A stretch of 64,000 nt of DNA from Flavobacterium enshiense (lineage in GTDB: Bacteria > Bacteroidota > Bacteroidia > Flavobacteriales > Flavobacteriaceae): positions 744,001 through 808,000 of the forward strand of contig NZ_CP090376.1 in NCBI RefSeq assembly GCF_022836875.1, read 5' to 3'. Below the pieces are notes generated by a model. The model saw nothing but the letters and a program-made list of their open reading frames with translations. It was not told the origin of the DNA and searched no databases. Numbering within the stretch: the stretch's first letter is position 1; every line of letters begins with the position of its first letter. This document shows positions 1 to 64,000 of the stretch, in pieces. Position numbers and translations under genes: made by a program.

Positions 1-2464
1 CAGGAATGAAATGAGCCGTCAGCGAAATATTCGAAGTCGGTGTAATGGTTATTTCGGCCGTTGTGCTGCTGTTAGCACCGCTCCAATGGCTAAACACATA
101 TCCCGACATTGGAATTGCTTTTAACTTTATAGGGATGTTGTGAAAATAAATACCGTTCCAAGGATACGGATTGGCAGGTACTCCCGGAGTAGAGGAAAGA
201 ATATCAATCGTATTTATTTTGATATAACCTTGTGCTGTACCTTCTACATCTAAGGATACATTTATATTACTGCTGATTCCGAATTTTTGACGGATATGTT
301 GTCTTTGATTGGCGGGACGGGTGTTGGCAAAATTGTGGATACTGGTCACAACGTCCAGCCAAGTGGTATATTGGACGGATTTCCATCGGTCATAATGTTC
401 CTGCATTTCAGGCTGAATTTTGTTTTTCATAGCTGTGGAAACCTCTATGACCCTACTTGGAAGAAAATAGGTATTCATCAAATCGGCAAATCGGTTGATG
501 AAATCATTTTTGAAAGTAGGATTATCTAATAAACTTCGTAAAACTAAAGTAGATTTTGGCAGATTAGGGTATGAGGTGCTGTTAGGCGCCGTAGCCTGCG
601 CTAAATTATCGTGAAGGCTGTTGCCTTTTGCATAACCAAAGGAGTCGTCATTGTCTCTTAAGGCGGCCCGCCATCGTCCGTCCAGTCCATATAGCGCATT
701 AGGGTTGTATGCCGTTCTTTTTCTCCAATAGAGCACGTTCCAGCTCGGCCAGTCATTATTGTCATAGTAAATGTTTGCAATATAGTAATCCTTCATATTA
801 TCGACATCCATCTGTGTTTTTATGTACTCATAATTTCCCGATATTGCCAGGCTGTTGTTGGTTAAGAAGGAAGTCATACTGTTATAGTGGTCCTTGTCGC
901 CCACGGTTGCCGTCATATCATCTTCGAGTAAGTCTAATTCTGTTTCCTCGATGCCACACAGGTTTTCGAAGTAATATTTATCTATGCGTTCTCTAAGGTT
1001 TAAAATACCCCAATATTCGCCGTTAACAAAGGCAATCATGGGCTGATAAGCCATACTTTCTATTCCGGTTCCTTTCATTAATTCATCGGCAAGCGCATCC
1101 CTGTACATGGCACTTTCAAAATCACTGCCCCCGTTTCGTAAAATCAGTCGGTTAAAAACAGTTTGTTCTTCATCGTCAAAAAACCTGTAATTCATAGTTT
1201 TCTTTCCATAATCGTTATCTGCTATCAATCGAAACGATTTGCTTTGGTACGCTCGTGAATTACCGCCGTTAATTCGGACGCCGATATCTTGATTAAAAAA
1301 CTCAGAACCGTTTTTAAAGAAGCTTATGTGAGCGGACCGTTCGGAAGGGTCATCTTGAATTGAGTAATTGCCTTCACTGTTCCAACTAAAGGCATCCACT
1401 CCTAGATTATTATTTCGCCATGTGTCAAAGGTTTTTCCCGCCACAAAAATACCGTCGGTATAATCAAAAAGTTTACTCTCGGTTATACTTAAAGATGCTA
1501 CCGGCAATGAAAATTCACTGGCTCCGTTTGGAGTGATAAAATAGGTTGTGGTAGCTATTTTACTGGGAAGGAAACCGCTTTTGTAGGCCTTGGCCCGTAC
1601 AACAGTCCCTTTGAAAATAGGAGCCGTAGGAATATAAAATGGAACGTTATGAAAGGTGGAAGGCATATTAGCCAAGTCGTTGGCCTGCGGTGAGCGGTCA
1701 ACTATTTGTATAGGGCTGGAATAAGTAAAGGAACGATAGCTGTTTGGCACTAAAGAACCATCCTGATTTCCTACCATTTCTCTGTATTTGTTTTTATAGG
1801 AATAAGTTTTACCTCCAAGGTTGTCGGGATCGGGATCGGAACCGTCAAGAGTATAGATAATGGTAACTCCCGGCGGTAAGTTGATAAAGCTAAGATTAAA
1901 TCCAGCGGGGTGAAATCCACCAGCTTTTGAAAATTCGGGTGGTTCCAAAATTCCGGAATATCCCCCCGTAGTTGGATTAGGCTGTCGGGGTGTGGGTGTG
2001 TCAAAATAAAAATAACTTCCTGTTCCGTTGGGGGATTTTCCATAGGAAATATTTTCTGGCAGTTTTATGGCCTGAAAGGTGGACAGATTTAAGGTAGACT
2101 GATTGGTAAGGTATAGAGTTTCACCAGGATCGGCATCAATTTTAAAATTGGTATGCAACTGACCTGGTACGATTCTCTTGTTTTTATCGGAACACCACAC
2201 CAACAAGTATTGCCCTGGATTTATGGTAATGGCAGGAAAGGACCATTTGTGTCTTAAGGCTGCATCATCGGAAAGTCCGAAGCCGTTTAGATTTACAGCA
2301 GTGGTACCATAATTATATATTTCTATCCAGTCCTCATAATCCCCGTCTTCATCCTGATTTACAGACGTATTGGAAGCCAGTACTTCGTTTATGGTAATGC
2401 TTTGTGCAAAAGCTATATTGGAAAAAAGAAATGTGGCGACCAGTAATGTAAATATCGATTTCAT
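1..2464 (-). CDS. Secreted lamin-tail/CotH-kinase domain protein, C-terminus cut by window edge
   Basis: The reading frame is open from the ATG at 2464-2462 down to the left edge, giving 821 codons without a stop. It opens with a signal peptide (MKSIFTLLVATFLFSNIAFA, then Q). A lamin-tail-type domain follows at about residues 22-130 (NEVLASN, DYEDWIEIYN). A chitobiase/hexosaminidase C-terminal-type segment lies near 197-211 (TIIYTLDGSDPD). A CotH-kinase-like region covers about 315-710, with the acidic motif R603-D-N-D-D-S-F-G near its end. The last visible part (about 742-815) is a repeat with FSHWSG that is common in secreted Bacteroidota proteins. CotH proteins are atypical secreted kinases, and the lamin-tail domain suggests surface anchoring or binding. 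The role here is inferred. A C-terminal type IX secretion signal would lie outside the window. Open reading frames on the plus strand over this region are shadows. Confidence 0.85.
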   Translation of the reverse strand, partial: MKSIFTLLVATFLFSNIAFAQSITINEVLASNTSVNQDEDGDYEDWIEIYNYGTTAVNLNGFGLSDDAALRHKWSFPAITINPGQYLLVWCSDKNKRIVPGQLHTNFKIDADPGETLYLTNQSTLNLSTFQAIKLPENISYGKSPNGTGSYFYFDTPTPRQPNPTTGGYSGILEPPEFSKAGGFHPAGFNLSFINLPPGVTIIYTLDGSDPDPDNLGGKTYSYKNKYREMVGNQDGSLVPNSYRSFTYSSPIQIVDRSPQANDLANMPSTFHNVPFYIPTAPIFKGTVVRAKAYKSGFLPSKIATTTYFITPNGASEFSLPVASLSITESKLFDYTDGIFVAGKTFDTWRNNNLGVDAFSWNSEGNYSIQDDPSERSAHISFFKNGSEFFNQDIGVRINGGNSRAYQSKSFRLIADNDYGKKTMNYRFFDDEEQTVFNRLILRNGGSDFESAMYRDALADELMKGTGIESMAYQPMIAFVNGEYWGILNLRERIDKYYFENLCGIEETELDLLEDDMTATVGDKDHYNSMTSFLTNNSLAISGNYEYIKTQMDVDNMKDYYIANIYYDNNDWPSWNVLYWRKRTAYNPNALYGLDGRWRAALRDNDDSFGYAKGNSLHDNLAQATAPNSTSYPNLPKSTLVLRSLLDNPTFKNDFINRFADLMNTYFLPSRVIEVSTAMKNKIQPEMQEHYDRWKSVQYTTWLDVVTSIHNFANTRPANQRQHIRQKFGISSNINVSLDVEGTAQGYIKINTIDILSSTPGVPANPYPWNGIYFHNIPIKLKAIPMSGYVFSHWSGANSSTTAEITITPTSNISLTAHFIP

Positions 2465-2636
2465 AACGCAACATGTTGATTATTAAACGTATAAATTTAT
2501 TTAATAAAAACATGATGGTTTCATTTTTCCGGTTAAGGTGCGATATAAACGATGAATGGAAATGAGGGTAAATGAATGTAAGTTTTTATACAGCTTTAAA
2601 GTTTTCCTATATGCTTATTTAAATCAATAAAAATTA

Positions 2637-2644
2637 TATTTTTG
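2637..2644 (+). promoter_or_regulatory. -7 promoter element (TATTTTTG)
   Basis: TATTTTTG matches the Bacteroidota -7 consensus TAnnTTTG and lies 24 bases before the ATG of the lipoprotein gene at 2669. No clear TTG is found at the expected -33 distance. It is the probable promoter for the lipoprotein and possibly for the polysaccharide genes behind it. Confidence 0.5.
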
Positions 2645-2668
2645 TGCAAAAATTAATAAAAAGCAAAA

Positions 2669-3220
2669 ATGAAAAAGATATTCTTATTATTGGTTGTTTC
2701 AGTATTAAGCTTTTCTTGCGGTAAAAAAGAAGCTAATGAACAAAAAGAGGTTCAAGAAGAACAAGAAGTAGTTGTTAATCCTAATACTTTTAAAGTGGAG
2801 GTTGAGGGAATTTTTAAAAAAGATGATGAATTAATTTTGTTCTGGAAAGATCCTTCAATTTCTTATTTTGATGATAAACACACTATTTATCAAGGAATTA
2901 AAGGGAGTGATTCTCCTCAGAAAATAGTTTTTGAATTTAATGAAGGAGAAATCCCGAATGATATAAGATTTGACGTGAGTTCCAAAAAAGAACAGAATGA
3001 GATAATGTTGAATTATATTAAGTTAGAACAACAAGATCGTTCATTTGTCATTGGAAAAGATAAAATTTCACATTATTTCAGAACAAATGAGTTTGCTCAG
3101 CTAGATTCTCTTTCTGGTAAAATTGTTACCAAGGAAATCAATCAGGCTTACGATCCAATTTTATTTACAAATCCTCAAATTTATCCAGAAATGGAGAGAG
3201 TCTTGAAGACTCAGTTCTAA
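2669..3220 (+). CDS. Hypothetical lipoprotein at head of polysaccharide cluster
   Basis: The protein has 183 residues and starts with a lipoprotein signal: a short basic N-terminus, a hydrophobic core and a lipobox ending at Cys17 (SFSCGKK). It should be lipidated and exported. A Lys/Glu-rich linker follows. I do not recognise the rest, which has alternating hydrophobic residues suggesting a small beta-rich domain. It lies 17 bases before the flippase gene on the same strand, so it may be co-transcribed with the polysaccharide cluster. Its codon use is visibly AT-rich, like the genes that follow. No function can be assigned. Confidence 0.75.
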   Translation: MKKIFLLLVVSVLSFSCGKKEANEQKEVQEEQEVVVNPNTFKVEVEGIFKKDDELILFWKDPSISYFDDKHTIYQGIKGSDSPQKIVFEFNEGEIPNDIRFDVSSKKEQNEIMLNYIKLEQQDRSFVIGKDKISHYFRTNEFAQLDSLSGKIVTKEINQAYDPILFTNPQIYPEMERVLKTQF

Positions 3221-3237
3221 GATTGGAAGTTCAATAG

Positions 3238-4521
3238 ATGAACGGAAGAGAAGACTTAAAGAACAAAATTAACTTTTGGGCGAGAAAAGATTTTATTAGA
3301 AATTTTTTCTCGCTTACTGTTTTTCAGGTAATTGAACTTATTATTCCGTTACTGACAATCCCTGTTATTATTGATAGAGTAGGCCCCCAAAAATTCGGAT
3401 TGTTGAGTTTTGCTTTAGTTTTTGCTGTTTTTTTTCAATTGATTATCAACTTTGGTTTTAATACAATATCGGTAAGAGAAATTTCTATTTATAAAGATGA
3501 TTTTTTAAAACTTAAAAAAATACATAACGATACAATCAATTCAAAATTCATTTTATCATTAATTTGTTTTATAGTCTTTTCCTTAATTGTTTATAGTTTT
3601 GAAAAGTTCAACACGACCCCCGAAATATATCTTTTTACACTGTTGTCTCTGGTAGGGCAATCTTTAATTCCGATTTGGTTTTTTCAAGGGCTTCAAGAGT
3701 CAAAATTCTTAACCATTTCAAGCGCTATCGGAAAATCGTTTTATTTGGTTGCAGTTTTATTTTTTTTAAAAGACGAGAATGATTACGTACTTGTACCAAT
3801 ATATAATTTTATTGCATATTTTATTACCTTTATTATAGCCTCGGTAATTATATACAAGAAGTACGATGTCAAATATGAATTTACGTCATTTTCGGCTTTT
3901 AAGAGTCATTTAAGAATGGGAAAATACATGTTTCTGTCTGAGGTTAAACTTTTTTTTATATCTTATTTCAATATATTTATTTTAGGAATTTTATCTGGGA
4001 ATACTGCAGTTGCTTATTTTGTTGGTGCAGAAAAAATTTTGCGTGCCGTCAGCAATATTTTTGTTCCCGTTCAAAATAGTTTGTTTCCGGTGTTGGCGAT
4101 TAAATTAAATACAAATATCGGGGAAGGTATAGCTTTAATCAAAAAAATTGTTTTAGCATCTTTTATTATAATTTCCATTTTGTCTGTATTATTACTTCTA
4201 TCGTCAGAATATATAGTTGACATTATTTTAGGAAGCAAAATGAAAAATAGTGTTATTGTTTTCAAAATATTGGCATTTATTCCACTTTTGTCTTTTTTTG
4301 ATTCTTTTTTTGGAAAACAGGTTTTGTTAAATTTGAGAAAAGAAAAAGAATTTTTTAGAGTAGTTTTGTTTGCTGCATTGATTAATATTCCACTGATTTA
4401 TATTCTATCATTAAAATACAGTTATATAGGGGCTTCAATTTCGCAGATGATTTCTCAAGTAATTTTATTAGTAGGAATGGGGTATTACTCTTATCAAGCA
4501 TTAAAGAACAAAAACATTTGA
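3238..4521 (+). CDS. Wzx-type polysaccharide flippase
   Basis: This 427-residue protein has about 12-14 hydrophobic segments and the N-terminal pattern of the oligosaccharide flippase (MOP/PST) family (IELIIPLLTIPVIIDRVGPQKFGLLSFA). Such proteins move undecaprenyl-linked repeat units across the inner membrane. It is the first polysaccharide gene in a compact plus-strand cluster and its stop overlaps the start region of the next gene. The very AT-rich sequence, with many T runs, fits the low-GC character usual for surface-polysaccharide loci. The exact substrate cannot be read from the sequence. Confidence 0.88.
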   Translation: MNGREDLKNKINFWARKDFIRNFFSLTVFQVIELIIPLLTIPVIIDRVGPQKFGLLSFALVFAVFFQLIINFGFNTISVREISIYKDDFLKLKKIHNDTINSKFILSLICFIVFSLIVYSFEKFNTTPEIYLFTLLSLVGQSLIPIWFFQGLQESKFLTISSAIGKSFYLVAVLFFLKDENDYVLVPIYNFIAYFITFIIASVIIYKKYDVKYEFTSFSAFKSHLRMGKYMFLSEVKLFFISYFNIFILGILSGNTAVAYFVGAEKILRAVSNIFVPVQNSLFPVLAIKLNTNIGEGIALIKKIVLASFIIISILSVLLLLSSEYIVDIILGSKMKNSVIVFKILAFIPLLSFFDSFFGKQVLLNLRKEKEFFRVVLFAALINIPLIYILSLKYSYIGASISQMISQVILLVGMGYYSYQALKNKNI

Positions 4522-4523
4522 AA

Positions 4524-5021
4524 ATGAAGTTTATTTTAGAGGATTTTATCCGTCTGATAAAAAAAATTTATAGATACTTCTATTGGAATATTAAAGGTGT
4601 TAGAATTTCATTTTTGAGTGATGTTTCCATTAATGCAACTATTGATAAAGGCTGTTTTTTTACAGGGACATCACAAATTTCAAGTTTTTCGACGATTGGA
4701 GCATATACATACGGACGTAATGTAAATATTCATAGAGCGAAAATTGGATGCTATTGTTCTTTGGGGCCTGATGTCAAAATTGGTCTTGATGAGCACCCAT
4801 TGGACAGAGAGTCAACACACCCTAGGTTTTATGGAGAAGTGCCGCAAAAAAGTGTTATTGTTGAAGATCATGTGTGGATTGGAGCTAACGCAATAGTTCT
4901 GAATGGTGTTAGAATAGGTGAACATTCGGTAATTGCTGCAGGCGCTGTTGTTACAAAGGATGTTGAGCCGTATACTATTTATGCAGGGGTGCCTGCCCGA
5001 TTAATAAAAAAAAGAAAATAA
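4524..5021 (+). CDS. Hexapeptide-repeat acyltransferase (CatB/serine O-acetyltransferase-like)
   Basis: This is a left-handed beta-helix acyltransferase of about 165 residues. The hexapeptide pattern is clear in the middle and C-terminal parts (VIVEDHVWIGANAIVLNGV, then IAAGAVVTKD and YAGVPARLI). The EHPLD segment matches the CatB-like xenobiotic/sugar acetyltransferase branch. It probably acetylates a sugar of the repeat unit. The frame also offers a TTG at 4518 that overlaps the flippase stop. I chose the ATG at 4524 because it gives a natural N-terminus (MKFILEDF) without that overlap. The gene abuts the next one directly. Confidence 0.85.
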   Translation: MKFILEDFIRLIKKIYRYFYWNIKGVRISFLSDVSINATIDKGCFFTGTSQISSFSTIGAYTYGRNVNIHRAKIGCYCSLGPDVKIGLDEHPLDRESTHPRFYGEVPQKSVIVEDHVWIGANAIVLNGVRIGEHSVIAAGAVVTKDVEPYTIYAGVPARLIKKRK

Positions 5022-5750
5022 ATGATTCCTAAAAAGATACATTATTGTTGGTTTGGCAGAGGACCTTTATCAGATTTAACATTAAAATGTATAGAAAGCT
5101 GGAAAAAATTTCTTCCGGATTATGAAATAATCCAATGGAATGAGGACAATTTTGATGTTAATTCATATACTTTTTCCAAAGAAGCTTATGAAGCAAGGAA
5201 GTATGCTTTTGTTGCTGATATTTGCCGACTGGATGTGTTACACAAGTTTGGAGGTATTTATTTAGATACAGATATGGAACTTTTAAAACCTTTAAGCATA
5301 ATATCCCCAAATTTTATAAGTGGTTTTGAAGATTCAAAATATGTTGGTGCCGGAATAATAATATCTCCAAAAGAAGATAAGTTTGTTACATCAGTTTTGG
5401 AAAAATATAGGGAATTGAGTTTTAATAAGTGCATCGACAAGTTACGGGAGTATACGATTCCGAAAATTTTTACCGACGAACTTGTTAAGTATGGATTAAA
5501 ATTAGATAACACAAAACAAGTTTTAAATGATTCAGTTATCATTTATCCTTCCGAGTACTTTTATCCCCTGAACTATTTTACGGGAAAATTAAGTATCACC
5601 GAGAAAACAATGACAATACATCATTATGATTCATCTTGGATGTCTTCGGGACAGAAAACAATAATGAAATTAAAAATTTTTTTAATTAGTATATTTGGGA
5701 CTAGTATAATTTCAAAAATAATAAGAAGAATTAAGCGATATGCCCGTTAG
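5022..5750 (+). CDS. Glycosyltransferase with DXD sugar-binding motif (capsular polysaccharide type)
   Basis: This 242-residue protein begins MIPKKIHYCWFG, the hallmark of the glycosyltransferase family containing the sugar-binding DXD region (Gly_transf_sug, related to GT32 mannosyltransferases). The core motif is a run ending in G-G-I-Y-L-D-T-D, with the metal/nucleotide-sugar-binding DXD at D82-D84. It probably adds one sugar to the lipid-linked repeat unit on the cytoplasmic side. The gene starts at the base after the acyltransferase stop, and its end overlaps the polymerase gene by 11 bases, indicating translational coupling. Confidence 0.88.
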   Translation: MIPKKIHYCWFGRGPLSDLTLKCIESWKKFLPDYEIIQWNEDNFDVNSYTFSKEAYEARKYAFVADICRLDVLHKFGGIYLDTDMELLKPLSIISPNFISGFEDSKYVGAGIIISPKEDKFVTSVLEKYRELSFNKCIDKLREYTIPKIFTDELVKYGLKLDNTKQVLNDSVIIYPSEYFYPLNYFTGKLSITEKTMTIHHYDSSWMSSGQKTIMKLKIFLISIFGTSIISKIIRRIKRYAR

Positions 5751-7143
5751 AAAACTAATTACATATTTTTTTGTATTGGGGTTGTTTTTCATACCGTTTA
5801 ATGAGTACGAAGGTCTCTCTTTTTTAGGGGAATATAGCACTGAATCTGCAGTGTTATTTTTTATTCCCGCTTTTTTATTAATAGTTTTATATACTCTATT
5901 CGTCAAAAAACTAAATTTTCCATACAGGAATAATCTTTATTTAGTTTTATTGCTTTTTATAATTTGGTGTATAATTAGTACTTTGCTGAATGCCTCAAAT
6001 GTTTATTCCTTCTATTTTAAAGGGACTTCGGGATTAAGCAGGTTTATAAGGCAGCTGTTTTCACTGATTTTATCTAGTGTCATTTTTTTTCAAGTATATT
6101 GGTTTGTTTTTAAGGATAAAACCGCAGAGCAGATTTTTCTTTTAATTCGAAAAACATTTTTTACCTCTTTGGTTGTTGTTTCAATTTATGGCTTTATTGA
6201 AACATTGATTTCTTTTTTCGGGTTATATTTCTTAAAACCGTTATTGGATCTGTTCGGATATTTACCTTTTTTAGAGCCAGAACTTCATGTTGAAGGAAGG
6301 ATTTCCAGTGTGTCATACGAGCCTCCATTTTTAGCTATTTATCTTATTACCATAGCAGGCTGGATGTTTAGCTTTATAATTACGGATAAAGGATACAAAC
6401 GTTATTTTCCGGCGGTTGCTGTTTTGCTTCTTACTTTTTTTTCAGGTTCCAGAACGGCCTTAATTGTAGTTACAATACAGTTTATAGTTTTTCTGTATTT
6501 CCTTTATTTCCATTATGCTCAAAAAAGAATTGTATTGCTTTTTGTCAAATATGCGCTGTTTTTTACATTAGCCGTCGGTATTGTATCTGGAGTCAAGTTT
6601 TATGATGCTATTAAAGAGAAAGTAGAATCCTTAAATTTTCTCGGAAATTTAAAAAGCAATCCTTCAAATAAATCCAGATTGGGTATCCAATATACATCAT
6701 TGCTGATTTTTGCTGAAAACCCAGTTTCAGGTGTTGGTCTGGGGCAGCAAGCTTATGTGGCCCGAGGGCGTTATCCTGGATGGGCAACCAAAAATAACTA
6801 TGAATTTTATATTTTTTATAAAAACAAAAAAGAAAAATCATTTCCCCCGGGATATAATATATATACGAGAATTCTTGCCGAGTTAGGTATAATCGGTTTC
6901 GGGATATTTCTATTTTTGCAATATCGAATGCTTTCAAAAGCAAAAAAGCTAATTAAAAATGAAGATAATAATCGCAAAATTTTGGGATTAGCAACATACA
7001 TATCACTAGTAGGTTTGTTTATCAATTGGATGCAAATAGATTCTTTCAGGATATATGGTGTTTGGATTTCACTGGCGATTTTAATTATAAGTTCAAGGAA
7101 TAATAATGAACAACACAATAGTCTTAATACCACATTACAATAA
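5740..7143 (+). CDS. Wzy-like O-antigen/polysaccharide polymerase
   Basis: This 467-residue polytopic membrane protein has roughly 10-12 hydrophobic segments. A large periplasmic loop lies in the second half, around residues 280-385, and contains the GVGLGQQ and FPPGYNIYTRILAELG segments typical of the O-antigen ligase/polymerase superfamily (Wzy_C). It is the most likely polymerase of the repeat unit, but WaaL-type ligases share this fold and cannot be separated by sequence reading alone. The start ATG overlaps the preceding gene by 11 bases. The 3' end overlaps the next gene by 38 bases. Confidence 0.82.
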   Translation: MPVRKLITYFFVLGLFFIPFNEYEGLSFLGEYSTESAVLFFIPAFLLIVLYTLFVKKLNFPYRNNLYLVLLLFIIWCIISTLLNASNVYSFYFKGTSGLSRFIRQLFSLILSSVIFFQVYWFVFKDKTAEQIFLLIRKTFFTSLVVVSIYGFIETLISFFGLYFLKPLLDLFGYLPFLEPELHVEGRISSVSYEPPFLAIYLITIAGWMFSFIITDKGYKRYFPAVAVLLLTFFSGSRTALIVVTIQFIVFLYFLYFHYAQKRIVLLFVKYALFFTLAVGIVSGVKFYDAIKEKVESLNFLGNLKSNPSNKSRLGIQYTSLLIFAENPVSGVGLGQQAYVARGRYPGWATKNNYEFYIFYKNKKEKSFPPGYNIYTRILAELGIIGFGIFLFLQYRMLSKAKKLIKNEDNNRKILGLATYISLVGLFINWMQIDSFRIYGVWISLAILIISSRNNNEQHNSLNTTLQ

Positions 7144-7903
7144 TTTTACTGGCCTTTTAAAAACCATAAAATCTATTAACGCCGATGAAAAAATTGATGT
7201 TTTAATTGTAGATGACGGAAGCAATACCGATACAATAAATGCAGATGTTTTAAAAAAAAGCGTTTCATTCAATGGGCAGTTACATATAGAATACCTCCCT
7301 ATAAATTCCGGAATTGAAGAGGCATTGAACAAAGGGCTTATGTTTGTTAAACAACAAAGTAGATATCAGTTCATTGCCCGAATTGATTGTGGTGATGTTG
7401 TTGTTGGTAAACGATTTCAAAAACAGGAATGTTTTTTAACGGAAAATCCCGATGTAGCCCTGCTTGGTTGTAATGCCATTGCAGTCGACATAAATGATAA
7501 TGAACTCTACCGTACTGTTTTCCCGGAAGAACACGAAGTCATAAAGCACAAAATGTATTTAAATGCTATGTTTCTTCATCCCTGCGTAATGTTCAGGTCA
7601 ATGGTTTTGAAAACAATTGGAGTGTACCCGACAGAATTTGAAGCAGCGGAAGATTATGCCTATTTTTTTAGCATAATGGAAAAATACAAAACACATAATC
7701 TGCAGGATTTTCTTGTAAAGTATGAGATTAATCCTAATGGCATTTCTTTGTCTAAACGCAAAAAACAAGTGAAAAGCAGAATACAGATTATCCGAAAACA
7801 TTTTTACTTTGGTTTTTGGCCTTGTTATGGATTGGTTAGAAATTACTTGTTGCTGTATATCCCTAATATCCTTATTCAGACTTTAAAAAAATGGAAAAGT
7901 TAA
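7106..7903 (+). CDS. Family 2 glycosyltransferase
   Basis: This is a 265-residue GT-A fold enzyme. The N-terminus (VLIPHYNNFTGLLKTIKSI) and the V-D-D-G-S motif near residue 36 bind the nucleotide. The usual DxD-like position reads A-R-I-D-C-G-D-V, with an aspartate-rich metal site shared by many Bacteroidota GT2 enzymes. It should transfer one sugar during repeat-unit assembly. The start lies 38 bases inside the polymerase gene, an unusually long same-strand overlap. The GT2 N-terminus is intact from that ATG, which supports the start. Confidence 0.87.
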   Translation: MNNTIVLIPHYNNFTGLLKTIKSINADEKIDVLIVDDGSNTDTINADVLKKSVSFNGQLHIEYLPINSGIEEALNKGLMFVKQQSRYQFIARIDCGDVVVGKRFQKQECFLTENPDVALLGCNAIAVDINDNELYRTVFPEEHEVIKHKMYLNAMFLHPCVMFRSMVLKTIGVYPTEFEAAEDYAYFFSIMEKYKTHNLQDFLVKYEINPNGISLSKRKKQVKSRIQIIRKHFYFGFWPCYGLVRNYLLLYIPNILIQTLKKWKS

Positions 7904-9054
7904 AAAACCTCAATATTGTTGATTGTCTCGCGATAGCAGCCATTTTTTTGATTCCTTATTCAAAGGCTCTTCCCAACATTCTTTTCGCGATATCGTTAGC
8001 GGTTTTAATAATTCAAAGAGTAGTTTATAAAAAGGAACTGGTTTACAAAACTCTTATTCCTTATATGCTTTTTGTAGCTGTAATTGTACTATTGGCAGTT
8101 TTCAAAGGAAGTTTGGCGGCAGATGTCACAACAATTTCGAGAATTTCAATTGTTATCCTGGCAGGGTTGGTCTTTTTGAATAGCAATTCCACTAAGTTAA
8201 TTAAGTCATATATTTTTACGATTAATCTTGCTATTTTGGTTTCTTTTGTCAAGATTCTCCTTTTGCTAAAAGAAGGAAACCTGGATTTAGCCAACGGCGA
8301 GGATATTTATGAGGTATTACCTTTCGACAGGCCTTATTTAGGTTTTTTTATTTTGTTGGCCAGTCTTTTTACCTTTCATAAAATAAAGAACCGACAAATG
8401 CTTAAACCTTTAGGTGTTGCATTGATTGTTTTAAATGTGTTTTTTGTCGTTTATATAGCAGCGCGGTTGGCGTTGATTTCTTATGTCTTAATTGGGGGGC
8501 TATATGTTTTGAAATATTCTAAAATATCTTTTACCAAAAAAGTATGCGGTATTGTCGTTCTGATCCTGATTCTATTCAGTTCGGTGTATTTTATAGATAA
8601 CATCAAACGCAGGTTCAAATTTAACGAGGGGATTGAAACATTTGTGGATTATGAACCTCGATTTGTGATATGGCCATGCTCTTCTGAAATTATTACGAAA
8701 GATTTCAAGAGCATCACTATCGGGTCAGGCGGTTTTGATGAAACGATAAGCGCCTTAACTGAATGTTATTCGACCAGTATAACCAAAGAAGATAAACGAG
8801 ACTGGTATGTAAAAATCAGGTATAATTCTCATAATCAATTTTTAGGGATTTTACTGGTTGGTGGAATAATTGGCTTGTCTTTTTTTGTAGCCTTCGTTTA
8901 TTTCCTTTTTAAACGGGCAGATAATTTTATTTTTTTCTCTATAGTTTTAGCTTTAACAATCTTTTTTATCTTTGAATGCGTATTGTACAGGCAGCTCGGA
9001 TGCTATATAGTTGGCTTAATTTTGAGCTTAGTTAAAAAAAATAATGAATCATAA
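7891..9054 (+). CDS. O-antigen ligase/polymerase family membrane protein
   Basis: This 387-residue polytopic protein has a periplasmic loop at about residues 245-320 (GSGGFDETISALTEC, YNSHNQFLGILLVGGIIGL). The N-S-H-N-Q-F-L motif before a hydrophobic segment is characteristic of the Wzy_C/WaaL superfamily. It is the second such protein in the cluster. One may polymerise and another may ligate, or they may act on different glycans. It overlaps its neighbours by 13 bases upstream and 11 bases downstream, so it sits in a tightly coupled operon. Confidence 0.82.
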   Translation: MEKLKNLNIVDCLAIAAIFLIPYSKALPNILFAISLAVLIIQRVVYKKELVYKTLIPYMLFVAVIVLLAVFKGSLAADVTTISRISIVILAGLVFLNSNSTKLIKSYIFTINLAILVSFVKILLLLKEGNLDLANGEDIYEVLPFDRPYLGFFILLASLFTFHKIKNRQMLKPLGVALIVLNVFFVVYIAARLALISYVLIGGLYVLKYSKISFTKKVCGIVVLILILFSSVYFIDNIKRRFKFNEGIETFVDYEPRFVIWPCSSEIITKDFKSITIGSGGFDETISALTECYSTSITKEDKRDWYVKIRYNSHNQFLGILLVGGIIGLSFFVAFVYFLFKRADNFIFFSIVLALTIFFIFECVLYRQLGCYIVGLILSLVKKNNES

Positions 9055-10180
9055 AATAAAGGTTGCTCACGTTTTACATTCTGTTGGAGGAGTTGATGTT
9101 TCTTTAAGGTTGATTTTGGAAAACATCAATCCGAAAGAATTTGAAAATATAATTATTCACGGAACAGACGATGTTAAAGCCGGATTTCATGATAAAACCG
9201 GAAGAAAACTAACTGATTATTCCATATCCATTTTCAGGAATATATCCTTTATTAAGGATATAAAGGCCGTGGTTAAGGCATATGCTATTCTCAAAAAAGA
9301 AAAACCGGATCTTATCCATGCACATAGTGCAAAGGGTGGTGTGATCGGACGAATTGTTGGATGGTTGCTTAAGGTGAATGTTCTATACACGCCTCAGGCT
9401 TTTTCTTATCTGAGTGCTTCGGGTAAATTGAAAAAATCACTTTTTTTAAAAATAGAACAATTAACAAGGTTTTCAAACAGCTATGTGCTTGCCTCTTCAA
9501 ATTCTGAAAGAGACCGAGCCTTAAATGAAGTAAAATATCCTGGAGATAAAGTTTTGTTATTTAACAACTCGATAAAACCAATTCAAATTATACCGTCTTT
9601 ATCGATTGAAAAAACGTGGCCCGATAATTACATCTGTTCTGTAGGCAGACCATCTTATCAGAAAAACATTGAACTTATGATTGAAGTTTTTGATCAGGTT
9701 CGTAAAGAAAATGACATACATCTACTAGTCATCGGGTTGGGTTTTCACCACGACCGTTTGGATTCGGTATTGAATCTGATCAAAAAATACAACCTTGAAA
9801 ACCATGTCACACTTTTAAAGTGGACAGAAAGAGGCGATATTTTTAACATTATAAAGCACGCTAAACTTTACATCTCTACAGCAAGATACGAAGGTTTGCC
9901 TTATTCTATAATAGAAAGCTTGGCATTGGGAAAGCCATGTGTGGTTACTGATTGTGATGGCAACCGTGATTTGGTTACAAATAACGTTAACGGTTATGTT
10001 ATCAAAAACGAAAATGTGGAGGAGTTTAAGGATAAACTTTTGCATATTTTAAACGACAAAGCTGTTGAAGAGAATTTTGGTGAAAACTCTCTAAAAATAT
10101 TTGGAGAACATTTCAATATGGATAACAACATAGAAAAATTAGAAGCTATTTATAGAAAATATTCCAGTACACGTATGTGA
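9044..10180 (+). CDS. Family 4 glycosyltransferase
   Basis: This is a 378-residue GT-B enzyme. The N-terminal acceptor domain begins KVAHVLHSVGGVDVSLRLIL. The C-terminal domain carries the GT4 donor-binding signature (ARYEGLPYSIIESLALGKP, then VVTDCDGNRDL), with the E-x7-E spacing. It is a retaining transferase using a nucleotide sugar and probably extends the lipid-linked repeat unit. It is the last gene of the first coupled block, since a 284-base gap follows. Confidence 0.9.
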   Translation: MNHKIKVAHVLHSVGGVDVSLRLILENINPKEFENIIIHGTDDVKAGFHDKTGRKLTDYSISIFRNISFIKDIKAVVKAYAILKKEKPDLIHAHSAKGGVIGRIVGWLLKVNVLYTPQAFSYLSASGKLKKSLFLKIEQLTRFSNSYVLASSNSERDRALNEVKYPGDKVLLFNNSIKPIQIIPSLSIEKTWPDNYICSVGRPSYQKNIELMIEVFDQVRKENDIHLLVIGLGFHHDRLDSVLNLIKKYNLENHVTLLKWTERGDIFNIIKHAKLYISTARYEGLPYSIIESLALGKPCVVTDCDGNRDLVTNNVNGYVIKNENVEEFKDKLLHILNDKAVEENFGENSLKIFGEHFNMDNNIEKLEAIYRKYSSTRM

Positions 10181-10464
10181 CCAAAGATGTGATCAGATTT
10201 GTATGCCTATAAACGATTTATTGTCAGGAGAAGATTTGATAGCGTTTAATAACTGTTTACAAATCTTGTTGTTTTGAGGGCAGAGATTTAGGTTATCGAA
10301 ATCAACTGGAGCAGTATGTCACCGCTTAAAGCGGAATACATATTGTTTTCTGTAATAAAGATGCTAAAAGAATAATTTCCGGAACAAAAAAAATGATAAC
10401 TTGCGCATTTATACAAAATCACTTTAAGGCTATAGCTACTGAGATTAATTGTGGGTAAACATAG
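10181..10464 (+). other. 284-base intergenic gap inside the polysaccharide cluster
   Basis: There is no convincing coding potential. A short palindrome ccgctt-a-aagcgg lies near 10323-10335. I find no TAnnTTTG element with good spacing to the next gene, although TTG occurs near 10399. It may hold an unrecognised promoter or the remains of a deleted gene. Confidence 0.4.
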
Positions 10465-11787
10465 ATGGAGAAGACTTGTAGTTATTTCAAAAATGCCTGG
10501 CTGGAAAAAAGAGGCCTGATAAATAAGGAGAGTGTTTTTAGCTGCCTTCTAGCAGGAATTTTAATAGCAATACCCTTAAAGTACGCATTCAGCAGTTTAG
10601 CAACTATATTACTGATTACCGTTGCCTTTTCTTCTTTCTTTAAAATTAAATTTTCATTTAATACGCATTTATTTCTTCCGGTTATATTCTATTTGATCAT
10701 GCTGACTTCACTGATGTGGACAAGTGACACGGAATTAACTTCGGGCGGATTGCAAAAAGAATTGGCCTTTTTGTTTGTTCCACTACCTTTTTTGTTTATT
10801 CCGGACATAAAAAAAATAAACAGGCATCTTGTTTTTAGGCTATTTAGTTTAAGCATGGTTTTTTATGCGCTCTTTTATTTTGTGAAAGCAGCGCTGCGCT
10901 ATAGGACTACAGGGGATATTTCTGTTTTTTTCTATCATGAATTGGTAACTCAGGATCTCAGTGCCATTTATGTATCTGTTTTTGCGTCTTTTGCCATTTT
11001 TTATTTTGTAGCTAAAAAGAACAAAAATTATTTTGAAAAGGCAGCTTTGTTTATTTTGATAGCTTTGGTTTTTCTTTTGTCATCGAAAAGTATTATAACC
11101 ATTGATTTTATCCTGATTGTCTGTTACTATTCTTTTTTTTCGGACATCCCAAAGAGTGTTAAAGGAACCACTGTCATTGCTGTTTTCTCGTTTTTGTTTT
11201 TTTCATTGGTCTATGTGAAAGAAGTAAGGGAACGATTTTTATTGGAATACGAAACGGCATTTGTGGATAATACGGTCAATAATAAAATAGGGAATGACAA
11301 TGCAAAAGTTTTTAACGTTAGCTTGAAACAAGCATGGCACAACGATAAATTTCAGCCAAATCATTTTTTTCCGGGGACAGCCCTGAGAATTTTTCAGATA
11401 AGAGCTTTTAAGGAGATGCTTGACGGGAACAGTATTCTTTTGACTGGATTCGGATTGCAAGCGTCCCAGAATAAAATAAGAGAAAAGGTGGCTGAACATA
11501 ATCTGAATCTGGGTTATGGTGATTTTAACTTTCATAATCAATATGTGCAGACATTTGCCGAAATAGGGATTTTTGGTTTTTTCGTTTTGATTACGATGTT
11601 ATATTCTAATCTTAAAAATGCCTGGAAAAATGAAGATTTTTTGCATATTGCTTTCGCAGTAACGATGATAGTTTTATTTTTGACGGAATCCTTTTTTTGC
11701 AGGCAAAGAGGGGTGCTTTTTTTTATTACACTCTATTGTGTCTTTAATTCGACACTGAAGCCGACAGAGGAAAAGTATAATTTATAA
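10465..11787 (+). CDS. Third O-antigen ligase/polymerase family membrane protein
   Basis: This 440-residue protein has about 10-12 hydrophobic segments. A periplasmic loop in the second half contains [20 protein letters not shown], the H-N-Q-Y-x-Q-x-x-x-E-x-G signature of the O-antigen ligase (Wzy_C) superfamily. It is the third member of this superfamily in the cluster and lies after the intergenic gap, directly before the UDP-xylose synthase gene. The E-x-G-x-x-G-F pattern is common in Bacteroidota O-antigen ligases. A ligase role is therefore plausible but not proven. Confidence 0.83.
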
Positions 11788-11789
11788 TT

Positions 11790-12773
11790 ATGAAAAGAAT
11801 TTTAATCACGGGAGCAGCCGGATTTTTAGGCTCGCATTTATGTGATCGTTTTATAGCAGAAGGGTACCATGTAATTGGCATGGATAATCTTATTACAGGT
11901 GATCTGAAAAACATTGAGCATCTTTTTAAACTTGAAAATTTCGAATTTTATCATCACGATATTACAAAATTTGTTCACGTTCCAGGTAAATTAGATTATA
12001 TTTTGCATTTTGCTTCACCTGCAAGTCCAATTGATTATTTAAAAATCCCTATTCAGACATTGAAAGTGGGATCTTTGGGAACCCATAACCTTTTGGGGCT
12101 GGCTAGAGTTAAAAAAGCAAGAATTCTTATTGCGTCTACATCTGAAGTTTATGGAGATCCTTTAGTACATCCACAAACGGAAGAGTATTATGGTAATGTA
12201 AATACGATTGGTCCACGAGGTGTTTATGACGAAGCCAAGCGTTTTCAGGAATCAATTACCATGGCGTATCATACGTATCACGGTGTAGAAACAAGAATCG
12301 TTAGAATCTTTAACACCTACGGTCCGCGAATGCGATTAAATGACGGCCGTGTAATTCCGGCGTTTATCGGACAGGCAATTCGCGGCGAAGACTTAACCAT
12401 TTTTGGAGACGGCTCCCAAACCCGTTCGTTTTGCTATGTAGATGATCAGGTGGAAGGGATTTTCCGTCTGTTACATTCGGATTATCATTTACCTGTGAAT
12501 ATTGGGAATCCAGATGAAATTACCATAAAGGACTTTGCAGAAGAAATTATAAAACTCACAGGTACCAATCAAAAAGTGGTCTACCTTCCATTGCCAGTTA
12601 ATGATCCTATGCAACGCCAGCCGGATACTACTAAGGCTAAAGAAATATTAGGATGGGAGGCAAAAATATCCCGTTCCGAAGGAATGAAAATCACGTACGA
12701 ATATTTTAAATCGCTTTCCCCGGAAGAATTGGCAAAAGAAGAACATAAGGATTTTTCTAAATACATTTTTTAA
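11790..12773 (+). CDS. uxs: UDP-glucuronate decarboxylase (UDP-xylose synthase)
   Basis: This 327-residue extended SDR enzyme has the NAD-binding G-A-A-G-F-L-G at residues 8-14. Its active-site residues align with those known for UDP-xylose synthase: T117, E119, Y146, K150 (Y-x3-K), N175 and R276. Glu119 in T-S-E-V-Y-G and the arginine in N-D-P-M-Q-R distinguish this family from ordinary epimerases. The reaction is UDP-glucuronate to UDP-xylose plus CO2, via a 4-keto intermediate. The polysaccharide therefore probably contains xylose or a derivative. No UDP-glucose dehydrogenase is present in the window, so UDP-glucuronate must come from elsewhere. The gene abuts the wcaJ-like gene. Confidence 0.93.
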
Positions 12774-14126
12774 TTGGGAAGACACACTGGAAGATATTCA
12801 GGCTATCTTAGGCCATTTTCATATTTGCTGGACTTAATGATTATTAATGTCTTAGCGACAGTGCTGCTATTGGATCCGCCCAATGTTATCAATTACCACC
12901 TTTTTCTTTCCGTTTCATGGGTGTTAATAGCTTGGAATGTTGGGTTTTATGAGGTTTATCGCTTTACAAAAGCACTGGAAATTTTAGGGAAGATTTTAAA
13001 TCAGTATGTGCTGTTTATTATTTTGAATTTTGCATATCTGGGTTATTTTTTAAAGTTTTCAGAACCTTCCAAAATCTTAAAATTCGTTACACTTGCGATT
13101 GTTTTAATTTCCCTCGCGAAACTTTTTATATTTTATTTTTTAAAGCGTTTCAGGGTTGTTTTTGGAGGAAACTTCAGAAGGGTTGTTATTATAGGTGAAG
13201 GAAAAAATGTTGCTGAGTTAACTCATTTTTTCAATGAAAATCCAGATTATGGGTATAACCTGGTTTCTCATTTCGATTTGGAAGGTAATAAGAATGAAAA
13301 GATCAGCGATTGTTTCTCATTCGTCCTAGAGCAAAAAATTGATGAAATTTATTGTTCACTTTGCGATATGGAGAGTGAGGATATCAATCGGTTCATTGAT
13401 TTTACGGATAACAATTTAAAGGTTTTGAAGTTCTTGCCGGATGATGATGAGGTGTTATCGAGAAATATGAAGTTAGATTTTTATGGCTATATACCAGTGG
13501 CATCATTAAGGGATATCCCGTTGGACAAAATGATAAACATGATTGTCAAAAGAGGATTTGATATTATTTTTTCGTTATTGGTAATCATTGGCTTATTGTC
13601 TTGGCTGATCCCAATTTTGGCTTTTCTGATAAAAAAGGAATCGAAAGGCCCTGTTTTTTTTAAACAGAGGAGAAATGGTCTGAACTATCACGAATTCGAT
13701 TGCTATAAATTCCGTTCCATGAGACCTAACGAAATTGCCGATTTGGAACAGGTATCCAAAAACGACCCCAGAATTACCAACGTTGGGCGCTTTATCCGTA
13801 AAACCAGCATTGACGAATTACCTCAATTCTTTAACGTGCTTATCGGAGATATGTCTGTAGTAGGACCGAGACCCCACATGGTGAGTCATACCGAGATGTA
13901 CGCCAAAAGTGTGGATAAATTCATGGTACGGCATTTTGTGAAACCGGGAATTACGGGATTGGCACAAACCAATGGTTACCGTGGTGAGGTGGAAAACGAT
14001 GCCGATATTATCAACAGGGTAAAATATGATATTTTCTACCTTGAAAACTGGTCGCTTCTGTTGGATCTTAAAATAATATTCATGACAGTCTTTAATGCAA
14101 TTAGAGGCGAAGAAAAAGCGTATTAA
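12774..14126 (+). CDS. Polyprenyl-phosphate hexose-1-phosphate transferase (WcaJ type)
   Basis: This 450-residue initiating enzyme has four to five N-terminal membrane helices and a CoA-binding-like middle region. Its C-terminal bacterial sugar transferase domain lies at about residues 257-450 (K-R-G-F-D-I, FFKQRRNG, F-D-C-Y-K-F-R-S-M, TSIDELPQ, VGPRPH). It loads the first sugar-1-phosphate onto undecaprenyl phosphate. The start is a TTG at 12774, immediately after the uxs stop. The first in-frame ATG, 21 codons later, would remove the conserved R-Y-S-x-Y-L-R-P segment, so I keep the TTG. The exact sugar, probably glucose-1-phosphate by family, is inferred. Confidence 0.9.
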   Translation: MGRHTGRYSGYLRPFSYLLDLMIINVLATVLLLDPPNVINYHLFLSVSWVLIAWNVGFYEVYRFTKALEILGKILNQYVLFIILNFAYLGYFLKFSEPSKILKFVTLAIVLISLAKLFIFYFLKRFRVVFGGNFRRVVIIGEGKNVAELTHFFNENPDYGYNLVSHFDLEGNKNEKISDCFSFVLEQKIDEIYCSLCDMESEDINRFIDFTDNNLKVLKFLPDDDEVLSRNMKLDFYGYIPVASLRDIPLDKMINMIVKRGFDIIFSLLVIIGLLSWLIPILAFLIKKESKGPVFFKQRRNGLNYHEFDCYKFRSMRPNEIADLEQVSKNDPRITNVGRFIRKTSIDELPQFFNVLIGDMSVVGPRPHMVSHTEMYAKSVDKFMVRHFVKPGITGLAQTNGYRGEVENDADIINRVKYDIFYLENWSLLLDLKIIFMTVFNAIRGEEKAY

Positions 14127-14878
14127 TGAATAGTCTTGTTTCAATAATAACTCCTACGTTTAATTCGGCAAAATATATTGTTGAAACGATACGCTCTGTC
14201 CAGAATCAGACACATAAAAATTGGGAATTGCTTATCGTGGATGATGGTTCTTCCGACGATACAGTTGCAGTTATAATTGAATTTTTAAAGAAAGAATCCC
14301 GAATTAAATTTTTTCCGCTCGATAAAAATGTGGGGCCTGCTAAAGCCCGTAATATCGGAATTGAGAATGCTCGCGGTGATTATATGACCTTTCTTGATGC
14401 TGATGATATTTGGTTTTCGGATTTTATTGAAAATAGTATTACAAACATTCAGGCATCTGGAGTCCATTTCGTGTTTTCATCATATAGGCGTTCAGATGAA
14501 AATTTAGAATTTGTTTATTCCGATTTTATTGTTCCTAAAAAAGTTACCTATACGGATATTCTTAAATCGAATTCCATCAGTTGTCTTACAGCTTTTGTAG
14601 ATATTAAGACTTTAGGAAAGAAGACCATGCCGGAAATCCGGAAGCGGCAGGACATGGGATTGTGGTTAAAATATCTCAAAGAAATTCCTTTCGCATACGG
14701 AATTCAGGAGACAAAAGCAGTCTATCGGATTCGCGAAAACTCACTCTCGAGAAATAAAAAGAATCTTATAAAATACCAGTGGCAATTTTACAGGGAAGTG
14801 GAAAAACTAAACACTTTACAATCGTCGTATTATATGCTGCACTGGATGTATCGTGGCTTTATGAAATACAGAAATTAA
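14126..14878 (+). CDS. Family 2 glycosyltransferase
   Basis: This 250-residue GT2 enzyme has the N-terminal nucleotide-binding pattern (VSIITPTFNSAKYI, I-V-D-D-G-S-S-D-D-T) and a clear metal-binding F-L-D-A-D-D-I-W motif at about residues 89-96. It belongs to the branch often found beside WcaJ in Flavobacteriaceae clusters and likely adds the second sugar. Its ATG overlaps the wcaJ-like stop by one base (taATG). The 3' end overlaps the stop of the convergent CapK-like gene by four bases. Confidence 0.9.
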   Translation: MNSLVSIITPTFNSAKYIVETIRSVQNQTHKNWELLIVDDGSSDDTVAVIIEFLKKESRIKFFPLDKNVGPAKARNIGIENARGDYMTFLDADDIWFSDFIENSITNIQASGVHFVFSSYRRSDENLEFVYSDFIVPKKVTYTDILKSNSISCLTAFVDIKTLGKKTMPEIRKRQDMGLWLKYLKEIPFAYGIQETKAVYRIRENSLSRNKKNLIKYQWQFYREVEKLNTLQSSYYMLHWMYRGFMKYRN

Positions 14879-16239
14879 AGTTCAGATTTAAATTGTTTTA
14901 GTTTCCCACGCGCAGTCCGTGTAAGGGTTTCTTTTCGATGATACGAGAAATTGAGCCCCGGCTCCAAATAAGTGTCAATCGCTTTTTGGATTCCTTTGAT
15001 TTGTTCCTCTGTAAGTTCCTTTTCACTTACATAATCAATCTCAAACGCATCAGTTTTTGTCTGACGAATGATGAATTCCTTCACATTGCCGTCGTCTTCA
15101 ATAATGCTTTTGGTCACATAGTAAAAAGTAAGGCCAGGCGATTTTTTTCCGCTTGGCAAAAGCGCAATATCATTAGTACGTCCGACCAGTTGTTTGAGGA
15201 TTGGTTTTTTGGGTGTGCTTTTTTCGTCCAAAACACCAACATCACCAATGTCATAACGAATGAAAGGATGGGCTTTGTTATATAGCGAAGTGATAACGAC
15301 ACGTCCTTCCTGGCCATTAGGAACCGGCAGGTTGTTTTCATCCAAAATTTCAACAAAAAGGGTTTCCGAATTCACCTGCCATTCTCCTTTGGGATTTTGA
15401 AATGCAATCAGATCGAGTTCGGAAGCGCCATATTCGTTTACAACAGGAATACCGAATTGCGTTTCCAACAGTTCTTTGTCGGAATCAAAAAGCATTTCGG
15501 AAGTAACCATGCAGACTTTCAATGTCGGACAAATATCTTTCAGTATAAGGTTTTTTTTCTGAAGGAATTTGGCAAACAAAACAATCGAGCTGGTGTAGCC
15601 GTTGATGTAATCGAATTTTTTGGTTTTGAAATGCTTCAGTACTTTTTCAAGAAAGGCATCCGATAAATCAAAAATCGGGAAGCGGTAACGTTGTCCCAGA
15701 AAATCCTTCAAACGTTCTTTTCGGTAACCGATGAAATCCAAAGGAATACCGTAAAACCGTGCCTGATAGGAAGAGTTGAAATCGATGCCGAACCAACCAA
15801 AACGATAAATTATCGAAGCCCAAGTGAGTGCATGTACTTCTTTATCTTTGGCAAAAATAAAGGGGTCACCACTGGAACCTGATGTTTTGTTGACAAAAAC
15901 AGATTTTTGGGTATATCCTTTTGAAAGCCGTTCTTTTAATGGTTTTTGCAGATCTTTTTTAGTCAGAACCGGAAGGTTGTTCCAATCTGTATTGCTTTTT
16001 TCTCCAACCAATTCTTTGTAAAATGGATTGTTTTCCAAGTGAAAAACCACTATTTTTTTTCGTTGTGCTTCGAGATAAGTCGAAAAATCAGCTTCCGGGA
16101 TGGCCAGAATTGCATCGAAAGTGGCATGGGCTTCCTTCATCGGAAAACCACTCATTTTAAGCGAAAAGTCGAATAATCGGAACACGTTCAGGGAAATTTT
16201 TCCAAAAATAGTAAAACCGTATTCATAAACTATCGACAT
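14875..16239 (-). CDS. CapK-like / phenylacetate-CoA ligase family adenylate-forming enzyme
   Basis: This roughly 454-residue protein of the ANL superfamily carries the phosphate-binding loop T-S-G-S-S-G-D-P at about residues 119-126, an N-E-Y-G-A-S-E motif and the hinge region R-Y-D-I-G-D-V-G. Relatives are annotated CapK and occur at the edges of capsule clusters. They resemble PaaK, but their substrates are unknown. The frame could begin at 16281. That start would sit on the divergent purD promoter element (16267-16274), so I prefer the ATG at 16239 (MSIVYEYG). It faces and ends against the polysaccharide cluster, so it may modify the glycan, which is an inference. Confidence 0.85.
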   Translation of the reverse strand: MSIVYEYGFTIFGKISLNVFRLFDFSLKMSGFPMKEAHATFDAILAIPEADFSTYLEAQRKKIVVFHLENNPFYKELVGEKSNTDWNNLPVLTKKDLQKPLKERLSKGYTQKSVFVNKTSGSSGDPFIFAKDKEVHALTWASIIYRFGWFGIDFNSSYQARFYGIPLDFIGYRKERLKDFLGQRYRFPIFDLSDAFLEKVLKHFKTKKFDYINGYTSSIVLFAKFLQKKNLILKDICPTLKVCMVTSEMLFDSDKELLETQFGIPVVNEYGASELDLIAFQNPKGEWQVNSETLFVEILDENNLPVPNGQEGRVVITSLYNKAHPFIRYDIGDVGVLDEKSTPKKPILKQLVGRTNDIALLPSGKKSPGLTFYYVTKSIIEDDGNVKEFIIRQTKTDAFEIDYVSEKELTEEQIKGIQKAIDTYLEPGLNFSYHRKETLTRTARGKLKQFKSEL

Positions 16240-16266
16240 AAACTTTTTTTTCCGTTCAAAACGGAC

Positions 16267-16274
16267 TATTTTTG
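16267..16274 (+). promoter_or_regulatory. -7 promoter element of purD (TATTTTTG)
   Basis: TATTTTTG matches TAnnTTTG and places a transcription start near 16280, about 20 bases before the purD ATG at 16299. It also excludes the upstream in-frame TTG at 16272 as the purD start. Confidence 0.65.
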
Positions 16275-16298
16275 CATCCAAATCAACAACTCAACAAC

Positions 16299-17570
16299 AT
16301 GACTATTTTATTGTTAGGTTCAGGCGGAAGAGAACATGCTTTGGCTTGGAAAATGCTTCAGAGTTCTCATTGCTCAAAACTTTTCGTAGCACCGGGAAAT
16401 GCCGGAACTGCTTCAATTGCTACTAATGTTGCCATCAATCCAAATGATTTTGCAGCTGTAAAAAACCTGGTACTTTCCGAAAACATCGGAATGGTAGTGG
16501 TAGGCCCTGAAGATCCTTTGGTAAATGGTGTGTATGATTTCTTTAAAAACGACGCTGATTTAAAAAACATCCCTGTAATTGGCCCTTCACAACACGGGGC
16601 ACAATTGGAAGGAAGTAAGGAGTTCGCTAAAGAATTTTTGGTGAAACACAACATTCCTACAGCGCGTTACCAGAGTTTTACTAAAGATACGGTGGAAGCG
16701 GGTTGTGAATTTTTAACGACTTTAAATGCTCCTTACGTTTTAAAAGCAGACGGATTGGCGGCTGGTAAAGGTGTTTTGATTTTGAATGATTTAGCTGAAG
16801 CACAACAGGAATTACGTAATATGTTGGTGGATGCAAAATTTGGAGATGCTTCTTCCAAGGTGGTAATCGAAGAATTTTTGGATGGAATCGAATTGAGCTG
16901 TTTCGTGCTTACTGATGGAAAGAGCTATAAAATATTGCCGACAGCGAAAGATTATAAACGAATTGGCGAAGGTGATACCGGTTTGAATACTGGTGGAATG
17001 GGAGCTGTTTCTCCGGTTCCGTTTGCTGATGCTGAATTCATGCAAAAGATTGAAGAACGCATCGTGAAACCTACAATCGATGGACTTCAAAAAGACAATA
17101 TCGAGTACAAAGGTTTCGTGTTTATCGGACTGATCAAAGTTGGAAACGATCCTTTCGTAATCGAGTACAATGTCCGTATGGGTGACCCCGAAACAGAAGT
17201 GGTAATGCCACGTTTGAAATCGGATTTGGTTGAAATTTTCAAGGCGATTGCGACAGAAACCTTAGACCAGGTAGCTTTTGAAATCGACCCAAGAAGTGCT
17301 ACTACAATTATGGTTGTTTCGGGCGGTTATCCTGAAGATTATACGAAAGGCAAAGTGATTTCAGGTTTGGATAAAGTAGATGGTTCAATTGCATTTCACG
17401 CAGGAACCGCATTAAATGACGGAACGATCGTAAGTAACGGTGGACGTGTTATAGCCGTGACTTCGTATGGTGAAACCTTTAAGGATGCTATTGCAAAATC
17501 GTATTCCAACATCGAAAAAATCCATTTTGACGGGATGTACTACAGAAAAGATATTGGGTTTGACTTATAA
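16299..17570 (+). CDS. purD: Phosphoribosylamine--glycine ligase
   Basis: This 423-residue enzyme catalyses the second step of purine synthesis: phosphoribosylamine plus glycine plus ATP gives GAR. The N-terminal segment ILLLGSGGREHALAWK is diagnostic. The ATP-grasp core includes the glycine-rich LKADGLAAGKGV and the metal-binding E-Y-N-V-R-M-G-D-P-E-T. Length matches the family. The start at 16299 is set by the promoter element just upstream and by the conserved N-terminus. It is monocistronic and ends before a strong terminator at 17601. It is unrelated to the neighbouring polysaccharide genes. Confidence 0.97.
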   Translation: MTILLLGSGGREHALAWKMLQSSHCSKLFVAPGNAGTASIATNVAINPNDFAAVKNLVLSENIGMVVVGPEDPLVNGVYDFFKNDADLKNIPVIGPSQHGAQLEGSKEFAKEFLVKHNIPTARYQSFTKDTVEAGCEFLTTLNAPYVLKADGLAAGKGVLILNDLAEAQQELRNMLVDAKFGDASSKVVIEEFLDGIELSCFVLTDGKSYKILPTAKDYKRIGEGDTGLNTGGMGAVSPVPFADAEFMQKIEERIVKPTIDGLQKDNIEYKGFVFIGLIKVGNDPFVIEYNVRMGDPETEVVMPRLKSDLVEIFKAIATETLDQVAFEIDPRSATTIMVVSGGYPEDYTKGKVISGLDKVDGSIAFHAGTALNDGTIVSNGGRVIAVTSYGETFKDAIAKSYSNIEKIHFDGMYYRKDIGFDL

Positions 17571-17600
17571 GCCGATGTTTGTACATTTATAATATAAAAA

Positions 17601-17628
17601 AGAGCAGATTCATTTCTGCTCTTTTTTT
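17601..17628 (+). terminator. Rho-independent terminator after purD
   Basis: An 8-bp stem (agagcaga / tctgctct) with the loop ttcatt is followed by a run of T. It lies 30 bases after the purD stop. Confidence 0.9.
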
Positions 17629-17683
17629 ATGACAGGATATTGAAGACTCTTAAAGAAAGGTTCGAGAACGAAATCGGATATTT

Positions 17684-18475
17684 TCAAAAACGATAGCCAA
17701 TACTTATGGAGTAACGGAATCCGAGGCTCTCGAATGTGCTAACCCCTGAGCCGGAAGCTGAGCCATCGTCTGCAATATCATTCAAAAAAGGGAATCGGTC
17801 TTTTAATTTATCAATTACCTCATCCAACATTTCGTTGTCATCTAATCCGGATAGATCAGCGCTTGCCTTTGCTTCGAATTTGTACGCAGTAAACGAGGGT
17901 CCGAATAATATACAATCGACCACAAATCGTTTGGCGATTATAAACTGATAGCCTAATTCACCTCCGAAATTAAGAAAATGGACTTTAGTGTCCAGGGTTG
18001 CGGATTGGGTACCATTTGCTTCATCGGTATAAGAATAATCCCTTGAATTTTTGAACTTGTAATATGATACATAAGGAGCCAGGTAAACGCCTCGTGGTGC
18101 TGAGTATTTATTTAGGTCACCCAAATAAAATCGATATTCAGCACCCATAGAGTATCCAGATCGATCACTTGATTTCGAGAAATTGACACCTGTAATGTCC
18201 AAATTGAAATTTTTGAATTCCTGATATCCTCCGAAAACCGCGATACTTTGATTTTCTTTTATTACCCGTTCATATGAAAATTGAAGCGCATTATCATAGA
18301 AGATGCGATTGGTGACGTTAATTTTTACCAAATTTGGATGCTCCGGCTTTGTTTTGGTCTTCGGAATTGTATCCGTGGACTGTGCCGTTGCGATAGATGT
18401 CAAAACTAAAAAGAAAAAGAGGGTCTTTGTAATGCCAATCCCTTTGGTCCAAGGTGCAGTAATTATAATTTTCAT
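17684..18475 (-). CDS. Hypothetical outer-membrane beta-barrel protein
   Basis: This 263-residue exported protein has a signal peptide ending T-A-Q-S near residue 32. The body alternates hydrophobic and polar residues in beta strands (FSYERVI, VYLAPYVSYYKF, GGELGYQFIIAKRFVVD). The C-terminal residues are S-I-G-Y-R-F, ending in the phenylalanine recognised by the BAM complex. It may be a porin-like or DUF3575-type barrel. A TTG at 18484 precedes the chosen ATG in frame by three codons. It lies 55 bases after the BamA-like gene on the same strand, so the two are probably one operon. The function is unknown. Confidence 0.75.
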   Translation of the reverse strand: MKIIITAPWTKGIGITKTLFFFLVLTSIATAQSTDTIPKTKTKPEHPNLVKINVTNRIFYDNALQFSYERVIKENQSIAVFGGYQEFKNFNLDITGVNFSKSSDRSGYSMGAEYRFYLGDLNKYSAPRGVYLAPYVSYYKFKNSRDYSYTDEANGTQSATLDTKVHFLNFGGELGYQFIIAKRFVVDCILFGPSFTAYKFEAKASADLSGLDDNEMLDEVIDKLKDRFPFLNDIADDGSASGSGVSTFESLGFRYSISIGYRF

Positions 18476-18530
18476 GACAGACAAATTATAGAATTAAATT
18501 TAATTGATTTTAAATCAGCATTTTAGGCTC

Positions 18531-19796
18531 CTAAAATGTTTCCCCGGCATTCAGGTAAAATGCGTTGGAATCACGGCCCCATGCATAATTTAGAATCAGG
18601 TTGGTCCTTGTAGGTTTGTCAAGCAAAATGCGAAGCCCGATACCGCCAGCCGGCTGGATGTATTGGAACAGATTGACGTCAGTATCATGATTGCTGGCGG
18701 TTGTGAAATTGGCGAATACGGTTCCACTGATGAGTTGGTTACAGCTAATTGGGAAACGGTATTCGGTTTCAAAGTAAACGAGGTCAAAACCGCGGAACAA
18801 ACCTTGGGTATATCCTTTACCGCCCCTGCTGCGCTGATCCCATCCGATAGCCGGTAAATTAAGATAGGGCAGGTCACCTTGTATCAGGAATTGTCCATAT
18901 GTCCAAAAACCCAGTACGTGTTGCTTGTTAGTATGGCTTAACGGGATAAAATGGCGGTACTCGCCGAAAAGCACCTGGCTTTTTTGCTGTCTGTCGTTCA
19001 GACTTGGATTGAACCGATAATTAAAGTTCGCAAACCATCCATTGTTCGGATTTATCTGATTGTCTCGCGAGTCGTGGACCATGTTAAAACTCAAGCCATT
19101 CACTATATATTCCTTATGGTCAAAGCCGTGCCGCTGGCTGTAATTATAGTGCTCCGTATAATGTTCTCCTTCGATGTTTAGGTTCTTGTCATCTATATTG
19201 GTATAAATGTCAAATGCAACGCCTCCACCGATGTAATAATCTTTTTCAAATTCCCAGGAGATCGTTTGGTGAAACTTAAAATAGTCATAGTCCATGGGTT
19301 CAGTAATAGCGTCCAAATTGAATCCATCATCGGAACTGTTAGGCGGGATAATATCAGTACCCAATCCGTAGTTGGATTGTGTAAAAATGTAATAACGCCA
19401 ATCACCGCTCAGGAATATAGAATTGTTTTTCAACAAAACGTTATTCTTAAGGTTTATCATTAATTGTTTTTTCGTGGTATAGGTCACGTTAAGGCTTACA
19501 GTAGAATATTTATCTTTTGGCTGGTCGCCTTTAAAGGTATATTGGGCCACGGCGCCGTACATAAATCCCGTTGCCGGTTGGGAACCGATGATCGGCATCA
19601 CAATTAAAAAACTGTTTTTGATCGGCTTGAGGATGGTGGTGGAATCTTTTTTTCTGAAAAGATCTGGAACAGAAACTATGGGGCATTTGCTGACCGAGTC
19701 TATACTAGTCTGAGCAGTTATGTTGCCTATAAACAGGGTTTCCACCAATAAAAAGGTACAAAGAATTTTCAGTAATTTGTTGTTTAAAATGATCAT
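18531..19796 (-). CDS. BamA/TamA (surface antigen) family outer-membrane protein
   Basis: This 421-residue protein has a signal peptide (cut near T-A-Q) and a C-terminal 16-strand-type barrel domain resembling the bacterial surface antigen/Omp85 family. Visible features are the early P-I-I-G-S-Q-P-A-T-G-F-M-Y-G-A segment, the late RGGKGYTQGLFRG and E-T-E-Y-R-F motifs (equivalent to the VRGF/Y region), and the terminal G-E-T-F. There are no visible POTRA repeats, so it is a short barrel-only member, not the essential BamA. Such proteins occur widely in Bacteroidota with unknown cargo. Confidence 0.8.
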   Translation of the reverse strand: MIILNNKLLKILCTFLLVETLFIGNITAQTSIDSVSKCPIVSVPDLFRKKDSTTILKPIKNSFLIVMPIIGSQPATGFMYGAVAQYTFKGDQPKDKYSTVSLNVTYTTKKQLMINLKNNVLLKNNSIFLSGDWRYYIFTQSNYGLGTDIIPPNSSDDGFNLDAITEPMDYDYFKFHQTISWEFEKDYYIGGGVAFDIYTNIDDKNLNIEGEHYTEHYNYSQRHGFDHKEYIVNGLSFNMVHDSRDNQINPNNGWFANFNYRFNPSLNDRQQKSQVLFGEYRHFIPLSHTNKQHVLGFWTYGQFLIQGDLPYLNLPAIGWDQRSRGGKGYTQGLFRGFDLVYFETEYRFPISCNQLISGTVFANFTTASNHDTDVNLFQYIQPAGGIGLRILLDKPTRTNLILNYAWGRDSNAFYLNAGETF

Positions 19797-19939
19797 GGTA
19801 GACTCTTTTGGTTTTTTCTTATTAATAAAATTATACAGAAATGCCTTAAGTCTTTCAACATTATCCTTTTTATCGATAAACCGCTTTTTTTGACGGTATT
19901 TTAAAATTGCGCATTTTTTTACCTAGGAAAAGGCAAAAA

Positions 19940-19966
19940 AAAATCCCGATTGATATCGGGATTTTT
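19940..19966 (-). terminator. Rho-independent terminator (bidirectional shape)
   Basis: The stem aaaatcccgat / atcgggatttt has a TGAT loop and poly-A/poly-T flanks. It lies directly after the stop of the small membrane protein gene (19975, minus strand). Confidence 0.85.
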
Positions 19967-19974
19967 TAGAATTC

Positions 19975-20205
19975 TTATTTTAAGAATGAGTGTGCTGTAG
20001 TGTCTTGGTCATCGTCCCCTTTGGCCCTGAAGATCATTAGTTCTTTTGTCCAGTACCATGTAGCTGCGCAACAGATAACGAGAAAAATCCAGTTGATAAT
20101 GTTTGCGGTCCACCAGTTAGATAATTCCAGTTCAGCCATCCAGTTCATAGGTGCGAAAAGAATTTCTTCGAATAAATAGGCTATTCCTTCAAAAAAAGCT
20201 TTCAT
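19975..20205 (-). CDS. Small membrane protein (DUF6341-like)
   Basis: This 76-residue protein has an amphipathic N-terminal part (FEGIAYLFEEILFAP), one clear transmembrane helix (about residues 37-55, INWIFLVICCAATWYW) and a charged tail D-D-D-Q-D-T-T-A-H-S-F-L-K. The pattern matches the short DUF6341 family of flavobacteria, often near upp and DUF6427 genes, as here. No function is known. The start ATG is well placed and the gene ends at a terminator. Confidence 0.8.
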   Translation of the reverse strand: MKAFFEGIAYLFEEILFAPMNWMAELELSNWWTANIINWIFLVICCAATWYWTKELMIFRAKGDDDQDTTAHSFLK

Positions 20206-20326
20206 AGTGTTTTTGTTTTAGTTTATTTCGAACTTACAAGCAAAGAAAATAAAACTTCTTACGTCTTGTTAGTCTCATTTTTATACAAGTGTTATCTTTA
20301 CAGTCACAAAAATATAAAATATCTGC

Positions 20327-21256
20327 ATGATAGCAAGCCTTTTTAATAAATCTCGGCCAATTAATTACGTTTTAATCAGTTTATTGCTGATTGGCTTTTA
20401 CTTTTTGTACCTAACCAAGGATTTTTCATGGACGGAACACTACCATACGATTATCCTGAAATCAGGGTTGCTGCTTATTCTTACTGGGTCTTTATTCCTG
20501 GTAAGGTTTATCACTAAACGAAACGGATTGAGCAAAGACAATAGTTTTGCGGCTTTTATATTTGTTATTTTTCTGATTTTTTTCCCGACAACTTTGGTCA
20601 ATACCAATGTTATTTTGTCCAATTTTTTCCTGTTGCTGGCTTTGCGCCGATTGGTTTCTATGCAATCGCTGATTACTCCGAAAGAAAAGATTTTTGACGC
20701 GTCGTTTTGGATTTTTGTTGCCGCGTTATTTCACTTTTGGTGCATATTGTTCCTGATCCTCGTATTCATTTCCATTGTCTTTCACGTATCCGGTGATTAT
20801 CGTAACTGGCTAGTGCCATTTATTGCCTTTTTTACCGTATTAGTGTTGTTTGCCATGGCAGTGCTTATTTTCGATCATGGTCTATTGGCTATCGTGATGG
20901 AAAAAGCGCAAGTCAGTTTCGATTTTACCTATTTTGAAAATGTGTTTCAGAATATTGCACTGGCTATTTTTTCTTCGATAGCGGTGCTGTTCTTTTCCAC
21001 TCAGGTTTTAGTATTGCAAAACCGGCCGTTAAACATGCAGGCTTCTTATAAGAAAATTATTTTCGGTTTTCTCTTTGGGGTTGCTATTTATGTTTTGTCG
21101 GCCAGTAAAAACAATAGCTTTTTGATGTATACCTTTTTTCCGTTATCGGTATTAGGGGCTAACTTTCTGGAAGGATTGGATAAGCAATGGCTTAAGGAAA
21201 CCATTGTGATCGGCTTATTATTGATTGCCCTGATTATCTTCTTCGGGCAGTTATAA
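20327..21256 (+). CDS. Polytopic membrane protein (DUF6427-like)
   Basis: This 309-residue protein consists almost entirely of hydrophobic segments, about 8-10 transmembrane helices, with the N-terminal motif F-N-K-S-R-P-I-N-Y. It resembles the flavobacterial DUF6427 family of unknown function. The gene is convergent with upp and the two coding ends overlap by six bases. The small DUF6341-like gene is divergent upstream. The conserved neighbourhood suggests a shared membrane role, but the sequence gives no catalytic motif. Confidence 0.8.
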   Translation: MIASLFNKSRPINYVLISLLLIGFYFLYLTKDFSWTEHYHTIILKSGLLLILTGSLFLVRFITKRNGLSKDNSFAAFIFVIFLIFFPTTLVNTNVILSNFFLLLALRRLVSMQSLITPKEKIFDASFWIFVAALFHFWCILFLILVFISIVFHVSGDYRNWLVPFIAFFTVLVLFAMAVLIFDHGLLAIVMEKAQVSFDFTYFENVFQNIALAIFSSIAVLFFSTQVLVLQNRPLNMQASYKKIIFGFLFGVAIYVLSASKNNSFLMYTFFPLSVLGANFLEGLDKQWLKETIVIGLLLIALIIFFGQL

Positions 21257-21904
21257 TTTATTTCCGTAAGCTAGATCTCCTGCATCGCCCAATCCGGGAA
21301 CGATGTAGTTGTGTTCGTCCAGTTTTTCATCCAAAGCGGCCACCCACAAATGGCAGTTGGAAGGAAGGTTTTCTTTTAAATACGCAATTCCTTCGGGAGC
21401 AGCAATAACCACTGCAATGTGAACTTCTTTAGGATTTTGTTCCAGATGAAGTTTCTTCAAAACCGCAACCAGTGATTGTCCTGTGGCTAACATCGGGTCG
21501 ACTAAAATCAGGTTCTTTCCGTCAAATGATGGTGCTGCCTTATATTCCACAAGTATTTCAAACTTATCGTCATTGTCGTAATGATGGCGGTACGCCGATA
21601 CAAAACCGTTTTCGGCATCGTCAAAAAAGTTCATAAACCCTTGGTGCAAAGCCAAGCCTGCTCTCAAAATAGAGCACAAGACCACAGGTTCGGCAATGGT
21701 TGTAGTGTGTTTTATGCCCAGCGGCGTCTGAACGGCAACATCTTTATATTCAAGGGTCTTGCTAAGTTCATAGGCCATTATTTCTCCAATGCGCTCGATG
21801 TTTTTTCGAAAACGCATGCTGTCTTTCTGAATGGTAACGTCACGAAGCTGCGTTAAAAAATGGTTCAGAATACTGTTTTTTTCGGAAATATAATGGATGT
21901 GCAT
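21251..21904 (-). CDS. upp: Uracil phosphoribosyltransferase
   Basis: This 217-residue salvage enzyme makes UMP from uracil and PRPP. The PRPP-binding loop reads LVDPMLATGQSLV, and the uracil-binding C-terminal region reads V-P-G-L-G-D-A-G-D-L-A-Y-G. An internal C-S-I-L-R-A-G-L-A-L segment is also typical. Length agrees with the family. The gene ends convergently with the DUF6427-like gene with a six-base overlap and has no hairpin at the shared end. Confidence 0.96.
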   Translation of the reverse strand: MHIHYISEKNSILNHFLTQLRDVTIQKDSMRFRKNIERIGEIMAYELSKTLEYKDVAVQTPLGIKHTTTIAEPVVLCSILRAGLALHQGFMNFFDDAENGFVSAYRHHYDNDDKFEILVEYKAAPSFDGKNLILVDPMLATGQSLVAVLKKLHLEQNPKEVHIAVVIAAPEGIAYLKENLPSNCHLWVAALDEKLDEHNYIVPGLGDAGDLAYGNKL

Positions 21905-21955
21905 AAATTTTGTTTAAAGTTGGAGTTCTAAGGTAAAGAGTAAAAGTATAAAAAC

Positions 21956-21963
21956 TATATTTG
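21956..21963 (+). promoter_or_regulatory. -7 promoter element (TATATTTG)
   Basis: This matches TAnnTTTG, 18 bases before the ATG of the DUF4254 gene. No TTG is seen at the -33 distance. Confidence 0.55.
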
Positions 21964-21981
21964 TAAATAAAATTAAGAGCT

Positions 21982-22587
21982 ATGTTTGCTGAATTTGCAT
22001 TTCCTATTTTTGAACAAAGTATCAAGGATTATCATGTCATTGACGATGTGTATCAACCAACATTAAATCCTTATGAAAAAGGCTCGTTAGAGCATTTATT
22101 GTACGCTAAAAACTGGGTGGATACCGTTCAGTGGCATTACGAAGATATCGTTCGTGACCCGAATATCGATCCGGTAGCCGCATTGGATTTAAAACGCAAA
22201 ATTGATGCGTCCAATCAGGTTCGTACCGATATGGTGGAATACATCGACAGTTATTTTCTTCAGAAATACAAAGACGTTCAGGTAAAACCGGAGGCAAGAA
22301 TTAATACAGAAAGTCCGGCTTGGGCTATCGATCGTTTGTCGATTCTGGCTTTGAAAATTTACCACATGAACGAAGAGGCGACTCGTGCAGAAGCTACTGA
22401 GGAGCACCGTGCTAAATGCCAGGAGAAACTGAATGTGCTTTTGGATCAGAAAAACGACATGTTTACATCTATCAGCCAGTTGATCGAGGATATCGAAAAA
22501 GGCGACAAGTACATGAAAGTGTACAAGCAAATGAAAATGTACAACGACGAGGAATTGAATCCGGTATTGTATCAGAATAAAAAATAG
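21982..22587 (+). CDS. DUF4254 domain protein
   Basis: This 201-residue soluble, helix-rich protein matches the DUF4254 family by its W-H-Y-E-D-I-x-R-D-P motif (about residues 50-60), the conserved KRKIDASNQVR-T-D-x-V-E and the Trp-Ala-I-D-R-L-S-I-L-x-L-K segment. The family is almost always beside a family 9 glycosyltransferase in Bacteroidota, and here that gene follows after 12 bases. It probably assists lipopolysaccharide core assembly, but no biochemical role is established. Confidence 0.88.
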   Translation: MFAEFAFPIFEQSIKDYHVIDDVYQPTLNPYEKGSLEHLLYAKNWVDTVQWHYEDIVRDPNIDPVAALDLKRKIDASNQVRTDMVEYIDSYFLQKYKDVQVKPEARINTESPAWAIDRLSILALKIYHMNEEATRAEATEEHRAKCQEKLNVLLDQKNDMFTSISQLIEDIEKGDKYMKVYKQMKMYNDEELNPVLYQNKK

Positions 22588-22599
22588 TCATCGTAACGG

Positions 22600-23634
22600 A
22601 TGTCTAAAAAACAACATATTGCTGTAATAAGGCTCTCAGCCATGGGTGATGTCGCAATGACGGTTCCTGTGTTGAGAGCCTTAGTTTTGCAACACCCTGA
22701 GATTACAGTGACCGTGGTTTCCAGACCTTTTTTCAAGCCTTTTTTTGACGGAATTCCGAATGTCAGTTTCTTTGCCGTCGATTTGAATAAACGCCACAAA
22801 GGACTTCCGGGTTTGCTGCGGTTGTATTCCGATTTACGTGAATTGAAGGTTGACGCCGTAGCCGATCTGCATAACGTACTGCGTTCTAAAGTAGTTCGCA
22901 ACCTTTTTATGCTGAGCGGAAAAAAAGTTGCGGCGACTGATAAAGGCCGCGCCGATAAAAAAGCACTGACCCGCTTCAAAGACAAAATTTTTTCCCCGGT
23001 CAAGCCGATGGTCGAACGCCATGCTGATACGTTTGAACAATTGGGTTTTAAGATTGATTTGTCGCATCCGCAGTTTCCGCCAAAATCCGTTTTGTCTGAT
23101 GAAATCGTTTCGGTTATCGGAAATAGAGATAAAAAATGGGTGGGAATCGCTCCTTTTGCCCAATATGAAAGCAAAGTCTATCCCGTCGATTTAATGCAGC
23201 AGCTAATTGACGGATTGGCCAAAGAAGCCAACCTGAACGTACTGTTGTTCGGGGGAGGAGAGAAGGAAATTCAACTGTTAACGAAATTGAAGGGCAATCA
23301 TTCTAACGTAACTGTTCTGGCGGGAAAACTGAAATTCAAACAAGAATTGGAAGTGATTTCCAATTTGGATTTAATGCTTTCAATGGATTCAGGAAATGCA
23401 CACATTGCTGCCATGCTGGGCGTAAAAGTGATTACGCTTTGGGGTGCCACGCATCCTTATTCAGGATTCAAACCCTTTAATCAGCCAGATGATTTCTGTC
23501 TTACTTCCGACAGGGAAAAATACCCGCTCCTGCCAACATCCGTTTACGGAAACAAAAAAGTGGAAGGCTACGAAGATGCTATGAGGAGTATATCACCGGA
23601 AACGGTTTTAGCCAAAATAAAAAAGGAGCTTTAG
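22600..23634 (+). CDS. Family 9 glycosyltransferase (LPS heptosyltransferase type)
   Basis: This 344-residue GT-B protein begins HIAVIRLSAMGDVAMTVPVL, the classic GT9 N-terminus (R-x-S-x-x-G-D). It carries the donor-domain motif LSMDSGNAHIAAMLGVKV with the following T-L-W-G-A-T-H-P. It likely adds a heptose or related sugar to the LPS inner core on the cytoplasmic face. It forms an operon with the DUF4254 gene. Its stop codon lies inside the terminator hairpin shared with the convergent reductase gene. Confidence 0.92.
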   Translation: MSKKQHIAVIRLSAMGDVAMTVPVLRALVLQHPEITVTVVSRPFFKPFFDGIPNVSFFAVDLNKRHKGLPGLLRLYSDLRELKVDAVADLHNVLRSKVVRNLFMLSGKKVAATDKGRADKKALTRFKDKIFSPVKPMVERHADTFEQLGFKIDLSHPQFPPKSVLSDEIVSVIGNRDKKWVGIAPFAQYESKVYPVDLMQQLIDGLAKEANLNVLLFGGGEKEIQLLTKLKGNHSNVTVLAGKLKFKQELEVISNLDLMLSMDSGNAHIAAMLGVKVITLWGATHPYSGFKPFNQPDDFCLTSDREKYPLLPTSVYGNKKVEGYEDAMRSISPETVLAKIKKEL

Positions 23635-23647
23635 ATAAAGCCCCTTT
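23621..23647. terminator. Shared hairpin terminator overlapping a stop codon
   Basis: aaaaggagcttt pairs with aaagccccttt with one mismatch, and the loop contains the glycosyltransferase stop. T-rich and A-rich flanks make it usable from both strands. Confidence 0.65.
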
Positions 23648-23658
23648 TGTTTTCTATT

Positions 23659-24711
23659 TTATACATCGTCAAAATCGATATAAATTTCATCGGTGGTCGG
23701 ATGGGCCTGACAGGTTAAAATCAATCCTTCTTCGATTTCCGCATCGGTCAGAATAGAGTTTTTCTTCATTTCTGCCGCACCTTTTGTTATTCTTGCTAAA
23801 CAACTGCTGCAGATTCCGCCCTGACAAGAGTACGGTGCATCAATTCCTTGTTTTAATGCTGCTTCCAAAAGGGTTTGCTTCTGCGCCATTTCGAAGGTGG
23901 TTTCCTCGTCATCGACCATTATGGTAATCTTGGTGTGCCCTCCTAACGTATTCTCAATTTTGGTTTCGGTAGTTGAAGTGGAGAATAATTCAAATTTGAT
24001 GTTTTTCTCGGGTACATTGTTTTCCTTCAGGGTATTGCTCACATTGGCAATCATGTCTTCGGGACCACACAAATAAAATTTCGAAAACTCCTTTTCGGCA
24101 TGTTTGTTATTCAGTACAAAATTCACCACTGACTTATCAACCCTCCCAAACAAAGCATCTTCAACATTGACTTTAGTGTATACAAACTGAACGAAAAGAC
24201 GACCCACATATTTTAACTGCAAATCGTGAAGCTGATCGTAAAAAATAGTTTGTTCCGGATTTTTATTACCGTAAGTCAGCACAAACGTACTTTTTGGTTC
24301 ATTTTCCAGTACCGATTTTATGATGGACATGATCGGAGTAATACCGCTTCCTGCCGCAAAAGCAGCATAATTTTTCTGGGCATCGGCTTTAGGTTCAAAG
24401 GTGAATTTCCCTTCCGGCGAACCCACTTCGATTACGTCGCCTTGTTTTAGACGGTTGTTAGCAAATGATGAAAAAACACCGTCGGCAACCTCTTTAACGG
24501 TAACACGTAAATCGCCACTGTTCGGAGAAGAACACAAAGAATAAGCTCTTCGTATTTCAGTTCCGTCTAGCGTTAATTTTAAAGTAACGTACTGCCCTGC
24601 TATAAAGGTATAGTTTGATTTTAATTCTTCAGGAACATTGAAGGAAACAGAGACCGCACTTGGCGTTTCTCGGTAAACTTCTTTTATCACTAGTTTATAA
24701 AATGTCGACAT
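23659..24711 (-). CDS. Ferredoxin--NAD(P)H reductase with C-terminal 2Fe-2S domain (PaaE-like)
   Basis: This 350-residue electron-transfer protein has three domains. The first is an FAD-binding domain with R-A-Y-S-L-C-S-S-P near residues 54-62. The second is an NAD(P)-binding domain with AAGSGITPIMSI and a C-G-P-E-D-M-I motif. The third is a plant-type 2Fe-2S domain with C-Q-G-G-I-C-S-S-C and a distal C-Q-A-H-P. The architecture equals PaaE, the reductase of phenylacetyl-CoA oxygenase, and the general flavobacterial ferredoxin reductases. No oxygenase subunits are nearby, so a general reductase role is more likely. It is monocistronic with its own promoter. Confidence 0.88.
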   Translation of the reverse strand: MSTFYKLVIKEVYRETPSAVSVSFNVPEELKSNYTFIAGQYVTLKLTLDGTEIRRAYSLCSSPNSGDLRVTVKEVADGVFSSFANNRLKQGDVIEVGSPEGKFTFEPKADAQKNYAAFAAGSGITPIMSIIKSVLENEPKSTFVLTYGNKNPEQTIFYDQLHDLQLKYVGRLFVQFVYTKVNVEDALFGRVDKSVVNFVLNNKHAEKEFSKFYLCGPEDMIANVSNTLKENNVPEKNIKFELFSTSTTETKIENTLGGHTKITIMVDDEETTFEMAQKQTLLEAALKQGIDAPYSCQGGICSSCLARITKGAAEMKKNSILTDAEIEEGLILTCQAHPTTDEIYIDFDDV

Positions 24712-24731
24712 GGTATAGTTTGTTTAAGTAG

Positions 24732-24739
24732 CAAAAATA
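24732..24739 (-). promoter_or_regulatory. -7 promoter element of the reductase gene (TATTTTTG on minus strand)
   Basis: The plus strand reads CAAAAATA. This gives a start site about 16 bases before the ATG at 24711. Confidence 0.55.
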
Positions 24740-24813
24740 ACTATTCTAATTTTTTTAAATATGATAAAAATCAGAAATTAATACCAAAGTTATTTATGTA
24801 TAAGAAATTTAGG

Positions 24814-24821
24814 TATTTTTG
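24814..24821 (+). promoter_or_regulatory. -7 promoter element of the padR operon (TATTTTTG)
   Basis: This matches TAnnTTTG, with a predicted leader of about 10 bases to the padR ATG. A second match, TAATTTTG at 24829-24836, lies too close to the ATG to serve it. A PadR operator would be expected here, but I see no clear palindrome. Confidence 0.5.
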
Positions 24822-24837
24822 GTGAAAATAATTTTGC

Positions 24838-25173
24838 ATGAAAAATTCGCAGTTGTATAAAGGCAGCCTGAATACCATAATCATGAAGCTTCTGGAAGAA
24901 AAAGGGCGCATGTATGGGTATGAGATTACACAGAAAGTGAAGGAAATAACCAAAGGAGAACTCAGAATAACGGAAGGGGCTCTTTATCCGGCACTTCATA
25001 AGTTGGAAGCAGAAGGCTTTTTGGAGGTCGAGGTGGAAAAAGTTGACAACAGGCTTCGCAAATATTATAAGCTTACCGAAAGCGGCCAAACGGAAACCGT
25101 TAATCGATTATCGGAACTGGAAGAATTTATCCGGAACATGCAGGCATTAGTAAATCCTAAATTAAGTTATTAA
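24838..25173 (+). CDS. PadR family transcriptional regulator
   Basis: This 111-residue protein contains a winged-helix PadR domain (SLNTIIMKLLEEKGRMYGYEI at about 9-29, then ITEGALYPALHKLEAEG). The C-terminal half is a short dimerisation helix. PadR proteins usually repress their own operon and adjacent transporters. It is the first gene of a four-gene plus-strand operon with a membrane protein, an ABC permease and an ATPase, so it is the likely ligand-responsive repressor of that exporter. The next gene starts two bases after its stop. Confidence 0.9.
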   Translation: MKNSQLYKGSLNTIIMKLLEEKGRMYGYEITQKVKEITKGELRITEGALYPALHKLEAEGFLEVEVEKVDNRLRKYYKLTESGQTETVNRLSELEEFIRNMQALVNPKLSY

Positions 25174-25175
25174 AG

Positions 25176-25865
25176 ATGAAACTTACTTCAGAACAAATAG
25201 AACGACTTTACCAATTCACCCGTCAGCATTACGTGGAATATTACGATTTGCAGACCGAACTGGTTGATCATTTAGCCAATGGGATTGAAACGCAATGGGA
25301 ACAGAATCCCAACCTGTCTTTTGAGGAAGCGTTGCAAATTGAATTCAAGAAGTTTGGCATATTTGGATTCACGAGTGTTGTGGAACAAAGACAGGAGACA
25401 CTGACCAAAAAATACGATCAATTGGTCTGGCAACACTTTAAGGATTTCTTTAAACTTCCGAAAATTATCGGGAGCTTGGTCGCGATAGTGCTTCTAAAAT
25501 TATTTTTGGAAAAGATTTCTTTTTTGGAAGAACTGATCATAACCTCTTTTATCGCAATGCTGCTGACATTCTTCGCAGGAATGGTTTACCTGCAGTACAA
25601 AAACCGGAGAAAAACAAGAGCTTCCGGTAAAAAATGGCTTTTCGAAAAGGTTATCTTCAGTAATGGTTCTTTTGTGGGATACATTTATGTTGTAATGTGT
25701 GTTTTTAATAAAGTCCCAAGGCATTTCGAAAGCGATTATGCAATTTGGTTTTTTAGCATAATGATTGTGTTGATGGCGCTTTTGGAATATATCATGCTTG
25801 TAAAAATTCCCAAAAAATCCGAAGAGTATCTCATTGCCACTTATCCGGAATATAAATTAACATAA
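25176..25865 (+). CDS. Membrane protein associated with PadR/ABC operon
   Basis: This 229-residue protein has a soluble N-terminal helical segment of about 85 residues (R-Q-H-Y-V-E-Y-Y-D-L-Q-x-E-L-V-D-H-L-A-x-x-I-E), followed by four or five hydrophobic segments. The N-terminal part resembles the small helical domains that precede the membrane region in PadR-associated permease-like proteins. I do not recognise a catalytic motif. Tight spacing to padR and position before the ABC genes suggest it is a subunit or partner of the exporter. Confidence 0.75.
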   Translation: MKLTSEQIERLYQFTRQHYVEYYDLQTELVDHLANGIETQWEQNPNLSFEEALQIEFKKFGIFGFTSVVEQRQETLTKKYDQLVWQHFKDFFKLPKIIGSLVAIVLLKLFLEKISFLEELIITSFIAMLLTFFAGMVYLQYKNRRKTRASGKKWLFEKVIFSNGSFVGYIYVVMCVFNKVPRHFESDYAIWFFSIMIVLMALLEYIMLVKIPKKSEEYLIATYPEYKLT

Positions 25866-25923
25866 GAGTGTAACATTTTTGTTTTTTTGCAACTAACTTC
25901 TTACAATAGATAAGTAATAGAGT

Positions 25924-27393
25924 ATGTTCAAACATTTTATCACACTGGAATGGAAATCGTTTTTGCGATCTGCTTCCCTTTCCACCAATCTCGTTCTTAA
26001 AATTGTAATGATTTTAGGGGCTGTCTATTTCGGAAGTTGCTTTCTGATTCTTGGTGCGGCTTCCTATTATTTGCTGCAGGATTATGGTTTGCCTCCATTG
26101 GAAACCGTCAATAAATACCTGATTTATTATTTCTTTTTTGATTTGGTCATCCGGTTCTTTATGCAGAAAACGCCTGTCATGAATATTAAACCGCTTTTAT
26201 ACATCAATATCAAGAGGAAAAGCATCGTGAATTTTGCTTTGGGAAAAACAATGTTGTCGTTTTTTAACCTCATTCATGGTTTCTTTTTCATCCCTTTTTC
26301 TATTGTTCTTTTGAGGGAAGGGTTTGATTTTTTAGGTGTGGTGTCCTGGTTGGTGACCATGTTTACGATGGTTATGCTGAATAATTTCATAAATATCCTG
26401 ATTGATAAAAAAGACAGTGTTTTTTATGCGGCTCTTGTCTTTTTTGCAGGCTTGGGAATCTTACAGTTTTACAGTGTTTTCGATGTTACACAATATACTG
26501 CTCAGTTTTTCAATGGGATTTATGAAACGAAATGGATGATGATCTTACCATTGATCCTTTTTTCAGGAGTGTATGTCGTCACCTTTATTTTCTTCCGAAA
26601 AAATCTGTATCTCGACCAGGGACTTTCCGTAAAAGAAGATATCGCGAAAACCGAAGAGTTAATCTGGCTGAATCAGTTTGGGACTTTGGGGACGTTCCTT
26701 AAAAATGACATTAAACTTTTAAAAAGAAACAAACGATCCCGAACCACGGTTTTTATGAGTGTTATTTTTATTTTCTACGGATTGTTGTTTTACAGCGGTG
26801 GTATTGAAGCGTATCAAAATCCGATGATGCAGGTTTTTGCGGGTATTTTTGTTTCGGGAGGTTTCCTTTTTACCTTCGGACAATTTGTGCCGAGTTGGGA
26901 CAGCTCTTACTATCCGTTAATGATGAGCCAAAACGTTCAATATAAGGACTATCTGAATTCAAAATGGTGTCTGATTGTGATTGCTACGGTCATTTCAACC
27001 CTTTTGGCTTCTTTTTATCTGTATTTCGGTTGGCAAACTTATTTACTGATTGTGGTAGGAGCGATCTATAACATTGGCGTAAATGCGCATTTGGTACTTT
27101 TAGGAGGGGCATATGTAAAAACACCAATTGATTTGGCTTCAGCTAAAGGTGCTTTTGGTAACCGGCAGGGATTCAATGTGAGGACACTCCTGATTTCCAT
27201 CCCGAAATTACTTCTGCCAATGGCATTGTACGCAGTTGGAAAGGCCTTTTTCGGTTTTGAAATCGGATTGCTTTTTGTGGCATTAGCGGGCATCATCGGA
27301 TTTGCTTTTCGCAACAAAATGTTCCGAATCATCGAAAATGTCTACAAAAAGGAAAAATACAAAACGATTGCGGCTTATACTCAAAATGACTAA
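25924..27393 (+). CDS. DUF5687 family ABC transporter permease
   Basis: This 489-residue membrane protein has about 12 hydrophobic segments. It begins MFKHFITLEWKSFLRS and has P-S-W-D-S-S-Y-Y-P-L-M-M in its second half, features of DUF5687. The family sits with an ABC ATPase in Bacteroidota and is treated as the permease. The ATPase gene follows after 19 bases and padR lies upstream. The exported substrate is unknown, with peptides, lipids or toxic small molecules all possible. Confidence 0.85.
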   Translation: MFKHFITLEWKSFLRSASLSTNLVLKIVMILGAVYFGSCFLILGAASYYLLQDYGLPPLETVNKYLIYYFFFDLVIRFFMQKTPVMNIKPLLYINIKRKSIVNFALGKTMLSFFNLIHGFFFIPFSIVLLREGFDFLGVVSWLVTMFTMVMLNNFINILIDKKDSVFYAALVFFAGLGILQFYSVFDVTQYTAQFFNGIYETKWMMILPLILFSGVYVVTFIFFRKNLYLDQGLSVKEDIAKTEELIWLNQFGTLGTFLKNDIKLLKRNKRSRTTVFMSVIFIFYGLLFYSGGIEAYQNPMMQVFAGIFVSGGFLFTFGQFVPSWDSSYYPLMMSQNVQYKDYLNSKWCLIVIATVISTLLASFYLYFGWQTYLLIVVGAIYNIGVNAHLVLLGGAYVKTPIDLASAKGAFGNRQGFNVRTLLISIPKLLLPMALYAVGKAFFGFEIGLLFVALAGIIGFAFRNKMFRIIENVYKKEKYKTIAAYTQND

Positions 27394-27412
27394 TTTCTAA
27401 AAAAACAAATCA

Positions 27413-28108
27413 ATGATACAAGCAACCAATTTATCAAAAACGTATAATGGAATTACCGTATTGAATATCGAAAATCTGGAAATTAAAAAAGGTGAGAGTT
27501 TTGGTTTGGTCGGGAACAACGGTGCCGGAAAAACCACTTTCTTCAGTTTGTTGTTGGATTTGATTCAGCCATCAAGCGGAAAAATTACCAGTAACGGCAT
27601 TCAGATCAATACAAGTGAAGCATGGAAACCGTTCACGGCCGCTTTTTTAGACGAAAGTTTTCTTATCGGTTATCTGACCCCGGAAGAGTATTTTTATTTT
27701 ATAGGTGAATTGCGCGGACAAAATAAAGCTGACGTGGATGCTTTGCTTGAAAAACATGAGGATTTTTTCAATGGTGAAATTCTGAAAAAGAAAAAATACC
27801 TGCGAGATCTTTCGAAAGGGAATATGAAAAAAGTGGGTATCATCGCCACATTGATCGGGAATCCGGAAGTGATTATTCTGGATGAACCTTTTGCTAATCT
27901 TGACCCGACCACACAAATTCGTTTAAAGAAAATTATCAAGGAACTGGCTGCCATGCCTGACGTTACCATTTTAGTTTCCAGTCACGATTTGCAGCATACG
28001 GTAGAAGTTTCAGATAGAATTGTAACGCTAGAGAAAGGAAAAATAGTTGGAGACATCCAGACCTCTCCGGAAACACTCAAAGAACTGGAAGCCTTTTTTG
28101 CAGTATAA
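27413..28108 (+). CDS. ABC transporter ATP-binding protein
   Basis: This 231-residue nucleotide-binding subunit has Walker A G-N-N-G-A-G-K-T-T at about residues 35-43. The signature region is unusual, reading L-S-K-G-N-M-K-K-V in place of LSGGQ. Walker B is V-I-I-L-D-E-P-F-A-N-L-D-P, and the H-loop histidine lies in S-S-H-D-L-Q-H. It energises the upstream DUF5687 permease. The degenerate L-S-K-G signature is common in exporters of this class and does not by itself mean inactivity. It is the last gene of the operon and a terminator follows. Confidence 0.93.
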   Translation: MIQATNLSKTYNGITVLNIENLEIKKGESFGLVGNNGAGKTTFFSLLLDLIQPSSGKITSNGIQINTSEAWKPFTAAFLDESFLIGYLTPEEYFYFIGELRGQNKADVDALLEKHEDFFNGEILKKKKYLRDLSKGNMKKVGIIATLIGNPEVIILDEPFANLDPTTQIRLKKIIKELAAMPDVTILVSSHDLQHTVEVSDRIVTLEKGKIVGDIQTSPETLKELEAFFAV

Positions 28109-28113
28109 TTTCT

Positions 28114-28144
28114 AATCCTCTGAAAATTCAGGGGATTTTTTTTT
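28114..28144 (+). terminator. Rho-independent terminator after ABC operon
   Basis: The stem aatcctctga / tcaggggatt (one G-U pair) with the loop aaat is followed by a nine-base T run. Confidence 0.85.
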
Positions 28145-28257
28145 CCGTTGAGCCGATTTTTATCCGCAAATTTCCCACATATTAAAAAGAAACGTATTTT
28201 TACCCTTAGTTATACTAAAAAAAGAGTTTAAAAGTTAAAGGAATAAAACGTTTCACC

Positions 28258-30927
28258 TTGAAAGACAAAAAGTTAAAATATCTGTTTGCGGTTTCATTTT
28301 TGGCATTGCTGATAGCGTGCTCTACAAAAAAGAATACATGGCTCAGCCGAAATTCCCATGCTCTTTCCGCCAAAGATAATATTTTATACAATGGGTATTT
28401 AGCCTTTGATAAGGGAGTGGAGGATGTGAAAGCAACCTACAAGGATAATTTTTGGGACATTCTTCCGGTAGAACGTATGCAGGAAAAGACCGAGGCAATA
28501 CTTCCGGGTGAAAGTAAAAATCCCAACTTTATAAGAGCGGAGGAGAAGGCAACAAAAGCCATCCAGAAACATTCCATGTATATTGACGGAAGCGAAAAGA
28601 ATCCGCAGATGGACGAGGCGCATTTGCTTTTAGGAAAAGCGCGTTATTATGACAATCGTTTTATTCCGGCGCTGGATGCCTTCAACTATATATTGTATAA
28701 GTATTCCAATAGCGATAAGATTTACGAAGCTAAAATCTGGAGGGAAAAAACCAACATCCGTCTCGAAAATGATGCTCAGGCCATCAAGAACTTAAAATTA
28801 CTTCTTAAGGGTAGCAAACTGCAAGATCAGCTGCATGCCGATGCTAATGCTATTCTGGCGCAGGCTTACATGAACACCAACGTTAAGGACACCGCAATAG
28901 CCAAACTAAAAATTGCCCGCGACCTGACTAAACATAAAGAAGAAAGAGCCCGTTATAATTTTATTCTGGGACAATTGTATGAGAGCCTGAATTATCCCGA
29001 CAGTGCCTATGCTGCTTTTCAGGAAGTAATCGATATGAAGCGTAAATCACCACGACGTTACGTAATATGGGCGCATGCCAAACAAGCGCAACAGTTTGAT
29101 TACAAAAGCGGAGACACGCTTGCTTTTTCTGAAAAGTATGATGATTTGCTTAAAGACAGAGAGAACAGACCTTATCTTGACGTGATCAATCATCAAAAAG
29201 GAATGTTTTATGACAAGTTGGGAAAAAACCGAGAAGCCAAAAAACATTATAATAATTCGTTACGCTCCGTATCTCAGGATAATTACCTGGTGGCTTCCAA
29301 TTACCGCAATCTGGCTGCAATTTATTTTGAGGAAGCAAAATACAGAATGGCCGGTCAGTATTATGACAGTACATTGCTTCGTCTGGACGAGAGATCAAGA
29401 GAGCATTACAGTGTTAAGAAGAAAAGAGAAAATCTTGCCGATGTAATAAAGTACGAAGATATCATTACTAATAACGACAGTATTCTTAAAGTCGTTGCCA
29501 TGAGCGAAAATGAGAGAAGAAATTTCTACGAAGCCTACATTTCTAAACTAAAGATCGAAGACGAGAAGAAAGCATTAGAAGCCGCTAAAAGAGCGGAAGA
29601 AGGACAAAGACAAAATCAGGTAAACCCTCAAAGCATGATTCAGGGTGGCGATAATCAAGAGGGATTAAAAGGAGGTAAAAAGCTTCCGGTGTCCAGCGAA
29701 CCAATGCCGATGCAGCCGCCAACCATGCAGCCGCCAACCGGCCAACCTCCTGTTGCGATGGGGAACCAGTCTAGTTTTTATTTCTATAATCCAAATACGG
29801 TAGCTTTTGGAAAAGGTGAATTCCGAAAAAAATGGGGTAACCGAACTTTAAAGGATAATTGGCGTTGGGCTTCAGCTGAAGAATCGACTGATGTTAATGA
29901 AGAAAACGATACACTTGCCCAAGAGGTGGCTAAAGCGGATGAAATTCCTGTAATTAAAGTCGAAAAACCGCAATATTCGGTCGATTTTTATACCAGTCAG
30001 CTGCCAAGTGATCAGAAAGTATTGGACAGTTTGGTTAAAGACCGAAATTTTGCCTATTTCCAGTTGGGCAATATTTATAAGGAGAAGTTCAAAGAATACG
30101 AATTGGCCGCTTCAAGACTGGAAACGCTTTTAACGAAGAATCCGGAAGAACGGTTGGTATTGCCCGCAAAATATAATCTGTATAAAATATATGAAATCAT
30201 CAATCCGTCTAAGGCGGAAGCGATGAAAAACGACATTATTGCGAATTATCCAAGCAGTCATTATGCACAGATTTTATCCAATTCAGCGGTTGGTCAAATT
30301 ACCGATACCCCAGAAGTTGCATATGGCAACTTGTTTAAGAAATATGAGCAGGGACTTTATCAGGAGGCGTTGATCGAAGCGGATCGGATGATTCAGAATT
30401 TTGCAGGAGATTCGATGGCAGCAAAATTTGAATTGTTGCGTGCGCGTATCATTGCCCGATTGGAAGGCCTTGATCAGTATAAAAATGAATTAATAAGTAT
30501 AGCCAAAAATTATCCGACCATCGAAGAAGGCAAAGAGGCTGATGCTTTGGTGAAAAACGACATTCCGAAACTGGAACAGATGCAATTAGGTAAAGGAACG
30601 CCGGTTAGCTGGAAAATCGTATACGAAATTCCGTATCCGAATGCCGGCGATGCAAAAGTTAAAGCCTTAACCGATAAATTGGCTGCATTTATTAAGGATA
30701 GAAATAGTACGAAAATCGTAATGTCAAACGATGTTTATCTGAAGGATAAGAGTTTTATTGTGATTCATGGTTTTGCAAGCAAAGATGGAGCTGAATCGAC
30801 TGTATCAGTATTAAGAGACTTCAAAGGATACAAGGTGAAGGAACCTGCTTTTGTAATTTCGAATGAAGATTATAAGGTAGTTCAAATCAAGAAGAACCTT
30901 TCAGAATATTTGGCAACAATTAAATAG
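28258..30927 (+). CDS. sprE: Type IX secretion/gliding lipoprotein SprE (PorW)
   Basis: This 889-residue protein starts with a lipoprotein signal and lipobox Cys21 (LLIAC-S-T-K-K). The next segment, L-S-R-N-S-H-A-L and I-L-Y-N-G-Y-L-A, is typical of SprE/PorW. Tetratricopeptide-like helical pairs fill most of residues 95-430 and 600-760. A Pro/Gln/Met-rich spacer lies at about 480-500. SprE is required for type IX secretion and gliding motility in Flavobacterium and acts in the periplasm near the PorK/N ring. The start is a TTG at 28258. No ATG precedes the signal peptide, so TTG is the only start that keeps it. Confidence 0.93.
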   Translation: MKDKKLKYLFAVSFLALLIACSTKKNTWLSRNSHALSAKDNILYNGYLAFDKGVEDVKATYKDNFWDILPVERMQEKTEAILPGESKNPNFIRAEEKATKAIQKHSMYIDGSEKNPQMDEAHLLLGKARYYDNRFIPALDAFNYILYKYSNSDKIYEAKIWREKTNIRLENDAQAIKNLKLLLKGSKLQDQLHADANAILAQAYMNTNVKDTAIAKLKIARDLTKHKEERARYNFILGQLYESLNYPDSAYAAFQEVIDMKRKSPRRYVIWAHAKQAQQFDYKSGDTLAFSEKYDDLLKDRENRPYLDVINHQKGMFYDKLGKNREAKKHYNNSLRSVSQDNYLVASNYRNLAAIYFEEAKYRMAGQYYDSTLLRLDERSREHYSVKKKRENLADVIKYEDIITNNDSILKVVAMSENERRNFYEAYISKLKIEDEKKALEAAKRAEEGQRQNQVNPQSMIQGGDNQEGLKGGKKLPVSSEPMPMQPPTMQPPTGQPPVAMGNQSSFYFYNPNTVAFGKGEFRKKWGNRTLKDNWRWASAEESTDVNEENDTLAQEVAKADEIPVIKVEKPQYSVDFYTSQLPSDQKVLDSLVKDRNFAYFQLGNIYKEKFKEYELAASRLETLLTKNPEERLVLPAKYNLYKIYEIINPSKAEAMKNDIIANYPSSHYAQILSNSAVGQITDTPEVAYGNLFKKYEQGLYQEALIEADRMIQNFAGDSMAAKFELLRARIIARLEGLDQYKNELISIAKNYPTIEEGKEADALVKNDIPKLEQMQLGKGTPVSWKIVYEIPYPNAGDAKVKALTDKLAAFIKDRNSTKIVMSNDVYLKDKSFIVIHGFASKDGAESTVSVLRDFKGYKVKEPAFVISNEDYKVVQIKKNLSEYLATIK

Positions 30928-30928
30928 T

Positions 30929-31297
30929 ATGTTCGACAAACCGCAAAAATCATATACGGATTTATTGGGTAAAACCAATAGAATAGTTGAAGGGACAACC
31001 ATTGAAGGAAATATCGTTTCCCAGGCTGATTTTCGTCTGGACGGACATCTGAAGGGGAACTTTTCCTCGGCGGGACGTTTGGTTATTGGTCCGTCCGGGA
31101 GTGTTACCGGGGATGTTATTTGCAGAACGGCAGATATAGAAGGAAAGTTTGACGGAAAAATTGATGTTACTGAAATGTTGAACATCCGTTCTAAGGCTGT
31201 CATTAAAGGGGAAGCGATAGTCGGAAAACTTTCGGTGGAACCCGGTGCCGACTTCAGTGCTTCGTGTGTAATGCGAAATGCCCTAAAAAATCAGTAA
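30929..31297 (+). CDS. Bactofilin (polymer-forming cytoskeletal protein)
   Basis: This 122-residue protein has the right-handed beta-helix pattern of bactofilins (N-R-I-V-E-G-T-T-I-E-G-N, F-R-L-D-G-H-L-K-G, L-V-I-G-P-S-G-S-V-T-G-D). Bactofilins polymerise without nucleotides and organise envelope machines or cell shape. The gene begins two bases after sprE and ends two bases before atpZ, so it is co-transcribed with both. The variable short N- and C-tails are normal for the family. Confidence 0.92.
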   Translation: MFDKPQKSYTDLLGKTNRIVEGTTIEGNIVSQADFRLDGHLKGNFSSAGRLVIGPSGSVTGDVICRTADIEGKFDGKIDVTEMLNIRSKAVIKGEAIVGKLSVEPGADFSASCVMRNALKNQ

Positions 31298-31299
31298 TC

Positions 31300-31527
31300 A
31301 TGGAAGATCCCCAAAAAAAAAGACCTTATAATAAGTGGATGGCATTAATTAACATTCCATTTCAAATGGGAATTATTATTTTTGCATTCGCCTGGCTGGG
31401 TACATGGCTTGATGAAAAATATCCCAACGAGAACGATTTGTATGTAAAAATCTTAACGCTTGTTGGTGTTTTTATCGCGCTGTATAATGTAATCCGACAA
31501 GTGAATGACTTAAATAACTCAAAATAA
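31300..31527 (+). CDS. atpZ: AtpZ/AtpI-like small ATP synthase accessory protein
   Basis: This 75-residue protein has two transmembrane helices. The first is F-Q-M-G-I-I-I-F-A-F-A-W-L-G-T-W-L-D, and the conserved W-L-D-E-K-Y-P lies between them. The second is L-T-L-V-G-V-F-I-A-L-Y-N-V. AtpZ proteins assist c-ring assembly or Mg2+/Ca2+ uptake with AtpI. The frame extends upstream to a GTG at 31264 inside the bactofilin gene. The ATG at 31300, just after the bactofilin stop, is the natural start. Confidence 0.85.
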   Translation: MEDPQKKRPYNKWMALINIPFQMGIIIFAFAWLGTWLDEKYPNENDLYVKILTLVGVFIALYNVIRQVNDLNNSK

Positions 31528-31935
31528 ATGAATTGGAAAAAATTCAGGACTGTCTTTGCCTTACTTATTATTGCGCCCATCCTAGCAGGATTCAATATAG
31601 TGATTGTTAAATCTTTGGTTTCTGCTGAAATTTATGAATCATTCCATTATCCCTTACCGTTGCTGTATTGTCTTTTTACGGCTGCTTCGGTAGTAATCCT
31701 TTTGATTGGAATAATAACAAAACAAAGAAGTTCGGTTCAGGTTGGGAATGTTTTTTTGGTTACGACTTCGGTTAAAATGGCATTGTGCTATGTCTTAATT
31801 CAACCGGTCCTGAATACGGACACACAAAGCGCACATTTTGAAAAAATCAATTTTTTTGTAATTTTCATTTTGTTTTTAGCAATAGAAGTTGTTTTGACTT
31901 CAAGATTTTTAAATGAGGACGATAAAAAGGGTTAA
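31528..31935 (+). CDS. Four-helix membrane protein preceding atpB (DUF6168/AtpI-like)
   Basis: This 135-residue protein has four hydrophobic helices (about residues 8-28, 42-62, 70-95, 107-126) and a charged C-terminus N-E-D-D-K-K-G. The position between atpZ and atpB and the four-helix layout fit an AtpI-like accessory. In flavobacteria this gene is often labelled DUF6168. It abuts atpZ with no gap. A separate promoter for atpB follows, so it belongs to the sprE transcript. Confidence 0.75.
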   Translation: MNWKKFRTVFALLIIAPILAGFNIVIVKSLVSAEIYESFHYPLPLLYCLFTAASVVILLIGIITKQRSSVQVGNVFLVTTSVKMALCYVLIQPVLNTDTQSAHFEKINFFVIFILFLAIEVVLTSRFLNEDDKKG

Positions 31936-31972
31936 AATTCATAAATGCATCAAAAAAAAGCATTTAATACTC

Positions 31973-32001
31973 TTGGGGTATTAATTTTAAATGTACCTTT
32001 G
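31973..32001 (+). promoter_or_regulatory. Promoter of the atpBEFHAG operon
   Basis: TTG (31973-31975), an 18-base spacer, then TACCTTTG (31994-32001), a full match to the Bacteroidota TTG/TAnnTTTG promoter. Transcription should start near 32006, about 38 bases before the atpB ATG. Confidence 0.75.
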
Positions 32002-32043
32002 CGCCAAATTTAAAGACCTAAGAATTAAGATATTTAATAAGGT

Positions 32044-33255
32044 ATGGTGATTTCAAAACAACCTGTAAGATTTATGTTAGCAGCTTTTGTAGGATTGATT
32101 TCTTCTGTTGCAATGGCAAATCCAACAACAGATTCTACTCAAGTAAAAACTGAGACTGCTCACGAAGTACAAGCAACTGCGCCAACAGCTCATGCTGAAG
32201 TAGGGCATGAAGAAAAAGCGCTAACTCCAGAGGAGGAGAAAAGAACGAAAGTGGATGCTTTTATCGATCACCACCTTCAGGATTCTCACGATTTCGTTTT
32301 CTTCTCAGATGAGAAAGAAGCGGCACATTACGGATTTTCTTTGCCGGTTATTTTATTGGATGGCGGATTAAAAGTTTTTTCATCTTCAAAATTACACCAT
32401 GGTGAAGCTGTTGCTGAAGTAGACGGTAACTATTATAAATTGTTCCATGGTAAAATCTACAAAACGGATGCTGCCGGGACTATCAATCTTGATGAGCACC
32501 ACCACCCAACGAATGCAAAACCGCTTGATTTTTCAATAACTAAAAACGTATTGTCGTTGTTAGTGGTTTCTGCAATGTTGCTATTCATGTTTACAAGCTT
32601 AGCGAAATCATATAAAAAAGGTCCGGTTCCAACAGGTTTCGGAAGAGTTTTGGAGCCACTTATTATTTTCATCAGAGATGAGATAGCGATTCCAAACATC
32701 GGTGAGAAAAAATACAGAAAGTTCATGGGGTATCTGTTAACGGTATTCTTCCTGATCTGGTTGTTGAACCTTTTAGGGATGACTCCTCTTGGAATTAACG
32801 TAACTGGTAATATTGCAGTGACAGTTTGTTTGGCAATTTTTACTTATTTCATTACACAATTTAGTGCAAATAAAGATTATTGGGGACACATCTTCTGGAT
32901 GCCAGGAGTGCCGGTGCCGATGAAAATTATTTTAGCGCCAATTGAAATTTTGGGAACATTAACGAAACCTTTCGCATTATTAATCCGTTTGTTCGCAAAC
33001 ATTACTGCTGGTCACGTAGTAATCATGAGTTTAATTGCGATGATTTTCGTAGGTAAGAATCTGGCTGCTGATTTGCCAATCTCTTTTGGCTTAACGTTGT
33101 TCATCTCTTTAATTGAGTTGTTGGTAGCATTCTTGCAGGCCTTCATCTTTACCATGATGTCTTCGTTGTTCATTGGTATGGCTGTACAGGATCATCATCA
33201 TGATGAGCACGAACACCACGATGGACATGATTTCACAGATAATTCAATTGTTTAA
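32044..33255 (+). CDS. atpB: F1Fo ATP synthase subunit a
   Basis: This 403-residue subunit forms the proton half-channels. The conserved arginine facing the c-ring is R315 in L-L-I-R-L-F-A-N-I-T-A-G-H, and Q-A-F-I-F-T-M-M-S lies near the end. About 165 residues precede the first Fo helix. They begin with a cleavable-looking signal peptide (V-A-M-A-N) and include a histidine- and glutamate-rich stretch. The C-terminus is also His/Asp-rich. Such long a-subunits occur throughout Bacteroidota, so this is family-typical. It is the first gene of the operon, preceded by its own promoter. Confidence 0.95.
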   Translation: MVISKQPVRFMLAAFVGLISSVAMANPTTDSTQVKTETAHEVQATAPTAHAEVGHEEKALTPEEEKRTKVDAFIDHHLQDSHDFVFFSDEKEAAHYGFSLPVILLDGGLKVFSSSKLHHGEAVAEVDGNYYKLFHGKIYKTDAAGTINLDEHHHPTNAKPLDFSITKNVLSLLVVSAMLLFMFTSLAKSYKKGPVPTGFGRVLEPLIIFIRDEIAIPNIGEKKYRKFMGYLLTVFFLIWLLNLLGMTPLGINVTGNIAVTVCLAIFTYFITQFSANKDYWGHIFWMPGVPVPMKIILAPIEILGTLTKPFALLIRLFANITAGHVVIMSLIAMIFVGKNLAADLPISFGLTLFISLIELLVAFLQAFIFTMMSSLFIGMAVQDHHHDEHEHHDGHDFTDNSIV

Positions 33256-33286
33256 TTTAGAAGTTTAATTTTATATATATATACTT

Positions 33287-33484
33287 ATGGGAACTATTCC
33301 AACGTTAGTAGGTGCAGGTTTAGTAGTAATCGGTGCTGGTTTAGGTTTAGGTAGAATCGGTGGATCTGCTATGGACGCTATTGCTCGTCAGCCAGAAGCT
33401 GCTGGAAAAATCCAAACAGCGATGATCATCATCGCAGCTTTATTAGAAGGTTTAAGCTTTGCTGCTTTGATCTTAGGAAAATAA
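33287..33484 (+). CDS. atpE: F1Fo ATP synthase subunit c
   Basis: This 65-residue hairpin of two glycine-rich helices has the polar loop R34-Q-P-E. The ion-binding carboxylate is Glu54 in A-L-L-E-G-L-S-F. The residue after Glu54 is Gly, not the Ser/Thr of Na+-binding rings, so proton coupling is likely. It is followed at 33500-33535 by a strong hairpin inside the operon, which may stabilise this part of the mRNA or limit read-through and so favour many c subunits per complex. Confidence 0.97.
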   Translation: MGTIPTLVGAGLVVIGAGLGLGRIGGSAMDAIARQPEAAGKIQTAMIIIAALLEGLSFAALILGK

Positions 33485-33499
33485 TAAAGAGAAAACAGA

Positions 33500-33535
33500 C
33501 AATACCTGTAACGGTTGGTTACAGGTGTTGTTTTT
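33500..33535 (+). terminator. Terminator-like hairpin between atpE and atpF
   Basis: Thirteen-base arms (33500-33512 and 33518-33530, one G-U pair) surround the loop GGTTG and are followed by TTTTT. No promoter element is visible before atpF, so it is probably a partial terminator or an mRNA-processing boundary. Confidence 0.75.
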
Positions 33536-33573
33536 AAAAAAAGTAAAAAAATTAAATCATAATATAGTCTACA

Positions 33574-34074
33574 ATGGAGAAGTTAATTAACGATTTTTCA
33601 TTCGGTTTATTCTTTTGGCAAGCAATTATCTTATTGGTGTTGATTTTCCTTATGGTGAAATTTGCATGGAAACCAATTATGGCGTCAATTTCGGCTAGAG
33701 AAGATGGTATCAGAGATGCTATCGCTTCAGCTGAAACAGCTAAGAAAGAGATGATGAATCTTAAAGCTGATAATCAAAGATTATTAGACGAAGCTCGTGC
33801 TGAAAGAGATACTATGCTTAAAGAAGCACGTGAAATCAAAGAAAAAATGATTGCTGATGCGAAATCTGAAGCTCAAGTACAAGGAGCGAAAATGATCGAG
33901 CAGGCAAAAGCGACTATCGAAAGCGAGAAAAACGCAGCTTTGGCTGAATTGAAAAATCAGGTTTCTGGTCTTTCTGTTCAAATCGCTGAAAAATTATTAA
34001 AAGGTGAACTTTCTGATAAATCTTCTCAAACTGCATTGGTTGAGAGAATGTTAGAAGAAGTAAAATTAAATTAA
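33574..34074 (+). CDS. atpF: F1Fo ATP synthase subunit b
   Basis: This 166-residue stator subunit has an N-terminal transmembrane helix (residues about 8-28, FGLFFWQAIILLVLIFLMV). A long charged amphipathic helix, rich in Ala, Glu and Lys, follows to the C-terminus, where V-Q-I-A-E-K-L-L-K-G precedes the delta-binding end. Length and pattern match the family. It lies six bases before atpH. Confidence 0.96.
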   Translation: MEKLINDFSFGLFFWQAIILLVLIFLMVKFAWKPIMASISAREDGIRDAIASAETAKKEMMNLKADNQRLLDEARAERDTMLKEAREIKEKMIADAKSEAQVQGAKMIEQAKATIESEKNAALAELKNQVSGLSVQIAEKLLKGELSDKSSQTALVERMLEEVKLN

Positions 34075-34080
34075 TCGTAT

Positions 34081-34608
34081 ATGTCAAGAGCAGCGATTAG
34101 ATATGCAAAAGCAATTTTAGATATTGCGAACTCTAATGGAAAAGCGGCAAACGTTAACGACGACATGAAGTCTATCGTTGCGGCTGTAGCGGAAAGCAAA
34201 GAGTTGAAAGAATTTTTATCAAACCCGACTGTGAAGGGTGACGTAAAAGTGTCGGCTTTATCAGAAGTATTTGCTTCTGTTCAAAACGAAACAAAAAGTT
34301 TGTTCCGATTGTTATTGGAAAACAAAAGATTCGAGATTTTACCGGCGGTAGCTTCTCAGTACAATCTGTTGTTTGACGAGTTAAGCGGTGTGGAAGTGGC
34401 AAAAGTAACAACTGCTTTTCCTATCACTCCGGAATTGGAAGCAAAAGTATTGGCAAAAGTTAAGGAATTTTCAACTAAATCCGTTACTATCGTTAACATT
34501 GTAGATGAGTCAATCATCGGCGGGTTTATCTTGAGACTTGGCGACAAACAGTACAATGCTTCTATAGCAAACAGTTTACAAACATTAAAAAGAGAACTTT
34601 TAAATTAG
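34081..34608 (+). CDS. atpH: F1Fo ATP synthase subunit delta
   Basis: This 175-residue stator subunit joins the b dimer to the top of F1. The N-terminal helical domain starts R-A-A-I-R-Y-A-K-A-I-L-D-I-A. The C-terminal signature I-V-N-I-V-D-E-S-I-I-G-G-F-I-L-R-L-G-D is the family hallmark. It sits between atpF and atpA in the standard order. Confidence 0.96.
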   Translation: MSRAAIRYAKAILDIANSNGKAANVNDDMKSIVAAVAESKELKEFLSNPTVKGDVKVSALSEVFASVQNETKSLFRLLLENKRFEILPAVASQYNLLFDELSGVEVAKVTTAFPITPELEAKVLAKVKEFSTKSVTIVNIVDESIIGGFILRLGDKQYNASIANSLQTLKRELLN

Positions 34609-34645
34609 TATTTACCATACCGAAAGGTGTTAAATTATAAACAGA

Positions 34646-36220
34646 ATGGCAGAAATTAAAGCTGCTGAAATTTCAGCAATATTAAAGAAACAATTATCTG
34701 GTTTTGAATCAGGTGCTACTTTAGAGGAAGTGGGAACAGTTCTTCAGGTAGGAGACGGTATCGCTCGTGTTTACGGTTTGTCTAATGCACAATACGGTGA
34801 GTTAGTACAATTCGATAACGGGTTGGAAGCTATTGTATTGAATCTTGAGGAAGATAACGTAGGGGTTGTATTGTTAGGACCATCTACAGGAATCAAAGAA
34901 GGTTCAACTGTGAAAAGAACTCAGCGTATCGCTTCTTTAAAAGTTGGTGAGCAAATGGTAGGTCGTGTTGTGGATACATTAGGTTTCCCTATCGACGGTA
35001 AAGGACCAATCGGTGGTGACCTTTACGAAATGCCATTGGAAAGAAAAGCTCCTGGAGTTATCTTCCGTCAGCCGGTAAACGAGCCGCTACAAACAGGTAT
35101 CAAATCTATCGATGCGATGATCCCAGTTGGTCGTGGACAGCGTGAGTTGGTTATCGGTGACCGTCAAACTGGTAAAACTACAGTATGTATCGATACCATT
35201 TTGAACCAAAAAGAATTTTATGATGCTGGTAAACCAGTATTCTGTATATATGTTGCTATAGGACAAAAAGCTTCTACAGTAGCTGGTATCGCAAAAACAT
35301 TAGAAGAAAAAGGTGCAATGGCTTATACAGTTATCGTTGCAGCTAACGCTTCTGACCCTGCTCCAATGCAGGTATACGCTCCAATGGCGGGTGCTGCAAT
35401 TGGTGAGTATTTCCGTGATTCAGGTCGTCCTGCTTTGATCATCTATGATGATCTATCTAAACAGGCGGTTGCTTACCGTGAGGTGTCTTTGTTGTTAAGA
35501 AGACCACCGGGACGTGAGGCTTATCCTGGAGACGTATTCTACCTACACTCTCGTTTATTAGAAAGAGCTTGTAAAGTAATTGCTGATGACAGCATTGCTA
35601 AAAACATGAATGACTTACCGGAATCGTTAAGACCAATCGTTAAAGGTGGTGGATCGTTAACAGCGTTACCAATCATCGAAACGCAAGCGGGTGACGTTTC
35701 TGCTTATATCCCAACAAACGTAATTTCGATTACTGACGGACAGATCTTCTTGGAGTCTGACTTGTTCAACTCAGGGGTTCGTCCAGCGATTAACGTAGGT
35801 ATCTCCGTATCTCGTGTAGGAGGTAACGCGCAGATCAAATCGATGAAAAAAGTATCGGGTACATTGAAATTAGACCAAGCGCAGTTCCGTGAATTAGAAG
35901 CTTTCGCGAAATTCGGTTCTGACTTGGATGCTGTTACTTTGAACGTAATCGAAAAAGGTAGACGTAACGTAGAAATCTTGAAACAATCTGTAAACACTCC
36001 GTTTACTGTTGAAGATCAGGTTGCGATTATCTATGCTGGAACTAAAAACTTATTGAGAACCGTTCCTGTAAACAAAGTAAAAGAATTCGAAAAAGATTTC
36101 TTAGAGTACTTAAATGCAAAACACAGAGATATACTTGACGCTTTAAAAGCTGGTAAATTCGACGATAACATCACTGATGTTTTAGAGAAAGCAGCAAAAG
36201 AGATTTCTGCAAAATATTAA
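34646..36220 (+). CDS. atpA: F1 ATP synthase subunit alpha
   Basis: This 524-residue non-catalytic nucleotide-binding subunit has the P-loop G-D-R-Q-T-G-K-T-T at about residues 171-179. Also present are the Y-D-D-L-S-K-Q-A segment and [13 protein letters not shown] with the conserved arginine that reaches the catalytic site. Codon choice is strongly biased, as expected for a highly expressed gene. A palindromic element at 36227-36284 separates it from atpG. Confidence 0.98.
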
Positions 36221-36226
36221 TAAAAA

Positions 36227-36284
36227 GTGATTAGTGATTAGTAGTTGGTAAAAAGCCAGCTACTAATTACTGGTAACTAATTAC
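36227..36284. repeat. Intergenic imperfect palindrome between atpA and atpG
   Basis: The left arm 36227-36248 and right arm 36256-36284 flank the loop taaaaag. The innermost 12 bases (attagtagttgg / ccagctactaat) pair fully with one G-U. The outer parts repeat the ATTAGT/ACTAAT theme. There is no T run, so it is not a classical terminator. It looks like a dispersed palindromic repeat. Confidence 0.7.
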
Positions 36285-36294
36285 TAAAAGAAGA

Positions 36295-37155
36295 ATGGCA
36301 AACTTAAAGGAAATACGTAACAGGATTACTTCCGTTTCATCTACGATGCAGATTACATCGGCGATGAAGATGGTATCTGCAGCAAAGTTGAAAAAAGCAC
36401 AGGATGCAATTACAGCGATGCGCCCTTATGCCGAAAAATTAACCGAGTTAATCCAAAATCTTAGTGCTTCTTTGGAAGGTGATTTCGCCGGACAATACAC
36501 AGAGCAGAGAGAGGTTAAAAAAGTATTGTTGGTAGTGGTTACATCAAACAGAGGTTTGTGTGGTGCTTTCAATGCTAACGTACTTAAGCAGGTTAAAAAT
36601 CTGTCTGAAACGACTTATGCCGGAAAAGAGGTAGGTATTTTTGCCATCGGTAAGAAAGCAAATGATGCTTTGGTTAAAACGAACACAATTGTGGCTAACC
36701 AAAGTGCCATTTTTGATGATCTAACATTTGACAACGCAGCACACATCGCTGAAACACTTACACAATTATTTGTGACAGGTGAATACGATAAAATTGAAGT
36801 GGTGTACAACCAGTTTAAAAACGCCGCTACTCAAATTGTTGTAACCGAGCAATTCTTGCCATTGGCGCCTGTAGAAACTAAGCAGGTAGTTACTTCGGAT
36901 TATATTTTCGAGCCGACAAAAGAAGAAATTGTGTTGACATTGATCCCAAAATCATTAAAAACACAGTTGTACAAGGCGGTGAGAGATTCATTCGCAGCAG
37001 AGCACGGAGCGCGTATGACGGCAATGCACAAAGCAACCGATAACGCAACCGAATTGAGAAATCAATTGAAATTGACTTACAACAAAGCCCGTCAGGCTGC
37101 CATTACAAACGAAATCTTAGAGATCGTTGGTGGAGCTGAAGCTTTGAAAAACTAA
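36295..37155 (+). CDS. atpG: F1 ATP synthase subunit gamma
   Basis: This 286-residue central rotor shaft has the N-terminal signature R-N-R-I-T-S-V-x-S-T-M-Q-I-T-S-A-M-K-M-V. A middle S-N-R-G-L-C-G-A-F-N follows. The C-terminal helix ends R-Q-A-A-I-T-N-E-I-L-E-I-V-G-G-A-E-A-L. It is the last gene of the cluster and is followed by a terminator. The usual next genes, atpD and atpC, are absent, as in other flavobacteria where they lie elsewhere. Confidence 0.97.
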   Translation: MANLKEIRNRITSVSSTMQITSAMKMVSAAKLKKAQDAITAMRPYAEKLTELIQNLSASLEGDFAGQYTEQREVKKVLLVVVTSNRGLCGAFNANVLKQVKNLSETTYAGKEVGIFAIGKKANDALVKTNTIVANQSAIFDDLTFDNAAHIAETLTQLFVTGEYDKIEVVYNQFKNAATQIVVTEQFLPLAPVETKQVVTSDYIFEPTKEEIVLTLIPKSLKTQLYKAVRDSFAAEHGARMTAMHKATDNATELRNQLKLTYNKARQAAITNEILEIVGGAEALKN

Positions 37156-37177
37156 GCCAATTTTTAAATAAAGTAAG

Positions 37178-37206
37178 AGAGTCAACATTTGTTGGCTCTT
37201 TTTTTG
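37178..37206 (+). terminator. Rho-independent terminator of the atp operon
   Basis: The stem agagtcaac / gttggctct (one G-U) with the loop attt is followed by a T run. An in-frame TTG of the next gene lies inside it, which rules that codon out as a start. Confidence 0.88.
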
Positions 37207-37239
37207 TTTACATTTATTCGAAAATTCAAATACGAAAAA

Positions 37240-37677
37240 GTGGAAATCAAAGAACTTACCACGTTGGAAGAAATGACGTCGCAATTAGAGCTGATTTGTC
37301 AATTATACCCTAAAATGACGCTTCAGAAATACGAATCGTTTCTAAAGGAGATGATTCCGCATAAGTATACCCAGATTGCTGTTTTTGATAATGATAAATG
37401 TATCGGAATTACCGGCTGCTGGTTTTCGACAAAACTTTGGAGCGGGAAATACCTGGAAATAGACAATTTTGTGGTAGATGAAGCGCACCGCTCTCAAGGC
37501 ATCGGTAAAATGCTGTTGGATTTTGTCGAACAAAAAGCGTTGGGTTTAGGCTGTACCAACATCGTTTTAGATGCTTTCACAACAAATTTTAAGGCCCATC
37601 GTTTCTACTACAATCAGGGTTATGCTCCCAAAGGGTTTCACTTTGTGAAAATCCTCGTCAAAGAATGGTTGACGTAA
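37240..37677 (+). CDS. GNAT family N-acetyltransferase
   Basis: This 145-residue acetyltransferase has the acetyl-CoA loop H-R-S-Q-G-I-G-K-M-L-L in V-V-D-E-A-H-R. A later F-Y-Y-N-Q-G-Y motif is typical of the C-terminal part. The frame is open from a TTG at 37189, but that lies within the atp terminator. I prefer the GTG at 37240, which gives V/M-E-I-K-E-L-T-T-L-E-E, a natural N-terminus. The substrate is unknown. It stands alone between two transcription units. Confidence 0.85.
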   Translation: MEIKELTTLEEMTSQLELICQLYPKMTLQKYESFLKEMIPHKYTQIAVFDNDKCIGITGCWFSTKLWSGKYLEIDNFVVDEAHRSQGIGKMLLDFVEQKALGLGCTNIVLDAFTTNFKAHRFYYNQGYAPKGFHFVKILVKEWLT

Positions 37678-37708
37678 ATATTCTTCCCAAATAAACCGTA
37701 GGATTGCT

Positions 37709-37716
37709 TATTTTTG
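37709..37716 (+). promoter_or_regulatory. -7 promoter element (TATTTTTG)
   Basis: This predicts a transcription start near 37721-37723, about 20 bases before the TTG at 37743 chosen for the flippase. An upstream in-frame TTG at 37704 would lie before the transcript start. Confidence 0.6.
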
Positions 37717-37742
37717 CGTATCATTTGTCAAAACAGTACACT

Positions 37743-39209
37743 TTGAACCTTTATAAAAACCTTTTTAAACAGACATTTATTTACGGAATCGCCACGGTGC
37801 TTCCACGGATGATTAGTTTTTTGCTTAATCCGTTGTATGTTGAGTATTTGCCCAACAAGAGGGAATTCGGTGAGATAACTGTGATTTTTTCCTGGATGGT
37901 TTTTTTCAATGTGCTGTTGTCGTATGGAATGGAAACGGCTTTTTTCCGATTTTACAATAAGGAAGAGAATAAGAAAAGCGTAATAGAAACAGCAACGATT
38001 TCCATGGTATGGTCTACTGTGGCATTTCTATTGATTGCCATTCTTTTCAAAAACAGCCTGGCACAGGCCATAGAGGTCGAACCTCAGTATTTTATATATA
38101 CTTTATGGATTTTGGCTTTGGATGCCTTGGTGGTTATTCCTTTTTCTAAATTAAGGGCCGAACAGCGGCCAATGAAATATGCTGTTATAAAGATTGGGAA
38201 CGTGATTATCAGTCTGGGGCTGAACGTTTTCTTTCTTGTTTTCCTTCCCAAAATTGCAGCAATAAATCCGGATGGTTTTTGGGGTGGTATTTATGTTCCC
38301 AAATTTCAGATTGGGTACATTTTTATAGCCAATTTAATAGCGAGTTTTGTGACTTTATTGGTGTTTATCCCGGATTATTTTACTATGAAATGGCATTTTA
38401 ATGTGCCACTCTGGAAGAAGATGATTCGTTATGGAGGCCCTATTTTATTTGCCGGAATCGCCTTTGGAATCAATGAGCATTTTGATAAAATCTTACTGAA
38501 ATTCTTAGGTGTAAGTTTATCCGATATCGGAGCGTATGGTGCCTGCTATAAAATCGGTTTGTTCATGGTTTTGTTCCGGACTGCCTATACGTTGGGAATC
38601 GAACCGTTCTTTTTCAGCCATGCCGGAAAAGAAAATGCCCAGCAGACTTATGCTACCGTAACCAAGTATTTCGTGATTTTTGGTTCTCTGATTTTCTTAG
38701 GTGTTGTAGTTTTTTCGGATGTCATAAAATTGTTTTTAGTCCCGAATTCAGATTATTGGGATGCCATGAAAGTTGTACCGTTGATTGTTTTGGCCAACTT
38801 CTTTCTGGGTATTTACACTAACCTGTCTGTTTGGTATAAACTGATCGACAAAACGAAAGTTGGAGCTTATATCTCAACTGTTGGTGCTTTGGTGACTTTG
38901 GCTTTAAACTTCCTGATGATTCCTGCATTCGGTTATATGGGCTCGGCAGTAGCGACTTTGGCTGCTTATGGAACCATGATGACTATTTCATATTATTTAG
39001 GGAATAAACATTATCCGATTCCTTACGATAAGAAGCGGATTTTTGGATATTTGGGAGTTTCCACGCTTTTATCCGGACTTTCGTTTTACGTTGACGTATT
39101 CCGCGAAAGCTATATTTTCGGTATCGTAGCCATTTTAATTTTCACCTATTTTATTTATCACAACGAAAAAGAAACTTTACTTCGTGTAATGAGAAGAAAA
39201 GTGGCTTAA
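37743..39209 (+). CDS. Polysaccharide flippase family protein (MOP/PST)
   Basis: This 488-residue protein has about 12-14 transmembrane helices and the flippase N-terminus (KQTFIYGIATVLPRMISFLL, N-P-L-Y-V-E-Y-L-P). It differs from the flippase in the polysaccharide cluster. It is probably a housekeeping lipid-linked oligosaccharide exporter, since it heads a conserved flavobacterial run with dut and a sugar nucleotidyltransferase. The start codon is a TTG at 37743 (L/M-N-L-Y-K-N-L-F-K), supported by the promoter element just upstream. Confidence 0.87.
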   Translation: MNLYKNLFKQTFIYGIATVLPRMISFLLNPLYVEYLPNKREFGEITVIFSWMVFFNVLLSYGMETAFFRFYNKEENKKSVIETATISMVWSTVAFLLIAILFKNSLAQAIEVEPQYFIYTLWILALDALVVIPFSKLRAEQRPMKYAVIKIGNVIISLGLNVFFLVFLPKIAAINPDGFWGGIYVPKFQIGYIFIANLIASFVTLLVFIPDYFTMKWHFNVPLWKKMIRYGGPILFAGIAFGINEHFDKILLKFLGVSLSDIGAYGACYKIGLFMVLFRTAYTLGIEPFFFSHAGKENAQQTYATVTKYFVIFGSLIFLGVVVFSDVIKLFLVPNSDYWDAMKVVPLIVLANFFLGIYTNLSVWYKLIDKTKVGAYISTVGALVTLALNFLMIPAFGYMGSAVATLAAYGTMMTISYYLGNKHYPIPYDKKRIFGYLGVSTLLSGLSFYVDVFRESYIFGIVAILIFTYFIYHNEKETLLRVMRRKVA

Positions 39210-39251
39210 TTTTTATATTTTTAAACTTTTATTACAATAATATTACCAGAA

Positions 39252-39686
39252 ATGACAATCAAGATCATCAATAAATCAGAACATCCGTTACCAAATTATG
39301 AAACCAATGCATCGGCAGGGATGGACTTACGTGCCAATATCTCCGAACCGATAACCTTAAAACCGTTGGAAAGAGCTTTGGTGAAAACCGGACTTTTTAT
39401 CGAATTGCCAATCGGTTATGAGGCTCAGGTGCGTCCGAGAAGCGGATTGGCTTTCAAAAAAGGAATCACAGTATTGAATTCCCCCGGAACAGTTGATGCG
39501 GATTATCGTGGTGAAATCGGAGTGATATTGGTAAACTTGTCCAACGAACCTTTTGTGGTTGAAAACGGAGAGCGTATTGCTCAGTTAATCATCGCCAAAC
39601 ACGAACGTGCCGAATGGCTAGAGACTGTTGAACTTACCGAAACGTCTCGAGGTGAAGGAGGATTTGGTAGTACAGGAGTGAAGTAA
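39252..39686 (+). CDS. dut: dUTP diphosphatase
   Basis: This 144-residue trimeric dUTPase hydrolyses dUTP to dUMP and pyrophosphate. All five family motifs are visible: A-G-M-D-L-R-A (1), R-P-R-S-G-L-A (2), [11 protein letters not shown] (3), R-I-A-Q-L-I (4) and the C-terminal [10 protein letters not shown] (5). It lies between the flippase and nucleotidyltransferase genes in one direction. Confidence 0.97.
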
Positions 39687-39770
39687 ATTAATTTAAATAA
39701 TTTAAAGGTTGAATGATTTTGGATTTGTGTGAATTTGTAATCATTTGAACTTTCAATCGAATAATATAAA

Positions 39771-40781
39771 ATGAAAATAATAGTACCGATGGCCGGACGT
39801 GGTTCACGCCTTCGCCCACACACATTGACAATTCCAAAACCATTGATCCCGATTGCCGGAAAACCAATCGTACACCGTTTGGTTGAGGATATCGCCGGTG
39901 TGATTAATCAGGAAATTGAAGAAATCGCATTTATCATTCATGAGAGTTTTGGTAAGCAGGTGGAAGAAGATCTGATTGCCATTGCCGAGAAATTAGGTTC
40001 CAAAGGAAGAATCTATTATCAGAATGAGGCTTTAGGAACGGCACATGCCATTATGTGTGCCAAAGACAGCATGTCAGGTCCGATTGTTGTTGCTTACGCA
40101 GATACGTTATTCCGTGCCGACTTCGCACTTGATACTTCGGCAGACAGCGTAATCTGGGTAAAACAAGTAGAAGACCCAAGAGCTTTCGGTGTCGTGCAGC
40201 TGAACGGAAATAATCAGATTGTGGATTTCGTGGAGAAACCAAAAGAGTTTGTTTCAGATTTGGCGATCATCGGAATTTATTATTTCAAAAGCGGCGAAAC
40301 TTTACGTTCCGAATTACAATATTTATTGGATAATAATGTTGTTAAAGGAGGTGAGTATCAATTAACTGACGGATTGGAGAACATGAAACAAAAAGGCATG
40401 AAATTTGTGCCTGGTAAAGTAGATGAATGGATGGATTGCGGTAACAAAGAGGTTACGGTAGATACCAATTCACGTATGCTGCGTTTTCTTCATAATGACG
40501 GTATTAATATGGTTTCAGCTACGGCTAAAATTGAAAATTCCACCATTATCCCACCGTGTTTCATCGGAGATGATGTGGTGTTGATCAACTCTACTGTAGG
40601 ACCAAATGTGTCTTTGGGAAGAGCAACGCATCTTACCAATACAACCATCAAAAACAGTTTGGTGCAAACGCATGCACATATTAAAAACGCCGATTTGGAT
40701 AATGCAATGATTGGAAATCATGCTGCCTTCGACGGAAATTTTAAAGCTGTCAGCATCGGAGATTATTCCGTTTTAGAATAA
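39771..40781 (+). CDS. Sugar-1-phosphate nucleotidyltransferase with beta-helix tail
   Basis: This 336-residue enzyme has an N-terminal nucleotidyltransferase domain with the G-x-G-x-R loop at residues 9-15 (A-G-R-G-S-R-L-R-P), K-P-L-I-P-I-A-G-K-P and a metal-binding A-Y-A-D-T-L. The C-terminal third (about 245-336) is a short left-handed beta-helix. It makes an NDP-sugar. The family resembles RmlA/GlmU N-terminal enzymes, and the actual sugar is not readable. It is next to a TPR protein and an envelope lipoprotein. Confidence 0.9.
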   Translation: MKIIVPMAGRGSRLRPHTLTIPKPLIPIAGKPIVHRLVEDIAGVINQEIEEIAFIIHESFGKQVEEDLIAIAEKLGSKGRIYYQNEALGTAHAIMCAKDSMSGPIVVAYADTLFRADFALDTSADSVIWVKQVEDPRAFGVVQLNGNNQIVDFVEKPKEFVSDLAIIGIYYFKSGETLRSELQYLLDNNVVKGGEYQLTDGLENMKQKGMKFVPGKVDEWMDCGNKEVTVDTNSRMLRFLHNDGINMVSATAKIENSTIIPPCFIGDDVVLINSTVGPNVSLGRATHLTNTTIKNSLVQTHAHIKNADLDNAMIGNHAAFDGNFKAVSIGDYSVLE

Positions 40782-40784
40782 GAT

Positions 40785-42137
40785 ATGAAAGTGAAGGTTT
40801 GGATAAAAGGGGTAACTGTTTTGGGAATCATGCTGTTCTCAGGGTTGTCTTTTGCCCAAACTGAACCGGATTCCATTGCCATTGCCAAAAATGAATTCGA
40901 AGAGCATTTCTTTGAAGCGTTAAAGCAAAAAGGCATCGAAAATTATGATAAAGCTATCGTTGAGATTGAAAAATGCCTGGTGAAAGAACCCAACAATCCG
41001 GTTTTACATCACGAGTTGGGAAAAAATTACCTGGCGCTGAAAAAATATCCTGAAGCGCAAAGGGCTTTCCAGAAAGCGGTCGACCTGAATCCAAAAGAAC
41101 GCTGGTACTGGAACGGTCTGTATGACGTTTACTATGAAACAAAAGATTATCCGAATTCGATTATCGTGGTTCAGAAACTGATTGAATTTGATAAAGAATT
41201 TCAGGATGATTTGGTTTCGTTGTACATGTACACCCGTCAGTTCGAAAAGGCCTTGGCATTGATTGAGGAAATGGAACGCACGTCGAATATTTCTCAGATG
41301 ATGGAAACCTATAAACTTCAGATCCTGAGCGAGAACCAGTACAAAAAGCCACAAAAGGAACAACTGGAAGAGGCTATTGCGAAATATCCGAAGGTGGAAG
41401 AAAACTACATTCAGCTGATTTATCTGTATTCCGAAAGCAATCAGGAGGAAAAAGCAATGGAAGTGGCTAAGAAATTAGAACAGAATATTCCAAATTCCGA
41501 TTGGGCTCAGGTAAGTCTGTTTAAGTTCCATCTGAATGCCGGCAACGGTGAAAAAGCAGCTCAGGCGATGCATGCCATCATGAAGAGTTCTAAAATAGAA
41601 CAAAAGATAAAACACCGGGTTTTAAACGAATTCCTGATTTTTGTCAACAATACCAATGCATTCGACAAAGAACTGGAATTAGCTGTAGATTATTTTAGCG
41701 ATGATACTACCGTAAATGTACCGAAGGAAATCGGTATCTTCTTTTTAAACAAAAAGAAAACAGATAAGGCTATTCATTATTTTGAGAAAAGTTTGTTGAA
41801 ACAAAAAGACGATATACTCGTCATAGAATTATTGTTGCAGGCTTATACTGACACCAATCAGTTTGACAAAGTATACAAATGTGCCGAAGATTATATGGAA
41901 ATATATCCCACTCAGGCTCGACTCTATTATTACGCTGGTTTGGCTCAAAATCAAATGAAGAATTATAAGAAAGCGGCTTCGATTTTAAATTCGGGAATAG
42001 ATTTTGTAGTAGATGATATCGATCTGGAAATTAATTTCAACATTCAGTTGGGAGAAGCTTATAATGGCTTAGGGGATCAAAATAAAAAATATTCCTATTT
42101 CAATAGGGCGGAGCAATTGTTAAAACAAAAAAAATAA
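40785..42137 (+). CDS. Exported tetratricopeptide-repeat protein
   Basis: This 450-residue protein has a signal peptide (cut near S-F-A-Q) and about ten TPR-like helical pairs, for example NNPVLHHELGKNYLALKKYP, Y-Y-A-G-L-A-Q-N-Q-M-K-N-Y-K-K-A and G-E-A-Y-N-G-L-G-D. TPR proteins act as scaffolds, here probably in the periplasm. The stop overlaps the next ATG by one base, so it is coupled with the DUF4292 lipoprotein and the EnvC-like gene. The three may form an envelope-maintenance module. Confidence 0.85.
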   Translation: MKVKVWIKGVTVLGIMLFSGLSFAQTEPDSIAIAKNEFEEHFFEALKQKGIENYDKAIVEIEKCLVKEPNNPVLHHELGKNYLALKKYPEAQRAFQKAVDLNPKERWYWNGLYDVYYETKDYPNSIIVVQKLIEFDKEFQDDLVSLYMYTRQFEKALALIEEMERTSNISQMMETYKLQILSENQYKKPQKEQLEEAIAKYPKVEENYIQLIYLYSESNQEEKAMEVAKKLEQNIPNSDWAQVSLFKFHLNAGNGEKAAQAMHAIMKSSKIEQKIKHRVLNEFLIFVNNTNAFDKELELAVDYFSDDTTVNVPKEIGIFFLNKKKTDKAIHYFEKSLLKQKDDILVIELLLQAYTDTNQFDKVYKCAEDYMEIYPTQARLYYYAGLAQNQMKNYKKAASILNSGIDFVVDDIDLEINFNIQLGEAYNGLGDQNKKYSYFNRAEQLLKQKK

Positions 42138-42901
42138 TGCAGAAGTGGTTTGCGGTCTTCGGACTTCTTTTTCTTTTTTCCTGTAAATCAAAACAGATGG
42201 TGGCTGAAAGTGGTGTTTCCAAAAATGTAGCGGTTTCCAAAATCATTTCCGGCCATTATGCCAACAGTAAGGATTTTGAAACGCTAAATATTAAGGCAAA
42301 TGCCCGTTATGAAGACGATAAGCAAACCCAGAACGTAACTGCGGAAATCCGTATCAAAAAAGATGAAAAAATTCTGGTAATCGTTCGTTTCTTTGGGATT
42401 ACAATGGCAAAAGCGATGATTACTCCGGAAAAAGTAAGCTATTACGAAAAAATCAACGGAAAATATTTTGAGGGGAATTATTCGCTTTTAAGCAAATGGC
42501 TGGGAACGGACCTCGATTTTCAGAAAGTCCAAAATTTGTTCCTCGGATTGGCATTGGACGACCTTACTAAAGGACATTATGTAGAAACTCTTGATAACAA
42601 TCTGCACAGATTAAGAAGTGAAACCAATGGGAACACTGAGAAGGAATTTTTATTTGAAGGAGCCAATTATCTCCTGAAAAAGGAAATTCTTACCCAAAAA
42701 AGAGAAGGGAGATCACTGGAAATCAATTACCTTACTCACAAGGAATCTCCAAAAGGAATTATGCCGTTTGATATTGCTATCCAGGCGTTGCAAAAAGATA
42801 AAGTTAACATAGCAATAGGGTATAATTCAGTTTCCTTCGATGAAGAATTATCTTTTTCCTATGATGTGCCGGATGGCTATGAACAAATTTTTATTGACTA
42901 A
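42137..42901 (+). CDS. DUF4292 lipoprotein
   Basis: This 254-residue protein has a lipoprotein signal with lipobox Cys16 (F-L-F-S-C-K-S-K) and a beta-rich body of the DUF4292 type (related in fold to LolA/LolB). It includes the amyloid-like K-A-x-I-T-P-E-K-V-S-Y-Y-E-K and a Y-F-E-G segment. A lipid- or lipoprotein-carrier role is plausible from the fold but unproven. It sits between the TPR gene (one-base overlap) and the EnvC-like gene. Confidence 0.85.
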   Translation: MQKWFAVFGLLFLFSCKSKQMVAESGVSKNVAVSKIISGHYANSKDFETLNIKANARYEDDKQTQNVTAEIRIKKDEKILVIVRFFGITMAKAMITPEKVSYYEKINGKYFEGNYSLLSKWLGTDLDFQKVQNLFLGLALDDLTKGHYVETLDNNLHRLRSETNGNTEKEFLFEGANYLLKKEILTQKREGRSLEINYLTHKESPKGIMPFDIAIQALQKDKVNIAIGYNSVSFDEELSFSYDVPDGYEQIFID

Positions 42902-42921
42902 ATTTGCCAAAATTATTTACA

Positions 42922-44169
42922 ATGCATAAACTACTGCTCTCTATATTTTTCTTCTGTTTGGCCACTGTTGCGTGGGCGCAATCTAATGACGATAAACAGC
43001 GTCAATTGGAGGAACGAAGAGCTCAGCTTCAGAAAGAAATTCAGGAAACACAAGTTCGTCTTCAGGAAGAAAGAAAAAAGGAAAAAAATATTTTGGGTCA
43101 GATCGCGCAGCAGAATAAAAAAATTCAGTTGAGTCAAAAACTGATTACTACCACTTCAAAACAGAAACGTGTGCTTTCAGATGACATTTATCTGAAACAG
43201 TTGGAAATCAATAAGCTGAACAGGGAATTGAAAGACCTGAAAGCGGATTATGCTAATATGATTGTGAAGTCATACAAAAGCCGTTCAGAGCAAAGCCGCT
43301 ATATGTTTATCCTTTCGTCACAGAACTTCCTTCAGGCCTACAAACGCATGCAATACATGAAACAATATGCAAGTTTCAGGAAAATGCAGGGTGAGGAAAT
43401 TAAAATGAAAACCAATCAGTTGAGCCAGGTTACAGCGGTATTGGAAGTTAAGAAAAAGGAAAAGGAGAAAGTAATTAAAGAAAGTGAGCAGGAAAAACGC
43501 GAGTACGAAAAGGATAAAGCCGAACAACAGCGATTGGCCAAAATAGTTCAGAAAGACAAGAAAAAACTAACTGCTGAAATCAAGAAAAAGCAAGCGGAAT
43601 CCAAAGCCATCGACAAGCAAATCAAACGAATGATTCGTGAGGCGATTGCTGCGGCCAACAAAAAAGCCGCTGCCTCCGGGAAAACGATTGTGAAATCCGC
43701 TTCTGGGGCGGCTGATCCGGCAAAATTTGTCTTGACGACAGAAGGAAAAGAATTGGCAGATAACTTTAAAGCGAATAGGGGAAGATTGCCATGGCCTGTT
43801 GAAAAAGGATATGTTTATTCTTCTTTCGGAACGCATCAGCACCCAGAGTATCCGGATCTTACCATTACCAACAGTGGTGTGGAAATAGCAACAGAATCGG
43901 GTTCGAATGCAAGGGCGGTTTTTAGTGGAGAAGTGTTGCAGATTCAAGTGCTCAATGCAAACAACAAGGCGGTCTATATTCAACACGGGGATTACATTAC
44001 CGTGTACCAAAACCTTAAGACTGTGTCGGTTTCCAAGGGTGACAAGGTGAGTGCCAAGCAAACCATTGGTAAAATCCATACCAGTTCCAGTGGTAAGGCG
44101 GTTGTCAAATTCATGATTTTCCAAAATACGACGACGCTCAATCCGCAGAGTTGGATTAGTAATATGTAA
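42922..44169 (+). CDS. EnvC-like murein hydrolase activator (degenerate M23/LytM domain)
   Basis: This roughly 415-residue exported protein has a signal peptide ending A-W-A-Q, long Lys/Glu/Gln coiled coils at about residues 22-235, and a LytM/M23 domain from about 289. The metal ligands of active M23 peptidases are changed. The H-x-G-x-D site reads N317-S-G-V-E321, the T-x-Y-x-H-L site reads T-V-Y-Q-N-L, and the final H-L-H reads V-K-F-M. It is therefore probably not a peptidase but an amidase activator like EnvC/NlpD. An in-frame TTG at 42904 was rejected because the ATG at 42922 gives the clean signal peptide. Confidence 0.88.
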   Translation: MHKLLLSIFFFCLATVAWAQSNDDKQRQLEERRAQLQKEIQETQVRLQEERKKEKNILGQIAQQNKKIQLSQKLITTTSKQKRVLSDDIYLKQLEINKLNRELKDLKADYANMIVKSYKSRSEQSRYMFILSSQNFLQAYKRMQYMKQYASFRKMQGEEIKMKTNQLSQVTAVLEVKKKEKEKVIKESEQEKREYEKDKAEQQRLAKIVQKDKKKLTAEIKKKQAESKAIDKQIKRMIREAIAAANKKAAASGKTIVKSASGAADPAKFVLTTEGKELADNFKANRGRLPWPVEKGYVYSSFGTHQHPEYPDLTITNSGVEIATESGSNARAVFSGEVLQIQVLNANNKAVYIQHGDYITVYQNLKTVSVSKGDKVSAKQTIGKIHTSSSGKAVVKFMIFQNTTTLNPQSWISNM

Positions 44170-44170
44170 T

Positions 44171-44207
44171 AAAAAAGCCGTTTGAATCTCAAACGGCTTT
44201 TTTATTT
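44171..44207 (+). terminator. Strong Rho-independent terminator after envC-like gene
   Basis: Fourteen-base perfect arms (44171-44184 and 44190-44203) enclose the loop aatct and are followed by T-rich sequence. The A-rich left flank also lets it work for the convergent thioesterase gene. Confidence 0.92.
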
Positions 44208-44224
44208 ATATCTAATGAAATGTG

Positions 44225-44740
44225 TTATTCGATTGCAAAAAGGGCTTTCAGTTCGGTAGCGTCTGCAGGTTTCATTTTGCCGGCCAAAATCAAGCTTAAT
44301 TGTTTTCTTCTTAATGCCGCTTCAAAGCGTTTTTTGTCTTCTTCTGTTTCTGGTACAACTTGCGGAACCTCGACTGGTCTTCCGGTATCATCCACCGCAA
44401 CAAAGGTGTAAATGGCTTGCCCTACATTGTTTTTAATTCCTGTTTCTCGGTCTTCAGTCCATACATCGCTCACAATTTCCATGGAACTGGTAAAGGTTCT
44501 TGAAACCCTTGCTTCAATGGTTACCACGGCGCCTAAAGGAATGGCTCTGTTAAAAGCTACATGGTTTACCGAGGCGGTTACGCAAATTCTGCGCGAATGT
44601 CTTCGTGCGGTTATGCTGGCCGCACGGTCAATACGCGCTAGCAATTCACCTCCAAAAAGATTGTTAAGTGGATTGGTTTCCCCAGGCAAAACCAAGTCGG
44701 TTAAGACGGTTACGGAGTCGGTTGGTTTTTTGTCTTGCAT
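44225..44740 (-). CDS. Acyl-CoA thioesterase (hotdog fold, YciA-like)
   Basis: This 171-residue single hotdog-domain protein has N-x-L-F-G-G-E-L-L-A-R-I-D at about residues 22-36, with the catalytic-type Asp, and a later T-A-S-V-N-H-V-A-F. These are features of YciA/BACH-type acyl-CoA hydrolases, which cleave acyl-CoA to fatty acid and CoA. A C-terminal extension of about 40 residues is charged. It is monocistronic with its own promoter and shares a terminator with the convergent gene. Confidence 0.9.
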   Translation of the reverse strand: MQDKKPTDSVTVLTDLVLPGETNPLNNLFGGELLARIDRAASITARRHSRRICVTASVNHVAFNRAIPLGAVVTIEARVSRTFTSSMEIVSDVWTEDRETGIKNNVGQAIYTFVAVDDTGRPVEVPQVVPETEEDKKRFEAALRRKQLSLILAGKMKPADATELKALFAIE

Positions 44741-44756
44741 AGCATGTATGTTTTTG

Positions 44757-44764
44757 CAAATTTA
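44757..44764 (-). promoter_or_regulatory. -7 promoter element of thioesterase gene (TAAATTTG on minus strand)
   Basis: The plus strand reads CAAATTTA. A start site about 12 bases before the ATG at 44740 is predicted. Confidence 0.55.
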
Positions 44765-44781
44765 GCAATAAAAGCATAAAA

Positions 44782-44804
44782 AAATCCTCAAAAATTGAGG
44801 ATTT
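44782..44804 (-). terminator. Hairpin terminator after the HU-SPOR gene
   Basis: The stem aaatcctcaa / ttgaggattt with the loop aaa lies just after the stop of the minus-strand gene at 44812. On the minus strand it is followed by a T run. Confidence 0.8.
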
Positions 44805-44811
44805 AATAATT

Positions 44812-45750
44812 TTATAATTCTTTAATCAGCACCCAAGCTTCTTTGTTGTGTGATTTTTGAATTTCTTTCATTTTGGTTTGTGCTTCTGTATAGCTGGAAT
44901 AGCTTCCATATAAAACAGGGAACAATCCAAATTGATTTTTCTCTAAACGAATTGGTTCAAAACCTAATGTTTTTATTTCATTAAAGATCTTGGTTGCATT
45001 TTGCTCATTACGGAACGAACCGGCTACAATATGATATGGTTTTTTAGTATTTTCGGAAACGTTCAGCGTAACAGCCGGCAGCGGATTTTCAATAAAGAAT
45101 GTTGCCTGTTGGATTTTGTTTTCCACTTTTTGCTGAACGGCTTTTTCAACCATCAGGCTATCGTTGGCAAACTCTTGCTCGTACTGGTATTTATAAGCGG
45201 CTCCTCCAGCGCCAAGAGTCATGACAATGGCTGCGGCATATTTCAGGAACGAATAATTTTTCTTTCTTTCCGGAGTGAAAACAATCGGAGCTTTCTCTTC
45301 TAAAGCTTCTACCTGCGCTTTTAAAACTTCACGTTGGATCGATGGAGTAACCACAGGGCTCAATCCAAAAGCATCTGCCAGATAATTTACAGAAGAGATA
45401 GGTTCAAAAACCCAATTCCATTCGGCGTTTACCGAAATTTCACCAATGTTTTTCAGTATCAGGTTTTCTCTTCGCTGCAATTGGTCTTTCCAAACGGCTA
45501 CCTCACTCTGTACTGCACTTACGGCTTCTTCATAGGAAATTTTTTCCTGTAATGAAACATGGTTTGCTAGCAGTCCGTCATTGTTTTTCAAATGCGGATT
45601 AAACGAAATAACCTTCTTCGGAGGAAAGAAAGTGTTCGCGTTTTCGTCAAGTTTTGCCGATTGGATTTCTGTTAGAAATGCACCGAAACCGGGCACAGTA
45701 ACACACTGGTAACGGTAGAGTAGGGCCGAGATGTAGTTTTCAATCTTCAT
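44812..45750 (-). CDS. HU-CCDC81 domain protein with transmembrane helix and SPOR domain
   Basis: This 312-residue protein joins two distant compartments. The N-terminus (about 1-115) matches the HU-CCDC81 bacterial domain: Y-I-S-A-L-L-Y-R-Y-Q-C-V-T-V-P-G-F-G-A-F, then I-S-F-N-P-H-L-K-N-N-D-G-L-L-A. One transmembrane helix lies at about 167-183 (Y-A-A-A-I-V-M-T-L-G-A). The C-terminus (about 235-312, Y-H-I-V-A-G-S-F-R-N-E-Q-N-A) is a SPOR domain, which binds denuded peptidoglycan at the septum. A link between the chromosome or cytoplasm and the division site is inferred. Confidence 0.9.
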   Translation of the reverse strand: MKIENYISALLYRYQCVTVPGFGAFLTEIQSAKLDENANTFFPPKKVISFNPHLKNNDGLLANHVSLQEKISYEEAVSAVQSEVAVWKDQLQRRENLILKNIGEISVNAEWNWVFEPISSVNYLADAFGLSPVVTPSIQREVLKAQVEALEEKAPIVFTPERKKNYSFLKYAAAIVMTLGAGGAAYKYQYEQEFANDSLMVEKAVQQKVENKIQQATFFIENPLPAVTLNVSENTKKPYHIVAGSFRNEQNATKIFNEIKTLGFEPIRLEKNQFGLFPVLYGSYSSYTEAQTKMKEIQKSHNKEAWVLIKEL

Positions 45751-45755
45751 ATCTA

Positions 45756-45763
45756 CAAATTTA
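45756..45763 (-). promoter_or_regulatory. -7 promoter element of HU-SPOR gene (TAAATTTG on minus strand)
   Basis: The plus strand reads CAAATTTA and lies only five bases from the ATG (45750). This predicts a leaderless or near-leaderless transcript, if it is the true promoter. Confidence 0.45.
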
Positions 45764-45829
45764 ATTATTCAATAAGCACAACCAAAAATTATCAACAAAT
45801 TTTATTAACAATCGCGTTTTTTGTTCTAA

Positions 45830-45965
45830 AGTTTTGGAAGCGAATGGCTTGGGTGTTTTTGGAGACCATTTTCCCGCTTTCCTTCCTCGCGAAGAAAAAT
45901 CGGGATCCATTCTCCCGATAGCTATCGAGACGGGGCTAAGGGAGTTGCTATTTTTTCTTTTGTAA
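45830..45965. repeat. Probable dispersed intergenic repeat with palindromic core
   Basis: The region before dprA is C/G-richer than its surroundings and holds the near-palindrome 45913-45930 around a perfect 12-bp core CGATAGCTATCG (45916-45927). Nearby, tcgggat and tcccgat form a second inverted pair. The composition resembles intergenic repeats I associate with Flavobacterium genomes. Confidence 0.5.
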
Positions 45966-46021
45966 TCTTTTTATTTCAATATTTAAAAAAAATGTTTTCC
46001 TTTGACGCTCATTTATACGCC

Positions 46022-47125
46022 ATGACAACATCTGATTTATATTACACACTCGCTTTGTTAAAAGTAGAAGGAGTTGGGGACATTGTCGCCAAAAAACTTA
46101 TTAACCATTGTGGCTCAGCCGAAAGGGTTTTTAAAACCAAAAAATCCCATCTTCTAGCCATCGATGGCGTTGGAGAAGTGCTTTTCAAAAATCTTCAGAA
46201 TACTTCCGTGTTCGATATGGCTCAATCCGAACTCCGATTCATCGAAAGGGAAAACATTGATTTTACGTTTTATCAGGAAACTCACTATCCTGAAAAACTC
46301 AAACATTGCATTGACAGTCCCGCGGTTTTGTTTCAATCTGGAAACATTGATCTGCAGAACCGGAAACTTATTTCCATTGTAGGCACCCGCCAAATTACCA
46401 GTTACGGAACCGATTTCACAAGAAAATTAATCGAAGATTTAGCGCCTTTAAATCCGGTCATTGTAAGTGGTTTTGCTTACGGTGTGGATATCGTCGCACA
46501 TCAGACGGCTATCGATTTCGGTTTACAGACCATCGGCGTATTGGCGCACGGACTGAATCAGATCTATCCTAAAATGCATAAAAAATATATCTGTAGAATG
46601 GAGCAAAATGGCGGATTTATTACTGAATTTTGGAGTTCTTCCAGTCCGGAAAGGGAAAATTTCATCAGGCGTAACCGCATAGTTGCCGGAATGACGGAAG
46701 CAACAATTGTGATAGAAAGTGCCGAAAAAGGAGGTTCCCTGATTACAGCAAACATTGCCAACGACTACAACCGGGATGTCTTTGCCGTCCCGGGACGAAG
46801 CAGCGATAAGTACAGTCAGGGATGCAACAATCTTATCAAAACGCAACGCGCACATCTGCTGACCTCCGCTGCTGATATCATTTATATGCTGAATTGGGAG
46901 CTAGAAGAAAAAAGCCGAAAACCTGTTCAGAAGCAACTGTTTGTTTCTTTGGAACCGGAGGAGCAAAAAGTGTACGACTATCTTCAAAAAAACGGAAAGG
47001 AATTATTGGACATCATCGCTTTGGAATGTGAGCAGCCGATTTTTAGGATTTCCTCACTGTTATTGAACATGGAACTCAAGGGGGTCATTCGCCCGCTTCC
47101 GGGCAAGCTTTTTGAAGCGGTATAA
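46022..47125 (+). CDS. dprA: DNA-processing protein DprA
   Basis: This 367-residue protein loads RecA onto incoming single-stranded DNA during natural transformation. The N-terminal helix-hairpin region holds A-L-L-K-V-E-G-V-G-D. The Rossmann core has S-I-V-G-T-R, S-G-F-A-Y-G-V-D and G-G-S-L-I-T-A-N-I-A, followed by F-A-V-P-G. The C-terminal winged-helix segment lies at about 300-367. An in-frame ATG at 45992 exists. The ATG at 46022 gives the usual flavobacterial N-terminus (M-T-T-S-D-L-Y-Y-T-L-A-L-L-K). Confidence 0.94.
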   Translation: MTTSDLYYTLALLKVEGVGDIVAKKLINHCGSAERVFKTKKSHLLAIDGVGEVLFKNLQNTSVFDMAQSELRFIERENIDFTFYQETHYPEKLKHCIDSPAVLFQSGNIDLQNRKLISIVGTRQITSYGTDFTRKLIEDLAPLNPVIVSGFAYGVDIVAHQTAIDFGLQTIGVLAHGLNQIYPKMHKKYICRMEQNGGFITEFWSSSSPERENFIRRNRIVAGMTEATIVIESAEKGGSLITANIANDYNRDVFAVPGRSSDKYSQGCNNLIKTQRAHLLTSAADIIYMLNWELEEKSRKPVQKQLFVSLEPEEQKVYDYLQKNGKELLDIIALECEQPIFRISSLLLNMELKGVIRPLPGKLFEAV

Positions 47126-47126
47126 A

Positions 47127-47150
47127 AAAAGCGACATGATTGTCGCTTTT
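47127..47150. terminator. Bidirectional terminator between dprA and trpS
   Basis: The stem aaaagcgaca / tgtcgctttt with the loop tgat lies between two convergent stop codons. Confidence 0.88.
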
Positions 47151-47154
47151 CTAT

Positions 47155-48126
47155 TTATTCAAATCCTAATTTTTCTCTGACTCTGGCCAAAACAGCATCC
47201 GCTATTTTATGCGCTTTTTCGGCACCCATTTTTAACAGGCGATCTACTTCTTCCAAGTTGTTTATGTAATGATTGTATTTGGTTCTTTCAGTTTCAAATT
47301 TGGATACAATCAGTTCGAACAGTTCCTGTTTTGCATGTCCGTAGCCGTAATTTCCGCCCAAATAATTGGCTCTCATTTTTTCGATTTGTTCAGGAGTAGC
47401 CAATAAACTGTAGATGGCAAAAGCATTACAAGTGTCCGGGTTTTTCGGATCTTCCAGCGACGTGCTGTCCGTTTGGATATTCATTACTTGTTTACGGAGC
47501 GCTTTATCGTCAAGGAAGATATTGATGAAATTATTTCGGGACTTACTCATTTTTTCTCCATCAGTTCCCGGAATGATCATCGTGCCCTCGTCGGTCTTCG
47601 CTTCTGGTAATACAAATGTTTCTCCCATCTGGAAATTGAAACGGGATGCTACATCGCGTGTGATTTCAACGTGTTGCAATTGATCTTTCCCTACCGGGAC
47701 AAATTCGGCATCATACAATAGAATGTCGGCTGCCATCAGCATTGGATAAGTGAATAAACCGGCATTCACATCCTCTAGGCGGTCGGCTTTGTCTTTAAAA
47801 GAATGGGCCAATGTCAGTCGCTGAAACGGAAAAAAACAACTCAAATACCATGATAATTCGGCAGTTTGCGGCACATCACTCTGACGGTAAAAAACCACTT
47901 TGTCAACATCTAAGCCACAAGCAAGCCATGCAGCTGCAGTACTGTAGGTGTTTTCACGTAACGTTTTTCCGTCTTTAATCTGGGTTACCGAATGGAAATC
48001 GGCAATAAAAAGAAACGGTTCGTTTTCGGGTTGATTTGCCATTTCGATAGCAGGCAAAATCGCGCCCAAAAGATTTCCCAAGTGTGGTGTTCCTGTACTT
48101 TGAACTCCGGTTAATATTTTTGCCAT
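47155..48126 (-). CDS. trpS: Tryptophanyl-tRNA synthetase
   Basis: This 323-residue class I synthetase has the HIGH-type motif T-P-H-L-G-N at residues 12-17 and the KMSKS loop K-M-S-K-S-R-N-N at about 191-198. Trp-pocket segments such as D-I-L-L-Y-D and V-P-V-G-K-D-Q-L-Q-H-V are present. Length is normal. It is transcribed alone from a promoter that overlaps the divergent plsC-like promoter region. Confidence 0.97.
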   Translation of the reverse strand: MAKILTGVQSTGTPHLGNLLGAILPAIEMANQPENEPFLFIADFHSVTQIKDGKTLRENTYSTAAAWLACGLDVDKVVFYRQSDVPQTAELSWYLSCFFPFQRLTLAHSFKDKADRLEDVNAGLFTYPMLMAADILLYDAEFVPVGKDQLQHVEITRDVASRFNFQMGETFVLPEAKTDEGTMIIPGTDGEKMSKSRNNFINIFLDDKALRKQVMNIQTDSTSLEDPKNPDTCNAFAIYSLLATPEQIEKMRANYLGGNYGYGHAKQELFELIVSKFETERTKYNHYINNLEEVDRLLKMGAEKAHKIADAVLARVREKLGFE

Positions 48127-48143
48127 TTGTAAAAAAATTTACG

Positions 48144-48151
48144 CAAAGGTA
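48144..48151 (-). promoter_or_regulatory. -7 promoter element of trpS (TACCTTTG on minus strand)
   Basis: The plus strand reads CAAAGGTA. A predicted leader of about 12 bases leads to the trpS ATG. Confidence 0.6.
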
Positions 48152-48157
48152 AGCGTT

Positions 48158-48191
48158 TTGCCAAAATGTTTGTCCTGAATTGTTACTTTTG
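48158..48191 (+). promoter_or_regulatory. Promoter of plsC-like gene (TTG, 23-base spacer, TACTTTTG)
   Basis: The TTG lies at 48158-48160 and TACTTTTG at 48184-48191. The -7 element ends five bases before the ATG, so the transcript may be almost leaderless. Confidence 0.5.
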
Positions 48192-48196
48192 ATACT

Positions 48197-48961
48197 ATGA
48201 AAATTTTCAAGATTGTTTTCTGGACACTTTGGCGTACTTGGTTTTACGTATTGGTTGTGGTACCAATCCTAGTGTTGTTTCCTTTACTGTTTTTATCAAT
48301 CCTTTCTGAAAGAACATATCCGCAGTTTTTTGTGCTGGCCCGAATTTGGGCAAGAATTATCTTTTACGGAATGGGGTTTCGTTATGAGGTCGAAGAAGAA
48401 TACAAAATGGAAGTCGGCAAAAGTTATGTGCTGGTGGCAAATCATACATCAATGATGGACATTATGCTTATGTTTCTTTTGGTGAAGAGACATCCGTTTG
48501 TTTTTGTTGGTAAGATGGAACTGGTCAATCTGCCTATTTTTGGGTTTTTCTACAAACGTACTTGTATTTTAGTGGATCGGAACAGTTTCAAAAGTCGTTT
48601 CGCTGTTTTTGAACGGGCACAGAAAAGAATCAATCAGGGTTTGAGCATCTGTATTTTTCCCGAAGGGGGCGTTCCGGAAGACGAGAGCATTATTTTAGAT
48701 GAGTTTAAGGACGGTGCTTTTCGTATCGCGATCGAGCACCAATTGTCTATTTTGCCAATGACTTTCGGCGGAACAAAAGAACATTTTTCATTCACTTTTT
48801 TCAGCGGTAGTCCCGGAAAAATGAGAATCAAAATCCATCAGCCAATCGAGACATCCGGTAAAACACTAAACCATAAAAAAGAACTCAAGGAAAAGGTACA
48901 TCATGTTATTTTAGAACAGCTTTTAAAATTTGAAAATAATAGAAATAAAAAAGCACTCTAA
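48197..48961 (+). CDS. 1-acyl-sn-glycerol-3-phosphate acyltransferase (PlsC family)
   Basis: This 254-residue membrane-associated acyltransferase has an N-terminal hydrophobic helix (about 12-35) and the catalytic H-x4-D in N-H-T-S-M-M-D at about 82-88. The substrate-binding F-P-E-G-G lies near 154-158. It converts lysophosphatidate to phosphatidate in phospholipid synthesis, or acylates a related lipid. It is monocistronic, followed at once by a terminator. Confidence 0.92.
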   Translation: MKIFKIVFWTLWRTWFYVLVVVPILVLFPLLFLSILSERTYPQFFVLARIWARIIFYGMGFRYEVEEEYKMEVGKSYVLVANHTSMMDIMLMFLLVKRHPFVFVGKMELVNLPIFGFFYKRTCILVDRNSFKSRFAVFERAQKRINQGLSICIFPEGGVPEDESIILDEFKDGAFRIAIEHQLSILPMTFGGTKEHFSFTFFSGSPGKMRIKIHQPIETSGKTLNHKKELKEKVHHVILEQLLKFENNRNKKAL

Positions 48962-48979
48962 CCCAAAAGAGTGCTTTTT
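48947..48979 (+). terminator. Rho-independent terminator overlapping the plsC stop
   Basis: The arms aaaaaagcactct and agagtgcttttt surround an eight-base loop that contains the end of the stop codon. T run on the right. Confidence 0.88.
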
Positions 48980-49007
48980 ACGTCACTTCCCACCACAGAA
49001 ATGACTA

Positions 49008-49039
49008 CTTAACTAAAACTTAACTAAAACTTAACTAAA
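49008..49039 (-). repeat. Short tandem repeat (CTTAACTAAAA, three copies)
   Basis: Two perfect 11-base copies and a third of 10 bases stand head to tail, followed by related CTAAC/TTAAC sequence up to the stop codon at 49051. It lies in the 3' untranslated region of the anti-sigma/barrel gene. Confidence 0.85.
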
Positions 49040-49050
49040 CTAACTTTAAC

Positions 49051-50835
49051 TTAAAAACGATAACTTATACCGCTGTAGATCCCCATAAAATAAGGCTTGA
49101 AATTTCCAGCGTTATTGTCGTATGTGTTGATCTGGTATTTTAGCATGGGTTCAACGTTTGCATGAAGATTTCTCATGAAACTGTAATGTAATCCCAATCC
49201 GATATTGGTACTGAAATGTAATTTGTTAAGATTGTTTGCTTCGCCAATAATAAGACTGGTGTCAGATGAAACTACCGAAACTTTGTTGTCATTCAGTAAA
49301 AAGGAGCTCACTCCTCCGATTACATCAATCCCAAATTTTCTATCTAAAATTTTATAAGTAAGTTCAACAGGAACTTCTACATAATTTATTTTGTGGTTTA
49401 AATTACCGCTGTAACGCGTCGTAACAATGCCGTTTTCGTCATGGGCAATGCTTTTCGGACTAGGGTTTTCAATAACAAGACCGGATCCGTTACCGTTTTC
49501 ATTTACATGTTCTAAACCGGAACCTTCAGAAGAGCGATAGTAGGTGATATCATTGGTGCTGTATTCAATATTGAGAACATTCACCCCTGTTCGTACGGAC
49601 CATTTTTTATTCAATTCGTATTTTAGTCCGGCACCATAACTCATGCTGGTTTGGTAGCTTTTGGAATTTTCATCGAATTTAGCATCCAAAGAAGATCTCG
49701 AACCATTCAGATTCATATAGATAGGTGAAAAATTGGTGCTTACGACCCATTTGGATTTTTTCTCTGTTTGGTCTTTGGAATCTTTTTCTTCCGTCTTTTT
49801 CTTAGTCTTCGCGCTTTCGGCAATTTTGTTTTGTTTTGCCGCCAGAGAATCTGATTTTATGATAGTATTTTCTTTAAAGCTGGTGCTTGATTTGCTGTCA
49901 ATTCCAGATTTAGCGTTGGTATTGGCAACCGCTACTTTTGTGTTCTCTTTTGTCTCCGCGGATAATGTTATTGCTGCAGTATTATAAGTTGCAGCTTCTT
50001 TCTTCTGAACGTATTTGGTGCCTGCTTCATAGGCCACTTTAGAAGTGTTGATGTAAGGGTCAAAATCAGCATCATTGTTATTTACATCATTTAAATCTGT
50101 TTCCTGTATACTGTTAACTTGAGAAGGATTTTCGTTAGCTGCAACCAAAATATTTTTCCCCTCCGGGTTAGTGATTGGGCCTTGCTTAATGACGTTGTGC
50201 TTATCTGTTGAACTTAATTTATGGTCCTTGTCAGTTGTGGCTTTTGATGTGTTCAAAGCTAAAGAAGAATTGGTACTGTTTTCTGATAAGGTTTCAGAAA
50301 CCGCAATTCTGTTTTTATCCGATTTATCTTTTGTTTTTGAACGAGAAGGATGTGCGCCATTTAATCGGTCATTTAGATAGAGGTCTTCGGAACCAACAGC
50401 GTTTTTGTTATTTCCATTGAAATGCGTTTTGTCTGAATCTTTAGAATTGGTAATACCGGCTTTCTCTTCATTATGAACAACAGTATTGTTTTTATTTGCA
50501 GTATTTTCGAATGAGTCGGATTTAACGATGGTGTTTTTAGAAATATTCCTTTTGGTTTCCGTATTGTTTCCAAGTGCTGATTTGTCGTCCGTTGCTTTGT
50601 CTGCAGTATTCATAATGCCGAAAGGTCCTGCAACAAAGGTTGTGGCAAGAGAAAACCCAATTAAAACGAAGGCGACATAACTGCATAATCTGATCCATGA
50701 TGAAAGAGGCTTGATTTCTTTTTTACCAGTATTGATGCTAGGCTGAATGTTCTCCCATACCCTATCGGAAGGAGTCACTTCAAAGTCCTTGAATTTTTCT
50801 TTAAAAAGGCGGTCTATGTTATTTAATTCGCTCAT
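49051..50835 (-). CDS. Predicted dual-membrane anti-sigma factor with outer-membrane barrel (Dma-like)
   Basis: This 594-residue protein has four parts. Residues 1-45 are a charged cytoplasmic helix (DRLFKEKFKDFEVTPSDRVW). One transmembrane helix spans about 47-69. A roughly 290-residue low-complexity linker rich in Asn, Lys, Ser, Thr and Asp runs to about 360. A C-terminal beta-barrel (about 362-594) ends S-G-I-S-Y-R-F. The layout equals the dual membrane-spanning anti-sigma factors I recall from Bacteroides thetaiotaomicron. Its start overlaps the sigma gene stop by four bases. It should hold the sigma factor at the inner membrane and sense the outer membrane, an inference from architecture. 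Confidence 0.75.
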   Translation of the reverse strand: MSELNNIDRLFKEKFKDFEVTPSDRVWENIQPSINTGKKEIKPLSSWIRLCSYVAFVLIGFSLATTFVAGPFGIMNTADKATDDKSALGNNTETKRNISKNTIVKSDSFENTANKNNTVVHNEEKAGITNSKDSDKTHFNGNNKNAVGSEDLYLNDRLNGAHPSRSKTKDKSDKNRIAVSETLSENSTNSSLALNTSKATTDKDHKLSSTDKHNVIKQGPITNPEGKNILVAANENPSQVNSIQETDLNDVNNNDADFDPYINTSKVAYEAGTKYVQKKEAATYNTAAITLSAETKENTKVAVANTNAKSGIDSKSSTSFKENTIIKSDSLAAKQNKIAESAKTKKKTEEKDSKDQTEKKSKWVVSTNFSPIYMNLNGSRSSLDAKFDENSKSYQTSMSYGAGLKYELNKKWSVRTGVNVLNIEYSTNDITYYRSSEGSGLEHVNENGNGSGLVIENPSPKSIAHDENGIVTTRYSGNLNHKINYVEVPVELTYKILDRKFGIDVIGGVSSFLLNDNKVSVVSSDTSLIIGEANNLNKLHFSTNIGLGLHYSFMRNLHANVEPMLKYQINTYDNNAGNFKPYFMGIYSGISYRF

Positions 50836-51377
50836 TTTATGAATGAGAATTTTTTATTTGCGTGATGCGATTCAATTTTGTCTTTTAAAATCATTCGGGC
50901 CCGGGCCAGATTGGATTTGGATGTTCCGACGGTTATCTTAAGCATTTCGGCTATCTCTTTGTGTGAATAATCGTCAACTACATATAGATTGAAAACAAGG
51001 CGGTATCGGTCAGGGAGCTTTTGGATTATGGAAACCAGAAAATCCATGGTGAGTGAATCTTCTTCTATCTCTACATCAGGTGAGTCAGGAATGTTCTCAT
51101 GTACAATTTCAAAAATGCCTTCTGTGCGGTATTTTTGCAAAATGTGATTGATCAGTACTCTTTTAGCCCAGCCTTCAAAAGAACCTTTAAATTCAAACTT
51201 GTTTATTTTTTCGAAAATCAATATAAATCCGTCTTGCAAATTATCTTCGGCTTCAGTGTAATTTCTGGAATATTTTAAACTGACACCAAACAGTTTGGGG
51301 GCAAGGAGTCTGTACAGCTGCTCTTGCGCGGCCGTATCCTTTTTTTGACAGTTATATATGATTTGTTCTAACCCCAA
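50832..51377 (-). CDS. ECF-type sigma-70 factor
   Basis: This 181-residue sigma factor has region 2 (K-L-F-G-V-S-L-K-Y-S-R-N-Y-T-E-A-E-D-N-L-Q-D) at about 28-49. Region 4 (R-Y-R-L-V-F-N-L-Y-V and Y-S-H-K-E-I-A-E-M-L-K-I-T-V) lies at about 125-160. It directs RNA polymerase to a stress or envelope regulon. The start codon is a TTG (51377), since no in-frame ATG precedes region 2. It lies 14 bases after the lipoprotein gene and overlaps the anti-sigma gene by four bases, the usual arrangement for a sigma/anti-sigma pair. Confidence 0.92.
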   Translation of the reverse strand: MGLEQIIYNCQKKDTAAQEQLYRLLAPKLFGVSLKYSRNYTEAEDNLQDGFILIFEKINKFEFKGSFEGWAKRVLINHILQKYRTEGIFEIVHENIPDSPDVEIEEDSLTMDFLVSIIQKLPDRYRLVFNLYVVDDYSHKEIAEMLKITVGTSKSNLARARMILKDKIESHHANKKFSFIK

Positions 51378-51391
51378 TGTGATACTGTAAT

Positions 51392-51808
51392 TTATTCGAC
51401 AAAAATGGTATAAGTCAAGAACAAATCGACCCCGTTACTGTTTTTTCCTTTCCAAAATTTTAATGTGCATTCTCCCGTTTGATCCGGATTAAATTTTAAA
51501 GTCTGCGTTGTCATATTTCCGTTTTGTAAGGAAGTACAACCTCCTTCAGAATCTTTGGAAACAATTGATTCAACTGCAATGGTTCTTATGGAACCGTCTT
51601 TTTCGAAATAAATTTTATTAAAAGAGTGACATTCCGTTGGTTGAAGGAATTTTATTTTGATATTGCTTTCTTTGTTAATTCTAAAAATAGTAGGCAAGTT
51701 CACTTCGCTCACCGGCAACAATTCATACGTTACAGTTTCTGTCTCCGACTCTTTACTGCAGGATAAATAAAGAAAAGGAATCAGAAGTAATAAAAAAATA
51801 TTTCTCAT
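51392..51808 (-). CDS. Hypothetical lipoprotein upstream of the sigma factor
   Basis: This 138-residue protein has a lipobox at Cys17 (F-L-Y-L-S-C-S-K-E). A small beta-rich domain follows with two further cysteines (near C-H-S-F and G-G-C-T, then E-C-T-L). I recognise no family, though the strand pattern could be a cupredoxin-like or Ig-like fold. It is on the same strand, 14 bases before the sigma gene, so it may be a sensor component or a target of the same regulon. It follows the recA terminator, so it starts its own transcript. Confidence 0.75.
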   Translation of the reverse strand: MRNIFLLLLIPFLYLSCSKESETETVTYELLPVSEVNLPTIFRINKESNIKIKFLQPTECHSFNKIYFEKDGSIRTIAVESIVSKDSEGGCTSLQNGNMTTQTLKFNPDQTGECTLKFWKGKNSNGVDLFLTYTIFVE

Positions 51809-51868
51809 TTAAAAGGTTGTTGTTGCTATTAAGATGAAATAGAGTCTAAAAGGTTGCGTGTGAAAAAC

Positions 51869-51897
51869 AAAAATCCCGAAAATTTTTCGGGATTTTT
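51869..51897 (-). terminator. recA terminator
   Basis: aaaaatcccgaaaa pairs with ttttcgggattttt with a very tight centre, immediately after the recA stop codon. Confidence 0.88.
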
Positions 51898-51901
51898 ATA
51901 T

Positions 51902-52906
51902 TTAGTTGTTGTTGATTTTGATCAACTCTTTAATTTTTTGCTCCAGTTCATCCATTAATTCCGGATTATCCTTAATTAAAGCTTTTACAGCATCACGTCC
52001 CTGACCCAATTTAGTGTCTCCATAACTGAACCATGAACCACTTTTCTTGATGATTTCAAATTCCACAGCCAAGTCTAAAACTTCTCCTGTTTTTGAAATA
52101 CCTTCACCATACATGATGTCGAATTCGGCCGTACGGAACGGTGGCGCAACTTTGTTTTTTACAATTTTCACTTTGGTGCGGTTCCCCAATACATTTTCCC
52201 CGTCTTTGATTTGGGTCGATTTACGGATGTCAATACGCACCGAAGCATAAAACTTCAAGGCATTACCTCCGGTAGTGGTTTCCGGATTTCCGAACATTAC
52301 CCCGATTTTTTCACGCAACTGGTTGATGAAGAAAACAGTACAATTCGTTTTGTTGATGGTACCTGTTAATTTTCGTAAGGCCTGTGACATCAAGCGGGCG
52401 TGTAGTCCCATTTTAGAATCACCCATTTCACCTTCGATTTCACTTTTTGGTGTTAAAGCGGCAACCGAGTCGATTACTACCAGATCAATAGCTCCCGAAC
52501 GGATTAGGTTTTCAGCAATTTCCAAAGCTTGTTCCCCGTTATCCGGTTGTGAAATGATCAGGTTGTCGATGTCTACTCCTAATTTCTGGGCATAAAAACG
52601 ATCGAAAGCGTGTTCCGCATCGATAAACGCGGCGATTCCTCCCGTTTTCTGAGCTTCAGCAATGGCGTGTAAGGTTAATGTTGTTTTACCTGAAGATTCC
52701 GGACCGTAAATTTCGATGATTCTTCCGCGCGGATATCCGTTTACCCCTAAGGCTAAATCCACACCAAGAGAACCGGATGAAATGGTTTCTACTTCTTCCA
52801 CTGCGGCATCTCCCAACTTCATTACGGTTCCTTTTCCGTAGGTTTTGTCCAACTTGTCTAAAGTTAATTGTAAGGCTTTTAATTTGGCTTCTTTCTCTGA
52901 ACTCAT
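51902..52906 (-). CDS. recA: Recombinase RecA
   Basis: This 334-residue recombinase has Walker [10 protein letters not shown] at residues 68-76. Walker B is V-V-I-D-S-V-A-A-L. The DNA-binding loop region has [21 protein letters not shown], and [10 protein letters not shown] follows. It forms filaments on single-stranded DNA for repair and for transformation, in which DprA (46022) would load it. No clear SOS-like operator is visible upstream. Confidence 0.99.
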
Positions 52907-53212
52907 GGTCTATAATTTTTGCTAAAAATAATGTTTTTTTTTAAGTTTCAAATAAGATGTTATCAATACCGATTCAAAAAACAGCAGAGGCTGATACTTA
53001 CTGGTGAAGCGTCATTCAAAACCCGATAACATTGTAGTTTTTAAATTGTTAAAAGGGTAAACTACGGCTGTTTTTCGGAAAAGTATTTTACTACATTTTA
53101 TTTTTGAGTATTCTTATAAAAATAGCTTAGCCGCAAATTCACAAATTTAGCCGATTGGCTTTTTGTGAATTTGCGGCCGGTGTCTGCTTTAGGTTTTTTT
53201 TAGAATCGTCTA
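52907..53212. other. 306-base intergenic region between recA and the efflux operon
   Basis: It holds the recA upstream region, where no perfect TAnnTTTG match is seen, and, nearer the efflux operon, the long hairpin at 53130-53177. No coding potential is seen. Confidence 0.5.
53130..53177. repeat. Long intergenic palindrome (nested hairpin)
   Basis: Perfect 16-base arms (53130-53145 and 53162-53177, left arm gccgcaaattcacaaa) enclose an inner AGCC-GATT-GGCT hairpin. It lies 36 bases after the stop of the efflux outer-membrane gene on the minus strand. Without a strong T run it may be a repeat element reused as a terminator. Confidence 0.85.
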
Positions 53213-54580
53213 TTAATTCCATCCACCACCTAAAGCTCTGTATAAGTCTACTGTAGCGCTTAATTGCTGTTGAGTCAGTCTTGAAAGTTCCAATTCGGCT
53301 TCATATAAATTTCGTTGAACATCCAGTACTTCAAGGTAGGAAACATAACCATTGTAATATCTGGCATTGGATAATTCAAGATTCTTTCTGGCCGCCATCA
53401 CTTGTTTGTTGCGTGCCTGCCATTCTTCTTTATACGTTTTCACATCTTTTAGCGACTGCTCCACTTCGGAAACGGCTATCAGATAGATTTTCTGATAAAA
53501 GAACTTGGATTGTTCGGCTTCCTGTCTGAAGATTTCTACCCTGCGTTTGTTTTTTCCGAAATTAAATATCGGACCAACCACACCTGCGGAAGCATTCTGC
53601 AAGTAGGAGCTGCTTAAGAACAGGTCGCTTAATTCAGAATTGGCAAAACCGGCCATCGCCGCAATGTTGAAAGACGGGTATCGCATGGCTTGTGCTACTC
53701 CGATTCTCTCGTTGGCGGCCATATAACGTAATTCTGCTTCTCTGATGTCCGGTCGGTTTTCGAGCAGTTTTGAAGGGAGTGAAAGCGGTATGTCGACTAG
53801 AATCCTTTGATCGTAGTTGGCTTTGCCTCGTTCAATTCTTCCTGGAACCTGTCCGATTAAAACGGAAATAACGTTTTCCAAAAAAGTGATTTGTCTTTCG
53901 ATACGCGGAATTCCGGCTTCGGCAATGGCTACCTGCTGTTCAATCTGAACTTTGTCCACTTCCGATGTATAACCTTTCATAAATCGTTCGTTAATAATGT
54001 TGAACGATTCTTGTCTGGCAATTAAGGTTTTCTTTGTAATATCCAATTGATTGTCGAGATCCCTTAACTGAAAATAGGAAATGGCTATATTGCTGATAAT
54101 CCCTGTCAATATTACTTTTCGGGCTTCATCGGTGGCTAATAATTCGGCGTTCAATGCTTTGTTTTCGTGGCGTACTTTACCCCAGAAGTCTAATTCCCAA
54201 TTCATATTCGCACCCACATTAGACGGGATGAAAGCGTCCTTATTGGCGTTTACGGTACCGCTGTAATAGAATGAAGGGAGTAAATCGGCTTTCGAATAGC
54301 CTAATTCAGCCCGGGCACGTTCCAATCGGGCCAGTGCTATTTTCAGGTCGTAATTGTTTTCGATGCCTTTGTTGATAAGCCCTTCAAGAACATCGTCGTC
54401 GAAAACATCAAACCATTTCAGATTGACAACTGATTTGGCAGTGTCTATGGGGATTTCTGTATTTTGATACCGATCGGCTTTTTGTTCCTCGGGTCTTGAA
54501 TATTTCGGACCTACCATACAACCCATCGGAAGCAGTGCCAGTCCTAAAACGACAATACCTATTTTAAATCTCTTACTCAT
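53213..54580 (-). CDS. RND efflux outer-membrane lipoprotein (OprM/NodT type)
   Basis: This 455-residue TolC-like channel has a lipoprotein signal with Cys21 (L-L-P-M-G-C-M-V-G-P-K-Y). Two outer membrane efflux protein repeats follow, with L-E-R-A-R-A-E-L-G-Y and E-N-R-P-D-I-R-E-A-E typical of the family. It forms the outer-membrane duct for the pump encoded upstream. An in-frame GTG at 54601 was rejected. The ATG at 54580 overlaps the permease stop by eight bases, giving translational coupling. Confidence 0.92.
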   Translation of the reverse strand: MSKRFKIGIVVLGLALLPMGCMVGPKYSRPEEQKADRYQNTEIPIDTAKSVVNLKWFDVFDDDVLEGLINKGIENNYDLKIALARLERARAELGYSKADLLPSFYYSGTVNANKDAFIPSNVGANMNWELDFWGKVRHENKALNAELLATDEARKVILTGIISNIAISYFQLRDLDNQLDITKKTLIARQESFNIINERFMKGYTSEVDKVQIEQQVAIAEAGIPRIERQITFLENVISVLIGQVPGRIERGKANYDQRILVDIPLSLPSKLLENRPDIREAELRYMAANERIGVAQAMRYPSFNIAAMAGFANSELSDLFLSSSYLQNASAGVVGPIFNFGKNKRRVEIFRQEAEQSKFFYQKIYLIAVSEVEQSLKDVKTYKEEWQARNKQVMAARKNLELSNARYYNGYVSYLEVLDVQRNLYEAELELSRLTQQQLSATVDLYRALGGGWN

Positions 54581-57500
54581 GGCTTGTGGAATTTGGTTCA
54601 CTATTATTTTCAGGCGGAATGGCTTCTTCTTTCTTTTTCCCGAAACTTTCTATGAATACGAAAAGTACAGGGATAAAACACACTCCCAATACTGTGGCGA
54701 CCAACATTCCGCTAAACACCGCCGTTCCCATTACTTTACGTGCCTGTGCACCAGCACCGGATGCCGTTAATAATGGAACTACTCCTAAAATGAAGGCAAA
54801 CGCGGTCATAAGAATAGGTCGGAATCGTAATTTAGCAGCCGTTAATGCAGACTCCAGTAACGGAACCCCTTTTTCGTATTCGGCTTTGGCAAATTCGACA
54901 ATCAGAATGGCATTTTTAGCCGCCAGTCCGATGAGCAATACCAGCCCGATTTGCGCAAAAACGTTGTTTACATAGTCCGGACTGAACAGTTTGCAGAGGA
55001 ACAATCCCAGGAACGCCCCAAATACGGCAAACGGAGTTCCCAGCAAAACGCTGAATGGGAGTTTCCAGCTTTCATACTGTGCGGCAAGAATCAGGAACAC
55101 GAAGACCAAGGCCATTATGAATACGACATTTCCTTTTCCTTCGGCTGCCTTTTCCTGAAAACTCATGGCCGACCATTCATAGCCCATACTTTGAGGCAGG
55201 ATTTCTTTGGCTGTTTCTTCCAGCGCTTTTAATGCCTGAGACGAACTATATCCGGGAGCCGGCGTTCCCCCAATTTCAGCCGAACGGTATAAATTGAATC
55301 GGTTGGTGAATTCGGGACCGGTTTCACGTTTGATTGTCGCAATGGAAGACAGCGGAACCATGTTGCCATCCTTCGATTTTATAAAAATTTTACTGATATC
55401 CGTAGGATTGATGAATTCATCTGGAACCCCTTGAATCAAAACGATGTACTGACGGCCGTATCGGTTGAATTCGTTGATGTACTGTCCTCCCAAATTGGCT
55501 CCGACGGTAGTGTTAACATCCGCTAGGGAAAGGTTCAGCTCCTTTACTTTGTCTCTGTCAATTTCCAGACGTATCTGAGGAACATTGGCATTAAATGTGG
55601 TTCGGATGGTACCAATTTCCGGATGTTTTTTGGCGGCATCCATAAAATTCTTGGTATTCTCGGCCAGGTATTGCGGAGTATTTCCTCCTTTGTCTTGTAA
55701 CATCATGGTAAAACCGGCTGCATTTCCGATACCTGCAATAGGCGGAGGACCGAAGGCGAAGACCGTAGCATCTGTGATTTGTGTTAGGAATTTGGCATTC
55801 AATTCCTTCATGATCTGTGCCACGTTTTTGTCTCTGTGACTCCATTCTACCGGAGAAATGAAAATCAATGCATTACTTGTGGCATTGGAATTTTTCAGCA
55901 AACTGAATCCGGCATTAGTGGTGTAGAATTCGATGTTTTTATCCTGTGCAAGGATTTGTTCTACTTTTTTACAGACGTCACTCGTTCTTTCCAATGAAGA
56001 GGCAGAAGGCAATTCAACATTGATATAGAAGTATCCTTCATCTTCCTCGGGAACGAATCCGGTTGGGACTTTTTTTCCTAAAATAACTATGACGCCAACA
56101 ACTATTCCGATGAAGATTAGGCTTCGCATGGTTTTTTTAATCAGATAGCCTGCCAATCCGGTGTATTTATTAGTGACAGAATCAAATACTCGGTTAAAGC
56201 CAGCAAAAAATCGGGCTAGCCAGCCTTTTTGTTCCTTGGCGGGTTTAAGCAACAATGCACATAAAGCCGGACTCAATGTTAAGGCATTGATGGCAGACAA
56301 AATAACCGATATCGCAATGGTGATGGCAAACTGTTGGTACAGTCGTCCCGTAATTCCGGGAGTCAATGCTACAGGTATGAATACTGCCGTAAGGACAATG
56401 GCAATTGCAATTACAGGTCCGGCCACTTCTTTCATGGCCTGATTGGTGGCTTCCCTCGGTGTCTTTCCGTGTTCAATGTGGTGCATGACCGCCTCCACAA
56501 CAACAATGGCGTCGTCAACTACGATCCCAATTGCCAGTACCAGACCTAAGAGTGATAGCACATTTACTGAAAACCCTAAAAGCGGGAAGAACATAAATAC
56601 CCCTATTAATGAAACGGGCACGGTAATCAACGGAATTAAAGTCGCTTTCCAGTTCTGAAGGAAGATGAATACCACGAGAATTACCAAAATTACGGCTTCA
56701 AAAAGCGTGTGAACAATTTCATTAATCCCTTCAGAAACAGCCAAAGTGGTATCCAAGGAAACGTCGTATTTCAAATCGTTCGGGAATTTTTCGCTTAATT
56801 GTGCAATGGTCTTTTTCACATTTTCAGCTACTTCCAAAGCATTGGATCCCGGCATTTGTTTGATACCGATAACACCAGCTGGTTTGCCGTTTAATCTGGC
56901 CTGGGTGAAATAATTTTCAGTTCCCAGCGAAACCGTGGCCACATCTTTTAGTCGGATTTGCTGGTTTTTTATATTCGATTTGACGATGATGTTTTCAAAA
57001 TCCTCCTGTGTGACTAATCGGTCACTTAACATTACGTTATAAGTGAATTCGTTTCCGTTTTTTGCCGGAGGACCTCCGAATTTACCTCCGGGCGCAATTG
57101 CATTTTGCTCCTGAATGGCATTCAGTACATCCAGTGCGGTCATGTCATATTTGGCCAGCACATCCGGTTTTATCCATACACGCATGGCGTAATTACTTCC
57201 TCCGTAAAGCAGTACCTCTCCAACTCCTTTAATACGAGCCAAAGGGTCTACAACATTGATGGTAGCGTAATTGTTTAGAAAGTCAGCGTTGTATGTGTTG
57301 TTTGGTGAATGCAATGAAATCAGAAGCATGGGAACCAATAGCGATTTTTTGGTGGAAACCCCTGTGGTTCTTACGTCTTGTGGTAATTTAGGGGTGGCCT
57401 CCGAAACCCTGTTTTGGGTAAGCATAGTGGCTACATCCAAATTGGTTCCAATATCAAATGTAACGGAAAGCCCCATGTTACCGTCCCCCGCATTGGTGGA

Positions 57501-57737
57501 TTGCATGTAGAGCATGTTTTCCACCCCATTTACTTTTTGCTCTATCGGCGTGGCAACTGCCTGCTCTACATTGATGGCATTAGCTCCCCTATAACTTCCG
57601 TTTATGTTGATGATAGGCGGGGCAATGTCCGGGAATTTAGAGACAGGAGTGGACCTTAATGAGAGAAATCCGATAATTACGATTAAAATGGAGAGCACAA
57701 TGGCGACAATGGGCCTCCTTACGAAAAAATGATCCAT
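54573..57737 (-). CDS. RND efflux transporter permease (HAE1/AcrB type)
   Basis: This 1054-residue inner-membrane pump has the two-fold repeat of transmembrane and periplasmic porter domains. The N-terminus is F-F-V-R-R-P-I-V-A-I-V. The proton-relay aspartate pair lies in transmembrane helix 4 (G-I-V-V-D-D-A-I-V-V-V-E). The second half has G-L-A-A-K-N-A-I-L-I-V-E-F. Length matches AcrB-type drug pumps rather than metal pumps. It is the middle gene of the three-gene operon, two bases after the adaptor stop. Confidence 0.96.
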   Translation of the reverse strand: MDHFFVRRPIVAIVLSILIVIIGFLSLRSTPVSKFPDIAPPIININGSYRGANAINVEQAVATPIEQKVNGVENMLYMQSTNAGDGNMGLSVTFDIGTNLDVATMLTQNRVSEATPKLPQDVRTTGVSTKKSLLVPMLLISLHSPNNTYNADFLNNYATINVVDPLARIKGVGEVLLYGGSNYAMRVWIKPDVLAKYDMTALDVLNAIQEQNAIAPGGKFGGPPAKNGNEFTYNVMLSDRLVTQEDFENIIVKSNIKNQQIRLKDVATVSLGTENYFTQARLNGKPAGVIGIKQMPGSNALEVAENVKKTIAQLSEKFPNDLKYDVSLDTTLAVSEGINEIVHTLFEAVILVILVVFIFLQNWKATLIPLITVPVSLIGVFMFFPLLGFSVNVLSLLGLVLAIGIVVDDAIVVVEAVMHHIEHGKTPREATNQAMKEVAGPVIAIAIVLTAVFIPVALTPGITGRLYQQFAITIAISVILSAINALTLSPALCALLLKPAKEQKGWLARFFAGFNRVFDSVTNKYTGLAGYLIKKTMRSLIFIGIVVGVIVILGKKVPTGFVPEEDEGYFYINVELPSASSLERTSDVCKKVEQILAQDKNIEFYTTNAGFSLLKNSNATSNALIFISPVEWSHRDKNVAQIMKELNAKFLTQITDATVFAFGPPPIAGIGNAAGFTMMLQDKGGNTPQYLAENTKNFMDAAKKHPEIGTIRTTFNANVPQIRLEIDRDKVKELNLSLADVNTTVGANLGGQYINEFNRYGRQYIVLIQGVPDEFINPTDISKIFIKSKDGNMVPLSSIATIKRETGPEFTNRFNLYRSAEIGGTPAPGYSSSQALKALEETAKEILPQSMGYEWSAMSFQEKAAEGKGNVVFIMALVFVFLILAAQYESWKLPFSVLLGTPFAVFGAFLGLFLCKLFSPDYVNNVFAQIGLVLLIGLAAKNAILIVEFAKAEYEKGVPLLESALTAAKLRFRPILMTAFAFILGVVPLLTASGAGAQARKVMGTAVFSGMLVATVLGVCFIPVLFVFIESFGKKKEEAIPPENNSEPNSTSHE

Positions 57738-57739
57738 AA

Positions 57740-58888
57740 TTATTCGGTTTGATTTGAGACATTTTTTTCACTGCTTTCAGCAAATGGGACGGGTTCAACA
57801 ACCGAGCCGGGCTGAACAAATAAGGTACCTACTATGGCTACACGGTCACCCGATTCCAGTCCTTTGGATATGATCCAGTCTGTTCCTATTTTTTCACCTA
57901 CTTCTACCACTTTTACCTGAATTTTCTTGGTCTGGTCAATGGCATAAATCTGATAAATGCCCTGCATTTCTGTAACTGCTTTTTGCGGAATAACAACAGC
58001 GTCTTTTTGAGTCGTTACCACAATACGGATTTTTACAAATTGTCCGGCACGTATGATTCCTTCCGGATTAGGGAATTGGGCTTCGAAGGTTACGGTTCCC
58101 GTCGTGGGATCGACTTTGGCATCGGAAAAATTCATTTTTCCTTTGTAGGCATAAGTGCTTCCGTCAGATAGGATCAATTCCAAATCGGTTAGGGTGGGTT
58201 GTGTTCTTCCGAATTTTTTCTGATATTGTAAAAAAGAAGCTTCACTGACAGCGAAACGAACACGCACTTCGTTTAATCTGGAAACGGTGTTCAAATGTGC
58301 AGTATTTCCTATTCTTGAAATATAATCACCTATTCGGGCGTTGCTTATTCCGATAACACCATCAACGGGAGCGTAAATGTTACAGTAGCCTCGTTCTATT
58401 TGTTGGTTTCTCAAACTGGCTTGGGCACTTGCAAGGCTGGATTTTGTAGTTTTTACTCTGGCAATGGCGGCGTCGAGTTCTCTTTTACTTACCGCATTCA
58501 TTTCGGCCAAAGGTTTTATTCTTTTTAATTCTTCCTCTGCATTTACGTAGTTGCTATTAAAGGCGGCTACTTGTCCTTTTTCACGCTCAACCTTTGTGTC
58601 ATATTCGATAGGATCAATCGTATATAACAACTGTCCTTTTCGTACCCTGTCACCCTCTTTAAAATGGATGCCCTGCAAGATGCCGTCCACCCTCGCTACT
58701 AGATCAACGTCTAAATCTCCAAATGTCTGTGCGGGATATTCCCTGAAAACCGGGACATCACTTTTTTCAACGACTACATATGGGACTTTTATAGGAGGGA
58801 TAACTTTTTCTTCTTTCTTGCAGGAAATCCATATGCATGATAAGAAGAACAGTATCAACACGATTTTTGATTTTTTTAGAGCATTCAT
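57740..58888 (-). CDS. RND efflux periplasmic adaptor lipoprotein
   Basis: This roughly 382-residue membrane-fusion protein has a lipoprotein signal (lipobox W-I-S-C-K-K-E-E), lipoyl-like and coiled-coil hairpin segments, and the conserved G-D-R-V-R-K-G-Q-L-L-Y and Y-A-P-V-D-G-V-I-G regions. It ties the permease to the outer-membrane channel. The frame begins at an ATG at 58981. That would put about 31 polar residues before the signal peptide, so I prefer the ATG at 58888. First gene of the operon. No local regulator is visible. Confidence 0.9.
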   Translation of the reverse strand: MNALKKSKIVLILFFLSCIWISCKKEEKVIPPIKVPYVVVEKSDVPVFREYPAQTFGDLDVDLVARVDGILQGIHFKEGDRVRKGQLLYTIDPIEYDTKVEREKGQVAAFNSNYVNAEEELKRIKPLAEMNAVSKRELDAAIARVKTTKSSLASAQASLRNQQIERGYCNIYAPVDGVIGISNARIGDYISRIGNTAHLNTVSRLNEVRVRFAVSEASFLQYQKKFGRTQPTLTDLELILSDGSTYAYKGKMNFSDAKVDPTTGTVTFEAQFPNPEGIIRAGQFVKIRIVVTTQKDAVVIPQKAVTEMQGIYQIYAIDQTKKIQVKVVEVGEKIGTDWIISKGLESGDRVAIVGTLFVQPGSVVEPVPFAESSEKNVSNQTE

Positions 58889-59225
58889 CTTGGTTTCCTT
58901 TTTAAAAATTATATAATAGCCGATTCTTATTTCTTTCCAATTTGGCATTTCCTGAGTGCCAATTATTTGATAACGTTGCATGCTTTTCGGAATTTAATTG
59001 AAACAAACAATTAAGTCCTGGAAATAATTTAAACGTGATTGGGGCAATAACTTTAAAAAATGCCACTGGCGGCACCGTGAATTCTTAAAAAATAGTTGGT
59101 ATGCTTTCATACAAATATAAAAAATCTTACATTAATTCAGCTGTTTTTGAGATAATTACATTTTATTTTCGATGTACAACCTTTTACTTAATTCAAACTA
59201 TTACAATTGTTTTTATGAACTTGAG
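58889..59225. other. 337-base intergenic region upstream of the efflux operon
   Basis: It contains a minus-strand -7 match (TATATTTG, plus strand 59112-59119), about 130 bases before the upstream ATG at 58981. A weak GC-rich palindrome tgccactggcggca lies at 59061-59074, between that element and the gene, and could be an operator. No coding potential of note. Confidence 0.4.
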
Positions 59226-60329
59226 TTATGTTTGTTCCGGTATGAAATAAAACAGCAGGGCAATAAGCATGTACAATGTGATCATCTGTATTCCTTTATA
59301 CCAATTTGATTTTCCGTCATTGGAGATAACCGTAGTAAGTATGACTGCCATAAACAAAGCTCCCGTTTCTGCCCGGTTGAAGTTTAAATACATTGGTTCT
59401 GGTCCAATAAAAAAACTCAGTAATATAAGCAGGGGAGCTATAAACAGGGCAATCTGTATGGAGCTGCCAAGAGCTATCCCTATAGTAAGGTCCACTTTGT
59501 TTTTGGCTCCCATGGCAATGGCTGAGAGACTTTCTGCAGCACCACCAATTACAGCCACAAACACAATTCCGATAAAGGCTGAAGTCATGCCCAGTTCTTT
59601 TCCGGTTCCTTCTGCAGCGCCCACCAATATTTCGCTCATAAATGCTGCTGTAACTGAGGCAGCAATAAGGGCACCGATGGCTTTTTCTTTACTCCAGGGT
59701 TCGTGTTCTTCACCCATTCGATTGTCAGTATTTTTATTTATGCTTTTAAACAGGTCAGGGTGTGTTTTAATCATAAAAAAAAGATAAGCGACATACGCGA
59801 CCAACAGACCGATGGCAAGAAATATGTTGAGGCTGCTCTGATTTTCTTTATAGAGATCGCCTAGTTCGACGATGAAAAATCGATTAAAGGCACTGGGGAT
59901 AAGCATGCTGCATACCGCCAAAAACATCATGGAATTGTAGGTATGTATTGTGGCGGGGTTATATTCCTGACTGTGGTATTTTATTCCTCCAATGAAAAAA
60001 GCAACACCAGTGGCTAGTAGTAAATTAGCTAGGATTGCTCCTGCCAGGGAGGCTAGGACCATTTCATGTAGGCCGGCATGCAGTGCAATGACAGCGATGA
60101 TTAATTCCGGTGCGTTGCCGAATGTGGCATTTAAAAGACCGCCAATGGCGTCTCCGGTATAATGGGCCAGATTTTCTGTCGACTCACCAATCAGTTTTGC
60201 TATGGGAATAATGGAAAGTGCCGAGGCAAAGAAAACGAGAGAATCTTCCACGCCTGTTTTTTCCAATATAATCGTTATCGGAATAAAAATGAAGAGCCAA
60301 AAAACAGAGGGTTTTAAGTGTTTTCTCAT
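59226..60329 (-). CDS. cax: Calcium/proton exchanger (CaCA family, Cax type)
   Basis: This 367-residue protein has 10-11 transmembrane helices and the two inverted alpha repeats of the family. They are G-N-A-P-E-L-I-I-A-V-I-A-L at about 69-81, and G-G-A-A-E-S-L-S-A-I-A-M-G-A-K-N-K-V-D-L in the second half. An acidic cytoplasmic loop lies between the halves. It exports Ca2+ in exchange for H+. It appears monocistronic. Confidence 0.93.
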   Translation of the reverse strand: MRKHLKPSVFWLFIFIPITIILEKTGVEDSLVFFASALSIIPIAKLIGESTENLAHYTGDAIGGLLNATFGNAPELIIAVIALHAGLHEMVLASLAGAILANLLLATGVAFFIGGIKYHSQEYNPATIHTYNSMMFLAVCSMLIPSAFNRFFIVELGDLYKENQSSLNIFLAIGLLVAYVAYLFFMIKTHPDLFKSINKNTDNRMGEEHEPWSKEKAIGALIAASVTAAFMSEILVGAAEGTGKELGMTSAFIGIVFVAVIGGAAESLSAIAMGAKNKVDLTIGIALGSSIQIALFIAPLLILLSFFIGPEPMYLNFNRAETGALFMAVILTTVISNDGKSNWYKGIQMITLYMLIALLFYFIPEQT

Positions 60330-60502
60330 TTTAAGAGACTGGTATTTAATCTAATAAAGATAAATAAATAATTCAGAAGTAGAAGATTATTCTTATATCA
60401 GGCATTTTTTATCGTTGAAAAACACCGGTTTGAAATTTCTCAATAAATGAATCCTGAAGTCTTTTGAGTCTGTTTTTTTAAGTAATTGATAATCAATTCG
60501 TT

Positions 60503-60531
60503 TTGAAATTATTTTAAAATGATTATTTTTG
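60503..60531 (+). promoter_or_regulatory. Promoter of the trhO-trhP-ferredoxin operon
   Basis: TTG (60503-60505), an 18-base spacer and TATTTTTG (60524-60531) match the Bacteroidota consensus. The start site would be near 60536. The 5' untranslated region of about 53 bases begins with a small inverted repeat (gaattct / agaattc, 60537-60557). Confidence 0.75.
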
Positions 60532-60588
60532 CACCCGAATTCTTCCATTTAGAATTCATAACATAATTTCTCACTTAAAGTTTATAGC

Positions 60589-61974
60589 ATGCAACTGTAT
60601 AACACCTTAAGCGCAGAAGAAAGAGCCGAGCTTATCGATCAAGCCGGAAAACAACGCCTTACGTTGTCTTTCTATGCCTATGCGCACATTGAAGATCCGA
60701 AAAAAATCAGAGACGATTTATTTATTGAATGGAACAAGCTTGATGCTTTGGGCCGTACTTATGTAGCCAAAGAAGGTATCAACGCACAAATGTCGGTTCC
60801 GGCCGAAAATCTTGAAGCCTTCCGTGATACTCTGGAAGCTTATGATTTCATGCAAGGCATCCGTCTTAATGTAGCTGTGGAGCACGATGATCATTCGTTT
60901 TTAAAATTAACAGTAAAAGTACGTCACAAAATTGTGGCCGACGGTTTAAATGACGAAACGTTCGACGTAACCAATAAAGGGGTTCACTTAAGAGCAAAAG
61001 AGTTTAATGCAATTTTGGATGATCCGAATACAATCGTGGTGGATTTCCGAAACCATTACGAAAGTGAAGTAGGTCATTTCAAAGGCGCGATTACCCCGGA
61101 TGTGGAAACCTTCCGTGAATCGCTTCCGATTATAAACGAACAGTTGAAAGACTTCAAAGAAGATAAAAATCTGGTAATGTACTGTACAGGAGGAATCCGA
61201 TGTGAGAAGGCTTCGGCTTATTTCAAACATCAGGGATTTAAAAACGTTTTTCAGTTGGAAGGCGGTATCATCAATTACGCCAAACAGATTAAGGAAGAAG
61301 GTCTGGAAAGCAAATTCATAGGTAAGAACTTCGTGTTCGACCACCGTTTGGGAGAACGTATCACCGAAGATATCGTTTCGCAATGCCACCAGTGTGGAAA
61401 ACCTTGCGACAACCATACGAACTGCGAAAATGATGCCTGCCACTTGTTATTTATCCAGTGTGATGAATGTAAAGAAGCGATGGACAACTGTTGTTCGACA
61501 GAATGTTTGGAAATTACGCATTTGCCTCTAGTGGAACAGATTAAACGCAGAAGAGGGGCACAGGTGGGGAACAAAGTCTTCCGAAAAGGAAAATCAGAAT
61601 CGCTGAAATTCAAGAAATCAGGCGAGTTAACCGATACTCCTTTGGCTAAAGCTGACCCGACCGTTAGCGAACTGGCGAAGCAAAAACCGAAAACCATCCG
61701 TCAGAAAATAAAAATAAAAAAGACGTTACTTGGTAAAGTTGAACATTACTACGTAAAAGCACAGATCGGGCTTTTCATTATCGAAAATCAGGAGTTGAAT
61801 CTTGGGGACAAAGTTTTGATTTCCGGACCAACAACAGGTAACGAAGAACTGGTTTTAGATAAAATGTTCGTTAACGGAACTGAAGCATCCGAGGCAAAAC
61901 CGGGTGATAAAGTGACATTTGCAGTGCCGTTCCGAGTGAGATTATCCGATAAATTATTTAAAATTATCAGCTAA
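60589..61974 (+). CDS. trhO: tRNA U34 hydroxylase TrhO (rhodanese type) with extra C-terminal domain
   Basis: This 461-residue protein has the YceA/TrhO architecture. An N-terminal acylphosphatase-like domain (Y-V-A-K-E-G-I-N-A-Q) is followed by a rhodanese domain with active-site Cys199 in C-T-G-G-I-R-C-E-K. A cysteine-rich zinc-like segment lies at about residues 265-305 (C-H-Q-C-G-K-P-C, C-D-E-C). TrhO makes 5-hydroxyuridine at tRNA position 34 using O2. Escherichia coli TrhO has about 350 residues. Here an added roughly 80-residue tail (about 380-461) is closely similar to the tail of the next gene product (see findings). The stop overlaps the next ATG by one base. Confidence 0.93.
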   Translation: MQLYNTLSAEERAELIDQAGKQRLTLSFYAYAHIEDPKKIRDDLFIEWNKLDALGRTYVAKEGINAQMSVPAENLEAFRDTLEAYDFMQGIRLNVAVEHDDHSFLKLTVKVRHKIVADGLNDETFDVTNKGVHLRAKEFNAILDDPNTIVVDFRNHYESEVGHFKGAITPDVETFRESLPIINEQLKDFKEDKNLVMYCTGGIRCEKASAYFKHQGFKNVFQLEGGIINYAKQIKEEGLESKFIGKNFVFDHRLGERITEDIVSQCHQCGKPCDNHTNCENDACHLLFIQCDECKEAMDNCCSTECLEITHLPLVEQIKRRRGAQVGNKVFRKGKSESLKFKKSGELTDTPLAKADPTVSELAKQKPKTIRQKIKIKKTLLGKVEHYYVKAQIGLFIIENQELNLGDKVLISGPTTGNEELVLDKMFVNGTEASEAKPGDKVTFAVPFRVRLSDKLFKIIS

Positions 61975-63215
61975 TGACCACTTCCGGAAGAATTGAACTA
62001 ATGGCGCCGGCAGGAAATTTCGAATCGATGCAGGCCGCTTTGGACAATGGTTGTGATTCCATTTATTTTGGAGTGGAGCAGCTGAATATGCGTGCGCGTG
62101 CCACGGTAAATTTCGTAATGGATGATTTACCGGAAATTGCCCGCCGTTGTAACGAAAAAAACGTCAGAACCTATCTGACTTTAAATACGATCATTTATGA
62201 TCACGATTTGTCGGTTGTGAAAACATTGCTTACCAAAGCCAAGGAATCAGGAATAACAGCGGTGATTGCTTCGGACCAGGCGGTTATCATGACGGCAAAA
62301 ACGATGGGGATTGAGGTGCATATTTCGACCCAGTTGAATGTTACGAACATTGAAACCGTAAAATTCTACAGTCTGTTTGCCGACACTATCGTATTGTCTC
62401 GGGAACTGAGTTTGCGTCAAGTAAAGAAAATTACCGATGAAATCGAAAGGGAACAGATCAAAGGACCATCAGGGAATCTGGTGGAAATTGAAATATTCGG
62501 ACACGGAGCTCTGTGCATGGCAGTTTCAGGGAAATGTTACCTGAGCCTGCATTCGCATAATTCGTCTGCAAACCGAGGGGCGTGCAAACAAAATTGCCGT
62601 AAAAAATATACGGTTATCGATCAGGAAAGCGGATTTGAAATTGAAATCGATAACGAATACATGATGTCGCCTAAAGATTTATGTACGATTGATTTTCTGG
62701 ATCAGGTAATTGATTCGGGCATCAAAGTACTGAAAATCGAAGGACGTGGAAGAGCTGCGGATTATGTGGCAACCGTAGTGAGAACCTACAGGGAAGCCAT
62801 CGATGCCTATTACGAGGGGACGTTTACCAAAGAAAAGATAAACACTTGGATGGAAGATTTGTCGACTGTGTATAACCGCGGATTTTGGTCGGGTTATTAC
62901 TTGGGACAAAAATTAGGAGAATGGTCAGACAATCCGGGTTCGAGCGCCACTCAGAAAAAGGTATATGTTGGTAAAGGAATGCATTATTTTCCGAAATCGG
63001 GTGTGGCCGAGTTCAAAATAGAGGCTTACGATATCAAAAAAGGCGATAAACTTCTGATTACAGGCCCAAGCACGGGAGCTCAGGAACTGGTTTTAGAAGA
63101 AATGCTGGTAAACGATCAGGATTCCGAAAAGGCAACCAAAGGCGACAGTTGTACGCTGAAAGTTCCGTTCCGTATCCGTTTGTCGGACAAGATGTATAAA
63201 ATTGTAGAGAACTAA
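61974..63215 (+). CDS. trhP: U32 family protein, probable TrhP tRNA hydroxylase
   Basis: This 413-residue member of the peptidase U32 family begins L-M-A-P-A-G-N-F-E-S-M-Q-A-A. It has the family cysteine cluster G-K-C-Y and R-G-A-C-K-Q-N-C-R at about 185-208, which in relatives holds an iron-sulfur cluster. The next segment, K-I-E-G-R-G-R-A-A-D-Y-V, is diagnostic. Escherichia coli TrhP (YegQ) is needed for O2-independent, prephenate-dependent 5-hydroxyuridine formation at tRNA U34, the same product as TrhO. The C-terminal domain (about 331-413) is the U32 C-terminal beta-barrel. Both ends overlap neighbours by one base. Confidence 0.9.
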   Translation: MTTSGRIELMAPAGNFESMQAALDNGCDSIYFGVEQLNMRARATVNFVMDDLPEIARRCNEKNVRTYLTLNTIIYDHDLSVVKTLLTKAKESGITAVIASDQAVIMTAKTMGIEVHISTQLNVTNIETVKFYSLFADTIVLSRELSLRQVKKITDEIEREQIKGPSGNLVEIEIFGHGALCMAVSGKCYLSLHSHNSSANRGACKQNCRKKYTVIDQESGFEIEIDNEYMMSPKDLCTIDFLDQVIDSGIKVLKIEGRGRAADYVATVVRTYREAIDAYYEGTFTKEKINTWMEDLSTVYNRGFWSGYYLGQKLGEWSDNPGSSATQKKVYVGKGMHYFPKSGVAEFKIEAYDIKKGDKLLITGPSTGAQELVLEEMLVNDQDSEKATKGDSCTLKVPFRIRLSDKMYKIVEN

Positions 63216-63445
63216 TGGTCATCATCACATTACAAAGAGACAAATGCATCGGTTGTAATTATTGTGTGGAAATGGCTCCGGCGCAGTTTCAGATGTCTAA
63301 AAAAGACGGGAAAACTGTGTTGCTGAAATCAGTTGATACCAAAGGATTCCATACTTTAAAATCGCCTGATCATTCTATCGTTGAAAATTGTGAACTGGCA
63401 GAAAAAGCCTGCCCTGTGAAAATAATTTCGGTAAAGGAAGTTTGA
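63215..63445 (+). CDS. Single-cluster 4Fe-4S ferredoxin
   Basis: This 76-residue ferredoxin has C11-I-G-C14-N-Y-C17 and a distal K-A-C-P near residue 67, together one [4Fe-4S] site. The intervening sequence is extended compared with two-cluster ferredoxins. It starts within the trhP stop (one-base overlap), so it is translationally coupled. An electron-donor role for the iron-sulfur enzyme TrhP is a reasonable inference. It is the last gene of the operon. Confidence 0.93.
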   Translation: MVIITLQRDKCIGCNYCVEMAPAQFQMSKKDGKTVLLKSVDTKGFHTLKSPDHSIVENCELAEKACPVKIISVKEV

Positions 63446-63471
63446 GACAAAAATGCCGCGATACAAATTAT

Positions 63472-63507
63472 AAAACCTGTCCTGTATAAATACTGGGCAG
63501 GTTTTTT
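63472..63507. terminator. Rho-independent terminator after the ferredoxin gene
   Basis: aaaacctgtcc pairs with gggcaggtttt (one G-U) around a 12-base loop, with a T run. A-rich on the left, so it may also serve the convergent gene at 63542. Confidence 0.85.
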
Positions 63508-63541
63508 ATGTTATAGATTTACTTATTTTAAAAATTCAGAA

Positions 63542-64000
63542 TCAGAGCTCAACCCCTTCATGTGATTCTCCAGGAACTGATGAACTCACGTTTGTATTCT
63601 CTTTTGTAACTACTTTTCCTTCATGCATCCAGGCATCAAACAATCGGTAGCCAATGGAAAATACGATTGGACCCACAAATAAACCGATAAACCCGGACAT
63701 CATGAACCCGCCAATAACACCAAGGAAAATAACCAGTACGGGAACGGAGGCTCCTTTGCCTAAAAGCAGTGGTTTCAACACATTGTCGGATAAGCCGCTA
63801 ACCGCGAAAAATATTGACCATAAAATAGCTGTAGTAGTACTGTCGCCGCTTGAAAAAAGGTAAATGATTACCCCGATATTAATGATGATAGGGCCGATTT
63901 GTAAAATGGATAATATCAGACAGATCAGAGTCAGGACTCCCGCAAAAGGGACACCACAGAGAAACAATCCAAAGGCCTGGATGATGGTTTGTATTACCGC
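63542..64000 (-). CDS. AI-2E family transporter/permease, N-terminus cut by window edge
   Basis: The frame is open from the right edge to the stop at 63542 and shows the last 152 residues of a membrane protein. Hydrophobic helices and the segments A-V-S-G-L-S-D-N-V-L-K-P-L-L-L-G and V-F-L-G-V-I-G-G-F-M-M-S-G-F-I-G-L-F-V-G-P are signatures of the AI-2E exporter family (PerM/YdiK type). Despite the name, most members have no proven link to autoinducer-2. The tail is short and acidic. The start lies outside the window. Confidence 0.88.
   Translation of the reverse strand, partial: AVIQTIIQAFGLFLCGVPFAGVLTLICLILSILQIGPIIINIGVIIYLFSSGDSTTTAILWSIFFAVSGLSDNVLKPLLLGKGASVPVLVIFLGVIGGFMMSGFIGLFVGPIVFSIGYRLFDAWMHEGKVVTKENTNVSSSVPGESHEGVEL

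Follow-up and report, generated by a model that had tools for sequence, protein, structure and literature searches.

A ferredoxin gene tied to a Bacteroidota clade of TrhP-like U32 proteins, and a TrhO with a U32-type tail barrel, at a putative tRNA hydroxylation locus of Flavobacterium enshiense

In the 64,000-nucleotide stretch of the Flavobacterium enshiense genome analysed here (contig NZ_CP090376.1, positions 744,001 to 808,000; hereafter the window, in which all positions are counted), the gene of TrhO, an O2-dependent tRNA U34 hydroxylase, is followed by genes for a TrhP-like peptidase-U32 protein and a ferredoxin. The conserved unit is the pair formed by the U32 and ferredoxin genes, not the trio. 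Overall, we consider it probable, with moderate confidence, that the locus provides two routes to 5-hydroxyuridine at tRNA position 34 (ho5U34), with the ferredoxin as partner of the U32 protein, a probable TrmR-like methylation of the product, and a TrhO carrying a U32 tail barrel acquired only once.

The three open reading frames (461, 413 and 76 aa) lie on the forward strand at 60589-61974, 61974-63215 and 63215-63445, with TAATG, a one-base overlap, at both the trhO/U32 gene and the U32 gene/ferredoxin junctions. Bacteroidota promoters have the consensus TTG-N17-23-TAnnTTTG and, read against it, positions 60501-60531 (+) hold the putative promoter TTTTG-N18-TATTTTTG. The initial annotation, which had described three overlapping genes behind one promoter, was therefore confirmed on these points. 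All 35 trhO leaders compared had TAnnTTTG no more than 180 bases before the gene, which is a raw count. Downstream of the ferredoxin gene, a predicted intrinsic terminator hairpin with a T-run (63472-63505, +; MFE -17.4 kcal/mol, z = -4.68) was observed, and was missing from the output of a simple terminator scan. Judging from this layout, the three genes would form a single transcript. In E. coli K-12, trhO and trhP are indeed unlinked, as had been stated (positions 1,116,807 and 2,165,668, respectively).

The third gene encodes a single-cluster 4Fe-4S ferredoxin (C11-x2-C14-x2-C17 ... C66-P), which matched Fer4_13 (PF13370) with 43.9 bits against a cut-off of 24.5 and exhibited the CxxCxxC ... 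CP motif. In a sample of 198 Bacteroidota genomes, with presence lists compiled by hand, and with long U32 matches of the RlhA type and a weak, split one (G222) assigned to neither clade A nor clade B, it was detected in 25 of the 28 genomes carrying the U32 clade of the window and in none of the 170 genomes without it. Three clade members (G157, G198 and G234) had no detected ferredoxin, nor did L273, a record labelled as a Phocaeicola plasmid (5.2 kb read) with a U32 gene of the clade; since the search relied on similarity to the window's own ferredoxin, a very divergent one could have been missed. Within the genus, both genes were present in 16 of the 34 genomes and neither in the other 18. 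Moreover, the ferredoxin gene adjoined the U32 gene whether the order was O-P-Fd or P-Fd-O, and was kept despite intervening genes or sequence at two loci (L218 and L250). No ferredoxin was found at the 21 loci read around other Bacteroidota U32 genes of similar length, and the U32 family at large therefore does not need one; the plasmid search gave no ferredoxin match. Dedication of the ferredoxin to the U32 gene is thus supported by its distribution. The trio itself was rejected as a conserved unit, because TrhO was linked to the U32-ferredoxin pair in only 50 of the 80 named loci, with two different arrangements of the genes; the stretch read contained no TrhO at the remaining 30, some of them short contigs.

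The second gene product is a peptidase U32 protein and the sole PF01136 match in the genome. Its best NCBIfam model was that of TrhP (NF011996), with 204.3 bits against a cut-off of 534 (E. coli TrhP itself scored 875.4). It aligned over its full length and collinearly with E. coli TrhP (YegQ), C-domain included; the residues essential in the latter (E162/C170/C177) and the four-Cys motif were kept, and E173, C181, C188, C204 and C208 were invariant in all 23 aligned U32 sequences. A first tree of 75 rows included long UbiU, UbiV and TrhP branches; in the second, of 63 rows, UbiV was removed, six U32 proteins from plasmid records were added and clade A was thinned by 17 rows. In the latter tree, the window's U32 protein belonged to a Bacteroidota clade of 49 rows (support 100/99) and E. 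coli TrhP to a different group of 7 rows (100/97), with a weak split (92/57) between these two groups and RlhA/UbiU; two Bacteroidota genomes (G044 and G125) had a U32 protein on the TrhP side. The low score and the separate clade ruled out an E. coli-type TrhP equivalog. Identity as RlhA was rejected as well, as the RlhA domain DUF3656 was absent in a Pfam search and the protein did not group with RlhA, and so was identity as UbiU or UbiV, whose cut-offs were missed (160.7/440 and 54.8/275 bits, respectively), with no grouping with UbiU (a long branch; UbiV was in the first tree only). The label "trhP-type" therefore held for the full-length alignment and the three essential residues, but not for the phylogeny, which placed the protein apart from RlhA and UbiU, yet also apart from E. 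coli TrhP. Similarly, TrhO, a U32 protein and a dedicated ferredoxin are encoded together, as annotated, but the U32 protein is not of the E. coli type and its gene, unlike E. coli trhP, is adjoined by a ferredoxin gene. Since the tree does not make it an ortholog of E. coli TrhP, we infer its substrate, which would be U34 of tRNA, hydroxylated with prephenate.

Sequence comparison and a structure model point to a C-terminal barrel in the U32 protein (residues 328-411; 62955-63206, +). Modelled alone (pLDDT 93.2), it best matched the PDB entries 4he6/4he5 (E 3e-5 to 4e-5, TM 0.78-0.86), followed by IF2. Peptidase_U32_C (PF16325), which E. coli TrhP does match, gave no match in the protein at E 0.1, and profile comparison of the barrel alone was also weak. 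When PDB sequences were searched, the barrel profile hit mainly translation factors, all weakly (E >= 0.04), and the U32 profile gave a single row, pyruvate kinase (E 0.25).

TrhO scored above the NCBIfam NF001133 cut-off (261.5 versus 170 bits) and, like other TrhO proteins (YceA/YbfQ), comprised UPF0176_N, Rhodanese and Rhodanese_C domains with the CXGGXR motif, here CTGGIR at residues 199-204; CTGGIR was found in 21 of the 22 aligned TrhO sequences and CTGGVR in the remaining one. Its best fold match was the B. subtilis TrhO-tRNA complex 9j5o. Compared with E. coli TrhO (350 aa, barrel absent in Pfam), it is about 110 residues longer, owing to a flexible linker (residues 322-374, of low confidence in the structure model and probably disordered) and a U32_C-type barrel (residues 377-460; 61717-61968, +). 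This U32-like domain had been overlooked in the initial annotation. The barrel was 49% identical to the tail of the neighbouring U32 protein (E 6e-24), and fitted a solved U32 C-terminal domain at 1.2 A. Unlike the Geobacillus U32 C-terminal domain (4he5/4he6) and domain 2 of IF2/EF1A, the barrel is also found here on a rhodanese-type hydroxylase. It was present on TrhO in all 34 same-genus genomes, whereas TrhO was unfused in 9 other TrhO genomes of the family. The operon with the fused TrhO was also seen in L223, titled F. johnsoniae strain CI04. L233, a MAG titled Flavobacterium, had an unfused TrhO, so the fusion may not occur in every genome of that name. As most TrhO genomes (98 of 110) encode the protein without the extra domain, TrhO does not need the barrel to function. 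In a tail-domain tree of only 93 columns with a midpoint root, the 33 sampled TrhO copies all fell on a single branch (100/100); its closest neighbours were 10 U32 tails from Flavobacterium, among which its position had a support of only 88/86. At the level of sequence, this shows a single origin of the fused tail, with the U32 barrel as its likely source.

The trhO leader carries a covarying predicted hairpin outside the known Rfam families (GAATTC-TTCCATTTA-GAATTC; 60537-60557, +), with a constant 9-base core and a fold of 7 bp closed by a 7-base loop. The 27 leaders compared gave 13 distinct rows, in which 98.7% of the stem cells were paired and the covariation score was 0.718, neither being reached in 500 shuffles; five of the six stem pairs were changed on both sides (8 of 500 shuffles as good). 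These leaders were picked by the exact loop, the constancy of which is therefore due to selection; the stem was not a selection criterion, and the shuffle tests are inflated by kinship of the sequences. The fold of the whole leader was only a little more stable than those of shuffled sequences (z -1.78; 10 of 200 did as well). Rfam gave no match at the place and strand of the hairpin; on the opposite strand it returned two weak hits, below gathering scores. The genome, of 3.25 Mb, holds a single copy of the core 11-mer, against 7 of a control pattern; across 40 relatives the 11-mer occurred 0-4 times per genome, mostly no more than the reversed control. A copy immediately before trhO was seen in 14 of 25 same-genus genomes, namely in 7 of the 11 that have the U32 gene and in 7 of the 14 that lack it.

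In the proposed mechanism, TrhO would provide the O2-using route to ho5U34, and the U32 protein, a putative [4Fe-4S] enzyme from the family of hydroxylases that depend on prephenate but not on O2, the second one. The U32 protein and the ferredoxin would act as a unit, exchanging electrons through the U32 cluster, with the ferredoxin as the second Fe-S centre missing from a single-domain U32 protein. The annotated role of feeding electrons to TrhP assumed a direction: hydroxylation of C-H to C-OH yields two electrons, which the ferredoxin might just as well accept. In our proposal, the acceptor role would be the more likely, the two electrons being taken one at a time. Available excerpts of PMC6747719 and PMC11574389 leave the donor or acceptor question open for U32 enzymes, as do these and PMC6599085, in part, for the mechanism of O2-independent hydroxylation and the electron destination. 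UbiU/UbiV and TrhP1/TrhP2 (the latter YrrN/YrrO in B. subtilis) likewise belong to the O2-independent Fe-S family, but here a single U32 gene is accompanied by a ferredoxin and by no second U32 gene; for the paired enzymes, a need for more than one cluster is suspected (PMC11574389). The ho5U34 would then be converted to mo5U34, the presumed end product, probably by a TrmR-like methyltransferase encoded elsewhere; PF01596, a broad O-methyltransferase family with TrmR as a YrrM-type member, is present in the genome. Among 290 loci, a good number of them short or overlapping, a chorismate mutase neighbour was observed in the window genome only. The U32 tail copy of TrhO was gained a single time, in the lineage of Flavobacterium, and this barrel, similar to translation factor domain 2, would most likely dock the same tRNAs. 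E. coli TrhO is reported not to bind tRNA-Leu (PMC6599085).

The initial annotation had suggested a built-in aerobic/anaerobic switch, in which the U32 protein and ferredoxin would work only without O2 and TrhO only with it, with regulation inside the operon. We consider this quite unlikely, as no regulatory evidence was found and genomes with only one of the two systems exist. TrhO was present without the window-clade U32 gene in 18 of the 34 same-genus genomes; conversely, 8 of 17 named U32 genomes without a nearby TrhO lacked it in a whole-genome search. The latter include three genomes of the capnophilic Capnocytophaga, which favours a switch, but also Weeksellaceae, which are generally regarded as aerobic. 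Nor do the two routes exclude each other, since 20 of the 28 clade-A genomes of the phylum sample also carry TrhO. Moreover, judging by the layout, a single promoter would serve both genes, which therefore would not be switched against each other, and a candidate O2-regulator box, the TTGAT-ATCAA palindrome at 60486-60496, was rejected because just 2 of the 34 other leaders had it, and then in a changed form. The dependence of E. coli TrhO on O2 and of TrhP on prephenate (PMC6599085) is nevertheless consistent with a switch.

A different target for the U32 protein (23S rRNA, as for RlhA, or another tRNA site), with an operon shared because both enzymes serve translation, seems unlikely, if less so than the switch. 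The protein groups with no characterised U32 included in the tree and, being the only one in the genome, leaves the RlhA role not otherwise filled; several same-genus genomes have a separate U32 protein of about 630 aa, one of which grouped with RlhA in the tree. However, the absence of DUF3656, the collinear TrhP match, the uptake of the U32 tail by TrhO, and the presence of both Bacteroidota U32 and TrhO in none of 15 same-order genomes argue against a different target. Somewhat less improbable is a ferredoxin acting as a general carrier or as a helper loading the U32 cluster, rather than as a turnover partner. Small single-cluster ferredoxins serve many enzymes, the partner role is drawn from gene data, and both the other U32 clades and a few members of this one do without a ferredoxin; its absence wherever the window-clade U32 gene is absent (including all 18 such genomes of the genus) and its adjacency in both orders speak against this. 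Finally, independent capture of the two tail domains, rather than transfer from the neighbouring gene, could be entertained given the short alignment and its support, but is very improbable in view of the tail identity, the single TrhO branch and the unfused TrhO of the rest of the family.

More tentatively, and on balance doubtfully, all these elements may act jointly: the one-subunit U32 enzyme would use an external 4Fe-4S ferredoxin, instead of a second UbiUV/TrhP1P2-type subunit, to carry off the electrons of prephenate-dependent, O2-independent tRNA hydroxylation; TrhO would have taken over the tRNA-docking barrel and the tRNA set of the U32 enzyme; and one of these enzymes, which bind anticodon arms, would also bind the leader hairpin and so exert feedback. 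If true, a TrhO with the tRNA set of the U32 enzyme would let the U32-ferredoxin pair be lost repeatedly.

Neither the ferredoxin link nor the TrhO-U32C fusion was found described in the literature covered, a scope outside which lay most subscription journals, preprints and supplements. A ferredoxin beside the U32 gene points to the electron partner of this enzyme family and, by tracking one U32 clade, provides a named, soluble, 76-residue candidate for in vitro work. The fusion amounts to a domain exchange made by nature between two enzymes that are unrelated but presumed to modify one and the same nucleotide, which would make tRNA selection separable from chemistry. Together, these observations would carry the idea of a dual pathway over to Bacteroidota, where the U32 clade is a different one.

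The trhO gene (60589-61974), the U32 gene (61974-63215) and the ferredoxin gene (63215-63445) were joined by TAATG at both junctions (trhO/U32 and U32/ferredoxin), with a Bacteroidota-type promoter (60501-60531) upstream of trhO and a strong terminator at 63472-63505. This three-gene arrangement, described in the initial annotation, was confirmed and enlarged by further findings. TrhO matched its NCBIfam profile above the cut-off. The U32 protein fell below the NCBIfam TrhP cut-off, and its gene was the sole PF01136 match in the genome (3.25 Mb, single contig).

E. coli TrhP aligned with the U32 protein over its full length (E 1.9e-39), the three TrhP residues essential in E. coli were kept in this alignment, and the CX6CX15CX3C motif was intact in 23 out of 23 aligned U32 proteins. 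In the U32 tree, 49 Bacteroidota rows formed one clade (support 100/99), and E. coli TrhP was placed in a separate group of seven rows (100/97), with Pseudoalteromonas YegQ, proteins from Sulfurovum, Thalassospira and Fusobacterium, and two Bacteroidota genomes. The label "trhP-type" holds by anatomy but not by descent: as far as anatomy tells, the protein would function like TrhP, but it falls outside the E. coli-type equivalog. The 49-row clade also stood apart from RlhA and UbiU.

The distribution of the U32 and ferredoxin genes gave good support to the proposal that the ferredoxin is a dedicated (predicted) redox partner. Among 25 genomes of the same genus, the clade containing the window gene (clade A) was present in 11, and the ferredoxin in the identical 11; with nine genomes of the phylum sample added, both were present in 16 out of 34 and neither in 18. 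Across 198 genomes of the phylum, clade A was found in 28 and a ferredoxin of the window's type was detectable in 25, all among these 28 (Fisher p ~1e-28, kinship ignored); the exceptions were G157, G198 and G234. Clade B, the other Bacteroidota U32 genes, was present in 65 out of 198 genomes, with a ferredoxin at none of the 21 loci inspected. In 80 named loci, the ferredoxin lay on the U32 strand in 79 and at most 566 bases away in 78; in two Capnocytophaga loci, it was 3.3 kb away (L218) or absent from the stretch examined (L238). When presence of U32 was mapped onto a 50-genome TrhO tree, nine changes (at least seven) were required.

A further exception was a record labelled as a Phocaeicola massiliensis plasmid (L273). 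Its clade-A U32 gene was placed next to that of G234 in the U32 tree, distant from the remaining Bacteroidales-like U32 genes, and the 5.2 kb examined contained no ferredoxin; either a wrong label or transfer of the gene may explain this.

The suggested aerobic/anaerobic switch was not supported. In 15 genomes of the same order (two less than 90% complete), U32 and ferredoxin occurred without TrhO in six, TrhO without U32 in eight, both in none, and neither in one, of 0.3 Mb. TrhO and any counted U32 avoided each other in the phylum sample (p 2e-6; both 36, TrhO only 74, U32 only 59, neither 29); TrhO was also present in 20 out of 28 clade-A genomes. The named loci comprised 40 with TrhO carrying an extra C-terminal barrel (fused), U32 and ferredoxin, five with unfused TrhO in this order, five ordered U32-ferredoxin-TrhO, and 30 lacking TrhO in the stretch examined. 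Of 17 named genomes without linked TrhO, nine had an unlinked, unfused TrhO and eight had none (three Capnocytophaga, two Lutibacter, Planobacterium, Faecalibacter and Elizabethkingia).

Fused TrhO proteins 81% and 78% identical to that of the window, without U32 or ferredoxin, were observed in G028 (L039) and G133 (L040), two genomes whose labels assign them to a different family within the order; in the TrhO tree they were nested among same-genus rows. In one operon of G106 (L043/L065), TrhO branched with G180 and U32 with G010, as if, judging from the trees, trhO had been replaced in place. In five loci (L008, L012, L063, L064 and L066), the operon was interrupted after trhO and before the U32 gene by a small ORF resembling a REP-associated (Y1-type) transposase; gaps of similar size were present in named johnsoniae-like loci.

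The trhO leader contained, 3' of the promoter, a hairpin (GAATTC-TTCCATTTA-GAATTC, 60537-60557; 7-bp stem, 7-base loop) with a constant TTCCATTTA core and no matching Rfam family at the site. Among 27 leaders (13 distinct rows) that had been selected for an identical loop, 98.7% of stem cells were paired, the covariation score was reached by 0 out of 500 shuffles, and both sides changed in five out of six stem pairs (equalled by 8 out of 500); slid alignments scored lower. The hairpin occurred in 14 out of 25 same-genus genomes, with the U32 gene present or absent. Since it is the size of an anticodon arm, autoregulation can be put forward, purely as a guess open to testing. Informally, the pre-start sequence (~CTTAAA-n-GTTTATAGC-ATG) appeared strikingly alike in most of 35 trhO leaders, including that of the window. 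A perfect palindrome, TTGATAATCAA, lay upstream of the promoter (60486-60496), with a longer variant in two close relatives (L113 and L114) and absence from the other 32 leaders.

In G198, the clade-A U32 gene, without ferredoxin, directly followed a type II chorismate mutase gene (L177 5247-5606, minus strand; PF01817, E 3e-16), which encodes a prephenate-producing enzyme; this was a single case among 290 loci, many overlapping or short. A PF01596 O-methyltransferase was found in 39 out of 40 relatives, and E. coli CmoB as query gave only weak, partial matches in three out of 40, which, by analogy with B. subtilis (PMC6599085), fits mo5U rather than cmo5U as the end product, with the PF01596 methyltransferase as a candidate TrmR. 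E. coli TrhP contains a redox-active [4Fe-4S] cluster (PMC11138216), and the authors of the UbiUV work propose that electrons pass to an unidentified acceptor (PMC6747719). A ferredoxin linked to a one-subunit U32 protein fits this gap, with a direction of electron flow between the two that we infer.
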